From Telopea speciosissima (Eukaryota; Streptophyta; Magnoliopsida; Proteales; Proteaceae): a DNA stretch of 64,000 bases. Within the stretch, counting starts at the first letter, position 1; every line of letters begins with the position of its first letter. The translations under genes were made by a program, and so were the position numbers. Below the pieces are notes generated by a model. The model saw only the letters and a list, made by a program, of their open reading frames with translations. It did no database searches and was not told the origin of the DNA. Shown here piece by piece: positions 1 through 64,000 of the stretch. The stretch spans positions 58,770,593 to 58,834,592 of the forward strand of contig NC_057923.1 of assembly GCF_018873765.1 (NCBI RefSeq). Direction: 5' to 3'.

Positions 1-69
1 ATCTAAGGAAACTTAAGGTTGGGCTGGGTTTTAAAAGGCCTGGCCCAACCCAACCCTATTGCGGCTTTA
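1..69 (+). repeat. right end of a hAT-type MITE (same family as 49982-50526)
   Basis: The first 69 bases match the last ~70 bases of the element at 49982-50526, with the shared motif GGCCCAACCC and a terminus TTGCGGCTTTA against TTGCAGCCCTA. The left part lies outside the window. It is related to the intact copy by direct comparison; it has no coding content. Confidence 0.65.
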
Positions 70-1393
70 TTTGTAACCTAATGGAATAACTCGTTCCCTA
101 GATCTCCCATTGAATACTACAGAATACCTCCGATATGGAATCAGCTAAAATCATTCCAAAGAAAAAACCCTAGAATTAGTCTTTGTGGAACATCTAAAAT
201 CGGATCATCATAGTGAATCTGCTTTGAATCGGTTGATTCAATCAATCTGATTTCAATTTTTTTAAACACTCATCGGTTCACCATTCAAAATATTTTAACT
301 TAAAATGAAATGCTAAATTACGTGTAAACATGCAACAAATCAGGCGGATAAATATCACAATTTAAAAATTTTTCTACTGAAATTAACAACTTAATAATCA
401 TGCTAACAAATTTACTGAAATTGAGATCTTAAAAATCATGATAACAATTATACCCTAAATCATCTAAAATACCCCTAGCTAGCTATAATGCGCATGATGC
501 ACTCTAATCATACATTAAAATATAAGAAACAAGATGGACCTAGCTGCTATATTGTGAATAAACAATTGAGGATTGAAACAAACAAAACATAAACATATAT
601 GATACAACAAAAGAAAATTGAACCCAAACATGAGAAATTTTTAATTTTAAGAAATTAATTAAGGAAAACTACATAGAAACATGAAATTAAGGAATTAAAG
701 GATTCTTAGAAAATCAAATTAAACAAATAAGAATTGAATCATAATAAAACCATACATAATAGTATGGTTAATTTTTAACCAAAAAAAAAAAAAAAAAATA
801 GTGTGGTTAATTGAAATTGAAGGAACACTACCAGAAATTAATAAGAACTTATTAAGCAATTAATAGTATTTTCGATCACCTAATCATCATCATCATCTTC
901 ATCATTCCAGTAATTAAGCGTATTATTCTCATAAAAAAGCATCACATTTTTAGTTTCCATGATTTCTCTCCATAAAATGAACCAACTAAGACAGCAATTT
1001 CAGGGTTATAGCATTAGCAGCAGCCGGAATGGAAGAGAGATCGAAGAAGTTCTGCAACTCAGTTGATTCAATTCCACGGAATAAAATCATGGAAACCAAA
1101 AAGATGATCCAGTTTTATGGAGGAGAGGAGTAATTAATGGCGAATTGAAGCATTGGTGTTTCTGTGGTGGGCTAAGAACCAGGAATTAACAAGTAATTAT
1201 ATATATATATATATATAAGTATAAGACATAGTTATAGTTAGTTATAAACCTAACCATCACCTCCTGTCTCTTCTTCATTCAAGGGCCCAAATTAAAACCC
1301 TTACTAGATTTTACTTGAGGAGCAAGGGATCACATACAGCTCATACTCAACACATCACTAGAGTGAGGAAAGTTCAAGGCTGCTCTCACCTCT
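70..1393. other. AT-rich intergenic DNA, no gene seen
   Basis: No supported gene. It contains a poly-A run near 781-799 and an (AT)n run near 1197-1216. Homology to the receptor gene on the right stops at about 1404, so this side is unrelated sequence that replaced the rest of the gene. Confidence 0.5.
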
Positions 1394-2698
1394 CTATTCA
1401 ATCTCAATCCCAGCAGGAATTCCTCTAGATATTTGATTCCCTCCCAAATCAAGAAATGAGAGTTGTGTTGAAAGATTGGCTTTAAAGTTAGGAAGGGAAC
1501 CCTTGAAACCATTTTCTCCTAGGCCCAAAGCCTCTAGATGTGTACAATTTACCAAAGAATTTAAAAAATCAAAACCATCAGTTGTCCCTGTTCCAAATTG
1601 ATTTTTAGCAATAAAGATGACTTGAAGGTTTTGAAGATTTCCAAAGTTGTTAGGGAATGGTCCAATAAAACTGTTTATAACGAGAGAAATTTTTTCAATT
1701 GTGGAAATATTGGAGATGGAATCCGGAATTCTCCCTGAGAAAAGGTTCACTCCAATTAATCGGTATTTGAGATTTGGAAGAGTGAGGCCTATGTTTGGTG
1801 GAAGGCTCCCATGTAGTTGGTTTCTTTCAATAGAAATAATTTCAAGAGATGAGAGATTATATAGTGAGACGGGGAACATACCAGATAGCTTGTTTTTAGA
1901 AAGTATTAGAGTATATAAATTTGTTAGCTGGCTAGGAATGCTCCCCTGCAGTCCATTTCCATTCAAAGAGATAACTTGGATGGAGGAAATGTTCCCACAA
2001 GAAGCTGGTATTTCTCCTGTTAAGCCATTATGATTAATAGAAATTAACTCCAGCTTTGACAAAGACAAAAATAGGTCAACTGGAATCATCCCGACGAGAT
2101 TGTTATAGGAGAAGTGAATTTCTCTTAGACGAGTGCAGTTGGCCAAGCTGGTAGGAAGTTCTCCTTGGAGAGTGTTGTTGTGAAACCAAATGTACTGAAG
2201 CCGAATCAGATTACCGATCTCTTGGGGGATTTTGCCATGGAAGCTATTGTTTGCAATGTCGAGGAAATGCAGAAAAGTGAGATTCCCAATGGAAGGAGAT
2301 ATGTTACCTCCCAAGCCCTTTTCTTGTAAATTCAAGCTAATAACGCGTTGTTGATGACGATGGCCACATGTGATCCCAGCCCAGTTGCAGAAATGGATGG
2401 AATCGTTCCGAGAACTCAGTGCTCCGTAGGGATCATAAATTTGTTTCTTAAACTCAAGCAAAGCAAGTCGATCATCTGTAGTACTCTCGTAGTTGATGTT
2501 GTTGTTGTTGTTGTTCCCTTCTATGACGAACATCCTTCTTGAGCTCCCATCGGCCGGGGTGACTGATTCTGCTAGCAGCCCCAGTGAGCTCCCAACAGCA
2601 AAGAGGAGAATATTGAAAACTACTAGAAGAATAAGCTGTTGATGATGAAGTATTGTCATGATCATTGATCGATCAGAGATGATGATTCGAAAATTCAA
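1394..2698 (-). pseudogene. truncated LRR receptor (LRR-XII type), extracellular half only
   Basis: A 434-residue reading frame with a hydrophobic signal peptide (best start at residue 12 or 14, because the paralogue starts at the equivalent Met), an LRR N-terminal cap ending in FCNWAGITC, and about ten LxxLxLxxN-type leucine-rich repeats. It is closely similar over its whole length to the receptor kinase pseudogene at 15912-19431 but stops after GIEIE, where the paralogue goes on through more LRRs, a membrane segment and a kinase. Unlike the paralogue, it keeps the LRRs around residues 128-175. Intact family members (FLS2/EFR/Xa21 subfamily) are about 1000 residues, so this is a 3'-truncated copy. 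A secreted LRR protein is possible but not shown. Confidence 0.8.
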
Positions 2699-3660
2699 AT
2701 TTTGGGAAGCAATTCAAATGCATAAGATAGAAACCATGCAATTTAATTAATTAATGTCTTTGTGAGAAACATATCGATCCTATTTAAAAGGATAATGGTA
2801 AGCAACAACTGTGATATTTAATTCCCATGCACCAAACGCTAGACTTTGGAGGATAAATATGTCAACAACGTCCACACAATTTTCAAGTGGACTAAAAACT
2901 CGGACAGTTGTACTGGATTTTAACCTTATTAATAATAATGCATGCTAGCTAGACCTCCAGCTGACCTAATCATTTTTGTGATATGTCACCAATTCCAGTC
3001 AATTTGGATGTACATATGGAACTTGCGGTAGAAAACCATTGTTGTCTATTCACAACGACTATTCTTCTTCTTCTCCCTCCCTGTTTTAGTTCTCAAGCTT
3101 GCATGTTAAATCTGTCTCCATTTCTATATCCTAGACATAAGCTTCGATGGCACATTTGTAATTAAGGTGCAATTGAATGAAGGAGTTTTTAGGCAAATTG
3201 TAGTACTTGATGGACTCATAGGCAATTAGGTTCATAATCTTGAGATTGGATCGGTGCCGATCCCGAATATAGACCAATCTGATACCAATCCACTGGTACG
3301 ATCCAAGGGTAAAAGGGTAATAAAAAGTTTTTTTTTTTCTTTTTTTTAATATTAAGAATTAAGGGCAATTCCATCTGATCTGTATCGATTCAAGGCAATC
3401 CGGATCAGTATCGGATCGATATCGACCAAGACTGAGACCAAGCCCAATCCAATTTCCGATACCTTAAACAATGCCCCATAACTGCGTCTAATGGCCGAGT
3501 GGTTCAAATCCAACAACTTTTCCTTGGAAAGTTTTTGCAACTTGCTCACTTGCATTGGATACATGGTCCTAGAGTAGTTGGGCTCCATACCTCACATCCA
3601 CTTTAAAGGTCGTTCGTTATCTCTAGTTCTATCCCAAAAAATGGACCTGTCAAAAACTAA
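2699..3660. other. upstream flank of the truncated LRR gene with decayed repeats
   Basis: About 2785-2850 resembles the flank upstream of the paralogue (19530-19600), sharing a run like AGCAACAACYGTRATATT and a CACCAAACRCTAGAC motif, so the promoter region was duplicated with the gene. At 3490-3610 there is a partial copy of the same flanking sequence seen at 5745-5850 and 25890-25950. Around 3240-3470 there are degenerate TATCGG/CCGATA repeats. No gene is supported. Confidence 0.5.
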
Positions 3661-3686
3661 CTCTCTCTCTCTCTCTCTCTCTCTCT
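3661..3686. repeat. (CT)n microsatellite
   Basis: An uninterrupted CT run of about 13 units next to a MITE. Confidence 0.9.
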
Positions 3687-3702
3687 TGGGGTGGGGAGGG
3701 GT

Positions 3703-4151
3703 AGGGATGAAAAGGGATCGCATTCGATTTGGATACGGATCGGATGTGATTGAATCAAGATATTCCTTGGCCGAATATAGATATTTCTAAACGGATTCGA
3801 ATGGATTTGGATACAGATCGAATTTGGAATTTTGACCATTCGTTTACATCTCTACCTTGTGTAACCCGGACCTTCCTCCCCCCAGTGGATACAATTCACT
3901 CTCAATCCATATATATATCTTAGATCATGATTCTCTTTTCCTCATATTCTAGAACCTATTGAATCTCCAAAAAACCTCAAAAATCATTATTTATTTAATT
4001 TTTTATTATTAAGTATTCAGATTTTTTTTCGGACGGATTTTTATCGGAGTATTTGGATTTTTTTCCGGATATCTCTAAACGAATACGAATGTCCCTAAAC
4101 AAATACGGATGCGGATCGGATTCAAATTTTCGAATATCCATTTACATCACT
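3703..4151 (-). mobile_element. hAT-like MITE, copy 1 (family of 25307-25877)
   Basis: The right terminus, read on the minus strand, begins AGTGATGTAAATGGATA; the left terminus AGGGATGAAAAGGGAT is a decayed partner. Internal sequence matches the reverse complement of the copy at 25307-25877, including an AACCTATTGAATC stretch. Target-site duplication is not clear here. No coding capacity. Confidence 0.7.
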
Positions 4152-4925
4152 ATGGGGGACTGCAAAAAATGTTTGGAAGAAAAAAAAGATGGCTCCATCT
4201 AAATGCAACTAAATAAAGGAAAAAAAAGTGAAATCAAATCAAAACCAAAATGAAAATTCTTGTATACAATTCCTAATATGATTGTGTAACTACCTTTGAA
4301 ATATATTTTCAATGTAGTTATTGAATTTTACAATCAATTTCCTTAGTTTTAAAAAAAATTAATAAATTTTTTATTTGAAAAATATAATTTTCATACTTAA
4401 TAAAAGTTTAAATTAGTCACACAATCATGATTATAAAATTATTTTTCTATTTTCCTTTTAAATATAATTATACTTCCCTTGCCATCTCTTGCAACTAGAC
4501 AGAGGCCATATATTCCAAACGTTCTTTACTCCAATCAAAATCCACTCACAATCATAATGCATTAGCCCCTCGTTTCTTTTCAAGTCCAAAACCATCCAAT
4601 AATTTATAGTTGTCTAAACCCCAATGAAAATGGTTATCTTATCTTCTTGTTTTTTTGGGTGGTGCAAATTAAACTCATCCTAGCAACTTAAATCAATAGA
4701 AAATTATCTGAAAGGGTATTTATATAATGGGGAAAAGAATGTTATTTGGTTGTGTGGCCAGCGTGATTCCTACTCTTAAATACAGTATCATCTTGATCCC
4801 ATGAAAAGTATCACTCTGCCCCTATGGAAAGGCAAAAATCCACCCAAGTCAATGCTTGTGTGTGCGTATCCATTAACCTGTAGGCTCTAGAGGCCCAGAT
4901 ACCATTCTCTTGACCTTGTATTAGC
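4152..4925. other. AT-rich intergenic DNA, nothing recognised
   Basis: No coding signal, RNA gene or clear repeat was recognised. Confidence 0.4.
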
Positions 4926-5099
4926 TACTCAGTAAATGCTTTTTTGTGCAAAGAAATTAAAAGATAGTGCTAAGCTGCAGAAGTATTCCACCAAAAGCTA
5001 GACTTAGAAGTCAATAGGCCCTCGTGGGTACCATATTGATCCCTTGTGGGTCTTCTCTTGCCTTCTTGTGGGCCTCTGATAGGCCATTGCCAATTGCAC

Positions 5100-5137
<38 letters not shown>

Positions 5138-6110
5138 GAAAAAGCTAGACTTAGAAGTCAAAAGTCTTCTAAGGTCTAGTCAATTTGGATGTATGTATAT
5201 AGATTTTGATTTTCTTGATGGTACGTTTGTGGAAAATGCCCTCTCTCTCTCTCTCTCTCTCCACTTCTCTTCCCTCATCGATTTCTAATTTTTCAAAGAT
5301 AGTGCTAAACAATAGAAGTATTCCACCTAGATTTAGAAGTCAAAGTCTTCTAAGGTCTAATCAATTTGGATGTATATATAGATTTGATTTTCTTGATGGA
5401 ATGTTTGTGGAAATTGCATCTCTCTTTTCAATTAAATCTTTAGACTAAAATCAATAAGGCATCCTGCAACCCAAGCAACTTGCGATAGAAGGCATTAATG
5501 TCTACAAGGACTCATTTTGATTGTCTTCCCTCATCACTTTCTAATTATCAAAGTGGCTGAATGGTTTTTTCTACTCTCTTCTCTTTAATTAAATCTTAGA
5601 CATGCATCTTCGAAATGAAGCATGATGCATGTGTCTGCATGGCTACATGTCATATGTAATAGTGGAGAAAAAGAAAAAAGTAAAGGAAAAAAAAAAAAAC
5701 CCCACTAGATGGGGTTTAATGGACCCATAAGTACATCCAGTGGCTTAATGGACCAGATCCAATGACTTCTCCTTGGAATTTTTCTTGCATCTTTCCCACT
5801 TGCATAGATGCATTGTCCTCCGCTCCATACCTCCTATCCACTTTAAGTGCATATCCAATTTTAGGTGATGCATCAACGAGCCTTGAAAATATTTGCTCGT
5901 TAGATTTGGTTATTTGGGCCACGTTTACTAACTAATCTCATTAGCAGAGATAATTCCACAAGAAATAATTCTCTATGTGCTCTTGATTATCAAGAGTGAT
6001 TAGTAGCTACTATTACATTTAATAAAAAACCATGTTAGAATGGCTTTCTAGACAAACTAAAGGTGTGGGTCAACAACAACAACAACATAGCATTATCACA
6101 ACTAAATTGG
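4926..6110. repeat. segmental duplication block A (partner 23760-26210)
   Basis: Colinear with 23760-26210: the AGATAGTGCTAAGC...GAAGTATTCCA segment, the GCATCTTCGAAATGAAGCATG segment (5606-5626 against 25134-25154), the CCTATCCACTTTAAGTGCAT segment and the 3' end of an RTE LINE all recur in order. Within block A the first segment is present twice (4940-5180 and 5296-5450). It derives from the 5' flank of the LRR receptor genes. Confidence 0.8.
5015..5139 (+). mobile_element. short poly-A retroposon with a 22-bp target-site duplication
   Basis: About 85 bases of unique sequence followed by an A-rich tail (5100-5139) lie between two exact 22-bp direct repeats at 4993-5014 and 5140-5161. The related sequence at 23810-23840 has this site once and uninterrupted, so it is the empty site. 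Long A tail plus long TSD is the signature of L1-type retroposition. I see no clear pol III box, so it could be a SINE or a 5'-truncated LINE or mRNA tail. Confidence 0.8.
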
Positions 6111-6783
6111 GGCGGCTACATGGATCCTTGCTCTCCAATCAGCTCTATTAATCGAAGTCATACATGAAACAAGGTCTAAGCTATTCATGTATTTCCTCAC
6201 AACTTCTCTTATGATTAATTTAGGCCTACCCTTGGCTCTTTTAGTTCCTTCAATTAAGTTCAAATCACTTTTTCGTACTGGAGCATCCCAATGCCTCTGT
6301 TGCACATGGCCATGTCACCTCAAACAGCTCTCTCATAGCTTATCATGAATTGGAGTTATTCCCAAGTCAACTCTAATATGGTCATTCTTACTTTACCCTT
6401 CTTAGTTTTACTACACATCCATATCTAAACATCCTCATCTCCGCTACACTTAGCTTATCTATTTGATGCGCTTCTTAACTGTCCAATATTCTGCATCATA
6501 CATCATAGCCGGTCAGATGGCAGTCCTATAAAAAATTTCTTTAAGCTTTAAAGAAATACGACAATCACACAACACTTCAAACATACCTCTCCATTTACTT
6601 ATGATTGAGCCCAAATACCTAAAATAATCACTTTGGAGAATCACCCTCCCTCTCATCAATATTCACCACCTCATCAGTTGTCCTATTGTAACTAAGTTAC
6701 ACACCATATACTCTGTTTTTGGTCTACTTATCTTAAAGCCATTTGACTCCAAGGTTGATCTCTATAGCTCCAACTTGGCATTT
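6070..6783 (-). pseudogene. RTE-type LINE remnant, 3' end of the reverse transcriptase ORF
   Basis: Minus-strand translation contains DAPVRKSDLNLIEGTKRAKG and RPKLIIREVVRKYM, matching the C-terminal region of the RTE LINE at 34760-37635. Upstream pieces equivalent to [20 protein letters not shown] occur near 6730-6765. The 3' end carries (TTG)n on the element strand, typical of plant RTE elements. It is 5'-truncated and full of frame breaks. Block B (26173-26205) keeps only about 35 bases of the same 3' end, so this insertion predates the duplication. Confidence 0.8.
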
Positions 6784-6831
6784 GAAAAAAAAAAAAAAAA
6801 AAAGAAAGAAAGAGGAAAAATACAACTCCAT

Positions 6832-7069
6832 TATTGACCAATATAGCCTTCCCATTCTTGGAACGGCTATATTGGGTTTCCTTATTAATCTCAATCTCAA
6901 TCTCTTGTAATCTAATCCCTTTCCTTTGTAATCCACATGTGATATAGAAACTCTATCTATTATCACATGTGGAATCCTATTCTGATTTGGGATCTTCCTT
7001 CTCGTATATATTACTCATGTAACCGATTGCAATACAATTGAATCAAATACAAAACCACTTCATACAATA
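6832..7069 (+). repeat. 5' LTR of the Copia element
   Basis: 238 bp. It starts TATTGACCAATATAG and ends TTCATACAATA, directly followed by the primer-binding site. It is 27 bases longer than the 3' LTR, mainly a segment near 7007-7032 missing from the other copy. Confidence 0.92.
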
Positions 7070-7082
7070 TGGTATTCAGAGC
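7070..7082 (+). other. primer-binding site of the Copia element
   Basis: TGGTATTCAGAGC abuts the LTR end. It matches the initiator-methionine tRNA-type site TGGTATCAGAGC except for one extra T. Confidence 0.75.
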
Positions 7083-7159
7083 AAACTAAGCTACAACGAG
7101 CATTCCCTCTTCTTCTCCTTTTTTTTTTTCTTTTCTGCGTTTCTTTATTCCCTACCACC

Positions 7160-8180
7160 ATGGGAGATGAAGATACCACCAATTCTGTAACTACTATCCC
7201 ACTCGTTACTTCCCAACTTGGCCCCCCTTCCCTTCATCATGCTCATCCTTATATTTCGGTGAAACTCACATCGAAGAATTTTCTTCATTGGCACACTCAA
7301 CTTGAACCCTTTCTTGATGGCTAGGGACTATTCGGCCATCTTGATGACAATACTCCTTGTCCTACAGATCCGTCTGCTGCCCTCACTTGGCGCCTCCAGG
7401 ATGCTATGATCCGCAGTCTTCTCATTGCCTCTCTCTCTCTCTCTGACGACGTCTTCCCTCTGGTTCTCGGGAAGACCACCAGCCGTGAGATATGGGATAC
7501 CCTTCACACAACTTTTTCCTCTCCTTCTGAGAGCCGTCTCATGTCTCTCTTGATGGCTATTGAAGATCTCCAACAAAAATTTGATGAATTTGTTGCCTTA
7601 TTTCTTCAACGGGCAGATCTATTTCTGAAGAACTCCGTGCTGTCGGTCAACCACTTTGCCCTGTGGCTTGAGGAGTGAATTTCAGGATATTGTTTCTTCT
7701 ATGATCACCCGCACCATGCCTATTGAATACAATGATCTTCTCTCCATGCTTCTCAGCCATGAATTCCTTCATGGCTCAAGGCTATCCAAGCTCTCTCTGA
7801 CTGATTCAAGCACTACTTTCAGGTCTCCTTCAGCCAACAATGTTCAACGCAGCGCTGCTCCTTCTGATTCTCGGTCACCTACTACTGGCCGTGGGGTGGT
7901 GTTCCTTATCGTGGTCGTGAGGGCCGTGGACGCTTTGGTCGAGGTGGTCGTTCCTCTGGAAATTGCCTATGGTGTCACTTGTGTAACCGTGACACCCATG
8001 ATACTGCTCAGTATTATTCCAAACCCAAGCCCCCCGGCCCGGTCCTAACCCCTACCGTACTCCCTCTAATTACCACTATCAACCACCCACACACCCCACC
8101 GCCCACTACACTCAATACCCTTTCCATTCCAACCCACCACTCCTGCCCACCCCTCCATATCCACCGAACCCTACCCTAAC
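7160..8180 (+). pseudogene. Copia gag remnant
   Basis: Starts at the ATG at 7160 (MGDEDTTNSVTT). Gag-like segments include NFLHWHTQLEPFLDG and GKTTSREIWDTLHTTFSS. There is an in-frame TAG at 7322, a break near 7676 and another near 7897. After a glycine/arginine-rich basic stretch there is a degenerate zinc knuckle (7950-8000) that keeps Cys-x2-Cys and His but has lost the last Cys. Gag would form the virus-like particle; this copy cannot encode a complete one. Confidence 0.85.
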
Positions 8181-10600
8181 TTGGTACCCGGATATTGGAG
8201 CCACTCATCGCATCTTTGCTCCTCATATCCATGAGCAACAAGGTGCAGTTGAGCGCCGTCATCGTCACATTGTTGAGACTGGCCTTTCATTACTAGCCCA
8301 TGGTTCGGTCCCTCGTCTGTATTGGAATTTTGCTTTTGAAACGGTTGTCTTTTTTATTACTCGCCTCCCTTCCCGTGTTTCCAAAGGTATCTCTCCTTAT
8401 CAACTCCTTTTTCATCGAGTTCCTGACTATTCATTTTTACGAATTTTTGGTTGTCTTTGTTTTCCATTCCTTCGCCCTTATAATTCACACAAAATTGATT
8501 ACCGTTCTTCTCCCTGTGTCTTTTTGGGTTACAGCCCCAACCATTTAGCCTATCGGTGCCTTGATCAATCTATCGATCGCATGTGGATTGCTCGCCATGT
8601 TCATTTTTCAAAGGATATCTTTCCTTTCACTGTCTCTCCTACACCTCTATCCCCTTCTTCCCCCCCCCCCCCCTTCACCACCTTGGGGAGTTGCTCCAAA
8701 CCGTATTTTACCATTACCGGCTCTCACGATCACCCCACCTTCCCCGCCACACTCGCCGGTTCCACCATTACCAGCCTCACCACCACCAATGCATCCTCCA
8801 TCACCGCCACTCACACCACCCTCGGCTCCACCCGGGTTCCAGCCCCTTCCACCACTACCAGCTAAAACTCGCTCTCTTCATGATGTTTGTCACGCCGGCC
8901 CAACCCTTCCCACTATAGTCCCACCAACCCAGCCTACTACCACCCCTCCAGCCTCTCATCACCCAATGCGACTTCGCTCCCAAACCCAACACCAAACCCG
9001 TCAGGCCGTCGTGCAGTATTTGCCTCTAAATCTTTGTCTACTGAGCCTACTTGTTTCTCACAGGCAAACAAATTTCCAAAGTGGCGTACTGCAATGACCG
9101 ATGAGTTCAACGCTCTCCTCCGCAATGGTACTTGGATATTTGTCCCCCGGTCATCGACCATGAATCTCATAGGCTGCAAGTGAGTTTATTGTATTAAACG
9201 GGAAGCAGATGGCTCTCTTGAGCGCTATAAGGCCAGATTAGTTGCCAAGGAGTTTCACCAACAGGAGGGTGTTGATTATGGTGAAACATTCAATCCGGTG
9301 GTTAAACAACCCACTATTTGCACTGTTATCTCTCTTGCTATTTCCAATGGCTGGCCTATTCGTCAACTATATGTTCAAAATGCTTTCCTACATGGGGAAC
9401 TGTTGGAGGAGGTATACATGGTCCAACCACCTGGTTTTGAAGATTAGACCAATCCCCACCATGTTTGTCGCCTGCACTGCTCCTTATACGGCTTGAAACA
9501 GGCCCCTCGCGCATGGCTTCATCGATTGACCAAGTTTCTCCTTGATTATGGCTTCACGGCATCCAAGACTGATACATCTTTATTTATTTTTCGCCAAGGC
9601 AGCACCATTATGTATGTTTTGATTTATGTTGATGACATCTTTGTTACTGGAAATTCTCCTTCACAGGTCACAGGTTTACTTTCCGGACTAGCTTCTGAGT
9701 TTTCCATTAAAGACCTTGGACCATTGCACTTCTTTTTGGGGGTTGAGGCTACCCCACACCGTAATGGTCTTCTTCTAACCCAATCTCGCTATATTCGGGA
9801 TCTCTTAGAGCGTGCCGGCATGTCTGACTGCAAGCCTATCTTGACCCCCATGGCCCCATGGCTACCACCACTAAAGCCACTCCTGCAGGGGGTGTTGCCT
9901 TTTCTGACGCCAGTCGCTATCACTCCATTGTGGGTGCATTATAATATGTCACTCTCACACGTCCTGATGTTGCTTTCTCGGATAATCGGGCATGTCAGAC
10001 TATGCACTCCCCTACCACTAATGATTGGAGTTTGGTCAAACGCATCCTGCGTTAGCTCAAAGGCACAAGCACTTATAGGCTTATGGGCTCTACTTTGACC
10101 TGTCCACATCTCTCACTCTCCAGGCCTTTACTGATGTTGACTAGGCCTGTAACACATCTGACCGGCATTCCACAGGTGGATACGCTATCTTTTTAGGGCC
10201 CAACCTCATTTCTTAGCAGTCCCACAAACAGAAGACTGTCTCTCTCTCTCATCTACTGAATTCGAGTATAAGGCCCTCACAGATGCTGCCACATAATTGA
10301 TCTGGCTTCAGTCTCTCTTCACGGAGCTTGGTGTTCCACAATCCACACCGCCCCGTTCTTTGGTGTGACAACATTGGTGCCACATATCTCTCTTCCAACC
10401 CGGTTTTTCATGCTCGTACGAAGTATGTTGAAATTGACTTCCACTTTGTTAGGGAACAGGTCGCCTAGAAGCAACTACAGGTCCAATTCATTTCCACTAC
10501 AGACCAATTAGCTGACACTTTGACCAAGGCTCTTTCAACTGGTCGCTTTCAGTTCTTAAGGGACAAGCTAAAGATCCACTGGTCGGACTCTTCATCTTGA
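8181..10600 (+). pseudogene. Copia pol remnant (protease stub, integrase C-part, reverse transcriptase, RNase H)
   Basis: 8182-8215 shows a protease-like start (WYPDIGATH) that jumps straight to the late integrase segment near 8235 (GAVERRHRHIVE), so most of the protease and the integrase catalytic core are deleted. An integrase-end/linker region with proline-rich sequence runs to about 9060. Reverse transcriptase covers 9070-9860 and retains YVDDIFVTG at about 9625-9655. RNase H fragments lie at 10120-10590. Stops at 9181 and 9446 and several frameshifts break it. Confidence 0.88.
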
Positions 10601-10607
10601 AGGAGTG

Positions 10608-10818
10608 TATTGACCAATATAGTCTTCCCATTCTTGGAACGGCTGTATTGGGTTTCCTTATTAATCTCATCTCAATCTCTTGTAATCTAATCCCTTTCCT
10701 TTGTAATCCACATGTGATATAGAAACTCTATCTATTATCACATGTGGAATCTTATTCTGATTTGGGATCTTCCTTCTCTTATACAATTGAATGAAATACA
10801 AAATCACTTCATACAATA
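10608..10818 (+). repeat. 3' LTR of the Copia element
   Basis: 211 bp with the same TATTG...CAATA ends as the 5' LTR, preceded by a short purine-rich tract (GAAGGAGTG) that serves as polypurine tract. Confidence 0.92.
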
Positions 10819-10823
10819 TCCAT

Positions 10824-12043
10824 CAAGTCTTTTCCCAATTAAAGCTACACGCCTACACATATCATCTTACACCATTCAACATTGTTTAACAAGGTTCAGA
10901 CTTAAGAGCCTTGCTCTTCTTCTATAAAAATAGAAAATAGAAAATATGGTGGAGTCTGAACAAAGTTTTTCAGACCAATCATTGGTCAAGAGACCACTAT
11001 GTAGTTTTTGCATTCCTTTTGTGTGAAGGTTTTCTCATATTTTCAATTTTTTTTTCTAGAGAAAAGTGGGGAGCAATGGTAGTTAAGCGATGTTGTAGTA
11101 CTTCAGTGGACCATCTAATTCAAGTAATAGCTATTCCTTGAATATTTGAGCTATTCTTATGAATCAACATTTTTTTTTTTTTCAAATGACAATACAATCA
11201 GTTTTGGGTTTTGCATTACAAAATTATACAATTACTATTTCACTTTACAAAATTACCTAAAATTGAGTTTGAGTTGACAAAACTAGTCAAAACAGTGTTC
11301 ATCCCTCAACCAATTCAGTATTTTTTTGACGATTATACCATTCCACCTCCCCCTTCTCCCATCACCATTTGCAACCCCTCCCGCCCCAGAAGCAGTCCCC
11401 TCTTCTTTTTCTCTGCAATCCCATCCCACCCCTGCAATCCCGCCCCTTCTCCCAATCATCTTCTTCCTCTCGCCTCTTCCTCTTCCCTCTTCCTCCTCCT
11501 CCTCCTCCTACAAAACCTGCCCCCACCCCCACCCCCACCCCCTGCACCACCCCACCCCACCCCACCCCTATTCTCCCTTCTCCGCAAGCACTCCCCATTC
11601 TTGTTCTCCATTCTTTGCAACTGCCATCGCCGCTACAACTCTAACCCCTCTCGCACCCCAATCTACTCACCGCCCTTACCTCTCCCCGTGGATATACAAC
11701 AAGGCACACTACATTCATCGACAACCAAAAAAACAAAAAACCATACACATAAAAGGCCTCACCTCCCTCGGTTTGGTACGACGTGCGTGCGAAAAAAAAA
11801 AAAAAAAACCCCACACTCATAAGAGACAAAGATACCATAGTGAGCCTTCCTTTCATGAAACCATATCATTATGGTCCTCATTTAATATTTGAACTTCACT
11901 TTTTTCTCTTCCATTGTGGGACTCAATTTTTCACACAAATTCTTTGATAAAAGCAACTTTGGAAAGATCATGGGTTCAATTCTTATGGGAGACGCAACAA
12001 TCAAAACTAATTTTGAAAGTAGAAAAATTGTATGTTAAAACTT
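10824..12043. other. intergenic DNA with a long pyrimidine-rich tract
   Basis: 11340-11600 is strongly C/T-rich on the plus strand, with runs of CCCCCA and TCCTCC. It gives long proline/serine-rich open frames in all forward frames, which is a composition effect. An A-run lies at 11791-11807. No gene is supported. Confidence 0.55.
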
Positions 12044-12167
12044 TTTTTTTTTTTTTTTTGGGATTGGGAGGGGGTAAGGTACCAGCCAGGAGACTCAAAC
12101 TCGAGACCTCCTGATGAGCATAAGCATGAAGCGCACCACAGCTCACCAACTAAGCTAGGCAGTTGTT
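12044..12167 (-). mobile_element. tRNA-derived SINE
   Basis: On the minus strand a box A-like TAGCTTAGTTGGT and a box B-like GGTCTCGAGTTTGAGTCTCC are followed by a poly-A tail (T run at 12042-12059). Target-site duplications GTTAAAACTT (12034-12043) and GGTAAAACTT (12168-12177) differ at one base. The promoter boxes are those of a pol III tRNA-like gene, but the body does not fold as a tRNA gene. Confidence 0.8.
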
Positions 12168-12734
12168 GGTAAAACTTCCTTTGTTTTAAATACATTTAAA
12201 ACTAACAATCGATTTATAGTTCTATAGCTAATGGCCATAAGATTTGATTATTAATTTTTTCCCCTCAAGGATGGAAGATAGTGTTCAGCACTCTCAGGTT
12301 GTCTTGATTTGTTGATGGGTTTGATTACCAAAAAAAATAAAAAAATGATTTGTTGATGGGTTTCTTCCACTTCCGATAGATTCTTAAAGAAATGTTAAAA
12401 AAAATAAAACAAGTAAAAAAGGGGAAAAAAAGATAATATAATTTACGAGAGAAGGTTATACTAAGTTAATAGAAGATAATGAAGAAATATATTTAATGAA
12501 AAAGAAAGAGACCCACATAGTTAATCAAGAGAGAAACTATAAGAGGAAAAAATATTCTAAGAGTGTGTACTTCCTTTCACCATGATTTACTGATGCCCAC
12601 CTCATTGTCAAGTTTTAGTTTAAAACAATCATGTTAAGTAAGATTATCATTAAAATTTCATAATTTAAGATAATATTTTCTTAAACTAAGTTGTGTCTTT
12701 TAATCATTTCATTTACTTATTAATATTAGGAAAA

Positions 12735-13310
12735 AGTTGAAATATGACCGGTGAGATGAATGTGAGGTTTGGTATGACAAGAATGCATCCACATTGTTTA
12801 CCAAAAACAAAACAAAAAAAATGCACCCACATTAATACATCCATCTCAGTGTCATGCATGTATGTGGCAATGGTGACAAGCTAAATTCAATATAGACAAT
12901 GTCACGACCATTTGAGGCATAGCGTCCAAAGATCCCAAGCATGGAGCCATGGAGGACTTGGCTCCTGTTAATCCGGGTAGCAATGCTGCATGTGCAGCAC
13001 CAGAGATGAGGCGGTGCGCATTTACCACCTTACCCCTGCCCGACTAGAAGTAGGGTCTTATAAGTGCCTCATTCATCAAAGCATTTAGAACTTTATACAA
13101 TCTTAATTTTTCTTATTCTGGTGAATATAAGCCGAAAAATTATAAGTGGCAAATAGAAGAACTATAGATTTAACAATTAGACTCGATGGGAACCATAAAG
13201 AGGTTGTATGCAACTCCTGTTTTTCTTCACCAATGGTTTCACACATGGCTGATATCGAAATTTGATCGATACCGTACCGATGGTGTTGGAACAGGGGAGG
13301 GCAGAATGGT
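12735..13310. repeat. segmental repeat shared with 45310-47780
   Basis: Matches 45310-45887 plus 47509-47780, for example GCAATGGTGACAAGCTA, CAATATAGACAATGTCA and GTAGGGTCTT. This copy has the intact site (GTGAATATAAGCC near 13120-13132) where the other copy carries a 1.6-kb LTR insertion. No gene recognised. Confidence 0.7.
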
Positions 13311-13954
13311 CCAAAAAACTCCGTATCAGTATTTTGAATGATGAAATGGTCCAATTCATCCCGATATGATCTATTTATATTGATATTGGTATTGATATCA
13401 ATGGCGACCGATACCGGTGCGGTTGCCATACACGAAAACCCTAGTTTCAGTAAGTATTCAGATACCATACATTATAAGGGTTCGGATGGATCCTCTGAAT
13501 CAGGTGGATGCTATATCGCCTTTCTACATTCTTTATTGTAAGAGTCTAGAATTGATTATACAGTTAAAGAGAGTAATAATATAGTATTCTAATTTACCAG
13601 TTATTCCTACAAAACCTGATTAATTCAGTTGGTCTAGTTTTGTCATAAATTGTGTATGGCCCCGGCCAATATGGTAAAAACTATTTTCTTTGGGCTCTAT
13701 TGATTGGCATTTTTGTCAATTTGGATCGATTAAGAACTGGGACCGATTAGGAATCAAAACCCAATCATCCCATTATTATCGGTACTGATTCCAATGTTTA
13801 GAATTAAGTAGTTAAGTGGGACGTTTCCAGTCCTGACTCAAAAAAGATGGAGCCAATCAAAACCCGTCCCAATTGATAGTCCTAACATGAACCACAAATT
13901 TTATTGACATCGGAGGAAAGCAAAATCCTATAGTAAAAATCCATTCTTTAATTT
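13311..13954. other. intergenic DNA with degenerate repeats
   Basis: 13250-13450 is rich in GATATC/CGATACC-like words that recur near 15440-15770 and 3240-3470, suggesting a decayed inverted-repeat transposon family. No gene supported. Confidence 0.4.
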
Positions 13955-14131
13955 CCCCCCCCCCCCCCCCCCAATCGTTATCCTCTCCTGTTACTGTACG
14001 GTGTAGTAATGCATCGTGCGGTGGTTGCAGAGACCATGTGCACCATGTGGGGTCTGCTGTGCCACATGGCCTCTGCAGCAACGCACGATGCAGTACTACA
14101 CCATGGAGAGGATAAAAATCCCCCCCCCCCC
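13955..14131. mobile_element. foldback MITE-like repeat flanked by two C-runs
   Basis: Arms of about 60 bases pair with each other: GTTATCCTCTCC (from 13977) with GGAGAGGATAA (to 14115), GTGTAGTAATGCATCGTGCG with CGCACGATGCAGTACTACAC, and CCATGTG with CACATGG around a short centre. C-runs of 18 and 12 bases (13955-13972, 14120-14131) lie on the same strand just outside the arms. Confidence 0.6.
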
Positions 14132-15900
14132 TTTGATATTTAAGTGAAGATGATGATCTTTATTATATCTATAGAAATTAAGAACTCATATATGCAAGCA
14201 CCCATATTATGAAAAAAACACATCAAAAATCTTTGTGAGCAATTTTTTTTTTTTAGTAGAACTCAGTAAGCAAATCCAGACCATAAGAAACCTGAGATAT
14301 GTTGTCTCTATGACATAAGGTAGCTAGCAAGTAAACTATCCATACTAGGTTTTTTTGCAAATACATACAAAACGAAATTGAAAACATGATAGAAGACTCT
14401 TTAACATCTAAGTGACGAGGTTAAATAAATTGAAAAGATTATAAAAGTCTCTCCTTTGTATCAAACTCCATCCATTGCTGATCAATTTTCTGTTCTTTTC
14501 TTTTCTTGGCTTACATACATAGTCTTATTGAAGAGCCCTATTTTCCATTCTTACAACTGATCTTGAACCTGCATATTGAAATCCGCATACTGCACAACCA
14601 CAAAACAGCTCAAGTGAAATCTTGTGATCCAACTTATGCTGCCTTAGTTTGTCAAAACCTTCAGAAGCCCCATCGAAGTTCACATTTTGTTTGATCTGCA
14701 TTCTTGGAATTGATTCTCGATCAAGAATGCATTTCGAAGTGAAAAAAGGTAGAAGAATTGGTGTTTTGAATGATATCCAGACACAAAATCTATTCCAAGA
14801 ATGCATACCAAACATAATCTCAACTTAGATCGTTTTGTTTAAGGGGTCTCATTGGTTGACAATATTAGGCCTGTTGCTTATAATATTCTTTCAATGAAAA
14901 CCTGCTTTTCTAAGAATTATACTATTCATTGCTCTCAATTTGTAATAACACCTATTGCAGTATAACCAAGCATGCTTCAAATTGCATTTTTCTTTTCAAC
15001 TTTAGAGAGTTGATATATGAATAACAAGGAATCATTTAAGTTTTGAAATCAAAGAAAGAGTAAAAGGACACAATTTTATCCCATTCACATTCAAATAGTC
15101 AATAAATATGTCATTCTCGCAAGAATTGCAAATGCCAAGATCATAATTAGCCATTACCATCAAATGCTTTAAAGGCTAACAAGATATAGGTAACAACATT
15201 TTTAAAAGAACCCTATCAAATTAATTGAATCGTAAGGTGGAATATGGAACTCCAGATAAGAGATATGCCTCTAGTTTGAATTTTGCCTTCTTAAGGCCCC
15301 AAAAAAGGTTTGGGATATAGTTAATTATCCAGGAATTGGTACAACCTTCATACAGATTGGGTTCAAGAAAGATTAAAATTGAGACTAAAACTTTTTCAGT
15401 TGCCAACCTATCTATATATGTGAATCACAGTTAAAAAAAAAAAAAAACATCGGATCAGGCGTATCGGTCAATTTATATCGGTACCGGCCCGACACCAATA
15501 CTTGCCCAATCTTGTATCAATATAATGGTTCTAATTATGGGGGAAATTTGTCCAAAAACTAATTTTTTTTTAATAAAAACTGAGAGTAGAACTATCTAAA
15601 TCGGCCCGATATCGTGCGATCTATATTGATATCGATACCTGCCCGATTCTGTAACCAATTCTAATTGGGGTAACCCTATTTAGAAAGTAATTTTTTATTA
15701 AAAATTGAAGGTAAAAACTGTCTGGTTCGGCCCAATACGGCCGATTCGTCTCAGTATCCATTAAATTTCTATATCAGCTTACATTTGCTGCATGATCGAT
15801 AACTTTCTTTTCACCAATTTTTTCATGAGCATTAAACTTCCAAGACAACACAAGAACTACAAAGGTAATAAAGTAAGAATTACCTTCTAATCAGGCGTAT
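14132..15900. other. 3' flank of the receptor kinase pseudogene, no gene seen
   Basis: AT-rich. 14690-14815 shows weak similarity to the Tourist-like MITE family (ends ACCAAACATAA), and 15440-15770 has TATCGGTACCGG-type degenerate repeats. No coding signal was recognised. Confidence 0.4.
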
Positions 15901-15911
15901 TTCCTCTGTAA

Positions 15912-18900
15912 TTATAGAGCTTCAAGAAAATTTCCCTTGATTAAACGTAGTTCCCTCACAACATCTTTCATGTTCAAACGTTCTCTTGGCGATTCCATGG
16001 AACATTGGAGTGCAATTTCAATTATTGAAGCCATGCAATCTTGCAATTTATTTGTCCTATGACTAGGACCATCAGTTTTGTTGATAGCTTCATCTTCACT
16101 TTCTTCACTGTGTTCTTCCTTGGGTAGGAGTATTGGATCAAAAATTTGCATCACGTGTACAGGTAAAGCTGCCTTTGCAAAGTTACGGAGATTCAAGTCA
16201 TCGGAAAACATCTGATCTGTTGGCCTTTTTCCTATGAACATCTCTAATAAAAGGATCCCATAGCTGAATATGTCCCCTTGTATAGTTGCCTTTCCACCCA
16301 TGCCATATTCTGAAATTTACAAACCCATTTTTTTAGTATAAAAATAAGTGATTTGCATATTGTTCATATAATACAATAAATTACAATATTTTTTTTTCCG
16401 GTAATAAATCTCATATATTGAAATTGTGAACAATATATTCAAAAGTAGCAAATTATAAGGTCATTTTTCACCTTAGGAACCATGATTCTTTTCATTATAT
16501 TAATAGGAATCCAATCTAAATTTGCTCGAATTAGATACCTGGTCCAATGCATTCATAGTATAATCAATTCTTAATTCAAGTGATTAGGTGAAAAACCATG
16601 ATCAATTCTAATTATGATAGAAAAGTATGTTGGTATACTAAATCAACTATCCAGAACAGGATCTGGATATCCAATAATATTTAGAATAAATACTAAGCCT
16701 GGTACACATGACCTTTAGATCTAACCTTTTTCTAAATCATCATTTTGGCCATGTTTAACATTGTACAACAAAATTTTGATTAGAATAGATAGCAACAACT
16801 TTGTAAAGGGCATTTAGATCTACAAAATCAAAATTTAATATATTGATAACTCAAAATAAAATTGTATAGTTTATTTGTAATTACCTGGAGCAGCATATCC
16901 AATAGATCCTTTTATCCCGATGGTACTAGTTTGTGCCTGGGATGAATTGTCGTCAGGTTCTACAAGTAGCCTTGCCAAACCAAAATCACTAATATGTGCA
17001 GTCATATCATTGTCGAATAGAATATTGCTTGGCTTCAAGTCACAATGAACAATTGGCACATAACAGTCGTAATGAAGGTAATCCAATGCAAAAGCCACAT
17101 CAATTGCGATGTTGAGTCTTTGAAGAAGGCCTAAACTCCTTGAATGATTATTTGCCTGCATTGGCAGATGCAACCAATCATCTAGACTCCCATTGGGCAT
17201 GAACTCATAAACAAGTGCTTTGAAATCTTTGCCTTCTAAATCAAGACTTGAACAGGAAGTTAAGATCTTGACAAGATTTCGATGCCGAATGTTTCTTAGT
17301 GCTTTACATTCAGCCATAAAGCTCTTGTAAACTCTTGGATTTTGATGGTTGAGTACCTTGACTGCGACAATTGTTTCATGCTGATCAATAATCCCTTTGT
17401 ACTATACAGAGCCAAAACTACCAGAACCTATGAAATTAGCTGAAGAAAATCCTCCAGTAGCATTGAAGAGCTCTTTGTAAGAAAGCTTTAAGATCCAATC
17501 ACCGATTAATGGTGTGGATGATGGTTTATTTTTTTTATTTTCTTTTCCAACAAAGAGTAAGAAAGGAAGATATCAAAAGAAAACCAACAACCATACCGAT
17601 TATTGTCAGAACTATTCTAAAAGCCTTGGACTTTTCTCGTTCGGCAGATCCATGGTTTTTGCATGTGGGCATATGTAACTCTGCAATTCCCCCACAAAGC
17701 TTATCATTTCCATTCACTAAAATTGCACTTGCATTTCCAAAGATTCCTTTTGTTGGTACCTCCCCCTTAAGATTATTGATGAATAAATTCAAACTTTGCA
17801 ACACTGAAAGTTTCTCTAGATCTTGTGGGATTTGTCCCGACAAGTTGTTATGTGAGAGATCTAAATCTTGAAGCCCCTTCAAAAGAGTCAAAGATTGAGG
17901 AATGGTTCCTTCAAACAAATTACCACCCATATAAAGATGTTCCAAACTATTACAGTCACCAACAGAGGAGGGAATTTCTCCAGACAGTTTATTATTGGAG
18001 ATATCTATTGTAGAAAGACTCTTCAAGTTTCCAATTTCAATTGGTAGGGAACTGACCAAAGAATTAGAAGATAAGTCAAGAGATATTGATAAGGAGGAAA
18101 TAAGAAAGAGTTGCTTAGGTATTGGGCCTTGGAGGTTATTGTGACTAAGGTTTAGGTACTGTAACCGTTGACAATTCCCAATGCTAGTAGGAATGCTTGC
18201 ATTCAAGTTGTTGCCTTCTAAGTGGAGTTCATACAAAAAAGTGAGATTGCCTATAGATGAAGGTATCTGTCCAGAAAGTCTATTTCCACCCAACAATAAT
18301 CTTTGAAGCTTTGGAAGTTTCCCGATAACAGAAGGAATATTACTTTCCAAAAAATTCTCACCCAAGCTCAAATCGGTCAAGTTGATGAGATTCTCAATCC
18401 CAGTAGGAATGATTCCAGATATTTGATTCCCTCCCAAATGAAGTATCGAGAGCTGTGTTGAGAGATTGGCTTTAAAGTTGGGAAGGGGACCCTTAAAACA
18501 ATTAATTTGTAGGGCCAAAAACCTCAGATGTGTACAATTCACCAATGATTTTAAGAAATCAAAATCATCAGATTTCCCTGTTCCACATTGATTTCCAGCA
18601 ATACTGAATACTTGAAGGTTTTGAAGATTTCCTAAGTTGTTAGGGACTGGTCCAATAAAATTGTTATCCCCGAGATCAACTATTTCGAGTTTTGAAAAAT
18701 TGGATATGGAATTTGGAATGCTTCCTGAGAAAAAGTTAATTCCAAGTAATAGTTTAATGAGATTTGGAAGAGTGAGGCCTATGTCTGGTGGAAGGCTCCC
18801 ATGCAGTTGGTTTCGGTAGAAAGAAATAACTTCAAGAGATGAGAGACTATGTAGTGAGACAGGGAACATACCAGATAGCTTGTTTTGACCAAGTGATAGA

Positions 18901-19431
18901 AAGTTTAGGTTTGTTAGCTGACCAAAGGATTCTGGAATGCTCCCCTGCAGTTCATTTCCATTCAAAGAGATGACTCGGAGGGAGGAAATGTTTCCAAAAG
19001 AAGCTGGTATTTCTCCTATTAAGCCATTGTCATTAATAGAAATTATCTCTAGCTTTGACAAAGACGTAAATAGTTCAACCGGAATCTTCCTGACGAGATT
19101 GTTAAAGGAGAAGTGAATTTCTCTTAGACGAGTGCAATTGGCCAACCTGGTAGGAATTTCTCCTTCGAGAGTATTGTTATGAAAGGAAATCCAAGCTGAT
19201 AACCCTTTGTTGATGACGATGGCCGCATGTGATCCCTACCCAGTTGCAGAAATGGATGGAATCGTTCCAAGAACTCAGTGCTCCATACAAATCATCAATT
19301 ATTTGTTTCTTAAACTCCAGCAAAGCAAGTCGATCATTTGTACCATCAGGGGTGACTGATTCTAGCAGCCTCAATGAGCTCCCAGCAAAGAGGAAAATAT
19401 TGAAAACTAGAATAAGCTGATGAAGAGCCAT
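15912..19431 (-). pseudogene. LRR-XII receptor-like kinase pseudogene (FLS2/EFR/Xa21 subfamily)
   Basis: Order on the minus strand: signal peptide from the ATG at 19431 (MALHQLILVF), N-terminal cap with FCNWVGITC, about 20 LRRs (19145 down to ~17700), a membrane helix (IVLTIIGMVVGFLLISSFLT, ~17570-17630), a juxtamembrane region, and a non-RD kinase with VHCDLKPSNILFD and DFGLAR. Exons 19431-16885 and 16309-15912 join in phase at GYAAP|EYG across a 575-bp intron, the classic intron position of this subfamily. Three lesions are visible: a frame-breaking deletion of about 140 bp at ~19185 relative to the 1394-2698 copy, a frameshift in the A-rich stretch at ~17535, and an in-frame TAG inside the glycine loop (FGSV-stop-YKG, ~17402). 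Intact members act as plasma-membrane immune receptors; this copy should not make one. Confidence 0.88.
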
Positions 19432-19640
19432 CAAAGATGATTTAGAATCAAATTTTGGGAAGCAAATGCAGAAGAAACCATGCAATTTTGAGTTGTGGAT
19501 AACTAGGGTATAGCTATATATTCTCCTAACAAAAGGAAAGTGCTAAGCAACAACCGTAATATTGCACCAAACACTAGACCTTAGAAGTCAAAGTCTTTCC
19601 TGTTATTTCTTAGACAATTTGTTTCATGGTAAATACATGA
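19432..19640 (-). promoter_or_regulatory. putative promoter region of the receptor kinase pseudogene
   Basis: A TATATAGC box lies on the minus strand at about 19512-19520, roughly 85 bases upstream of the ATG. The region at 19540-19610 is one of five copies of the AGTGCTAAGCAACAAC / TTAGAAGTCAAAGTCTT segment seen in this window. Confidence 0.45.
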
Positions 19641-19914
19641 GGTCGGTGTCTATGGCGTATTGTGATATGGTTTTCCATTGGTAATTATAACTTAATTGTA
19701 GTCAATCAATGAATTCAAACATTTCATGACTTTCGTTACAAAGGACAAGGTGGCTCCAAATTTCAAATGCTGATTTGATGTCCTTTAGATATTTGAAAAT
19801 TCTAGTCCCCCAAGGTATGCCAAAATCTATAATTGAAATCTGTTGGTTTCCACCCTACACATTGATGGCAGTTTGCTAAGGTAATTTCCAATGCTAAGGT
19901 AATTTCCTCTTTTA

Positions 19915-20240
19915 GATCATACCTTGGTGTTACGATCAACTTTGTCACGGAGTTTAGTGGACTACTATTGGGGTTAAATCCGGCTAGAGATCTTTGCCTT
20001 CCAAAGGTTTGGATCGAGTGCGACTCAATCGTGGTGGTGATATCATGATTTCGAAGATGATGATTATGTGGTTTGTCCAACAACAGTGGTTTGGGTTATA
20101 AGAGTGTTTTGGGGAGATTGAATGGAAAATTACCCATTGCTTTCATGAAGCTAACTTGATAGCAGATTTTCTTGTAAAGTTGGTTACCAAATTTGAAGTT
20201 TCTACTCTTATCAATTCCTATCTTGCATCGGTTAAGGAGG
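19915..20240 (+). pseudogene. RNase H-like fragment of a non-LTR retroelement
   Basis: Shifting plus-strand frames give TEFSGLLLGLNPARDLCLPK then VWIECDSIVVV and, after a frame change, sequence like WFGYKSVLGRLNGK and HEANLIADFLVKLV. This is the RVT_3 RNase H arrangement found at the end of L1-type ORF2 or as gene-like copies. It has several frame breaks and no flanking domains. Confidence 0.6.
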
Positions 20241-21191
20241 ACCTCAGGTTTGAGGCTCAGGTGGCACTAGCTTGCTATTGTGGGTTTTCCTCGTGCTCGT
20301 TTGTCTGCTAACTAATCTCATGTTGATGGCAATGTTGTAAGTGAGGTTTTTTATTTTACAGTTTTGTGTAGTGTTTCTAGGGTTTCCCAACTCTTCCCTT
20401 TGTACGCTTCATTCTTTATTTGAAGGAAAATTATGTACCCCTCCCCTATATTTTGACTTAATTACACCTTCCTTTTCTGTATTTTTTTTAATTACACTTT
20501 GACCCCCTCTGGCTGACGGTATTAACATTCTGTTAGTTATTGGTTGGAAAAGACTGTTTTATCCTTGTACTAAAACATCAGAAATGAAATTACACATCTA
20601 CCCTTATTTAATCTTCAACCTAAAAAACCCATTTCTTTCCTCCTCCACCGCCAGCACCACCACCACCACCACCGCCACCATTGCCGCCGCATCCTCCACC
20701 GCCTCCTTCAGAATTTCTCCATCTGTTCTATAATTCTATTACAAACAGTTGGATTTCAGAGAAAAGAAAGATTGTTTCTTCCTTTCTTCTCTTACAGAGA
20801 GTTTTTCTCTCCGTGGATTCCAGAGAAAGAAACTCTACCAACCATCGAAGGAGGGTTCTAAGAAAGGTATTTTACTGTCAAAATATGGGATGACTCTGAT
20901 GATCTGGAGATTCAAGATCTTAAAGTCTGCTGCAATAAAACACCAGAACAGTAGAGCCGCAGGCTAGAAATTGCATTTTGAAGGAACAGCTTTGATGGAT
21001 CTCGATAGCCCAATCTTCAGCAGATCAACAGCAACTCAGCAGTGGAGAAACAAAGCTTCGACACCTCTCTGATCACTTGGTTATTACAGAGAAACAAAAT
21101 AGAAATCAATAATAATCGATGGAGAGGAAGAATAGGAAGAAAATTGGGGGGGTCCCAACGTTTGGGCGTCCCAGAATCATCAATAGCACCT

Positions 21192-21690
21192 CTATATGAA
21201 GAGAAGAAACCTCCATTCAAAGCGAAAGAACCTGAAGATGAGGTTTAATTCATCATCGATTTGGAATTGACATTTTCCCTCTTCTATTGCCCTTTCTTTC
21301 CTCAAATTTCCATTTCTCTGGATCAATCCATCCCTTTCTTTCCCTTTCCTTCTCTCTTTCCTTTTAGATTTGTGACCATTTTTCTCTAACCCCAAACATC
21401 TCCTACCGATCATCCGGGGAACCTTCACTAATGCAAGCGCCAAGAAGCTCACCACTGCACAAGGGCAACAGCAGATGGCTACACAGTCCGCCATGAAACT
21501 GGCAGTGCACGATCTGCAGTACTTTCCAAAACACTTGATCACATCTCCAGCCCCATCATCGACCAGATGACGATCCCTCGTAGCTCCGCCATTCGATCCT
21601 TCAATGCTCCGGTTCTTACGTGAAAACCGATCTGGGTTTTCTTCATCTCAAGCCCAACCATGATCACTGCCTGAAGCTAATTGAAATCCT
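21192..21690 (-). pseudogene. captured fragment of a plant Cys-rich CCCPCAVV-type protein gene
   Basis: The minus-strand frame reads GGATRDRHLVDDGAGD, then CFGKYCRSCTASFMADCVAI and CCCPCAVVSFLALALVKVP, then a basic tail rich in Arg/Lys. This resembles a family of small plant proteins of unknown function with an SCTAxxxADCVAxCCCPCAV core and a short hydrophobic stretch. An in-frame stop lies upstream at about 21637, and no start or promoter is visible. It sits inside a long-TIR element, which suggests capture. I recognise the family from the motif only. Confidence 0.6.
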
Positions 21691-22184
21691 AACTTAAAAG
21701 ATTAAAAGAAAATGAATGCAAAATACCCAAAAAAGTTTGATTCAATGTCAAAATCAGAGGTTGAACGAGCAGGGTGGGGGCGAAGTTGCAGGAAAGGGGT
21801 TGGACGAGGAGGAAGAAGAACAAGGGTAAAAGAGTCTATTCACATGGAATAAAAGGGTCATCTCACAACGACTCAAGGTTAGTTCGAGGACTATGAAAAA
21901 TCTTAGAGAAATTTACACATACCATCCTTGAGGTTTGATGAAAGGATATTTTCACCCCCAGTTTTGGAAAATTCTACATACCTCCTTGAGGTTTGCAAAC
22001 GGTAACAAATAAGTCCATTCCATCAGTTCATGACTAACACTGTTAAAAATTAGACTTGAACTGACGGAATTGCCCTTCTAAGAAGAATCAGAATAAAATA
22101 AAAATAAAAACCAAAAGCTCAATTCATCTTCCCCAAACCTGCGACTTCGTCGGAAAATCCCTCCATGCTTGACCTTAAAAATTA

Positions 22185-22617
22185 GACGATATTTTAGGCC
22201 AGCAAGAGTGCTTCCGTATGTTTTAAAAAGCTCAACTCGAAGATTTGACGCTTTATCCTCTGTAAATCCACATTTTTCACAAGAAATCCTGTAGAAAAGG
22301 AAATAAAATTGATTAACATAGTCAGATTTCAAAACTCATATTCTTGCAACAATGCAACTTTAATTCAATTCACAATTTTAATTTACCCCTTACTTACCTT
22401 CAGTGTTTCTCTTGCATGCTTCAACAATTCCAATCTTTGAAGAGTATAAAGTATCATCAAGGTCTGTTATACACAGTTCCAAAATATACAATCAACTGTA
22501 AGAGAGAGAATACAAAGGGAAACGAAAGAAAATGAAGAGACAGAGAAAGAGTTACCGAAAAGGAGGCAGTCGAAGGGAGAGCCGGAGTCCCAAGCAGATT
22601 TACTGCAAAAATCCATA
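22185..22617 (-). pseudogene. captured exons 1-3 of a HAD-superfamily pyrimidine 5'-nucleotidase-like gene
   Basis: Exon 1 (22617-22556) begins MDFCSKSAWDSGSPFDCLLF; exon 2 (22463-22398) gives the HAD nucleophile motif DLDDTLYSSKIGIVEAC; exon 3 (from ~22290) gives EKCGFTEDKASNLRVELFKT then YGSTLAGLK. Splice sites survive (CG|GTAAC, AACAG|AC, GAAG|GTAAGT, CTACAG|GA). The spliced order matches plant SDT1/PHM8-like nucleotidases. Exon 1 has one base too many to keep frame into exon 2, and exon 3 has a further break just after its acceptor, so it is non-functional. The similarity ends at ~22187, where the TIR starts. Confidence 0.8.
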
Positions 22618-22789
22618 ATGATGATCGATCGATGAAGACGAGAGAAGAAGAGAAAGAGAAAATTAAAATCGAAACTTAAAAATCTATGAAGGAAGCTGGA
22701 GGAGATTTCTACTAATGGAAGCTGGAGGAGATAAATACGGATATATATAGGCTTGACGGAGAGAGGCGCTAGCCTCTTGTTGAAGCGGC

Positions 22790-23020
22790 TGTTAAGGTAA
22801 CTAATTCAGAAGCTTATTTGGAAAATTGCATTTTATCTATAAAAATTTCTTCGATTTCCTGCGTCAATTCATGTTTCCCTGAATTTGATTAATGGATTTG
22901 CAGGAGGGATTTTGGTACCACCATGCTGAGCCGAAATACTTAATGCTGGTTCATTGGATACCTGAAACTCGTAATACTCTTCCTGCAAATGTTATGCACA
23001 GGAAAAATAGTTGGAGATGT
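22790..23020 (+). other. possible second captured exon-intron fragment, unrecognised
   Basis: AAG|GTAACT at about 22797 and TTGCAG|GAGG at about 22910 look like a plant intron, followed by an open segment reading EGFWYHHAEPKYLMLVHW. It lies between the nucleotidase leader and the right TIR. I do not recognise the protein. Confidence 0.3.
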
Positions 23021-23479
23021 TTAAGGTCAAGCATGAAGGGATTTTCGGACGAAGTCGCAGGTTTGGGGAAGATGAATTACAGCTTTTGTTTTTTTATTTT
23101 ATTTTTATTTTTGTTTTTAATTCTTCTTAGAAGGGCAATTCCATCCGTTCAAGTCTAATTTTTAACAGTGTTAGTCACGAACTGACGAAATGGACTTATT
23201 TGTTACCGTTTGCAACTCTCATAGGGGGTAGGTAGAATTTTCCAAAATTGGGGGCTAAAAATATCCTTACGTCAAACCTCAGGGGTGGTATGTGTAAATT
23301 TTCCAAAATCTTATTATGTCATGTCCACATTTAACAGACGGACACTAACGACAAGAAAGGAATTAGTAATTTCATTGAAAACTACTGGAAAATTATATGT
23401 AATTGGGCAAAATCAAGGGGAGGAAGGTGTGATTAGGACAAACTATAGGGGAGGGTTACGAAATTTTCCCTTATTTTTA

Positions 23480-23759
23480 ATGTACATGACCTTTTAGTGT
23501 ATAAACAAATTCCAAACTATCTTTAATCCAATCAAAAGTTCAAAACCCACTCACAATCATAATGTAGCATAATAATGCATATCCACCTCATGTTTTTTCT
23601 AGAATTACTATAAGCATACATTTACCAAAAAAAAAAAAAATAACTACTATAAGCATAAGAAGTAACATTAGGATCTTAATTACAAAATTCTCTAATGTTT
23701 GTTTATTTTCAATTAAAATCCACACATATATTTACCAAAAAATAGCTACACATATGGAA
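23480..23759. other. AT-rich spacer, nothing recognised
   Basis: Contains short A runs and an ATTTACCAAAAAA motif; no gene or clear repeat. Confidence 0.35.
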
Positions 23760-24642
23760 AAGGGAAAAGATAGTGCTATGCAACAACAGAAGTATTCCAG
23801 TAAAAGCTAGACCTTAGAAGTCAAAGTCTTTCCTCTCATTCTTTAGACCATTGGTTACGATGAGTCAATGAGATTAGTGTTTAAAAGCTTGCGGATCGGT
23901 CCCAGCTGATTTTTAGCTGGACTCGATCTAGAATAGGTACGAAATGGTTTAAAACACCTTCACTCTAGTTTCCATGCGTGTCGTTTTATCTTCTCAAGTG
24001 TTGGGTATATGGTTGGATTTTTAAGTAAGGTGCATTGGCAGTGCACCGCACTTGAAAGGATAAAAATCTAAACTATATTGACAAGAATCGAGATTAACCT
24101 GGATTTATCAATAAATTCAATTATAGTTTGAAGTGACCTCATTGGCGAATATAGGAGACTTGAATCTCTTCTTTGATCAGTCAATGAATTCAATCATCTC
24201 ATCACAAAGGATAAGGTAACAATACACCAAAAGCTTGAGTTTTTTTTTCTTTTTAAATTGTATGTCTAAGTCTTTTATGAGTGCTTAGACACATTTCCAA
24301 TTGAGGTAGGCTTGGATTAGGAGAAGAAATACTTGGCAAGTTATACTTCCAACACACACACTCCACCACCACCACACATCAACGTTTAACAATTCATTCT
24401 AGACTTCACCTTACCAGCCATGTTGATGATATCTTTGACTGAGTCGACTAATCAACTCAGTCTAGCAATGAGAAAGTTAAGGGTGAGAAACCTATCATTT
24501 GTTGTCATGTGGCCCTGCCTCCCTGGAATAGTCAACTAGTCAACTCAGTCTTCCAATGGTATTTTGGAGGAAATTGCCTCTTTCTTTTCAGTTAAATCTT
24601 TAGACTAAATCAACAAGGCACCATGCAACTTGCAATAGAAGG

Positions 24643-24839
24643 CATTATTGGAAAAATTATCTCCTGGTATTCCCTGTCTAATCCAATTCCCTAGTGCTTG
24701 TAATAAGAGGGGGTGGACCCCACCTGGGCAGAGTGTTTGGGTAGGGGTGGAATGGTCATTGCGCCTCCCCCCTTGTTAGGGGCACTAGGGGAATTGGACT
24801 GGACAGGGAATTACAAGGGATAAAGATCCGACATTATTG
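24643..24839. mobile_element. foldback hAT-type MITE with exact 8-bp duplication CATTATTG
   Basis: Element 24651-24831 (181 bp). Arms pair over ~45 bases (ATTCCCTGTCTAATCCAATTC with GAATTGGACTGGACAGGGAAT-type sequence). Flanking CATTATTG at 24643-24650 and 24832-24839. Block A has the empty site GGCATTAATGTCTACAAGG at ~5491-5509. Confidence 0.85.
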
Positions 24840-25298
24840 TCTACAAAGATTCATTGTGCTTGTTTTTCCCCATCTCTTTCTAATTTTCAAAGTTGTTGAA
24901 TGGTTTTGCTTATTCTCTTCTCTTTAATTAAATTTTTAGACCAGATCCAAGGATATTTATTTTGACACAAAAATAAAGTAAAAATCTGAGCTATTAGATA
25001 GTTTTCTTACCCTAACCCCAAAGAGGAATGAATACCCATAAAATAAATCCCATCTTAGAAAATATGATCTCTTTTTTTTTTGGTGAAATAGAAAATATGA
25101 TCTCAAAGAGAAGAAAGAATACAATTAATTCATGCATCTTCGAAATGAAGCATGATGCATGTGTCTCCATGGCTACATGTCATACGTAAGAGTGGAGACA
25201 AAGAAAAAAGTGAAGGGGGAAAAAAAAAACCACTAGAAGGGGTTGATGGACCCATAAGGGTCCAGAACGAATGACTTTCCCTCGGAAATTTTCTTACA

Positions 25299-25885
25299 TC
25301 CTGGCCAGGGATGTAAATGGATAACTGAAATTCGAATCTGCATTCGTATCTATTTAGGGACATCCGTATTCGTTTAGAGATATTCAGAAAATAATCCGAA
25401 TACTCCTATTAAAATCCGTCCAAAAAAAAATCCGAATACTTAATAATAAAAAATTAAGTAAAGAATGATTTTGAGGGTTTTTGAAGATTCAACAGGTTCT
25501 AGAATATGATGAAAAAAGAATCATGATCTAAGAGATATGGATTGAGTGAATTATATCCGCTAGAGGGAGGAAGGTCCGGGTTATACGAGGCAGAGATGTA
25601 AACGGATGGTCGAAAATCCGAATCCGTTTAGAGATATATGTATTCGGCTAGGGAATATCCAGTTTCGATCACATCCGATCCGGATAGATCTAAGAGATAT
25701 GGATTGAGTGAATTATATCCGCTAGAGGGAGGAAGGTCCGGGTTATACGAGGCAGAGATGTAAACGGATGGTCGAAAATCCGAATCCGTTTAGAGATATA
25801 TGTATTTGGCTAGGGAATATCCAGTTTTGATCACATCCGATCCGTATCCGATCCAAATCCGATCCATTTACATCCCTTCCTGCCC
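25299..25885 (+). mobile_element. hAT-type MITE with 162-bp internal tandem duplication
   Basis: Element 25307-25877 with termini AGGGATGTAAATGGAT and ATCCATTTACATCCCT (perfect 16-base inverted repeat). Flanks TCCTGGCC (25299-25306) and TCCTGCCC (25878-25885) match at 7 of 8. A 162-bp unit occurs twice (25525-25686, 25687-25848). Block A shows the empty site near 5790-5800. Non-coding. Confidence 0.88.
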
Positions 25886-26211
25886 AGTTGGATTGATGCA
25901 TTGCCCTTGAGTGGTTGGGCTCGCTCCATGCCTCCTATCCACTTTAAGTGCATATCCCATTGTAGGTGATGCCCTCAACGGGCCTTGGAAATATTTGCTC
26001 GGTATTTTGGTTATTTGGGTCACCATTAATAACTAATCTGATTTGCAAGGATAATTCCACAAGAGAAGCAATTCTTTGTGTGCTCCTGATTATCAAGGGT
26101 GGTTAGTAGGTAGTGTTACATTTAAAATAAAACCATGCAGAATTGGTTTTCTGGACAAACTCATGGAGTGGATCAACATAGCCTTATCACAACTAAATGG
26201 GGTCAATTCAG

Positions 26212-26395
26212 GGGTGTCAAGTGGTGCTGGGTTTTCAGTGTGGTTCTAGCCCTTAGGATCAGAACTCGACCAATAAACTAATCGGTTCCAAACTTGAGAT
26301 CCATAACCATTACCTAATGGGTGGGTCAATTCCGATTCCTAAACGGTTCCAAGCAGTCCAAATTTAAAAAAAGAAATTCCCTAACACATGCTATA
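26212..26395. repeat. dispersed MITE-like repeat
   Basis: Shares words with 50735-50925 and 51290-51503 (GGTTCC/ACCGATTAGGAA, AATGGGTGGGTCAATTC, GGGGTGTCAA end against TTAGCACCC or TTGACACCC ends). It has the look of a decayed hAT-type MITE. Confidence 0.45.
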
Positions 26396-26604
26396 TATAT
26401 TTAATAATATCATAATATGACACTAATTTCAATCCCATGAGATGTACTTCACTTTTTTTTTCCAAATCACATAACTGGTCTATATTAAGTTAGTTAAGGA
26501 TACATTTGAAAATAAACTTATGAGGGTAAATGAGTGAAATCACATTAAGGTTGTGTTTCCATAATGCATTCCAAGTGGATTTCACATTATCGTGATAAAA
26601 ATAG

Positions 26605-27956
26605 TTGTTTTTAGGAAAAATTACATGCCCTCCCCTGTATTATAGCATAATTACATATTCTCCCTTGAACTTTTTCCAATTACATTCAGACCCCCTTTGA
26701 CTGACGGTGTTAACATGTTGTTAGTTATTGATTGGAAAAGACAATTTTACCCTTATACTAAAACATAAAAAATTGAATTACAATTCTACCCTGGTCTATG
26801 TAACATGACCCGTTTCCCTCCTCCTCTACATTGCTTTGGTTAGCGGTCAAGCCCCCACGGCAACACCAACTACCACACCGGCACCTCCAAGTACTCCGGT
26901 CGCACCAGTTTCATCACCACCCGCTGCTACAATCGAGTCGACCACGCCCAAAAACCCAGCCTCAGTAGCGACACCAACAACGGCACCATCGATAGTAGTT
27001 TCAACTCCGCCAGTGCAAGCTCCCAAGGCAGCTCCACCAACATCGACGGTTCCAATCCGTCCTTTTTCCATTCCCTTCACCCGCTTTTCCCATCTCTCAG
27101 TTGTTGTTCCTTATTGTTCTTCTTCATTTTGCTCTGAAAATGGTTTCAATCCACTGGATTCGAAAACAGGCAAAAGGGGATGGATCTGGGTTCCTTAAGC
27201 AAGAGAGAGATGGGCCTGCGGAAGATGATTGGAGGAGTTTAAAAATGGGCAGAACTGATGATTGGCAAAAACGATTCTTCTTCTTCTTCCTCCTCCTGCA
27301 ACCCAACACGCCCCTACCCCTCTGCAATCTGTTCCATATTAACTCCAATCGCTTCTGGGGAACTGTACCTCACAAGTTCGTCAACCTCAACTACAAGAAA
27401 ACCTGTATAATTAGATGTTAGGTTACTGAAACTGAAATGGTGGATTTAGGTGATTTTTTTTTTGTGGGGGTTTTTAGTGAATTTTGTTTCTAATGAAGTT
27501 CACCTAGTGAAACCTATTTTAAGTTAAATTTTATCAAATAGTAAAACTATGTATTCTGAAGAGGGTTTCAATGTCAATGCAGAGGTATGGTGACCCAGTA
27601 GTAGGTATCCTTTCTTCTCTAGCCGCAGTGCTTAATCCGGCAATGGAAGTGGGTTTCATCGCCGACGATATCAAGGTTCAGAAGTTGGGGATGAAATAAA
27701 AAAGGAAAGTGCCTCTATGTTTGTTTTTAATCAAAAGAGTAGAAGGGTTATCTCACAAGGACCCAAGGTTAGTTTGGGAATTATAAAAATATTATTAAGT
27801 CACAGTCACCATTTGATAGACGGACGCTAACGACATGGGTGTAATAGTATTGTTTGCAAATTAGAGGGAGTCAGAGTATAATTGAGAAAAATTCAGGGGA
27901 GGAATATATTAGGAGATAGTATAAAGAAGGGGCTTATAATTTTTTTCTAATTTTTA
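26605..27956. mobile_element. long-TIR Mutator-like element with a captured AGP-like fragment
   Basis: Element 26614-27947 (1334 bp). Ends GGAAAAATTACATGCCC and, on the other strand, GAAAAAAATTATAAGCCCC; it shares further terminal sequence with 20425-23470 (CTGACGGTGTTAAC, TTAGTTATTGRTTGGAAAAG). Flanks TTGTTTTTA and TAATTTTTA match at 7 of 9. No transposase. Confidence 0.78.
26818..27055 (+). pseudogene. captured fragment of an arabinogalactan-protein-like gene
   Basis: The frame through 26836 reads LLYIALVSGQAPTATPTT, then PAPPSTPVAPVSSPPAAT and TPPVQAPKAAPPTSTVPI. The end of a signal peptide followed by Gln-Ala-Pro and a Pro/Ala/Ser/Thr-rich body is the layout of classical AGPs. There is no initiating Met with a full signal peptide and no GPI-anchor C-terminus; after ~27055 the frame continues as unrelated sequence. 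The whole fragment lies inside a long-TIR element. Composition alone could mimic an AGP, so confidence is moderate. Confidence 0.55.
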
Positions 27957-27998
27957 TTTCTTGAGAATGCATTCCAACAATGCATACCAAACACAGCC

Positions 27999-28930
27999 AA
28001 TGATCCCCAGAACCCTCGTCTTGTGTCTCTCTCTCGGTCCATGTACTCCCTCTCCGCCAGTTTCTCGTTCCTTCTAGGCTTCTACACCATACGACGGCTG
28101 GAGTTGTTGGACTCTGCAACTGAGGCGGCGGCACTGCAGTACTGCAACCACACCTGTGAGTGAGTTCTTTGTTTCGATCTGCGATTCCCTGGCCCTTTTA
28201 TCAGTTCACTGTAACTCAATGGATAAAAAATGTCCCAGTGTAGTATATAGAGACCAATGTGATAATGAGGAGTTGAAAAGGTTTTCTTAGGGTTTCTATT
28301 GCTCGAAAGCTTCCGCTCCAGGTTTGTGGTTCTCTTCTCCCTTTTATGTCATTTTCCAATTGAGGAAATAATCGGCAACAGTAGCAGAACCGGCTTTTGT
28401 ACTGGCTTAGTGAATCGTTGGCACTAAATCAAATTGAGTCTCATGTGAGAGTTTAAAAAGAATACTCATTGATAATCCACAGTTCATACAGGTTTGAATT
28501 ATCCGTGAAACCCATTTTTGGTTCAATTGTAGGTTTCTAGATGAACATTTAGTAAGCTCCATTCATGTTTGTTGGGAGCTTTGTTATTTTCTTGAATTAT
28601 AATGGATGTTTAGATTCGAACCAGATAGTAGAAGTTATTGTCATCTTCGCCGATTGAAATTCTATCTGTTTAATTATTTGACCTGAAGCTCCAACCTGCT
28701 GATGTGAGAATTAATAATGTTTTGAGTCCTAATTTGTAGTCATCCTGCTCCCCTAGTAAGCTTGTCGGAGTAATCCCAATTTAGTAAAGTTTTCTAACCT
28801 TGTAAGCTTATTCTAGAATGATTTTGTAAGCCACTATCTCTGAAACTACTCTGTATTTTATATTGTATATTTGGGTATACCAAATTTATTTTATACTGTA
28901 ACTCTAATTTGTAAGCCACAAGTCTGTGAT
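27999..28930. other. possible gene 5' leader/intron region, no protein seen
   Basis: 28230-28330 contains TCTTAGGGTTTC- and CGAAAGCTTCCGCTCCAGG|TTTGTGG-like sequence that resembles a plant 5' leader and intron, on the same strand as the UTP5 exons. There are no WD40-type exons. A link to the gene at 32855 is only a guess. Confidence 0.3.
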
Positions 28931-29405
28931 GCAGTTCCAAGCATCCGCAAATAAAAGCAGCCCTAAGATTAAGACTTAGTTATTTTAGCCTTAGTTTATT
29001 TCTGTACTTAGTTTATTTTGTAAACTTCAAATTGAACCTGGTTCAACCTTGGTTCAATTTAAATAAATCATTCCTATTGTTTAGAGGTTAGCCTATTTCT
29101 ATTGGTCCTTAGAGGATCTTGTGTTAGGGTTTGGGCTTTTGGCCTTAATATAGTTAAGTAAATCGTGGGAGGCTCCCCACTATTGATGTTGTTAAAAATC
29201 TGTTTCAGTTTGCTGCCATTGTTGCTGCTGCTGTTAGCTCCTTTGTGAGTGTTCCTTGTGGATAATATCAAGAAGACCTTGTGAATCATATCAAGGTGGA
29301 AGGGATCGGTGGACTCCGATTGACTCCTTGCATCTGTTCAGATCGGGAGGTCTTGCTCAAGCTCATCTTCAAGCTGCCACTGAAGAACCTACAATCCAGT
29401 AAGTA
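28930..29405 (+). repeat. LTR-like repeat, copy 1
   Basis: Matches the reverse complement of 32105-32748 in several blocks: the AATTGAACC.GGTTCAA region, GTTTGCTGCCAT, AATATCAAG, GGTGGACTCCGA, GACTCCTTGCATCT and GATCGGGAGGTCTT. Ends were not resolved. Confidence 0.5.
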
Positions 29406-30779
29406 TTTATAATTTCTGCAATTACTTTTCCAGCTCTATTCCTCCATTAGAATCCATCCAACTTTCAATCACAACATCCCTAGGCCATCCCCTTCACTCG
29501 ATCCCAATTCCAGCCCCATCTAATTACTGAAACCCCAACTTCCTTCATCTCCCTTAAACCCTAAAGCCCTAAAATCCCACAGCTCATTCCCACCATCAGT
29601 TCCTGCCCATATTTGGTTCGAACCTTCCTCTCATCATTAGGGAAGCTCGATCTTAACCCCTAGCCTAAACTCTCACTCTAAACCCTAATTTCATCCTTTT
29701 TTTTCTATTTCCCAAAACTCAAAAACCTCACCTGAACCATTTCCAGCCATTAAAACCCACTTATACCTTGGCCGAGTGTTCACTCCTACCCTAGGAGAAC
29801 TCGATCCAAGCCCCTGCCCTTAATTCCTAGTCTAAACCCTAGATCTCATCATCCCCTTCTTTCCCAAAACCCAAAACCCGAAACCCGAATCTTCTAATTT
29901 TAAAAATCTCATTCAAACCTCACCAAATCTGGTTCTTTAGACTCCCCTAAACATGCTCTGCTTTACCCTATAAGATTCAACCCCAATATCCTAAGCCTAA
30001 CCCTTGAAATGACCCAACTTCCTCAAATCTGCCCCTCCAAACCAGCAGGTTTTATGATCCTGATTTACATGGCTCCTAGTAGATTTATCATCTATCTAGG
30101 ACTACATTAGTCTGTCTTTGAAATTGGATTCAGACTCTTTTACTAGTTCTGATCTAGTGCTCCTTGAATGCACATGTCTCAATGGAATCTTCTAATGTCC
30201 ATGAAGGTGTACTAGAAACTTCTAATACCCCCATAACTTGATCTAAACATTTGATAAAAAAAAAGTACTCAAATTTCAGTTTGAATCCAACACTTTTGAT
30301 CTAAAATAGAAGTTCTTGGATTATTTGAAACAATCTGATGTTACCAAATTTTCTGTAGGGGCCAAACTGATAAATTCAACTTACTTTATCTGCCCAACTA
30401 TTCTGCCCGGATCACTTGGTTAACCCAGATCCTTAGGATATTAATTGGGTAGATGTTTGCATCTCATAAGAGAGCTATATCTCTTAGTTCAGCTGGAAGA
30501 TCTCTTTCTCATGGAGGATGAGGTCAGCTGGTGAGTTGGCTGGTGGATGATTAGATAGCATATGAACTTGGGCCCTTAATAATGTAGGACTAGAACCAGA
30601 ATAGGTCTAGTCCCAGGCAGGATCAAATGGAAAATCCTCCAATATACAAGAAATCAAATGAGGGAACCAAAAGAACAATGGGAACTCAAATGAGGGAACA
30701 ATAACCTGTTGAAGTAACAAATAAAAACCCACAAATTTGTAACCTGTTGAAGCAACAATGTTCTTGATATGGTAATCTT
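29406..30779. other. putative retroelement interior, non-coding
   Basis: Contains many ACCCTAAAKCCCTA-like words (29540-29990) and no reading frames. Parts resemble the reverse complement of 31640-32100. Degenerate TAGGG-rich content is also seen at 31690-32020 on the other strand. Confidence 0.35.
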
Positions 30780-31100
30780 CAAGAAATCGATGTGACAATC
30801 AGTTGAAAGAAATCCCAGCAGCTTGTAGCACTCTTGAGATCGATTTGAACAAAATTAGGGTTTGGATTCAAGAACCGATGGAAGGGGATGGGGGAATGGA
30901 ATGGGCATCTCACCCTAGGCCTCTCACCTATCCTATCTCAGGATTTCAACACTGCATAAGCGACTTCTCTATTATTCAAATTCGTGTACAATGTTGGCCT
31001 CCTTTACAAACTTATATAGAAGACTTAAAAATAGACTTAGACACTAAAAAAGAAAGGCCTAACCCAATCCTTAACTAATAAGGTTTCCTAAATTGAGTAG
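30780..31100 (-). repeat. LTR-like repeat, copy 2 (partial)
   Basis: About 130 bases (30965-31085) are near-identical to 32330-32450, including ATTCGTGTACAATGYTGGCC and a CTTATATAGAAGACT segment. On the minus strand this places a TATATAAG box about 30 bases before a plausible transcript start. Confidence 0.5.
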
Positions 31101-32104
31101 GCAAGTGAAATAATGAAGAAAACATGAGGTCTTATTATTCTAATAAGGTTTCATTGGTGCACTTTGATAATTTTAATGTCAATAATCAGAATTTTGCAAT
31201 TTTTTATAAGTCATTCTTTGCAAGGATGCCCAAAAGTGAACACCTTAAAATCTTATTTTTCTAATGGTTGTTACTTTATATCTTGGGATAATTTATTTTC
31301 CTTTGTTTTTATTAATGGCATTAATGTTGTAGAGGTTGTTGAGTGAGACTGTTAGAGGTATGTTTCAAGCGATAATCTAGGATTACATTTTCATGAAAGA
31401 AATGCATTCAGAAGTGTTCGTGCAATTATATTGCGTAGAGTTATACTTGTATATCTTACCAAAAAAAAAGTTGTATTTGTGTAAAAGAATTAGGGAAATT
31501 ATAAGTAGCTAGTGCATATTGAAGGATATGTTGGACAGTTGGAGATATTTCCATTTTTCTTATGTATCATAGAAGAGAGCACTTAACATTGCTTTTACAT
31601 CTTTCTCTCTCTAATGTAGTCCTAGGTAGGAGTAATCCCACTAGGAACCAGGGTAATAGGATCTCTTAACAAGGCTGGCTGATTGGGACAGCTTAGGCTA
31701 ATTAGGGCAGAATTAGGGTTATGGTTAGGGTTTCGACTTAGGGTTTTATTTGGTAAAGATGTGTAGAATTTTATGAGTCTAATGGTATAAGTTGGATCAA
31801 ATTTGGTTGAGGTTGGAATTCTAGGGTTTTGGGTAGGATGCCTTATGAAAATGGACTGTTTGAAAGATCTAGGGTTTAGGGGCAGATTTTAGGAAAGAGG
31901 TTTATAGGGTATTAATGGGCAGGTCTAGGGGGTTATTTTGGTATAAAGAAGTTAGGGTTTGGGAAGGTTTTAAAATTCTGCAATTTAGGGCAGAATTGGA
32001 TTTAGGGTTTTAGGGTTCTAATGGATCTATGGATTAATGGAAGGGGTGATAATAGGAGTAGATGGAGCTTAGGTTAGAGGATTAGAAGAAGAAGGTTAAA
32101 TGCT
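31101..32104. other. spacer and retroelement-like DNA, no gene
   Basis: 31101-31620 is AT-rich and unrecognised. 31640-32100 has repeated TTAGGGTTT-type words and similarity, inverted, to 29500-30200. Confidence 0.35.
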
Positions 32105-32748
32105 GAATTAATAAACTACTTACTTGAAAGATTAAATCTTCAATGGTAGCAGCTTTGAAGAACTAGAAGAAAGACCTCCCGATCTACAAGATGCAAGGAG
32201 TCGATCGGAGTCCACCAATCCCTTCACCTTGATATTACCCACAAGGTAGCCTTGATATTACTCACAAGGTTCACTCAACAGAGCAGAGCAGCAGCTATGG
32301 CAGCAAACAAAAGCTTTTTCATTAATCAAATTCGTGTACAATGCTGGCCTCCCTTACAAACTTATATAGAAGACTCAAAAATAGACTTAGACACTAAAAA
32401 GGAATGGCCTAACCTTATCCCTAACCTATTAGGCAACTTAAACTGACTAGGAAACTCAAATAGACTCAAAATAGAGTCCTAATGACTTAAAACAACTTAA
32501 ACTACTTAAAATAAAGAAGATTCCCTAGTAGCCAATAGGATATAAGAACCTCTTAGCCAATAGGATCACTTCACTTAAATTAGACCAATTGAACCAATTG
32601 GATGCAACCAATTTAAACCGGTTCAATTAAAAACACAAAATAAAAACTAAGTATTGGGCTAATCCCGTATGCAACCTATATACCCCTATTTCAGGCCCAC
32701 TAAAGTGGCCTAATACATAGAAAACCCTTGGGAACAAAGGCCCAACAT
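32105..32748 (-). repeat. LTR-like repeat, copy 3
   Basis: On the minus strand it starts TGTTGGGCCTTTG at 32748, has a TATATAAG box at ~32362-32370, and continues into the sequence shared with 28930-29405. It ends just 107 bases before the first visible UTP5 exon. Confidence 0.55.
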
Positions 32749-32854
32749 ATATATATCCCAACCCTACACTTATTCCCAATGAAACAAGCCTTATTTGATG
32801 ATGAATCTGCATCACTCTCTCTCTCTCTCATCTTTTTGTTTATCTATACTGCAG

Positions 32855-35800
32855 AAAACTCTGTGATGGATCTCCAAAATCTGGAGCCAGCAACAACAGA
32901 TCCACCAATCCAGAAGAAAAAAGTGAGTAAGAAACGAGCAGCATATGATCCGGATCTTGCACCAGAGAACCTCACTGATCTTGGTATGGGGAACTTTGCA
33001 TGTTGGAGTTTGTTTCTTTTAGCGTTTTGTTACTGAATTTGGAGAGTGTGTGAAATATGTTTAAGGATCTTGCATCAGGATCACTGTTTTAGGAATAAGG
33101 ACCAAATTTAGAGACAAGTTAGTAACTCAAATAAAACTGTTCTGATTCAGCAGAAACTCAGGTCGATGTTTGAGTTCAGTGGGGATAATAGGTCAACAAA
33201 ATATCATCCAGATAAGATGGCTGGATCTCAAGTTAAGGCACTGTCCTACTATAATTAGGAAACTAAAATCCATAAAGAATAGCAGAAATCGATGCATTCA
33301 CGGTTCTGGTTTAGCAAAAATATGTTTTAGCTTCTAAATACCAGAATTTGAAGGAGCAGCGTAGAGCTAGGAAACTTGAAATCTGTTAGAAATCAAGGTT
33401 TACAAAACATAAACTAACCTAAGATTCAGGAAAACAGATGCGAAAATAGGGCAGTGTAAGATCAAACCTGATGTTCTATTTAAAAGCAACTTGAATCAGA
33501 ATTGATGGCAGAATAGAAATCGCAGTTTAAGTAACCAATAAATTCTGATCTGTAATTCAATGGAGAAAGAGAGAATAGAAATAAAGAAGAGATACCAATC
33601 AGGAATACCTGATTGCAGGCTTGGAATCCCACCAAAACTTCCAACTGGAATTACTAGTTCTTGCTATTGAATCCACAGCAGCAGCACTCAGAAGCCACTG
33701 AGCAAATTCTCTTCAATCCGCAAGAGTTTGGTCTGAAATCCACAGAACCAGAATTACTGGAAATTTGTTTTTGAGGCAGTAGCACCTTACATGTATTTAT
33801 AACCTCATGTTAAAAATGATTCAGACTTAATTTAGGAAAGGCCAATCCAATCCTGGACGGGCAGGAAAGAACCAATAAAAAAACTTACTCTAAAAATCTC
33901 TCCATCGATCAGCTTGATTGTAGAAGTCCTAAACTAACTAGGATTTGACAATTAAAGAAACTATACTTTAAACAAGACTGGATTTATAGAGTCCTAATCC
34001 AACCTAACTAAGAAAACTACTAAGAATCCAATCAGGACAAGACACACAAAAAAGAACTAACTGATCATAAAAAGTAACCGTGAACAGTAACCATTGGCTG
34101 TCATTCACAGTTAAATGGTTGTACAGTGGCTGCCATACTGACAAACGGGTTGTCATAGTCGGTTTTAAAAAGTTTTTTTCTTCTCTTTCTTCTGTTGACA
34201 TAGCTTAAATTCTGCATCAGTTTTACTTTCTAGTAAGATTTGGGCTTCAATGACCAGATACTATGGTCTTAAATATTATCTTAATTTCTAGTTCCCAAAA
34301 CAATCAAAAGGGTTCTGTTGTGTTAATATACATTGTAGTCCTTACCTAACAGCTTGAGATTTTGAGATAAGTGGTTATAACATGGTATCAGAGCTAGAAG
34401 GTCAGTTATTTGATCCCTGGTATGTGCGATGGGTTTTGTGTGTTGTGCCCCTTGGTACCACATGATGACACCATAGTTGTCAAGGCATCACCTAGGCAAC
34501 GCCTTGGCATCCATGTGCCTTGACAACTTAGATCCCTCGGTAGCCTAGGCAAGCGCCTTTTTGGTGTTGCCTTGTGTCCATGCCCCCTCCAATGCCTTGG
34601 GTTGCATAGACGCCGTGACAACTATGGATGGCACCACCACACTATGGTGTCATGTGCAAAGCCTTGGGGGGGGGGGATGTGTGGGGGTTGATGTTGTTTT
34701 GATATACATTGTTGTAGTCCTTACCTAGCTGCTCAAGCTTTTGGGATAGGTTGTTGTCAATATCGTTTGCACTTATGCACCCAAAGTAGGATTGGATGAA
34801 AGTTGTAAGCGTCAATTTTGAGAACACATGGATGATTTATTGCAGGGTTTTGGCCAAGATGAATCGATTATTATTGGAGTTGACCTGAACGGGCATGTTG
34901 GGTATGATTGTAGAGGATATGAAGGTGTTCATGCCGGTTATGGGGTTGGGGTGCAGAACGAGGAGGGGACCTCATTCCTAGACTTTGTGGTAGGTTATGA
35001 TCTTTCCATTGTGAACACTTTCTTTAAAAAAAGAGAGGAGCACTTAGTTACCTATAAAAGTGGGAATCATACCAGCCAAATAGATTTCTTCCTAACAAGA
35101 AGGGTAGACAAAATGGTGTGTAAGGACTGTAAGGTTATCCCTGGGGAGAGCCTAACCACCCAACATAGACTGGTGGTCCTAGATATGTGCCTCAGTGCAC
35201 AAAAGCATAGGAGGAGGGAACCTATGTACCCTAGGATAAGGTGGTAGAGACTAATATGGGAGACTCCCTAAGGAAATTTTATGATAATGTAGTCAAACAA
35301 GGAAAGGGGGACCTGGAAGGGGACACCAATGCGATGTGGAACGAGATGATGACTTGTATTAAGAGGGTTGCCAAAGATGTGCTAGGGGAAGCGAAAGGTA
35401 GTTGTCAGGCCCCTTGAGAGACTTGGTGGTGGAATGATGAAGTCTAAGCAGCCATTAAGACCAAGAATTATTGTTTTAAGACCTGGCAAAGGACTAAAAA
35501 AACAGAGGATAAAAAGAGGTGTAATGATGTCAAAAACGAAGCTAGGAAGATTGTGGGGATGGCTAGGGCGAAGAAATATGAGGATCTCTATATCAACTTA
35601 AACACAAAAGAAGGGGAAAATCTATTTATAAGAGAGCTAAGATGAGAGAAAGGAAGAGTAGAGATTTTGACCAGGTGAGATGTATCAAAGGTGATGATGG
35701 AAGAGTATTGGTAAGGAATGAGGACATTCTGAAGAAATGGGATGAATATATTTGTGATCTACTTAATGGAGATAGGCCGATTACAAACAACCTGGATGAA

Positions 35801-38800
35801 TCTAGTATTCAACAAGACACCACACATCATAGATATGTACGAAAAATTAGTGTGGCGGAAGTTAAGAAGCCTTAAGAAAGATGAAAGCAGGCAAGACACC
35901 AGGCCCAAAGGAGATTCCTATAGAAGTGTGAAAAACCCTAGGAGGTTGTGGGGTATATTGGTTAACCGATCTGTTTAACAAGATTATGAACACAAGGAAG
36001 ATGTCAAATGAATGGAGGAGAAGTATTGTAGTCCCGATTTAAAAAAATAAAGGTGATATTCAAAGTTACAATAACTATAGAAGCATAAAGCTAATGAGGC
36101 ACACTATGAAACTTTGGGAGAAGGTCATTAAAGCCCATTTAAGAAGAGATGCCCATATCTCGGTGAACCAATTTGGTTTTATGCCAGGTAGATCCACGAC
36201 AAAAGCTATCTACTTATTGAGGAGGCTCATGGAAAGATGTAGAGATAGCAAGAAGGACCTCCATATGGCCTTTATTAACTTGGAAAAAGCCTATGACCGA
36301 GTCCTTAGAGATTTAATCCGACATGTTCTAATGAAGAGGGATATCGAGTAAATATGTGGATGTACTTAGAGATATATATGAGGGCGTGGTGACTAGGGTG
36401 AGATCTATGGGAAATCAGGGCAAGGTATTCCCAATTACGATCGAGTTACATCAGGGATCAACATTAAGCCCCTATCTATTTGCGCTTATCATGGACGACC
36501 TAACCAAGAACATTCAAGACGAGGTCCCGTGGTATATGCTCTTCGCTGATGATATCGTTTTGGTGGATGAGACAAAAGCAGGGATTAACGTTAAGATAGA
36601 GCTTTGGAGATCAACCTTAGAACCAAGAGGCTTTAAGATCAGTAGAACAAAGACAGAGTGTATGATGTGTAATTTTAGTCATATTATGATGGATACTGAC
36701 ATGGTGCGAATTGAGGAAAGAGAGATACCTCCAAGTGACTATTTTAGATATTTGGGGTCAATCATAAATAAAGAAGGGATCATAGAGGATGATGTTTCAC
36801 AAAGAATTAAAGTTGGATGAATGAAGTGGAGTGGTGCGTCCGGAGTGTTGTGTGACCGACGTATTCCTTTAAAGCTTAAAGGAAAGTTCTATAGGACTGT
36901 TGTACGACTGTCTATGATGTATGGGATAGAATGTTGGGCAATTAAGAAGTGTCATATTGAGAAGCTTTGTCTAGCAGAGATGAGGATGTTCAGATGGATG
37001 TGCGGAAAGTAGGAAGGATAAAGTGAGGAATGAATGTTTTAGAGCTGACTTGGGAGTTGCCATGGTCAATGATAGGCTCCGAGAGAGTTGTTTGAGGTTG
37101 CATGGTCATTTTCTACGGAGGCCTAGGGATGCCCCAGTAAGGAGGAGCAATATGATCTCGATTGAAGGAGCTAAAAGAGCTAGAAGCAGGCCTAAAACGA
37201 CCATAGGAGAAGTTGTGAGGAAGGACATGTGTAGTCTAAGTCTTGTACCAAGTATGACCTCGGATAGAGCCTATTGGAGGGCAATGATCCATGTAGCAGA
37301 TCCCATTTGGCTGAGTTTCTCCTATCTTGCTCGGCTGTGCCTCTTTTCTCTTACTTTCATCTTTCATTTTTCTTCTCAGTTCCCATCCCTCTTCCTCCCA
37401 TTTCTTCATCCCCCCCTTTTTTGTTGTGTTTAGACCTCAGTTTTCCCCATATTTGTCAAGGCGATAGGCGAATCATGGCAGTCGAGGGGTGAAAAAACAT
37501 AAGGCGACACCAACCAAGGCGCCCCAAAACAAACCGCCTGGACAACCTTGGTTTTCCGTACTTTTTTTGTTCGGATCCATGTAGCCGACCCATTAAGTTG
37601 GATAAGGCTGAGTAGTTTGTTGTTGTCGTTTTGCTTCAAAATATCCGTTCACCCTTTAAGGTTGTTTCTCGCATCTGATGGAACAATTGCATGAACCCAT
37701 AACTACTTTTCTGGATCCTCGCTGATCATGCCTCATATAGATTGATAAACTTTCTCAATAGATGCTCAAAATTTGTATTTCTTTTTTTTTACTTTTGGGC
37801 TGACAAACTTTTCCCTCCCTTTGGCATCAGAACACTTAATAAAGATTGATTTTTCCAGGAAATCTTTATCCAAAAACAAAAGCATGACAGACCCAATGCA
37901 TTGGCCACAGTTTAGGTATAGGTTACAAGGAGCTGATGGAGTATAAAAAATTTTACAACGTAGAAATTGAAAAGAACTTTTGAGTTTTGAGAAAAGTGTT
38001 CATGTTTACATATTCATTAAAATAAATTTCACACCCTATTAATTAATCTCTACAGGTAATCCTAGAACAACTTGGAGCAAGTTAATATTTCTAAGCTAAT
38101 TAAAAATAAAATCTAAATTTTCAACCCTCCACCAATTCCTCACCGAACTAATTGAAGGTGCTTTACTGGACAACATTAGAACTCTTTAATATTTGAAGCA
38201 CTACTATTTAGACTTTACAGATGATTCCGGGAATAAGGTGATTCTTTTTGTGTTGAAACTAGACTATTCATATGGTCCATAAGTGCCATTGCTCATGTTG
38301 GCATGTCTGGACGATACAGGATGATGATGAACCGCCCCCCCCCCCCCCCCAAACAAGACCTCCTTGGCGGCTTCTGTTGTATACAAGATCTTCTGGTCTG
38401 ACCGTAACTAACCTTGTCAAATTATCCTATTCTCTTCCAGTCTTTTAGATGTTAAGAATTGATTTGAAGATCCTAGGGAAAATTACTGTGGAAGTTCTGG
38501 ATAGTTGGATAATCTAATTTGATCTTATAATATTATTAGTATGTTGAATGCCATTGGTAGGCCATTCTTATCATTTACCTATGAGGTACTTTGAATGTCC
38601 TCATTCCTAAGCAAATATTGAGGGCCAGATGCAAATGCACGTGTTCATAAACTAACTTGATTGTGGAATTGGATAGGTCATGCAGAGGCTATTGATGGGC
38701 TCCATGTTGGGGATGATTTGAATGAACCAACAATGGGTGAGAAGCTATCAAGACTAAATGTATTTGATGATGACAAAGCCAACACTTTGGAAAGCCATGG

Positions 38801-40200
38801 GTCTCCTACTGAGCCAAAACTTCCCAGTGCGGATTCAGTTTATGTTTTGCTTAAGCAAGCGCTACATGCTGATGATCGAGCACTACTGTTAGATTGTTTA
38901 TATATGCAGGATGAAAAGGTGCATTCTTTCTCATGGATTGTATATATGAATCAAACATCGCCAGTAGCTCCGTAATAATTGTTGTTGTGCTTGACACTTG
39001 ACATGCAGATCCAATTCGTAGAATCAATTTTTATGATCTACTAAATCAACATGATCTATTACTGGTTTGCAGGTTATCACAAATTCAACTTCATTGTTAA
39101 ATCCATCTGATGTTCTCAAACTCTTGGACTCCCTAGTATCTATGATTCAGTCAAGGTGAAACCCGAATACTTTTTTATGGGCAATTTCAAGCAGATGAAT
39201 CTTCCACATTTTTTGAGAGTGTATCCAACTCCAAAATCCAAATGCACTTATTCAGGAAAAAAAAAAAAAAACAATTTTGTTCAACTTCAACTTTGATGCT
39301 TGTCTGCATTTCTATATAAATAACCTATCAATAGGATAGCCATTCTATCCTTTTCATGACCACTTTGAGGTTCTTGCCGGGATTTAGATTGCATTCTTTT
39401 GGCTCTGCTGCAAAACCTCATCATGGACTTGCAATGGATGGTTTGGAGCAAACAGCTTTTAAGAAAGTTGAGCTGCTTGGTTTCATCGAACTGTAAAATA
39501 TAGAGCATAATGGGTGTTCATGTGGCAATTTCACAGTAGGGGTGCTGTGTTGGTTTGTACCCTTCCGTGGCTAAGGAATTTGCTTCTTCAGCAAGCCAGT
39601 TGTATAATGTCCCAGGAATCTTCTCTGCTCACCCTCAACTCTCTAAATCAGGTTAGTCTCTAGCTTCAGTAGAGCATCTGCCCCCTTTCTCTCTCGAAGG
39701 TATTTGAATATGATATGATGGAACCCCAAGGGGGTTGCTCAGTTGGCAAGGACCAAACACCTCACAAATAAGAGGTCATGACTCATGAGTTCAACTCTCC
39801 TTGGGGCCTATCCAAAAAAAAAATTGATCTGATGGGTGCTCTTTCTTCCCTTGCAGCTGATTGAGTCTAGAGTTTCTTCCTTACGGTCAGCAGTCAAGCT
39901 ATCAAGTTGCTTAGACTACCTTTTTGTAGGGGTGAGTGTGTTAAAAGATCTGTTTTTTTTAAAGTGAGATCATGCGGTTTGTTGAGGTTCAATTGATGTT
40001 ATTTATCTCCCTCACAGATCTCTGATGATGTGGCTGATGAGACGAGGATGATAAAACCCATAGTTTATGAGGATAAGGATGAAAGTGATGAAGAGGAGCC
40101 AAAAGATGCTATGGAAACTGATGAAGAGAGTGACGAAGAAGTCAAGGAAGCCATTTATGGTTTTAGTGATTTTGAAGAAAGCGATGACACGAGGGAATAA
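32855..40200 (+). CDS. UTP5: UTP5/WDR43-like nucleolar protein, C-terminal (Utp12) exons only
   Basis: Exons: 32855-32983, 38677-38918, 39073-39155, 39540-39651, 39857-39931, 40018-40200. All joins keep frame with GT/AG borders. The product has a basic KKKVSKKR patch, [13 protein letters not shown], then the Utp12 domain ([60 protein letters not shown]) and an acidic tail ([18 protein letters not shown]). Plant UTP5/WDR43 is a t-UTP/SSU-processome component for 18S pre-rRNA transcription and processing in the nucleolus, and normally has an N-terminal WD40 propeller. No WD40 exons are visible upstream. Exon 1 starts in mid-codon after TACTGCAG, so it continued an earlier exon. A start at ATG 32866 would give 270 residues in frame. 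Either the propeller is lost or it lies beyond a very large intron. Confidence 0.8.
33600..34200 (-). repeat. LTR-like sequence in the first UTP5 intron
   Basis: On the minus strand it begins TGTCAACAGAAGAAAG at 34200, with a TATAAATA box at ~33791-33799 and a TTGGTATC motif at ~33590 that partly matches a primer-binding site. Possible interior sequence continues to ~33050. No coding region. Confidence 0.45.
34316..34759 (+). mobile_element. very small LTR retrotransposon (TRIM/SMART type)
   Basis: Two short direct repeats (34316-34382, 67 bp; 34692-34759, 68 bp) share ATATACATTG..TAGTCCTTACCTA. A full 12-base initiator-Met tRNA site TGGTATCAGAGC (34383-34394) follows the left one, and a G-rich polypurine tract (34663-34688) precedes the right one. 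Removing the MITE at 34472-34626 leaves ~290 bp in total. No target duplication is visible because the right end abuts an RTE LINE. Confidence 0.75.
34464..34634. mobile_element. hAT-type MITE inside the TRIM element
   Basis: Element 34472-34626 with ends CATAGTTGTCAAGGC and GCCGTGACAACTATG. Flanks GATGACAC (34464-34471) and GATGGCAC (34627-34634) match at 7 of 8. Same family as 37448-37550. Confidence 0.82.
34760..37635 (+). pseudogene. RTE-type LINE, 5'-truncated and broken
   Basis: Starts within the endonuclease domain (YAPKVGLDE, then [26 protein letters not shown] to ~35250), missing its N-terminus. Reverse transcriptase runs ~36030-37010, with [38 protein letters not shown] and the catalytic FADDIVLV. 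The C-terminal part has [19 protein letters not shown] and [14 protein letters not shown]. The 3' end TAAGTTGGATAAGGC...TTGTTGTTG is typical of RTE. Stops (for example 35245, 36351, 36818, 37010) interrupt it. It lies in a UTP5 intron on the sense strand. Confidence 0.9.
37440..37558. mobile_element. hAT-type MITE inserted in the LINE 3' region
   Basis: Element 37448-37550 (103 bp), ends CATATTTGTCAAGGCG and CGCCTGGACAACCTTG, flanks GTTTTCCC and GTTTTCCG (7 of 8). Confidence 0.8.
37640..38676 (+). other. remainder of the first visible UTP5 intron
   Basis: AT-rich with a C-run at 38334-38350. The acceptor used is GGATAG|GTCATGC at 38676/38677. Nothing else recognised. Confidence 0.4.
39711..39835 (+). 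mobile_element. tRNA-derived SINE in a UTP5 intron
   Basis: Element 39722-39824 with box A-like TTGCTCAGTTGGC and box B-like GAGTTCAACTCTCC, ending in an A tail. Duplications TGATATGATGG (39711-39721) and TGATCTGATGG (39825-39835). Confidence 0.75.
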
Positions 40201-40902
40201 GATTTTCATAGTAACCAAACCCCCTTCTAAGGAATTCTGAATTTTTGGTCCTAAGAAAAAAACAGGAGAAGTTACATAATGAACCTCCCCAGACCCCGCA
40301 CTGGGTACGCCCTTTTTAAGGAAACAGGGGATGGTACTTGATTCAGGGTAGCATACTACCCATTGCACTGCAACAGTTTTGAGAATCTGATTGTCATTGA
40401 TTGCTTACTCCAATGTAGCAAATGTTGTATTAATAGGGGATGGTAATGGATTCAGGGTTGCATACCATCCATTGCAGTGGTACAATTTTGAGAATCTGAT
40501 TATCACTGATTGATTGCTTACTCCAATGTAGCAAAAGTTGTATTGCACAAGTATGTGCTAAAATTTTGACATTTAGTTTTGAAACTATTGCAATACTTGT
40601 CAATTTGAGCTAATTGAAACTTGAGTTCTCAGGCTATGTGTTGCCATGGCTAGTGATCTGAACAAGAAGATATTGATCGATTCAGTAGTTGGAGGTTTTC
40701 TCAGCTAAAGGAGTACATTAGTTGATTAGTGAATGAGAAAAAACTGAGCTGATTGAGTAGGGAATTTTTAAAATTTTTCTTAGTATATTTATATGTATTT
40801 TTTTCCTGTGAAGATAAGGTCTACATGTTTTCTGTAAATGGTTTGAACTTGGAGGGGGCTAGGCTATTCAAATATGTGATGACTATTGAAAATTACTTTT
40901 TA
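40201..40902. other. 3' flank of UTP5 with an Au-SINE scrap and a tandem duplication
   Basis: 40281-40318 (CCTCCCCAGACCCCGCA, then TGGGTACGCCCTTTTT) is the 3' end of an Au-type SINE with a short internal deletion. 40327-40435 and 40436-40550 are two ~110-bp tandem copies (GGGGATGGTA...AGCAAAWGTTGTATT). The UTP5 polyadenylation site probably lies here. Confidence 0.6.
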
Positions 40903-41242
40903 GGGGAAAATATAGGGACACCCCCTTAATTATGGGCCTTATGACCCGTTTTCATGTACACCCCCCTCATCTTTAAAACCTTTTGAGTCAGTCCATTGAG
41001 TTAACTCACCATTACCTAACTAATAAAAAACTTAAAGTTACTAAAATACCCTCTATACCTTAATACATTAAAAAACAAAAAGACTTGATTACCCTAAATC
41101 CTCCCACCCTTCCAGTTACCTCATTTCCCAAATCTCTCACGAAACCTCCTCACCACCGCTATCTCTTGTACCCCTACCCTTCACCTCCGATCACCGTCTG
41201 TCATGCATCTTTGGTCGCCGTTGCTACTCCTCAAGTAAGCGC

Positions 41243-41276
<34 letters not shown>

Positions 41277-42338
41277 TTCGTCGCATCTTCTGCAACTAAA
41301 AACCATTCCCTATTTTTGTGCAAATAAAACCATTCCCCACTCACTTTGTCACATCTTCTGCAACTAAAAACCCACCCTTATTTTTTGGATAGCTAATAAA
41401 ATGTCTAATTGGATTTTCTCTCGTTAACTACAAAAGCCATAGGCAATCAAACTAAAAACCCTTCCTTCTTTTTCATCTTTCTCATATAGTTTGGAAAGAA
41501 TTTTTTTTTTTTTTTTTTTTGACAATTTTACTTTTACAATGGCATTTTTGTAATCATCTGAAAAGAGGTACAATAGTAAAAGAATTGATATTTACCATTA
41601 GGCTCTGTATGTTTCGGTGTAAAATTTTACTTGAAAATTTTTGCTTAAAAAATTTAGATGTTGAAAAATGTTCCGATGTCTGTTTTTGTATGGAAACAAA
41701 CATTAGAAAATTTTTCATAACATGTAAAATTTTTCAGGTAAGATTTTACGACGAAACAAACGGAATCTCAATAGCAAATTTTACAAAGTCCCCACTTAAG
41801 CAGAGACAAGGCCATAATAACCCCTAACCCACCCACCCTCTCTGTGGCCCTCAAACTTTCATTTTGAAAGAGCCCAAGCACCCGGATTTGAAAATGTTGG
41901 ATGGAATTCCTTGTCTGTTTGATTATAAAACAAGTAATTATCTAGTGTTAAAAAGAAGACCATCTATCAAATCCCTCTTCGGTATGGTTTATACCTTCGC
42001 TTATACTCAGTTGAAATCAAGAGACCATCTATCAAATCCTTCTTCACATATATCAAATCCCTCTTCATCAAGTGTCCTCCGTTTTACTTTTCCCCACACA
42101 AGCACTATTGTGCCCTTCTAAATCAAACAAATTCAACGAACTCAGACTCTCTGATTCGCGTATGATCTCTCTCTCTCTCTCTCTCTGTTCAATCTCTTCT
42201 CAGATCCCTCTCTCTATGAAATCCCTAAATCAATTTGAAGATTTCCTTCTCTGAAATTCCTAAATGGAGATTGTTTATTTTTATCTCTTAGTTCGTATAT
42301 ATTGATCCTGGAGGCTCCCTTACCATCTTCAATGCAGG

Positions 42339-43346
42339 ATGACGTATTTTACTTTGCATATCCATCATGGGGGGCATGATCAGCGAGGATCCAGAATATT
42401 TCATTTGAGATGTTGACATTATTGGTGAGCTTGGGCTTCATAAGACATGCAACAGATGTCATTTGCTTCCTCACATGTTGTTTAAGGATGGACCGAGATT
42501 TTTGACTAGTGATAGAGATGTGTTGGATATGTTTGTAATGCATGAAGGTAGGCCCCATATTGCACTGTATGTTGTTAACTTAGAAGATGATGCAATTGGT
42601 GGAAGGGATGAGGATGTTGCTATTGATGAAGGATTGATACCTGCTGGAGACGTAGGTTCACATAGTGTGGTTGATGTTTTTAATTTTCAGATTTTGCTGA
42701 AGGAGTTATTCTCAGTGATGGTTTTGGTGATGCTACAGATGATGTATGTGAGAAAAGTGAGGGTGGTAATAAAATTGAAGTTTCTAAAGATAATGAAGAT
42801 GGTAATGATAATAAGGATGAATCATCAGAGTACGGTGATAGTGATGAGCTAAATAGCCTTTCGAACCCATCTAATGATTATAGTCCTAAATAACCTGAGT
42901 TTTTTGAGAGGAATTTGGAGAACCTTATCTTGAAACTTGGTATGAGGTTTGCATCTTTTAAAGTGTATAGAGCTTCACTTAGGGAGCATGTAATCCAGAA
43001 TGGATATGAAAAAAAAAAAAAAAAAAAATGAGAGTTCTAGGGTCACTGTTGTGTGCAAGAATGAATGTGATTGGCGAATACATGCTTCTCCAATGTCTAA
43101 TGATGGGACTTTTCAAATAAAGAATTATCAAGACAAACACAATTGTGCAAGGATTTACAGTAATCGACAAACAAATTCAGAGTGGTTGTGCAAGAAGTAC
43201 TTAGACAGGGTAAGGAATGACCCAAAGTGGAAATTAGGTGTCATGCATAAATCAGCTAGAAGGAAATATATGGTTGATGTGTCTTATGGGAAATCTTATA
43301 GAACAAAAAATAAATCTTTAAACAAGTGTTCAAACTACCACCCATA
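42339..43346 (+). pseudogene. MuDR/MULE transposase remnant, N-terminal and DNA-binding regions
   Basis: Begins after a CAG at 42337 with MTYFTLHIHHGGH, the usual start of plant MULE transposases. A frameshifted PB1-like part follows (HMLFKDGPRFLTSDRDVLDM, RPHIALYVV), then an acidic linker. The DNA-binding domain at 42930-43330 reads VVCKNECDWRIHASPMSNDG, TFQIKNYQDKHNCARIYSNR and RNDPKWKLGVM. An A-run at 43010-43028 breaks frame. The catalytic DDE domain, SWIM zinc finger and C-terminus are absent, so it cannot transpose itself. Confidence 0.82.
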
Positions 43347-43739
43347 AAACAAACAAACAAAAAACTACTGGGTGTTCAAACTATCAAACTTATGACATAG
43401 GCCACTGAGTAGATGAAGATTGGGTATTAGGAGTGTGGCTTTGATTATGTAATGGGACTTGACTTGAACCACTGAATATTGGCAGCTTGCTAGGTTTGCC
43501 GGCCACCAACTGTTTTTGTGATGGTTTGAGCACTTATTGGAACTTGGTTGGGCACTTCTGGCATCTTTTTGCAGCTCTTTTATGTCTCCTTCTTGTTCTC
43601 ATGTGGGATGTTTCTGTAGTCTCAGATATTTTGTTCAAAGTATATGATTTTTTGTTCTTCAAGTATATGTTTAACAGTTTTTCTATTTTCTATTCTTTAA
43701 TCCTCAGTACTTGATTACTATTTTACGTACTGGTGTATG

Positions 43740-44010
43740 AAAATGGAAAATAACCAGCCATGGCTTATTATTAAGGAGATCGAGCTCCCAAATGGGATGC
43801 CAATGGCAATCAAGGTCCTTAACAAAGAAAGCTTCAGACAAGAAAGCTAAAGAGCAGTACATGGCAGAAGTAAGCAGCAATTGGAATAACATACCATGTC
43901 AATTTGGTTAGACTCTATGATTTATGTTATGATTCCACAGTGCAAGCTCTTGAATGTGAGTACATGGAAAAGGGGTCGCTTGATGGTATATTGTTTGACA
44001 AGAACCAGAG
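43740..44010 (+). pseudogene. captured receptor-like kinase fragment (LRK10L/Lr10 type)
   Basis: Reads ELPNGMPMAIKVLNKE, then after a frameshift AKEQYMAEVSS...VNLVRLYD and EYMEKGSLDGILFDKN. This is the ATP-binding lobe (the VAIK lysine is present) of LRK10-like or similar receptor kinases. It is broken by a stop at ~43848 and frameshifts. It lies inside the MULE, between the transposase remnant and the right TIR. Confidence 0.7.
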
Positions 44011-44414
44011 AATGGAATGAGAAAAGCTGCATGAGTTCGTTTGTAGTATTGAACGAATGGAATAGGAAAAATAAGCTCTTTTTGTTTTTTTGTCACTTGA
44101 CAGTTATATTGACCATGGCTTTCGTGCTTAACAGCTTTAAGAGTTCTTTTTTGTTTTTCTTTTTTCTTGTTGCCTTAATTACTACCCAAGTGAGAGCTCA
44201 CATTTATAAGTTCTTTTTTGTTTTTTTTTTTTTAAATCATCATGGGTTCTGTGGTTTCTTTTCAATAACCAAAGAATGGAATGGGAAAATAAGCACTTTT
44301 TTTTGTTGTTGATCTGCTGAAAATATCAGATTTTCTTCTCCTTTGTTAAGAGGTGGGAGAGGGGAACGGTATAGGGGAGTGATGGGGTGAGGAAGAAAAA
44401 TTTATAAGTAGAAA

Positions 44415-44453
44415 TGGGGGTGGGGGTGGGGGTGGGGGTGGGGGTGGGGGTGG
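44415..44453 (+). repeat. (GGGGGT)n microsatellite, G-quadruplex prone
   Basis: Seven G-runs of five or six bases spaced by single T bases. Confidence 0.9.
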
Positions 44454-44754
44454 TACAGGAGAGATGTCCCTAGGCCACGCCCAGGCGCAGATGTGCCCAA
44501 CCCTATGGCAGGTTAGGGAAAAAAAAGTCTTGAGTTGTAGTTACCCTTAAAGGGTATTTTCGTCTTCAAATTTTAATTTGGGCAATCTGGTCCTAAAAAA
44601 ATGGTTGGGTGAACATTGACGTTTAAAACTAAATGACAATGACAGTTAGTTTGATGAACTAATTTACTTGCTTTCAATAGATGGGAGGGTGTACATGAAA
44701 ATGGGCCATAGTTGAGGGGGTGTCCCTATATTTTGCCCTATTTTATCTAAAAAA

Positions 44755-44920
44755 TTTGCATCATGTATACAAGTAAAGTTATCTTTGCAAAGTTACGGAG
44801 ATTCAAATTATCAGAAAACATCTGATCAGCTGGCATTTTTCGTATGAACAATTTCTAATAAAAGAATCCCATAACGCAATACGTCTCCTTGTATTGTTGC
44901 CCTTTTGCCCTCTCCAGGGA
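44755..44920 (-). pseudogene. LRR receptor kinase scrap (kinase C-lobe)
   Basis: Near-identical in order to 16147-16300 of the receptor kinase pseudogene. The minus strand reads RATIQGDVLRYGILLLEI, against KATIQGDIFSYGILLLEM there, then a decayed version of the following exon. Only ~165 bases remain. It lies just outside the right end of the MULE and is followed by a foldback repeat. Confidence 0.8.
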
Positions 44921-44943
44921 ACCCAATGCCCAGGGAGTATTCA

Positions 44944-45050
44944 AGGGGGGGGCATCCAATGGCGAGGCTGTGCCGCACACATCCCAGCGACGTGTGCCAG
45001 TCAACTGTTGGGATGTGTCCAGCAAAGCCCAGCCGTTGGATGCCCCCTGG
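44944..45050. mobile_element. foldback MITE-like repeat
   Basis: GGGGGGCATCCAATGGC at the left pairs with GCCGTTGGATGCCCCC at the right, and CACACATCCCA pairs with TGGGATGTGTCC. No clear target duplication. Confidence 0.55.
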
Positions 45051-45176
45051 AGACGAGGTCTGTGCATCATCAAGAATAAATTGTAATGGATTCATAGGAT
45101 CCCACATGAATTTCACCATTTATTAAAGGGTTTTACAGTACTAGTTTAGACAGCTTGATTGGGTTTCAGTTTGTTT

Positions 45177-45290
45177 TGGTATGTTCCAAAATACCCTCCT
45201 GATACCCATTCTCGCCCTCTCATGCCTCACGATGATTGAGATCCCATTCACCGTGGGTGGGGGGAAACTCGATCCTATGTCTTTTAACCA
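45177..45290 (+). repeat. dispersed ~110-bp repeat, copy 1
   Basis: Shares TATGTTCCAAAATACCCTCC and CATTCACCSTGGGTGG-type words with 63021-63120 and, inverted, with 51831-51945. Function unknown. Confidence 0.6.
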
Positions 45291-45309
45291 TTTTATTTGC
45301 TGATTATTA

Positions 45310-45887
45310 TTATTACGTGGAAGTTGAAATATGATCACTGAGTGAGATGAATGTAAGGTTTTGTATGACATGAATCCATCCACATCGATACATTCATGTC
45401 AGTCATGCATAGATGTGGCAATGGTGACAAGCTATATTCAATATAGACAATGTCATAACCATTTGGGGCTTTGGGTCATGGACCTTTCGGTGTTTAATGC
45501 AGGGCAAGGGTGCCTTTTTCTCCAAAGTACTCTTTTCATATTGGCCCTTGAAAGCTATCCTTCCTTCTCATGTTACATCTCTTGACCACTTCTATCATTC
45601 TACCTTCACATAGGTCCAGTCCTCATCTGCTACCGCACATGCACCCTTTCTAGCTACTCCCATTCGCTCTCTCTCTCTCTCAACATAAGAGTGATTGAAA
45701 GGTATAGAAGTATAGCTTTCCATGTCAAAGAAGAAGTAGAGCTTTCCATGTCAAAGAATTTGTGGGGCAAACAGAAAGCAAAGTGTCCAAGATCCCAGTA
45801 ATGGACTATGAGGTAGGGTCTTGTAAATGCCTCATTCATTATAGCATTTCAACCTTTTTATAATCTTTTTCTTTTTTTAGTGAATAT
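45310..45887. repeat. segmental repeat shared with 12735-13125
   Basis: Left part of the copy that continues at 47509 after the LTR insertion. Its right end GTGAATAT matches the empty site in the other copy. Confidence 0.7.
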
Positions 45888-47508
45888 TGATAATCCTAGG
45901 TGCACTGAGAGGGGGGGTGAATCAGTGCCTTTAAAAATTCTTCCAAACTCAGTCCCGAAGTAATAACAATCACACACAAAGATTGGTCGGGGCAGTCCTG
46001 TAATTACCAATCACACATGCACGTCCACCTCGCAACCACTGTGTGGTCAGGTCTACCAGACAATGCACCACCACTCTGCAGCAAACACATTCCAAGAATA
46101 CGAAAACAAAATAACAAGCAAACAGTACACCAAATATACGTGGTTCGGCCAAGCTACCTACATCCACGGAGGAATACCCGTAAGGGTTTCGTATTTCCTC
46201 AAATACTCAACTCGAGTTTGACTACTACAATAGCCCAGCTGCTACAACACCTGCTTCTGACTCCGCAACAATGAAATCTAAGGCTACAACCCCAATCCAA
46301 TCAAACCCCAGCTTGAATGGAATTACAATATGAATATAAAAATTCAATTACAAGTCCCTCCCAATAACATGAACAAAAATTAGGATTCTTTCAACATGAA
46401 TCAAACCCTAAATATCAAATAGGACTTGTGAAACAAAAGATTACCTCTCCCTGAGTAATCCCGTGACTAACCCACTGCTCGAAGCCTACCTGATGTCTTG
46501 CACGATCTCCAATGTTCAAAGCAGCATCTTCGATTGTTCAAGCAAGGTTTTTCTTTATTTTTGACATTTCTGTAATTTTTCTGCTATTTCTCACGTTTCC
46601 ACTGTGTTCTTGAAAAAATATGCACTTTCAAAGAGAGAGATATTGCCTTCCAAAGTTGAAAGATACAAAAATGGCAAGTGGAGGACGAATTTGTAATATT
46701 CAAAGATATTCGTGATGATCGGCAAGGCACGATAAGATTTGCCAAGAGATCACATTCCAAAAGAGGTGACAGCTGTACAGCACTTACTCAAATCAGAATT
46801 CAAATTTCAATAACCGTACTACTCTCTTAAGGAACAATGGTATGGTGTATCGCATAGCACCGTGCACCATCAAGGGCAAGCCAATCAGAGAGCGACGTGA
46901 TGAGCAAAATCCAATGGCCACCAAGATTCTTTAATTTTATAAAACAATGGGACACCTCTGTTGATAGTAGCACTTAAAAAAAACGATCAAAAAATTGGCT
47001 AAATATAAAACTTTTTGCCTACGTCAGATTTGCTCCATTTTTGCGCATCAACACGGAAAAATCTGTAACTTTCTCATCCAACATTGAAATGATACGAGAC
47101 CAGTTGCGTTGGAATCGTGACTCGACGAAATTCATTTTTTATGAAGACCACTTCACCCAGAAATGCCATTAAATTTTTCAAAAATGATCTTAAAGTCACT
47201 GCCATTGCACAAACCTATGAAATCACAACTTTAACAATATGAAACCTTCACCTGCTGCTTCGCCCCTTTGCCAAACACTATGTAAGGACTTAATAAGCTG
47301 TTAAATGGTGTTCTTCAAATGCGAGTACCCCTGTAATCCTGTCAAATGACCAAAATACCCTTATAGCCGTGTAGGTGACTATTTTACCATTTCAGCTCTT
47401 CCAGCTCATCAAATACCACTGCCGCATCACCAATATGGATAATAAGGTTGCCAACAATGACAACACCACTCCAGCAAACTTCAGTTGACCCAGTTGACCC
47501 ACAAATAT
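45883..47508 (+). mobile_element. solo LTR (or LTR-only element), 1616 bp, duplication AATAT
   Basis: Element 45888-47503 starts TGATAATCCTAGGTGCACTG and ends GACCCACA (TG...CA). AATAT flanks both sides (45883-45887, 47504-47508). The GAGAGGGGGGGTGAATCAGTGC start and the TACGTGGTTCGGCC motif are typical of a plant LTR family. No internal coding region. The uninterrupted site at 13120-13135 confirms the insertion. Confidence 0.85.
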
Positions 47509-47547
47509 AAACCAAAAAAGTAAAGTGACAAATAGTACAACTATAGG

Positions 47548-47663
47548 TAGTGTTTGGTATACATTAATTCTAGGTCAATTTTGTATTCTCGGACGATAAA
47601 AACAACTATTTTTATCATCCGAGAATGCAGAATTGACTTGGAATGCATACCAAACACGACGGC
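47548..47663. mobile_element. Tourist-like foldback MITE
   Basis: Near-palindromic: TGTTTGGTATACATTAATTC pairs with GGAATGCATACCAAACA. Same family as 58699-58823. The 12735-13310 copy lacks it (near 13163). Confidence 0.75.
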
Positions 47664-47799
47664 GATAGATTTGACAAATAGACTAGACCGGGAACATAAA
47701 GAGGTTGGGTGCAATTAATTCATTTTTTTCCTTAACCAATGGTTTAGTCATGGTTTTAGGTATCGAGATCAAATTGATCATGGTCGATATCGCTACTTG

Positions 47800-48141
47800 A
47801 ACCATTGATACCCGGCCTGACCTGCCCTTAGGGTCAAGCCGGGTTGACTCTGTTTGGCCCTGACCATGGGAGAGGGTAGGGAGATGAAGGGGTTGGGCTA
47901 GGCTAGGTCAGAAAGAAGAAGAAAAAGAAAAAGAAGATTCTTGGAATTACTTTTTCCAAGAAAAAGAAGAAGGCATGATTAGTCTGGGCTCAACCCAAGA
48001 CCTCAATCCTGGCCCCACCTGACCGTGACTTAGGGCTAGAAATTCTCAGTCCTAACCCGCCCTTAGGATCAGGGTATCGCAGCCCGGGCCCTGTTCGGAT
48101 TCAGGGCAGACTCAGGCCATCAAGGTCAAACTTGCACCCTA
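47800..48141 (-). repeat. hAT-type MITE fragment (family of 49982-50526)
   Basis: Ends CAAACTTGCACCCTA, the inverse of TAGGGGTGCAAGTTTG. The body has CCGGGCCCTG and CCTGACC-type words. The other end is not clear. Confidence 0.5.
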
Positions 48142-48779
48142 CGTATCTCATATGCATTTTAAATCATCAAGATATAGTTATCTACTAACTTTAGATATTT
48201 TTCTGTCCTTTTAATTTCATTGTTCTTCACATATAAAACTATCCCCATGATACGAATTAGAGAAACTCCACCATGTAGGTTCAGAGGGTTAGTTTAGCAA
48301 GGGCCAACGTACATTTTGTTTTTTTCGGCAACCCTAAAAATAAAAAAAAAAAAGAAGAAAAGAAAAGAGAACAATGATCAAATTTTCAACGTAAAAGTGG
48401 GTGGTGCCTGTCATGCACGCTATACTCTTTTAAGAAACAAAAAGCCCTAATGAATGGTCCTAAGGCTTGGATCCTAAAGCATGAAGTTTAAGGCTTACTA
48501 TATATAAGGAACACATGCACATGACGATCTCTTTGAGGACCACCCTCCCAAAAAAAATTTAAGTTTCAAATAAATAATAATAATTGGCAGAAGTTTCCCA
48601 TAATGCTTGTGAGAAATCACATCAGTGAGAGGGTGGGAGATGATTTCGTGTAATAAGGAGTCAATATTTTGTTTGAAAGAGAGTGTCAATGTAGACCTCA
48701 TGGCTCTATGTGAGAGGATATGGAAGGAATCTCCACTCCGACTGTAGACGTCATGAGAATCTTTTTCCTTAATAATAAT
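48142..48779. other. intergenic DNA, nothing recognised
   Basis: A- and T-rich, no gene or clear repeat. Confidence 0.35.
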
Positions 48780-48975
48780 AAGGGAAAAAGAATGTTGCTT
48801 GGGCGCATGGTTCCTGTGCCCAGATTTAATTAGGGGCATAGGGGCATGTGAAATTATCGCCCGGGTCCTTCTGTGATCGAAAATCCCATCCATGTTGATG
48901 CCCTTAGTCGTGCTCTCATTGGCCCCCGCTAGTGTAGGAACTTCACAACCAAGCAACAATCTCTTGCGGCCCTAA
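48780..48975. repeat. dispersed repeat related to the tandem array
   Basis: Contains TTGATGCCCTTAGTCGTGCT and CTCATTGGCCCCC, related to 51505-51660 and, inverted, to the tandem units at 49036-49511. Confidence 0.55.
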
Positions 48976-49035
48976 TAATAATAAGGGAGAGGGATCATTA
49001 CCAAGCTATGTGGCCCTACGTAGGTTCCTCTCCCT

Positions 49036-49511
49036 TGTGGATGGTGTGAGAAGGGGTGGGGTGGTTACCTGCAAAGGAGGGGATCCGGGTTCTTGTGGTC
49101 CTTGCATCAGCATAAGGGCTAATGACAACGTGCGCAGGGAGCATCCAACATACCTCTTGGATGGTGTGAGATGGGATGGGATGGTTCCCTGCGAAGGAGG
49201 GGATTCAGGCTCGTGTGGCTTTTGCATCAGCATAGGGGCTAATGAGAGCGTGTGCAGGGGGCATCCAACATACCTCATGGATGGTGTGAGATGGGGTGAG
49301 ATGGTTACTTGCAAAGGAGGGGATCCAGGCTAGTGTGGCCCTTGCAGCAGCATAGGGGCTAATGAGAATGTGTGTAGGGGGCATCCTACATACCCTATGG
49401 ATGGTGTGAGATGGGGTGGGGTGGTTACCTGCAGAAGAGGGGATTTGGGTTCGTGTGGCCCCTGCACAGGGGCTAATGAGAGTGTGCACAAGGGGACATC
49501 TAACATGGGTG
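49036..49511. repeat. 120-bp tandem repeat, about four units
   Basis: ATGGTGTGAG recurs at 49041, 49161, 49281 and 49401, exactly 120 bp apart. Units carry GGTTACCTGCAAAGGAGGGG and GGGGCTAATGAGAGYGTG. The last unit is slightly shorter. Since 120 is a multiple of three, open frames of the form DGVRWGGVVTCKGGDPG appear on both strands; no start context or conserved protein supports a gene. Confidence 0.9.
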
Positions 49512-49973
49512 TGGGATTTTTCGTTTCAAGGGGGTCATTTTGCCCTCGGAGCAAGCTGGAAATCTTCTTTTTCCCCAACAACAATAACAACAGTAATGGC
49601 AAGAGAATGCTCCATGGTTGCATGGCCATGTACAATGTTGAATGAGATTTTTTATTTCATAGGGGTGGGGCAGTAATTTTGCATACTCCAATGTATGAGT
49701 GCAGGTTCCACGCGATCAAGCAACTTTCCTTTTCACTTATAATTATAAACATCGCAGGTTTACAAAAAAAAAAATACATTGCAAACCAAGTAGTCTTAAT
49801 TCTTAATACTTAAGGGTCCTGAGAGCCCAGGTCAAGTCTTTATTTTTTAATTTTTCAATTTTGATGGTACCTCTTGTCTCAAATATTATTTTGCTAAAGA
49901 TTTGGATATTAATTTAAAAGTCCATTTGAGAGTTCTAACTTAAGAACATTTCTTAAAATAATCTTAATTTATG
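49512..49973. other. spacer, nothing recognised
   Basis: Contains CAACAACAATAACAACAG and AT-rich sequence; no gene. Confidence 0.35.
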
Positions 49974-50534
49974 ATGGTGGTTAGGGGTGCAAGTTTGGCC
50001 CTGTCGGTCCAAACCCGCCCTGAGCCCGAACAGGGTCTGGGCTGAGATATTTGGCCCTGAGGGCGGGTCAGGGCTGGAAATTTCTGACCCTGAGTTAGGG
50101 TCGGGTCGGGTCGGGTTAGGGTTGAGGCCTCAAGCTAAGCTTAGCCTGGCCCGACCCTGATTTCAGTTATACTATAAAATATATATTGATATAATTTATA
50201 CACTATAAACTTTAAATTTCACCCACATTTTTTTATATAATATATTATATATGAAGACAATAAGTGTTATAATATAATTTATTATATTGTTATTTTATGT
50301 AAAATTAATAATGTTCTTCCCAGCCCATTCCAACCCATGCATTTCTTTCCCCCTCCCCATGATCAGGGCCAATCAAGGTCGGCCCGGCCTACCTTGAGGG
50401 TGGTTCAGGGTTGGATTTTTTTGGCCCTGAGTCAGGGTCGGGTCGGGCCTGGGCCCAGCTAAGGGGACTTAGGGTTGGGCTAGGGTTCCATAAAGCCCGG
50501 CCCAACCCGACCCTGTTGCAGCCCTAATGGTGGT
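49974..50534 (+). mobile_element. hAT-type MITE, 545 bp, exact 8-bp duplication
   Basis: Element 49982-50526 with ends TAGGGGTGCAA and TTGCAGCCCTA, and ATGGTGGT exactly at 49974-49981 and 50527-50534. GC-rich subterminal regions carry repeated GGGTCGGGTC words, and the centre is AT-rich. Other copies: 1-69 and 47800-48141. Confidence 0.92.
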
Positions 50535-50734
50535 GGTATTCCTACTTAATAATTGAATATAAAACAGGACATACTATGGGCTAGTTCCGTGATTTGAGAA
50601 AGAAAAAAAATTGATGGTAGGTTGCATATCTCGTGTGATTGAAATTAGTGTCTTATTATTAATTTTTTTTTAAATAGTGCTTTACTATAATATTATTGAA
50701 TATATGTAGTATGTGTTAGAGAATTTAACAACAA

Positions 50735-50925
50735 ATTAGACTGTTTAGAACCGATTAGGAACTAAAATCGGTCCATTCATTAGTTAATAGTCTTGGATCT
50801 TAGGTTTGGAGCCAATTAGCTTATTGGTCCAGTTTTGGTCCTCACCCTTTAGCACCAGAACTGATAAGAAACCCGCCCAACCAATCACCTAGAACCAGAC
50901 AAATTAGCACCCTTAGCTTATGGGC
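50735..50925. repeat. dispersed MITE-like repeat
   Basis: Similar to 26212-26395 and 51290-51503; right end ATTAGCACCCTTA. Confidence 0.45.
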
Positions 50926-51080
50926 CACAAAACTAACTAGGCAGCGTTTTTTTTCCTTTATAATAATAATAATAAAAATAATTTCTCTCAAAGGGCTTTG
51001 GTTTTATGTCATATGGCGTTCAAATTTGTTGACATATTTGATCTTCTATTGCTTCATCTTATTCTTACAAGGCAAAACGG

Positions 51081-51270
51081 GTAGGAAAGAACGCTACTCG
51101 GTCGTGCGTCTAGCATGGCGACCACGTCTATACACACAAAATGCCTTGCCTGCTTGGAAATGACCGCCTTACCCCCATGTAAAGATGGAAATTCTAGGCA
51201 CCCAAGGCGGTTTCTGTGTCTAGGCATGGCCGCCGCGCAAGGTGCACGGCTGGGTAGTGTTCTATTCCAC
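51081..51270. mobile_element. foldback MITE-like repeat
   Basis: GTAGGAAAGAACGCTACTCG pairs with the reverse complement of the right end, GTGGAATAGAACACTACCCA. The interior has GCATGGCGACC and GGCATGGCCGCC words. Confidence 0.6.
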
Positions 51271-51289
51271 ATAATATATAGGAGTTAGG

Positions 51290-51945
51290 ATGTGGCTTTA
51301 TTCCGGTTCCACCTGTTTCGATTCCAATGGTTCTTAGTTGGTCTATCAGTTTTGGAATCGTCGGGAGACCAATAACTTAATCAATAGATCTAGAACCAGA
51401 TCGATAACTTATCAGTAGATCCAGAACAGACCCAATAAGCTATTGGGTGGGTCAATTCTGGTTTTTACAGTCCGATTTTGGTGCCAATTGACACCCTTAC
51501 CTTGTACTCAGATACAGGAGCATGCAAAATTATCACCTCACCCCATAAAATAAAAAATCATATCCGTGTTGATGCCCCTATGCACACTCTCATTGGCCCC
51601 CTGTGCTAGTGCAGGGGCCACACGACCAAGCAACGATCTCTTGCCCTTATTATTAGGAAAAAAGAATGATGCCCAACAACACTCCCTACGCCCTCTCACA
51701 TAGGATAGTAAAATGACCAACACACCTCTCCCCTTGGATGCCCGTACTTATGTTCCCTCCCATTGGCTCCTACACTAGCGCTGGCCACGCATGGTAGCAA
51801 ACCTCTTCCCTTATTATTATTATTATAGGATTGAGTTTTCTTCCATCAGCCACAATGACTGGATTCTCATTCACAGTGGGTCTTCAGAGGCGTGTGGGAG
51901 GGTATCGGAAGAATATTTTGAGGAACATACTAAAACCTTATAAAG
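51290..51945. repeat. cluster of dispersed repeats
   Basis: 51290-51503 resembles 50735-50925. 51505-51660 resembles 48780-48975. 51831-51945 is an inverted copy of the ~110-bp repeat at 45177-45290 and 63021-63120. No gene. Confidence 0.5.
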
Positions 51946-53000
51946 ATTTGTGAATCTTAATTCCTAAGATGGTGTGGTGAAGGAAATAACAACACGAAAT
52001 TAATTATGAAACTTAATCATTAATTAGTTGCCAACTAATAAAGAGCGATTTCTAACGCTTTCCATTGAAACAGAAAGATATAATACATTGGTGTGGTCAC
52101 AAGTTCATCTCCACATAAAGTCATGGTGTGGCACGCATGCATGAGTTGAAAGACAAGGTTGGTGCCATCATATTCATAATTCATAATAGGGGGCCGGTCG
52201 GTCATCGATCGCTATGAATCAAATCAATAATACCTTCATAGTCCTCTATTATTTGGGAAAAAAAAAAAAAAAGAGATCCATAATTACTATACTACCCTAT
52301 AACATGGATGAATATTACCAACTTGGGATCCAAGCCTTAGCTTCTGCAAGTTCACTGGTCAACGGCCCCTTCTATACTCACGGATTTAGAGACCCGGATC
52401 GTCTCGGGTGTAACGGCTGAGTCAACTTAAGATAGCCCAGAACGGATCGAATTTAAGGCTATACAAGTGAGGTTATTAAAAATCAAACCGACCGGATTGA
52501 ACTGGTCAAAATTGATTGGACCAAATTGAAACCGATCAACTGAACCGATAAATATTGGTTTTTGGAAATTGCCATTGAAACCGGTTGGGCTAGACGATAA
52601 GATTGATCAAAACCAATTGTTTCGATTGAACCGGTTAATTATTTTTTCTTTTTCCTTTAAAAAAATAATGTAATAATTCATGTGAAAAGGCGCGCCTTAG
52701 GCTAAGAGAGCCTTTTCCCTTTAGACTTTGTTGAGTTGAATCGTTCACATGGAATCTCAGACCTTAACTCAGAATCAATAAATATTTGAACCACATTGAA
52801 CCAGTCTTAACCAGCCATCTAATCTGGGTCAATTGCGTGTGTATGTGTGTGGAGATGAAGGGGTAGTGCAGTAATTTCATCCTGGAACATGCCATTTCAA
52901 ATGGTCACTTCAGTGGCAGTTGAGAAAAATGAGTTGAGAAGAGAGGGAAGACAGGGAAGAGAGGGACGAGAGGGACCAGGCAGTTAAAAGCCATTCCCAC
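51946..53000. other. intergenic DNA upstream of the IQD gene
   Basis: 52460-52640 has repeated AACCGGTT/AAACCGAT words and may be a decayed transposon. 52910-52980 is purine-rich (GAGAGGGAAGACAGGG). No gene. Confidence 0.4.
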
Positions 53001-53012
53001 ACTTGTCATAAC

Positions 53013-53023
53013 TCATATAAACA
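53013..53023 (+). promoter_or_regulatory. putative TATA box of the IQD gene
   Basis: CATATAAACA about 1.05 kb upstream of the ATG. The leader would contain an intron from 53365 (TTTCAG|GTATTC) to 54044 (TCTTTAG|GTTC). This is inferred from sequence only. Confidence 0.4.
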
Positions 53024-54069
53024 AGAGTACCTGCTAAAACTACATCATTGGAGAGAAATGGGTTTAGCTTTTTCATGACACTTCTTGCTTTCAGGCCCAC
53101 CTTCTTGAACAACTAACTTTGATAATCCTCTTCTTTGCTTGATTAAGAAGGAGCCGACTTGATAGTTCAATACTGAAAGAAAGATTAAGAACTGAAGAAG
53201 CGCCACCAAAAAGATAGATACCAACTTTGATTATTATCCATTGATGATTGCTCCAACAGACTTTTTAGGTCTTTTTCCAGATCATAAAGAGTGGGATAGT
53301 TCTGATTTTGAAATCCTACTGAAGCCACGCTCTCGTCCTCCATTTCTAGTGAACTTTCTTTCAGGTATTCACTCATCTCTGTTTCTGTTATTAGTTACTA
53401 TAAACAATCAGTAATTCTCATTTCTGTGTTGCTCTTTCTGAGTATAGTGAAATCTTAGTTTGAGATTCTAAGAAAAGTCTGTTTATTGTATTAATTCTGG
53501 GTGATTTCACTATATGTAGGCTTATGGTTGATGGGTAAGACAAATTACTTAGGTTTATTCATATATCACAACAGAGTGTAGAAGCTACTAATTTATAATT
53601 TAATTCTAGTTCTTGGGTTTTGATTTATGGAATGTATTATTAGATGATGAAAAAGGAGAATGAACATCCAATCAAGGGATAAATTTTGAATTTCATTAAC
53701 ATTTCTATAGAATTTGTGCACAAGAAAGTTGATTCTTCCCATCTGCAAATTGGTTTCTTTTGTTTTTCTGTGGATGGCGACTGGCCTCCTTGTCCACTTG
53801 ATTTTCTAAGGTTCTGTTAGCTTTTACTAAGGGCTATTTTCTGTGAAGTACAGACACAATTAATCATCTTCTCTCTTCCCCCTCCCTCCCCTCCCCCCCC
53901 CCAAACCCCCAAAAAAATCCGCATTTCTAATTCTCTTGTTGTGGACTTTGAAGATTGGTAGATGAAATTTTTGGGATGTAATGACAGGATAATTATACAG
54001 GTTCTGAATAAGTATACAGAACAGTAATGTCTGTTCATCTTTAGGTTCTATATGGTGTGATGTTCCTCG

Positions 54070-56016
54070 ATGGCAAAGAAGAGGAGCTGGTTTGATCTGC
54101 TGAAGAGACTCTTTGTGTCGGAGCCCAAAACAAAACAAGAAAAGGTAGACAAAATTCTTTCTTAGGATTTAGCATTCCCCTTCCTCTAGACTGTTGAAAG
54201 AATTTCAAAATTGAATTAGGAACTCATATTTACAATGTTTCATTTGGATTTTGAATTTTTTTTTAATTATTATTTCCAGCTTAGATTATGTAACCTTAAT
54301 TTTTGTTACTCTTTACCAGAAGGAGAGGAGGAGATGGATACCTGGTAGGTTTAAGATCAAACGCCTTCTCACTTTTGCACCATCGTCTTCATTGAAGGAG
54401 AAGACACTGAGTGAAGCAGCAGAAGAACAGAGCAAGCATGCTGTGACTGTTGCTATCGCAACAGCAGCTGCTGCTGAGGCTGCTGTTGCAGCTGCTCAGG
54501 CTGCAGCTGAGGTTGTACGACTCACACATGCCCCTCAATCACGCCGTCAATTAGGGAAGGGAATCAGAGAAGTAGCTTCTATTAAAATTCAAGCAGTTTT
54601 CCGTGGGTATCTTGTAAGCTATTTGAGACTCTTTGCTCTTCTGCTAAAAAATCCATTATTCTTTATGGTTTCATCCAACTGATTTTATCGTGTCTCAACA
54701 AGTTCTAGCTTTTGTTATTCATGAAATTGTGAAGTATTTGTCCTTCAATGTCACACTTATATGTATTCTTTGGATTCATTTGGGGTTGTGCTACAGGCAA
54801 GGAAAGCATTGCGGGCACTGAAGGGACTGGTGAGACTTCAAGCTATGGTTCGAGGCCGAGCTGTGAGACGCCAAGCAATCAACACTCTAAAGAGTCTGCA
54901 ATCTCTTGTAAACATCCAGTCTCAGGTCTGTGCAATGAGACTTGGGATTGAGGAGGATGGCTGGACTGCCAAAGAAAAGCAACAATTGTTAGCACAAAGC
55001 GATGAATGGGGGGACAAGGAAAGAAGGGTATGCAATGAACCTTGGATATCAGTAATATGAAGGCATGCTTTCAAGTTAATTTCAAGATCAATATCTTCTC
55101 CTGAACATAACAAGCTTCATTTGATGGAAATGCAAAATTTAGAAGTGTTAAAGCAGTCTAGAAGTTCAATCATTTACACTAATTTCTAAATCCTGTTGTC
55201 TTCCCCAGCTCAAACCAGACTGTCAGACGTGGGATGGAAGCTTATTATCAAAAGAAGAACTTAAGGCCACATTTTTAAACAGGCAAGAGGCAATGATCAG
55301 AAAAGAACGTATGAAGAAATATTCATTTAGTCATCAGGTAGGTCTGGTTTATTCCGATATCATTTGAATTATTTCGTTTCAATACTTCAGATTAATCGAT
55401 CATTCCTCAGGAGAGGCGACGAACAGAATCAGAACCAAGTAAGGTGGGTGGAATGTGCAGCAACTGGTTAGAACACTGGGTGGATGCCCATGCAAGGGAA
55501 CGGGAAGGAACAGAGAATTTCGAATCACATGCCTGTTTAAATGCACTGGACAGATGTGAAGAGGAAGCATTACAGCTCAGAATGAGAGAGCTTCAGAAAA
55601 ATAGACAGGGAGGATTTGATTCCCCAATATCACTTCCAAGGACATCAATTCATCAACATAAACATGGTTCAATTGGAGACGATGATTTTTGCTTAAGCAT
55701 TCCAGGTTACATGTCTACAACTGAATCTGCTAGGGCAAAGGCGAGAGCATCTAGTGCACCAAAACAAAGGCTGGAAATCAGAGATGTTTACTCTGATCAA
55801 TGTTCACCATCCAACAATAGACTCTCATTTTGCTCTTCTGTTGGTAATGATGCTACCATTTTCAGCAGGATTGCCAAGCCTAGTGGCTGTCAGCAGAGAT
55901 CTCCTTGCATTAAAGGTCCTTCAGGTCAAACAAAATCACACCGAACTTCCAAAGATCTGAGCTTTGATTCAAAATTCTCATTGCTGAACTGGAACCAGCA
56001 GAGTGCTTATAGATGA
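54070..56016 (+). CDS. IQ67-domain (IQD) calmodulin-binding protein
   Basis: Five exons: 54070-54144, 54320-54613, 54797-55027, 55209-55337, 55411-56016; all introns are phase 0 with GT/AG borders, and the product is 444 residues. The start MAKKRSWFDLLKRLF is the usual basic IQD N-terminus. An Ala-rich helix (residues ~65-90) precedes the IQ67 domain at ~108-174, with IQAVFRGYLAR, a second IQ-like VRLQAMVRGRAVRR and a third partial IQ motif. The intron between codons 16 and 17 of IQ67 (GYL|ARK) is a family hallmark. A DUF4005-type motif, YMSTTESARAKARASSAPK, lies at ~343-361. IQDs bind calmodulin and act at microtubules, membrane or nucleus as scaffolds. The gene looks intact. I do not assign a numbered orthologue. 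Confidence 0.95.
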
Positions 56017-56704
56017 TTTTTCCATTATGGGTAATTGTCACATTAACAACTTTCTGATAAAGATTACTCGTTTCTTCACTTGCTCTGACAGTGAAAACGA
56101 GATATTTGGAGTTGAGATGATTAACTAGAAACATTCAACATTGATGGTAAGGATCTTTAACTGATCCTGTCGAGTTTGAATAAAGCTCTTACATCCTCAT
56201 TGACGAAAATATTTCCTGTTCAACAGGGTATTTTTTTGTTTATTTCCACTTTCGGAGAGATGGTTGGATTATTTTCTTTAACTGGAGTACAATGGAGTTG
56301 CTGAGTGTACTTTGCAGATAGTCTGGTGGTCTATTGGTTTGGAATGCAGATTATATTTATTTTATTTTATTTGAGACGAGTGTGAGGTAAGTTGAGAAAT
56401 TTTTGTGTTTTTACAGTTAGTACTTGAATAACAATCTCTAATATTTGTATGTTAGCCTTTTGGAGGATATTTTTCATTTAAGAAGAAATGCAAACACATC
56501 CTGCTGTGTTCTCTGACTTCCATATTGGATTTTTGTTTATCAAATCCTTCCCATTTGATCAATATATGTGCAGTCCCACTGCTGTTCCAAACACTCTAGA
56601 TGACTAGAATCTCCAAACCAACCTCTAATTGAATAATAATTTTGCATAATTGTACTGACCACACCACTGGTATGCAAAGATCAATTCATGAAATATATTA
56701 CTAT
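56017..56704. other. 3' flank of the IQD gene
   Basis: AT/T-rich, containing the likely 3' untranslated region. No other feature recognised. Confidence 0.4.
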
Positions 56705-56875
56705 AGGGCGGACCTCGGTGCAATAGTAAGATTGCTCCATTGCGACCTAGTGGTTGCAGGTTCGAGCCTGGAAATAGCCTCTCCGCGAAGCGGGGGTAAA
56801 GCTGCTTACATTCTGACCCTCCCCAGACCCTGCAGTGGCGGGAGCCTCGTGTACTGGGTATGCCTTTTTTTTTTT
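56705..56875 (+). mobile_element. Au-type SINE
   Basis: GGGCGGACCTCGGTGCAATA start, box A-like region, box B GGTTCGAGCCT, then CCTCCCCAGACCCTGCAGTG and GGCGGGAGCCTCGTG, with a T-rich 3' end. These are the known features of the Au SINE of flowering plants. Target duplications are not clear. Confidence 0.88.
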
Positions 56876-57930
56876 GTTTTACTGTTGAACCAAAGAAAGA
56901 AACTACACCAAAAACATTCATTGTTGAAGTACGGAAATTCTTTATCCTGTACACTTAATTTTGCTAACCTTACTGATCAAGGCAGTGAAATTCCAAGACA
57001 AGTTTATGAGAATAAAGCACTAAAAGGACTTCAACCCAAAAACCAAATTAAAATACTAGGATATTAAAAATAGCACATCATTAAGATAACTGGCTTCTTA
57101 GAGCCCCTGTAGGTTTGTTCCCCTCCTAGAGAGGGAAAATAACCCTGAGTTTTTGGCTCTGTAGAGTGAAATCTTCTTCCTGCCCCATGGAATTTACTAC
57201 TGATTAATGACATTTGTAAGCTCAGTATGCAATAAAACATGTCTTTCAAATGTACAAGACATGTGGAAACTCTACCAAGTGATTACTAAGTCCCTTTTAA
57301 CCTACAATTTCAGAGCTTGCTCATTTTTAGTTCCTTAACTTGCTTCTTGACATATAAACTAGAAATGAATTTGTATCCTTTCTTTTATTCTTAAAATGTC
57401 TTTCCTCCCCACTACATCAGATATTTTAATGCTTTTAACAGAAAATAGCATTCAACTGACAAACAATGAAGTTGAAAATCTTAAAATTATTCTGGTCATA
57501 GCTATGAGGTTATCAGTTATGCCATGAAACAAAATGGTCCCTTCAAAGTTTATAACATTTGGATATTCTAGAATTTCATTAAATTATAAAAAAGTTGGCT
57601 TCTTTTTGTTTGACTTGGAGAGGAACTATGGATTTTAAGGTCCTTTGTATGGAAATTGCTAGGTAAAAAATTATGTCAATTTAGTTTGCTGGTTTTTTCA
57701 AAGGTGATCATGTGAGATGTACATAAAGAACTAGTAGAGTTAAACTAAAGGAAGTCTATCTTTCAAATTATCCAAGCTAGAAGGTCTGGACCATACATCA
57801 GTTGCTGTGCTCTGGAACCTAGTATATTTTTCTGTTTTTTTTTCCCTTTCCATTTTCTGGTCTAGTCTCTTCTGTTATGGAATATTTTTGCTGAAAGCCT
57901 AAATCCTTTGATAAATAAACATACCTGTTA
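56876..57930. other. intergenic DNA, nothing recognised
   Basis: AT-rich; no gene, RNA gene or clear repeat seen. Confidence 0.35.
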
Positions 57931-57934
57931 TTTT

Positions 57935-58640
57935 TTATGCCCATTGATTATGTCTTAACCAGTCCATAATGAGGATGCTTTCCCAAACCCGCGCACATCC
58001 TTGAGGAAACCAATTCCAGTGCCCGATTGGTATGGCGTGGGAGATTAATCTCTCCACATTGGCGGAGTCGATAACCTCTCCCCTACAAAATTTTACCTGT
58101 TTTCTGTTTCTTAAGGCTCTGTTTTCTATTACAATCACATATTCCAAAAGCTTTAAGTGAAACCTTTCAGCTTCAATGCCAGATCCCTATGTCCAGAATT
58201 GATAGATAATTAACCCAGTCCCAACCTATCCACTGTAACACCAAAAAGGTCTACAGAAAACACAGACCATAAAAGTGGCCAATGGTTTCAGGATATGTAC
58301 CACAAAAAGGACAAGCAATGTCATCTTCAAGATCTACAAATAGCCAACTTTTGGTAGTGAGAGCATTCCAATGGGACTTCCATATTGAATTTCAATGGCT
58401 AGGCAGAATAACACTTTCCCAGCTGGATCATTTTCTCCAAAGCATAAAGATGGATTTTTAGTGGTTTATTTGCTGGCTTATGTTTCAACTGGAACCAGAT
58501 GGGTTGAATGGTCAAGTGGCTTTTAAGCCACTGCCTTTTTAGCTTCCTGACAAAACCAAAAGTCTCTGGTAAGGTGGTCTGATAAGTGATTTTCTAGAAT
58601 TTGGTGTGCAATACATGGACTAAACAGTTCTCACATCAAG
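57935..58640 (-). pseudogene. L1-type LINE remnant, C-terminal zf-RVT region
   Basis: The minus strand at ~58240-58370 reads ALTTKSWLFVDLEDDIACPF, then CGTYPETIGHFYGLC, the zinc-binding region of plant L1 ORF2 (CPFCG...E...H...C). Around it WKSHWNALTTK- and LYALEKMIQLGKC-like pieces occur in changing frames. There is no full reverse transcriptase. Confidence 0.65.
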
Positions 58641-58695
58641 CTTTGGCTCCATGTTTTTGTATAATGGATTAACTAACCAACCTTGGTAGTGTGAC

Positions 58696-58826
58696 TTAGG
58701 CTGTGTTTGGTATGCATTCTAGGTCGATTTCGCATTCTCAAATGATAAAAATAGTTGTTTTTACGGTCTGAGAATGCAAAATCAACCTAAAATGCATTCC
58801 AAGAATCCATACCAAACACAGCCTTA
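58696..58826. mobile_element. Tourist-like MITE with TTA duplication
   Basis: Element 58699-58823 (125 bp), ends GGCTGTGTTTGGTATG and CATACCAAACACAGCC (perfect inverted repeat), with TTA on both sides. Typical of PIF/Harbinger MITEs. Confidence 0.88.
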
Positions 58827-58829
58827 ATC

Positions 58830-59274
58830 AGTTGGGATTTTAAAATTGGGGATTAGATAGATCCATGAATCATGCCATTCCCATTGGAAACTCTTAAGCA
58901 AACCATTTTCGAAGTTTTCTAAATTCTAAGTATACCTTTCCATTGGATGATTGAGGCAGTTTTTTTATTATTATTTGAAATAACTCTTGGTATATCTTTT
59001 GCTCAGAAATTTTCAAACCACCCTCCTAAAAAAAATGGTGTTATGTGCATAACCAAGGTTTAAAGTATAAACTAAAATCCCATACCATTGACACAAAAAT
59101 TGAAAGATACATAACATCAAATGTATAAAAAGTCAGATATTAACACCAAACTGAGAAATATCTATATATGAGATCTATGGCTTAACATAGTCTGCAAGAA
59201 AGAAAAAAAATACATTTAAGTCCTTAAAACAAGTAATGAAAATAAAATTATTATATCAATGATTTCCTTGAGCT
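58830..59274. other. 3' flank of the INT transporter gene
   Basis: AT-rich; no separate feature recognised. Confidence 0.4.
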
Positions 59275-62200
59275 TCATTTATGCTGCTCTTTTTCTTTTG
59301 AATTGAAAGGCCAGGGCTTAAATCCTCGTTCCAGCATCTTCTCAACCTCCTCAAATGGCAACCCTTTGGTCTCAGGTACAAGAAAGTAGATGTATACAAA
59401 AGCACAGAGTGAAAAGAATCCAAACAAGAGAAATGTATATGCTGAGCCAAGGAGTTGAGTTAGAGTTAAGAATGTCAGGCTCACGATGAAGTTCGAAAAC
59501 CAGTTAGCAACTGCAGCCATCCCTCCACAAAGCCCTCTATATCTCAATGGGTATATCTCTGAGTTCAGAACCCAAGGGACAGTTCCCATACCAGGTGAAT
59601 AAGCAATTATGTATGCTCCTAAGCCCAATACTGCTAAAATCCCAAAACTGTTTGGACATCCTTTAGTGAACCATTCGCGGTGCTCTCCATGACATGCATT
59701 TTTAATACTTGGGTTTGAAGCCAAACATGCACCAGCTTTCTGCATAATAAAAAGAAATTTAACACTAGAACTACAAAGAAGCTTTACTAAGTTTGACAAC
59801 TGAAAATGGGTTGCAGGACAAAAAACAGAAGATAATTCAAAAACTGGAAATGAGGAAGAAAAACATACTTGGCCATTGGCGCAAAACGCACAATCAGAGG
59901 ATGCTTTTAAGCATGACATGCAGCTCCAAGATAATGCATCTCTTGCTGCAGAGTAAAGAGGACAAGTAGCATTTGCACCAAAGTGTGCAGATTCTACATG
60001 ACTTACAGGTGGAGAACGCATAGCAGCTTCTTTGAACACTCCAAATAAACCAGTAAGACAAACTACAATGAAAAACAAACTCCAAAGAAGCAATTTTCTC
60101 CTCCCATATCTATCAACAAATAATATACTAACAATGGAACCAATTGCATTAAGACCAGAAGTAACAAGGGAGAGTGCTAAGGCTGTCTTATTTGAAGCAA
60201 ACCCAGCCAACTGTACTATAGTTGCGCTGTAGTACATGACTGTGTTGATCCCCACAAACTGTTGAGCTACTTGACATCCAATTCCAGCAATGAGCCCTCT
60301 TCTGACTATCACATTACTCCATGCTTTCCTAACCCTAGTAAATATGTTACCTTCACCAATTGAACCTTCCTCTGCTATTTCATTTTCAACTGATATGCGT
60401 AAAGCCTCAACCTCACTATCAAGTTCATGAGATGGATATATTTTCTTCAAAATATCCACTGCTTCCTGTTTCCTACCCTGTTCAACAAATATAAGAAAAT
60501 ATTTACAGTAAGAAACATATAGGTTTTGGAGAAGTAAGAATAAAACTCACCATTCAAGCAAAGGGTTTATATATTGATTCCCACACAATTTGTAGGGTTG
60601 CAGAACATTGATATTTTAGGGTATTCGGGTCTCCTCCAGCCGTGGTGGGAGCTGGAGGATCCAGCCCAGCAAAAACAGGGGTATTTGGGTAGTTTCACAG
60701 CCCCCCCCCCCCCCCCCCTGCTTTTTTTTTGCTGGCCTGGAGGAGAGCCAGGCCCTATTTTAGGTAGACCATATTTAACTTAAACCAAAACAAAGTATCA
60801 AATAATAACCTTTCTATAAAGCCACCTAGGGGACTCAGGAAGTGACCACATCAATATAAACTGAATCAAAGCTGGAAGCCCTGCAACTCCAAGCATCCAA
60901 CGCCAAGTTCCGGGCGCCTACATCCAAGTGAGAGATATGGTGAACTGTGATACTATTGTACATGATAAAACACAAAGTGTGAGGAGGACCTTGTTTTCAA
61001 AGTAGAATTGTTTTAGATGTACCTTTGTGAAAGCCAAATTAATAAGGTATGATAAAAATTGGCCTCCAGTAATTAGCAAACCATTTGTGCTAACAAGGGC
61101 ACCTCTAATTTTAGCAGGAGAAGCTTCTGAAATATAAAGAGGTCCAGTCATGGAGGCCATTCCAACACCCATGCCAACAAGTAATCTTCCACAAATTATC
61201 ATATAAGGATGTATTGAGGCAGCCATGACTAATGCACCAATAAAAAACAAAATATCAGCTATCAAGATTGATATTCTTCTCCCTTTCCAATCATTAACCC
61301 ATCCACCAAATGCAGCACCAATCATAGCTCCTGCTACTGCTGTGCTTACTATGAATTCCTACAATTTAAATATGTAATAGATAAGTATTTTATTATCAAT
61401 GGGGAGTGATACCAGCTACAACTCAAAGATTTAAAAAAAAAATGAGAAGAAAATATAGAAAAATTTACTTGGTAAATTGTACTCTTGTCAACAGCTTCAA
61501 AATCATCTCTGATATAAAGAAGGGCCCCAGAGATAACTCCTACATGATAGTAAAAAAAGGTCAAACAAAGTGACTCTGAAGGATTTCCAAGAGTTATTCT
61601 TGCACCAAAAATTGAAAAATTAGGTGAACTCAAAGACTTAGATATTTGATATGTAAGCATCTTTTTACTACACCCCTCCCCACCCCACCCCACCCCACCC
61701 CACCCCAAAAAAAAACCCTTAAAAGTTGATTTGGATTTAGTTTATAATGGGTTTGTTTAAAAGGAGTGTTCAAATATTAGGCAACATTTTCTAATTAAGG
61801 AACTACAACTTCAAAGGATTATTTACAGCCAAAGAATAATCTTACACTTTCAAAGGTAAGAAAATAAGTTGCAAAAAACAAATTCAAGCTATGCCAAGGA
61901 TCCAACCTTGGTTTTAAGGTCAGGATGCACCCTAAAGGGCCATTTATTAGACGGGGACTTAGGTGGGGTGGGAAAGTGCTGATGTGGCACATCAAAATCC
62001 TACCCCAATCTTGTTTGTTTAACTTGGGATGATGAATTTACAAAAACTCAGAGAACAACATTAAATGTTTTGTCTGTTGATGTGGCCCAATCCCATAACA
62101 TTTACACCTCATCTCCCATAACATTTACACCTCATTCTCCCCATCAAACAAACAAGGCCTAAAGAATTGTGAAAACAATTTGTATATAAAATATAATATA

Positions 62201-62587
62201 AGAAAGTCATTCATGAATTTAATCCCCCAAGTTGTAAAAATATATGAACCACTAACTAAATAGTATGTCCATAGATTTGAAATACCTAATGCATGGGGCG
62301 CAGGGTGTGCCCAGACACATGGAGGGTGGGTGAAATGACCAGACCCGTCCTTCTAAATAACTGAAATCCCTCCCCATGTGTCTGGGTGCAGCCTATGCCC
62401 AGATGCACTTCCGGGTAGAGAACATTGCCCCTTAAAAAAATATAAACAACATACCTGTGTCATAACCAAAGAGAAGCCCTCCAAGACCAGCTGATAAAGC
62501 GAGTTGCATAATATAAGGCTGTTTCCAAGTTGTAAGACAACATTCTCTAAATTCTGTTTTGTCTGCTTTTGGAATACCACCTTCCAT
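59275..62587 (-). CDS. INT: inositol transporter, INT2/INT4 type (MFS)
   Basis: Six exons on the minus strand: 62587-62455, 61539-61469, 61358-61023, 60917-60810, 60477-59869, 59739-59275. All borders are GT/AG, frame is kept, and the product is 573 residues. The start [13 protein letters not shown] is the INT-type N-terminus. Sugar-porter signatures: [47 protein letters not shown] and VPETKG. Between the later membrane segments there is a Cys-rich PSI-like loop (~402-450; [18 protein letters not shown], then GACLASN and CHGEH...KGCPN), which separates INT2/3/4 from INT1. INT4-type proteins are plasma-membrane H+/myo-inositol symporters of ~580 residues; substrate here is inferred from the family. 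The gene looks intact. Confidence 0.95.
60620..60775. mobile_element. foldback repeat in INT intron 4
   Basis: TCTCCTCCAGCC...CAGCAAAAACAG at the left pairs with CTGCTTTTTTTTTGCTGGCC...GGAGGAGAGCC at the right. It surrounds a C-run at 60702-60718. Confidence 0.5.
61675..61706. repeat. (CCCCA)n microsatellite in INT intron 1
   Basis: Five to six CCCCA units. Confidence 0.8.
62280..62450. repeat. inverted dispersed repeat in INT intron 1
   Basis: GTGTGCCCAGACACATGGAGGG pairs with CCCTCCCCATGTGTCTGGG-type sequence ~75 bases on. It resembles the TGCCCAGA-containing repeat at 48780-48975. Confidence 0.5.
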
Positions 62588-63830
62588 TTTGTGAAATTTG
62601 AGAAAATACACCAAGAAATTCTCTCCAAAAAAGGAACATAAAAGGGTTCTAACCTACATGGGAGAATAAAAATAAAAATCCAAAGAGTTAGAAAATTGTG
62701 CAGTTTGGTTTCAAGAAAATGGAAATCATTAAACCTACTACATATGGACCTTTCTAGCTTTTTTATATATATAAAACTAATCAAATTATTTGAGAGAGCT
62801 TAAACAATGGTTCTTAATCCATAATAAGATCCTTTCAATTGCACAAAAATTGTTTGATGTTATTAAATCTAAATGAAACAACCTTGGCAGGGTGTTTTAT
62901 GTCATTTCGACCCTTATCGTGAGAGGGGATAAGACTGTGCACACAACTTTTAGCCATTATAAAAAAAATAAAAAGAGAATGAGGAAAATAAGAGAGTGGG
63001 ATCCACATTTTTTTAAGGACTATGTTCCAAAATACCCTCCCCATATCCTTTCTTGACTTCTCCCGTCTTGCAGTGAATGGGATCTCATTCACCCTGGGTG
63101 GAGGGAAACTCGGTCCTTTTTTCAAATAAAATTTTCACTTCCAAGATAAGAGAAAAAATGAGAAGTGATATGAACGGCTGGAATCTTTCCTGATAGGTAG
63201 GCCCCACATGAATAACAAATTCCCTATATGAAGCCCTAAGCCATCATTTTGGAAAGATGAGAATTCCATCCAACCAAGCTACACAGACCGAATCAGACTT
63301 TAAATAAAAAAAATAAATAAATAAAAAAAAAAGAGGGCTGGGGAAGGAAAGAATCACTGAGGTTTAGTCGAAGTAATTTTCTGTTTACATAGTAAAACTA
63401 AACAGATTAACAAAGAGACAAGGGAAACCTCAAATTTAACCATGGTACTAAGAAAATGAAAATTCCATCCTACCTAGCTATACAGACCCAGTAAAGTTTA
63501 AAATTAAAATTAAAAAAAAAAAAAAAGGAAGAATAGGTACTGAGGTTTAGTCAAAGCAAATTTCAGTTTATATAATAAAATTAAAAAATCAAAACTCAGA
63601 ACAAAAAAAAAGGGAATCTCTAAACAAATAACCCAAAACGTAATTAAAAAACTAAGAACATCCATAAACATCTTTGAAATTTTTACATACCTCCGTAAAA
63701 AATTATGCACCAGCTTCTTGTCTTGTAACAGACGGAGAGAGAGAGAGAGATGAATGGGAGAAAGAGAGAAATGGTTGTGGATAGATGAAAAGAAACGAAA
63801 ACATGCAACGGTTTAAATAGTTAGAGTCTT
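62588..63830 (-). promoter_or_regulatory. INT leader, leader intron and putative promoter
   Basis: An acceptor at 62653/62654 (CATGTAG|GTTAG) and a donor at 63692/63691 (CGGAG|GTATGT) suggest a leader intron of ~1.04 kb. A (GA)n tract lies at 63732-63749, and a CTATTTAAAC TATA-like box lies at 63812-63821 on the minus strand. The intron contains the dispersed repeat at 63021-63120 and a tandem duplication (63250-63445, 63446-63625). Confidence 0.5.
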
Positions 63831-64000
63831 TAAGAACTTACATTTTTAAAAATATTTTTCAAATTTGAACATTTAATTCTTATCATAAAATAGTTTCTTA
63901 AAATACATTTCTCAAGAAAAAAAAATTCATATTATCGTTAACATGAGAAGGGTATTGGTGGATGAATATAGTATTAAGAGATTCTAGAATTCTTATTACC

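Follow-up and report, generated by a model that had tools for sequence, protein, structure and literature searches.

A nested insert, very probably a non-autonomous Pack-MULE, carrying truncated HAD nucleotidase and Nudix hydrolase gene fragments

Results

Features of the locus

The window, by which we mean the whole 64-kb stretch of DNA that was analysed, is presumably of plant origin, judging by its RVT_2 and RVT_1 reverse transcriptases, leucine-rich repeats, a sugar transporter, and a DUF4005 protein. Searches of the window for tRNAs and Rfam families (at gathering scores) returned no match. Within it, a 1,399-bp insert (21906-23304), flanked by exact 9-bp repeats of AAAATCTTA, lies inside an older element with terminal inverted repeats (TIRs). 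The features concerned are as follows.

about 20425..23470, no strand assigned: older TIR element B1, holding the insert, delimited by the likeness of both its ends to B2 and by its own inverted ends
21897..21905, plus strand: left target-site duplication AAAATCTTA, an exact 9-bp match to 23305-23313
21906..22182, plus strand: left TIR, of which 21909-22182 aligned to 23301-23017
22175..22187, plus strand: 13-nt copy of the internal TIR sequence TTAAAAATTAGAC (also at 22043-22055), a possible template-switch microhomology
22192..22288, minus strand: HAD exon 3, truncated and out of frame with exons 1-2, placed by protein match
22289..22397, minus strand: HAD intron 2, GT/AG
22398..22463, minus strand: HAD exon 2, with the DLDDTLY motif
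22464..22555, minus strand: HAD intron 1, GT/AG
22556..22616, minus strand: HAD exon 1 with start codon, placed by its GT/AG border and a structure-chain match
22617..22772, minus strand: leader and core promoter, probably captured from the HAD gene, with a TATA-like box at 22749-22741
22776..22796, plus strand: Nudix exon (LVEAAVK), probably 5'-truncated
22797..22903, plus strand: Nudix intron, GT/AG
22904..22990, plus strand: Nudix exon EGFWYHHAEPKYLMLVHWIPETRNTLPAN, placed by PF18290 and 4zb3
23017..23304, minus strand: right TIR, of which 23017-23301 aligned
23305..23313, plus strand: right target-site duplication AAAATCTTA, an exact copy of 21897-21905
about 26614..27947, no strand assigned: B2, a second copy of the older TIR element, lacking the insert

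Target-site duplication, TIRs, and a related empty site

With the insert ends fixed, the AAAATCTTA duplication is exact at 9 bp alone among lengths of 7 to 12, and identical 9-mers occurred in 3 of 200,000 random pairs drawn from the window. The TIRs, aligned between 21909-22182 (274 bp) and 23301-23017 (285 bp), are 88% identical, with 251 matches, 23 mismatches, and 11 gap columns in 285 columns (score 396), and BLAST gave the same pair at 88%; the outermost three bases on each side (21906-21908 and 23302-23304) fall outside this alignment. In comparison, 278 random pairs of like-sized stretches from the window reached a best score of 81 and a mean of 20. These random-pair controls rule out chance repeats as the origin of the duplication and the TIRs, and the first-pass annotation, which had described an exact 9-bp duplication and ∼270-bp TIRs at the two ends, was right on both. 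Besides the TIR pair, a search for a further copy of the element within the 64-kb window returned weak matches alone, namely (i) 5098-5129 (32 bp, 87.5%, E 4e-5), found by BLAST at word size 7 and absent at word size 11, and (ii) 3328-3380 (E 3.5e-4, BLAST within the window). A TIR-end pattern had no matches in bacterial, archaeal, and viral contig collections.

For an empty-site search, the two flanks were joined so that the duplication was present once, and the product was searched against the window. The joined site (21847-21905 plus 23314-23471) aligned to 27737-27956 over 229 columns, with 166 identities (72%) and 13 gaps; this alignment crosses the junction gap-free, and 27737-27956 holds a single near-identical 9-mer, AAAATATTA. 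The element is therefore inserted precisely within a repeat, of which an unfilled copy lies ∼4.5 kb from the insertion. The left end of B1 (20419-20648) aligns with 26609-26829 of B2 at 74%; the outer ends of B1 are inverted over 72 bp at 78%, whereas those of B2 are weaker and gapped, and the interiors of the two copies differ. By these alignments, the Pack-MULE is nested inside the older TIR element B1.

A truncated HAD nucleotidase fragment on the minus strand

Judged by its sequence matches, the minus-strand fragment derives from an SDT1-like HAD nucleotidase gene, of which it keeps exons 1-3 and two introns. Its nearest solved protein is the Arabidopsis XMP phosphatase At2g32150 (PDB 7ef6), which was matched at E 3.6e-6 by exons 1-2 together with the first codon of exon 3, and at E 2.7e-23, with 44 of 63 residues identical, when exon 3 was read in its own frame with an X at the break. 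XMPP is a member of the SDTL family, in which four major plant clades are described (PMC8616923). The match spans residues 4-66 of the 250-residue 7ef6 chain, so that the likeness to SDT1-like HAD phosphatases covers 63 aligned residues of the N-terminal region and retains the DLDDT motif, whereas the fragment consists of exons 1-3 alone, with exon 3 out of frame and the remaining enzyme absent. The NCBIfam pyrimidine 5'-nucleotidase model TIGR01993 matched at E 3.9e-19, its 69.2 bits comparing with a full-length-protein cut-off of 142.9. On the frame-broken peptide, Pfam HAD models gave E 0.026 and 0.1, under their cut-offs, and the joined HAD peptide matched no Pfam family at E 0.1 or better.

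When spliced, the HAD exons give an open frame of 73 codons, and the protein match stops at 22192, 9 bp before the aligned TIR edge. The first-pass annotation had proposed three HAD exons with intact GT/AG borders on the minus strand; the exons, their borders, and the strand are as proposed, except that exon 3 is truncated. Its further description of the fragment as frame-broken HAD nucleotidase sequence agrees with the 7ef6 match and with the early stop. The locus does not contain a complete open coding sequence of a functional HAD phosphatase gene, most of the enzyme being missing, and a working HAD gene is ruled out by the truncation and the broken frame.

A second, head-to-head Nudix hydrolase fragment

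On the plus strand, a second capture had been suspected at 22790-23020; this corresponds to two Nudix exons around the intron at 22797-22903. The fragment matched PF18290 at E 1.4e-9 (38.3 bits, against a Pfam cut-off of 26.5) and Arabidopsis NUDT7 (4zb3) at E 1.2e-13, with 28 of 36 residues identical, and from these matches we assign it to a NUDT7-type Nudix hydrolase, of which two exons and one intron lie head to head with the HAD fragment. The likeness to plant NUDT7-type Nudix hydrolases (4zb3; PF18290) is thus confined to 36 aligned residues; the fragment covers the last 26 PF18290 positions and a few residues beyond, and it lacks the catalytic Nudix box, which in Nudix hydrolases sits further downstream. 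A stop codon two codons ahead of the match leaves the frame without an upstream start, and on its 3' side the frame continues into the right TIR. A working Nudix gene is ruled out by truncation. Both captures are therefore truncated, and one of them is frame-broken; the junction between the two carries AGAGGC-GCTA-GCCTCT.

The two fragments belong to unrelated enzyme families. Because introns are kept in both the HAD and the Nudix fragments, an origin as a retrogene is rejected, and the GT/AG introns likewise bear out the earlier suggestion that capture took place at the DNA level.

A TIR-derived repeat at the inner border

The sequence TTAAAAATTAGAC lies inside the left TIR at 22043-22055, is mirrored at 23153-23165, and is repeated at the inner border at 22175-22187. 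Among 13-mers from the first 250 nt of the left TIR, three start positions were found in the window outside the TIR pair, namely that at the inner border and those at 62665-62666. This border repeat bears on the mechanism of capture: PMC8277862 reports short stretches of shared sequence at the breakpoints of animal Pack-TIRs (190 elements, 67.6%) and attributes them to template switching.

A putative captured promoter

The HAD start codon is separated from the Nudix match by 159 bp, of which 156 (22617-22772) were examined. A TATA-like box, TATATATAT, lies at 22749-22741, 133 bp upstream of the HAD ATG. The motif TATATATA is present in 95 of 4911 window stretches of 156 bp (one strand), and the looser TATAWAW in 454 of the same 4911. 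Further, the 124 bp preceding the HAD ATG are 73% pyrimidine, a level reached by 0.75% of window stretches (both strands). This composition and the TATA-like box suggest that 22617-22772 holds a captured core promoter, which probably derived from the HAD parent gene. As the fragment retains its start codon together with a TATA-like box and a leader rich in pyrimidines, the first-pass annotation was probably wrong to call the HAD fragment promoterless.

Discussion

Assignment to the Pack-MULEs

Pack-MULEs are described as having long TIRs and target-site duplications of 9-11 bp, with a size mode of 1000-1200 bp in tomato (PMC3310237), and about a fifth of them are said to carry segments from several loci (PMC12030055, citing Jiang 2004). 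The insert has long TIRs, a 9-bp duplication, and fragments of host genes, and no transposase of its own is evident by length, in that, of the 42 stop-to-stop frames in the window that reach 110 aa, only one lies in the element, and this frame, of 112 aa, holds HAD exon 1; among four peptides of the element, the Pfam matches are HAD and Nudix alone. With the Pack-MULEs of rice, tomato, and Arabidopsis it shares long TIRs, a 9-bp duplication, captured genic DNA with introns, and no transposase seen, as well as a size near 1-1.4 kb and fragments from more than one locus. No difference in kind from known Pack-MULEs was found, the distinguishing details being the head-to-head fragments, the probable core promoter, and the nesting in a TIR element; this is a known kind of element at a new locus. 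PMC5075931 mentions both 'Pack-MULE' and 'nudix', once each.

A MuDR transposase domain (PF03108, E 3.5e-8) is encoded at 42994-43347 (plus strand). As an autonomous partner of the insert, this open reading frame was rejected, since no inverted repeats of at least 40 nt occur in 40500-47500 and the region 42300-44600 has no BLAST match to the element's TIRs. With this frame unlinked to the TIRs, the MULE assignment rests on the lengths of the duplication and the TIRs and not on transposase kinship, which, together with the single copy seen in the 64-kb window, leaves some room for the insert to belong to another TIR superfamily or to be a duplication with chance inverted repeats. However, the exact 9-bp duplication at TIRs of 274/285 bp and the related empty site argue against chance, and other superfamilies differ in target length (CACTA, 5 bp; hAT, 8 bp; PIF, TTA/TAA; Mariner, TA), as listed in PMC8903248; we regard either of these origins as very improbable. 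The duplication, the long TIRs, the genic fragments, and the related empty site instead uphold the earlier reading of a Pack-MULE-like element, and we are highly confident that the insert is a non-autonomous Mutator-like element (Pack-MULE) with two captures, a confidence that concerns its identity and origin and not its transcription.

Proposed origin and possible RNA products

In the origin that we propose, template switching at short homologies, during repair or copying of the element, would have captured 5' sequence from an SDT1-like gene for a HAD nucleotidase, and a separate template switch would have captured part of a gene for a Nudix hydrolase; the chimera would then have been moved into the older TIR element by a MULE transposase acting in trans. 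The insert is now most likely neutral, a transposon with pseudogene fragments as its cargo. Were it transcribed, short chimeric RNAs would start from the probable HAD promoter (on the minus strand) and from the TIRs (on both strands).

TIR transcripts antisense to a captured fragment might yield small RNAs that target the HAD or Nudix parent, a reading compatible with a Pack-MULE and akin to the antisense or regulatory RNA suggested in the first-pass annotation. On rice chromosomes 1 and 10, 248 of 475 annotated Pack-MULEs matched transcribed regions, 109 on the ORF strand and 112 antisense, and a regulatory RNA role for Pack-MULEs was proposed from these tiling data (PMC1808428); the probable HAD promoter would, however, yield sense HAD RNA and not antisense, and we hold a regulatory source to be unlikely here. 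Alternatively, the captured promoter might drive a chimeric RNA leftward through the left TIR into a minus-strand open frame at 21192-21647, which is on the same strand and starts about 260 bp from the element. That frame lies inside the older TIR element, matches no Pfam or NCBIfam family, and may be no gene, and stops intervene in all three frames, all of which makes such a transcript highly doubtful. Of similarly slight probability is that the element acts as a mobile divergent promoter, a reading in which a captured host core promoter where the two head-to-head fragments meet, with TATATATA TATA-like on both strands, would yield HAD-derived RNA in one direction and Nudix-derived RNA in the other; were it true, the RNAs could couple control of both families, each of which acts on nucleotides or their derivatives. 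An active captured promoter would be of greater import, since Pack-MULEs that capture promoters could rewire genes. As a Pack-MULE, the insert offers a clean worked example, in which a target-site duplication, long TIRs, a related empty site within the window, two intron-bearing captures, and a border repeat occur together.

The older TIR element and neighbouring sequences

GGAAAA starts three of the four B ends, as well as the Pack-MULE at its right end; beyond this, the likeness is weak (45/70, with an E of 0.002 against two short sequences). As candidate target-site duplications of element B, the best 9-mers have 2 mismatches, a fit matched by 19% of 2000 random sites. The older TIR element may also be of the pack type.

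Elsewhere in the window, two stretches at 1394-2713 and 15912-19542 (minus strand), which we take from their translations to be LRR receptor-kinase-like, are broken into several open frames, with LRR Pfam matches at 17535-19235 only. The minus-strand frame at 21192-21647 within B1 encodes a cysteine-rich sequence of 151 aa, without a match in Pfam at E 0.01 or in NCBIfam at E 0.1. Within B2, an open reading frame at 26809-27198 (plus strand) had no Pfam match at E 0.1, and its single NCBIfam match, at E 0.099, fell far short of the model's cut-off; its product is rich in Pro, Thr, and Ala and presumably resembles an arabinogalactan protein.
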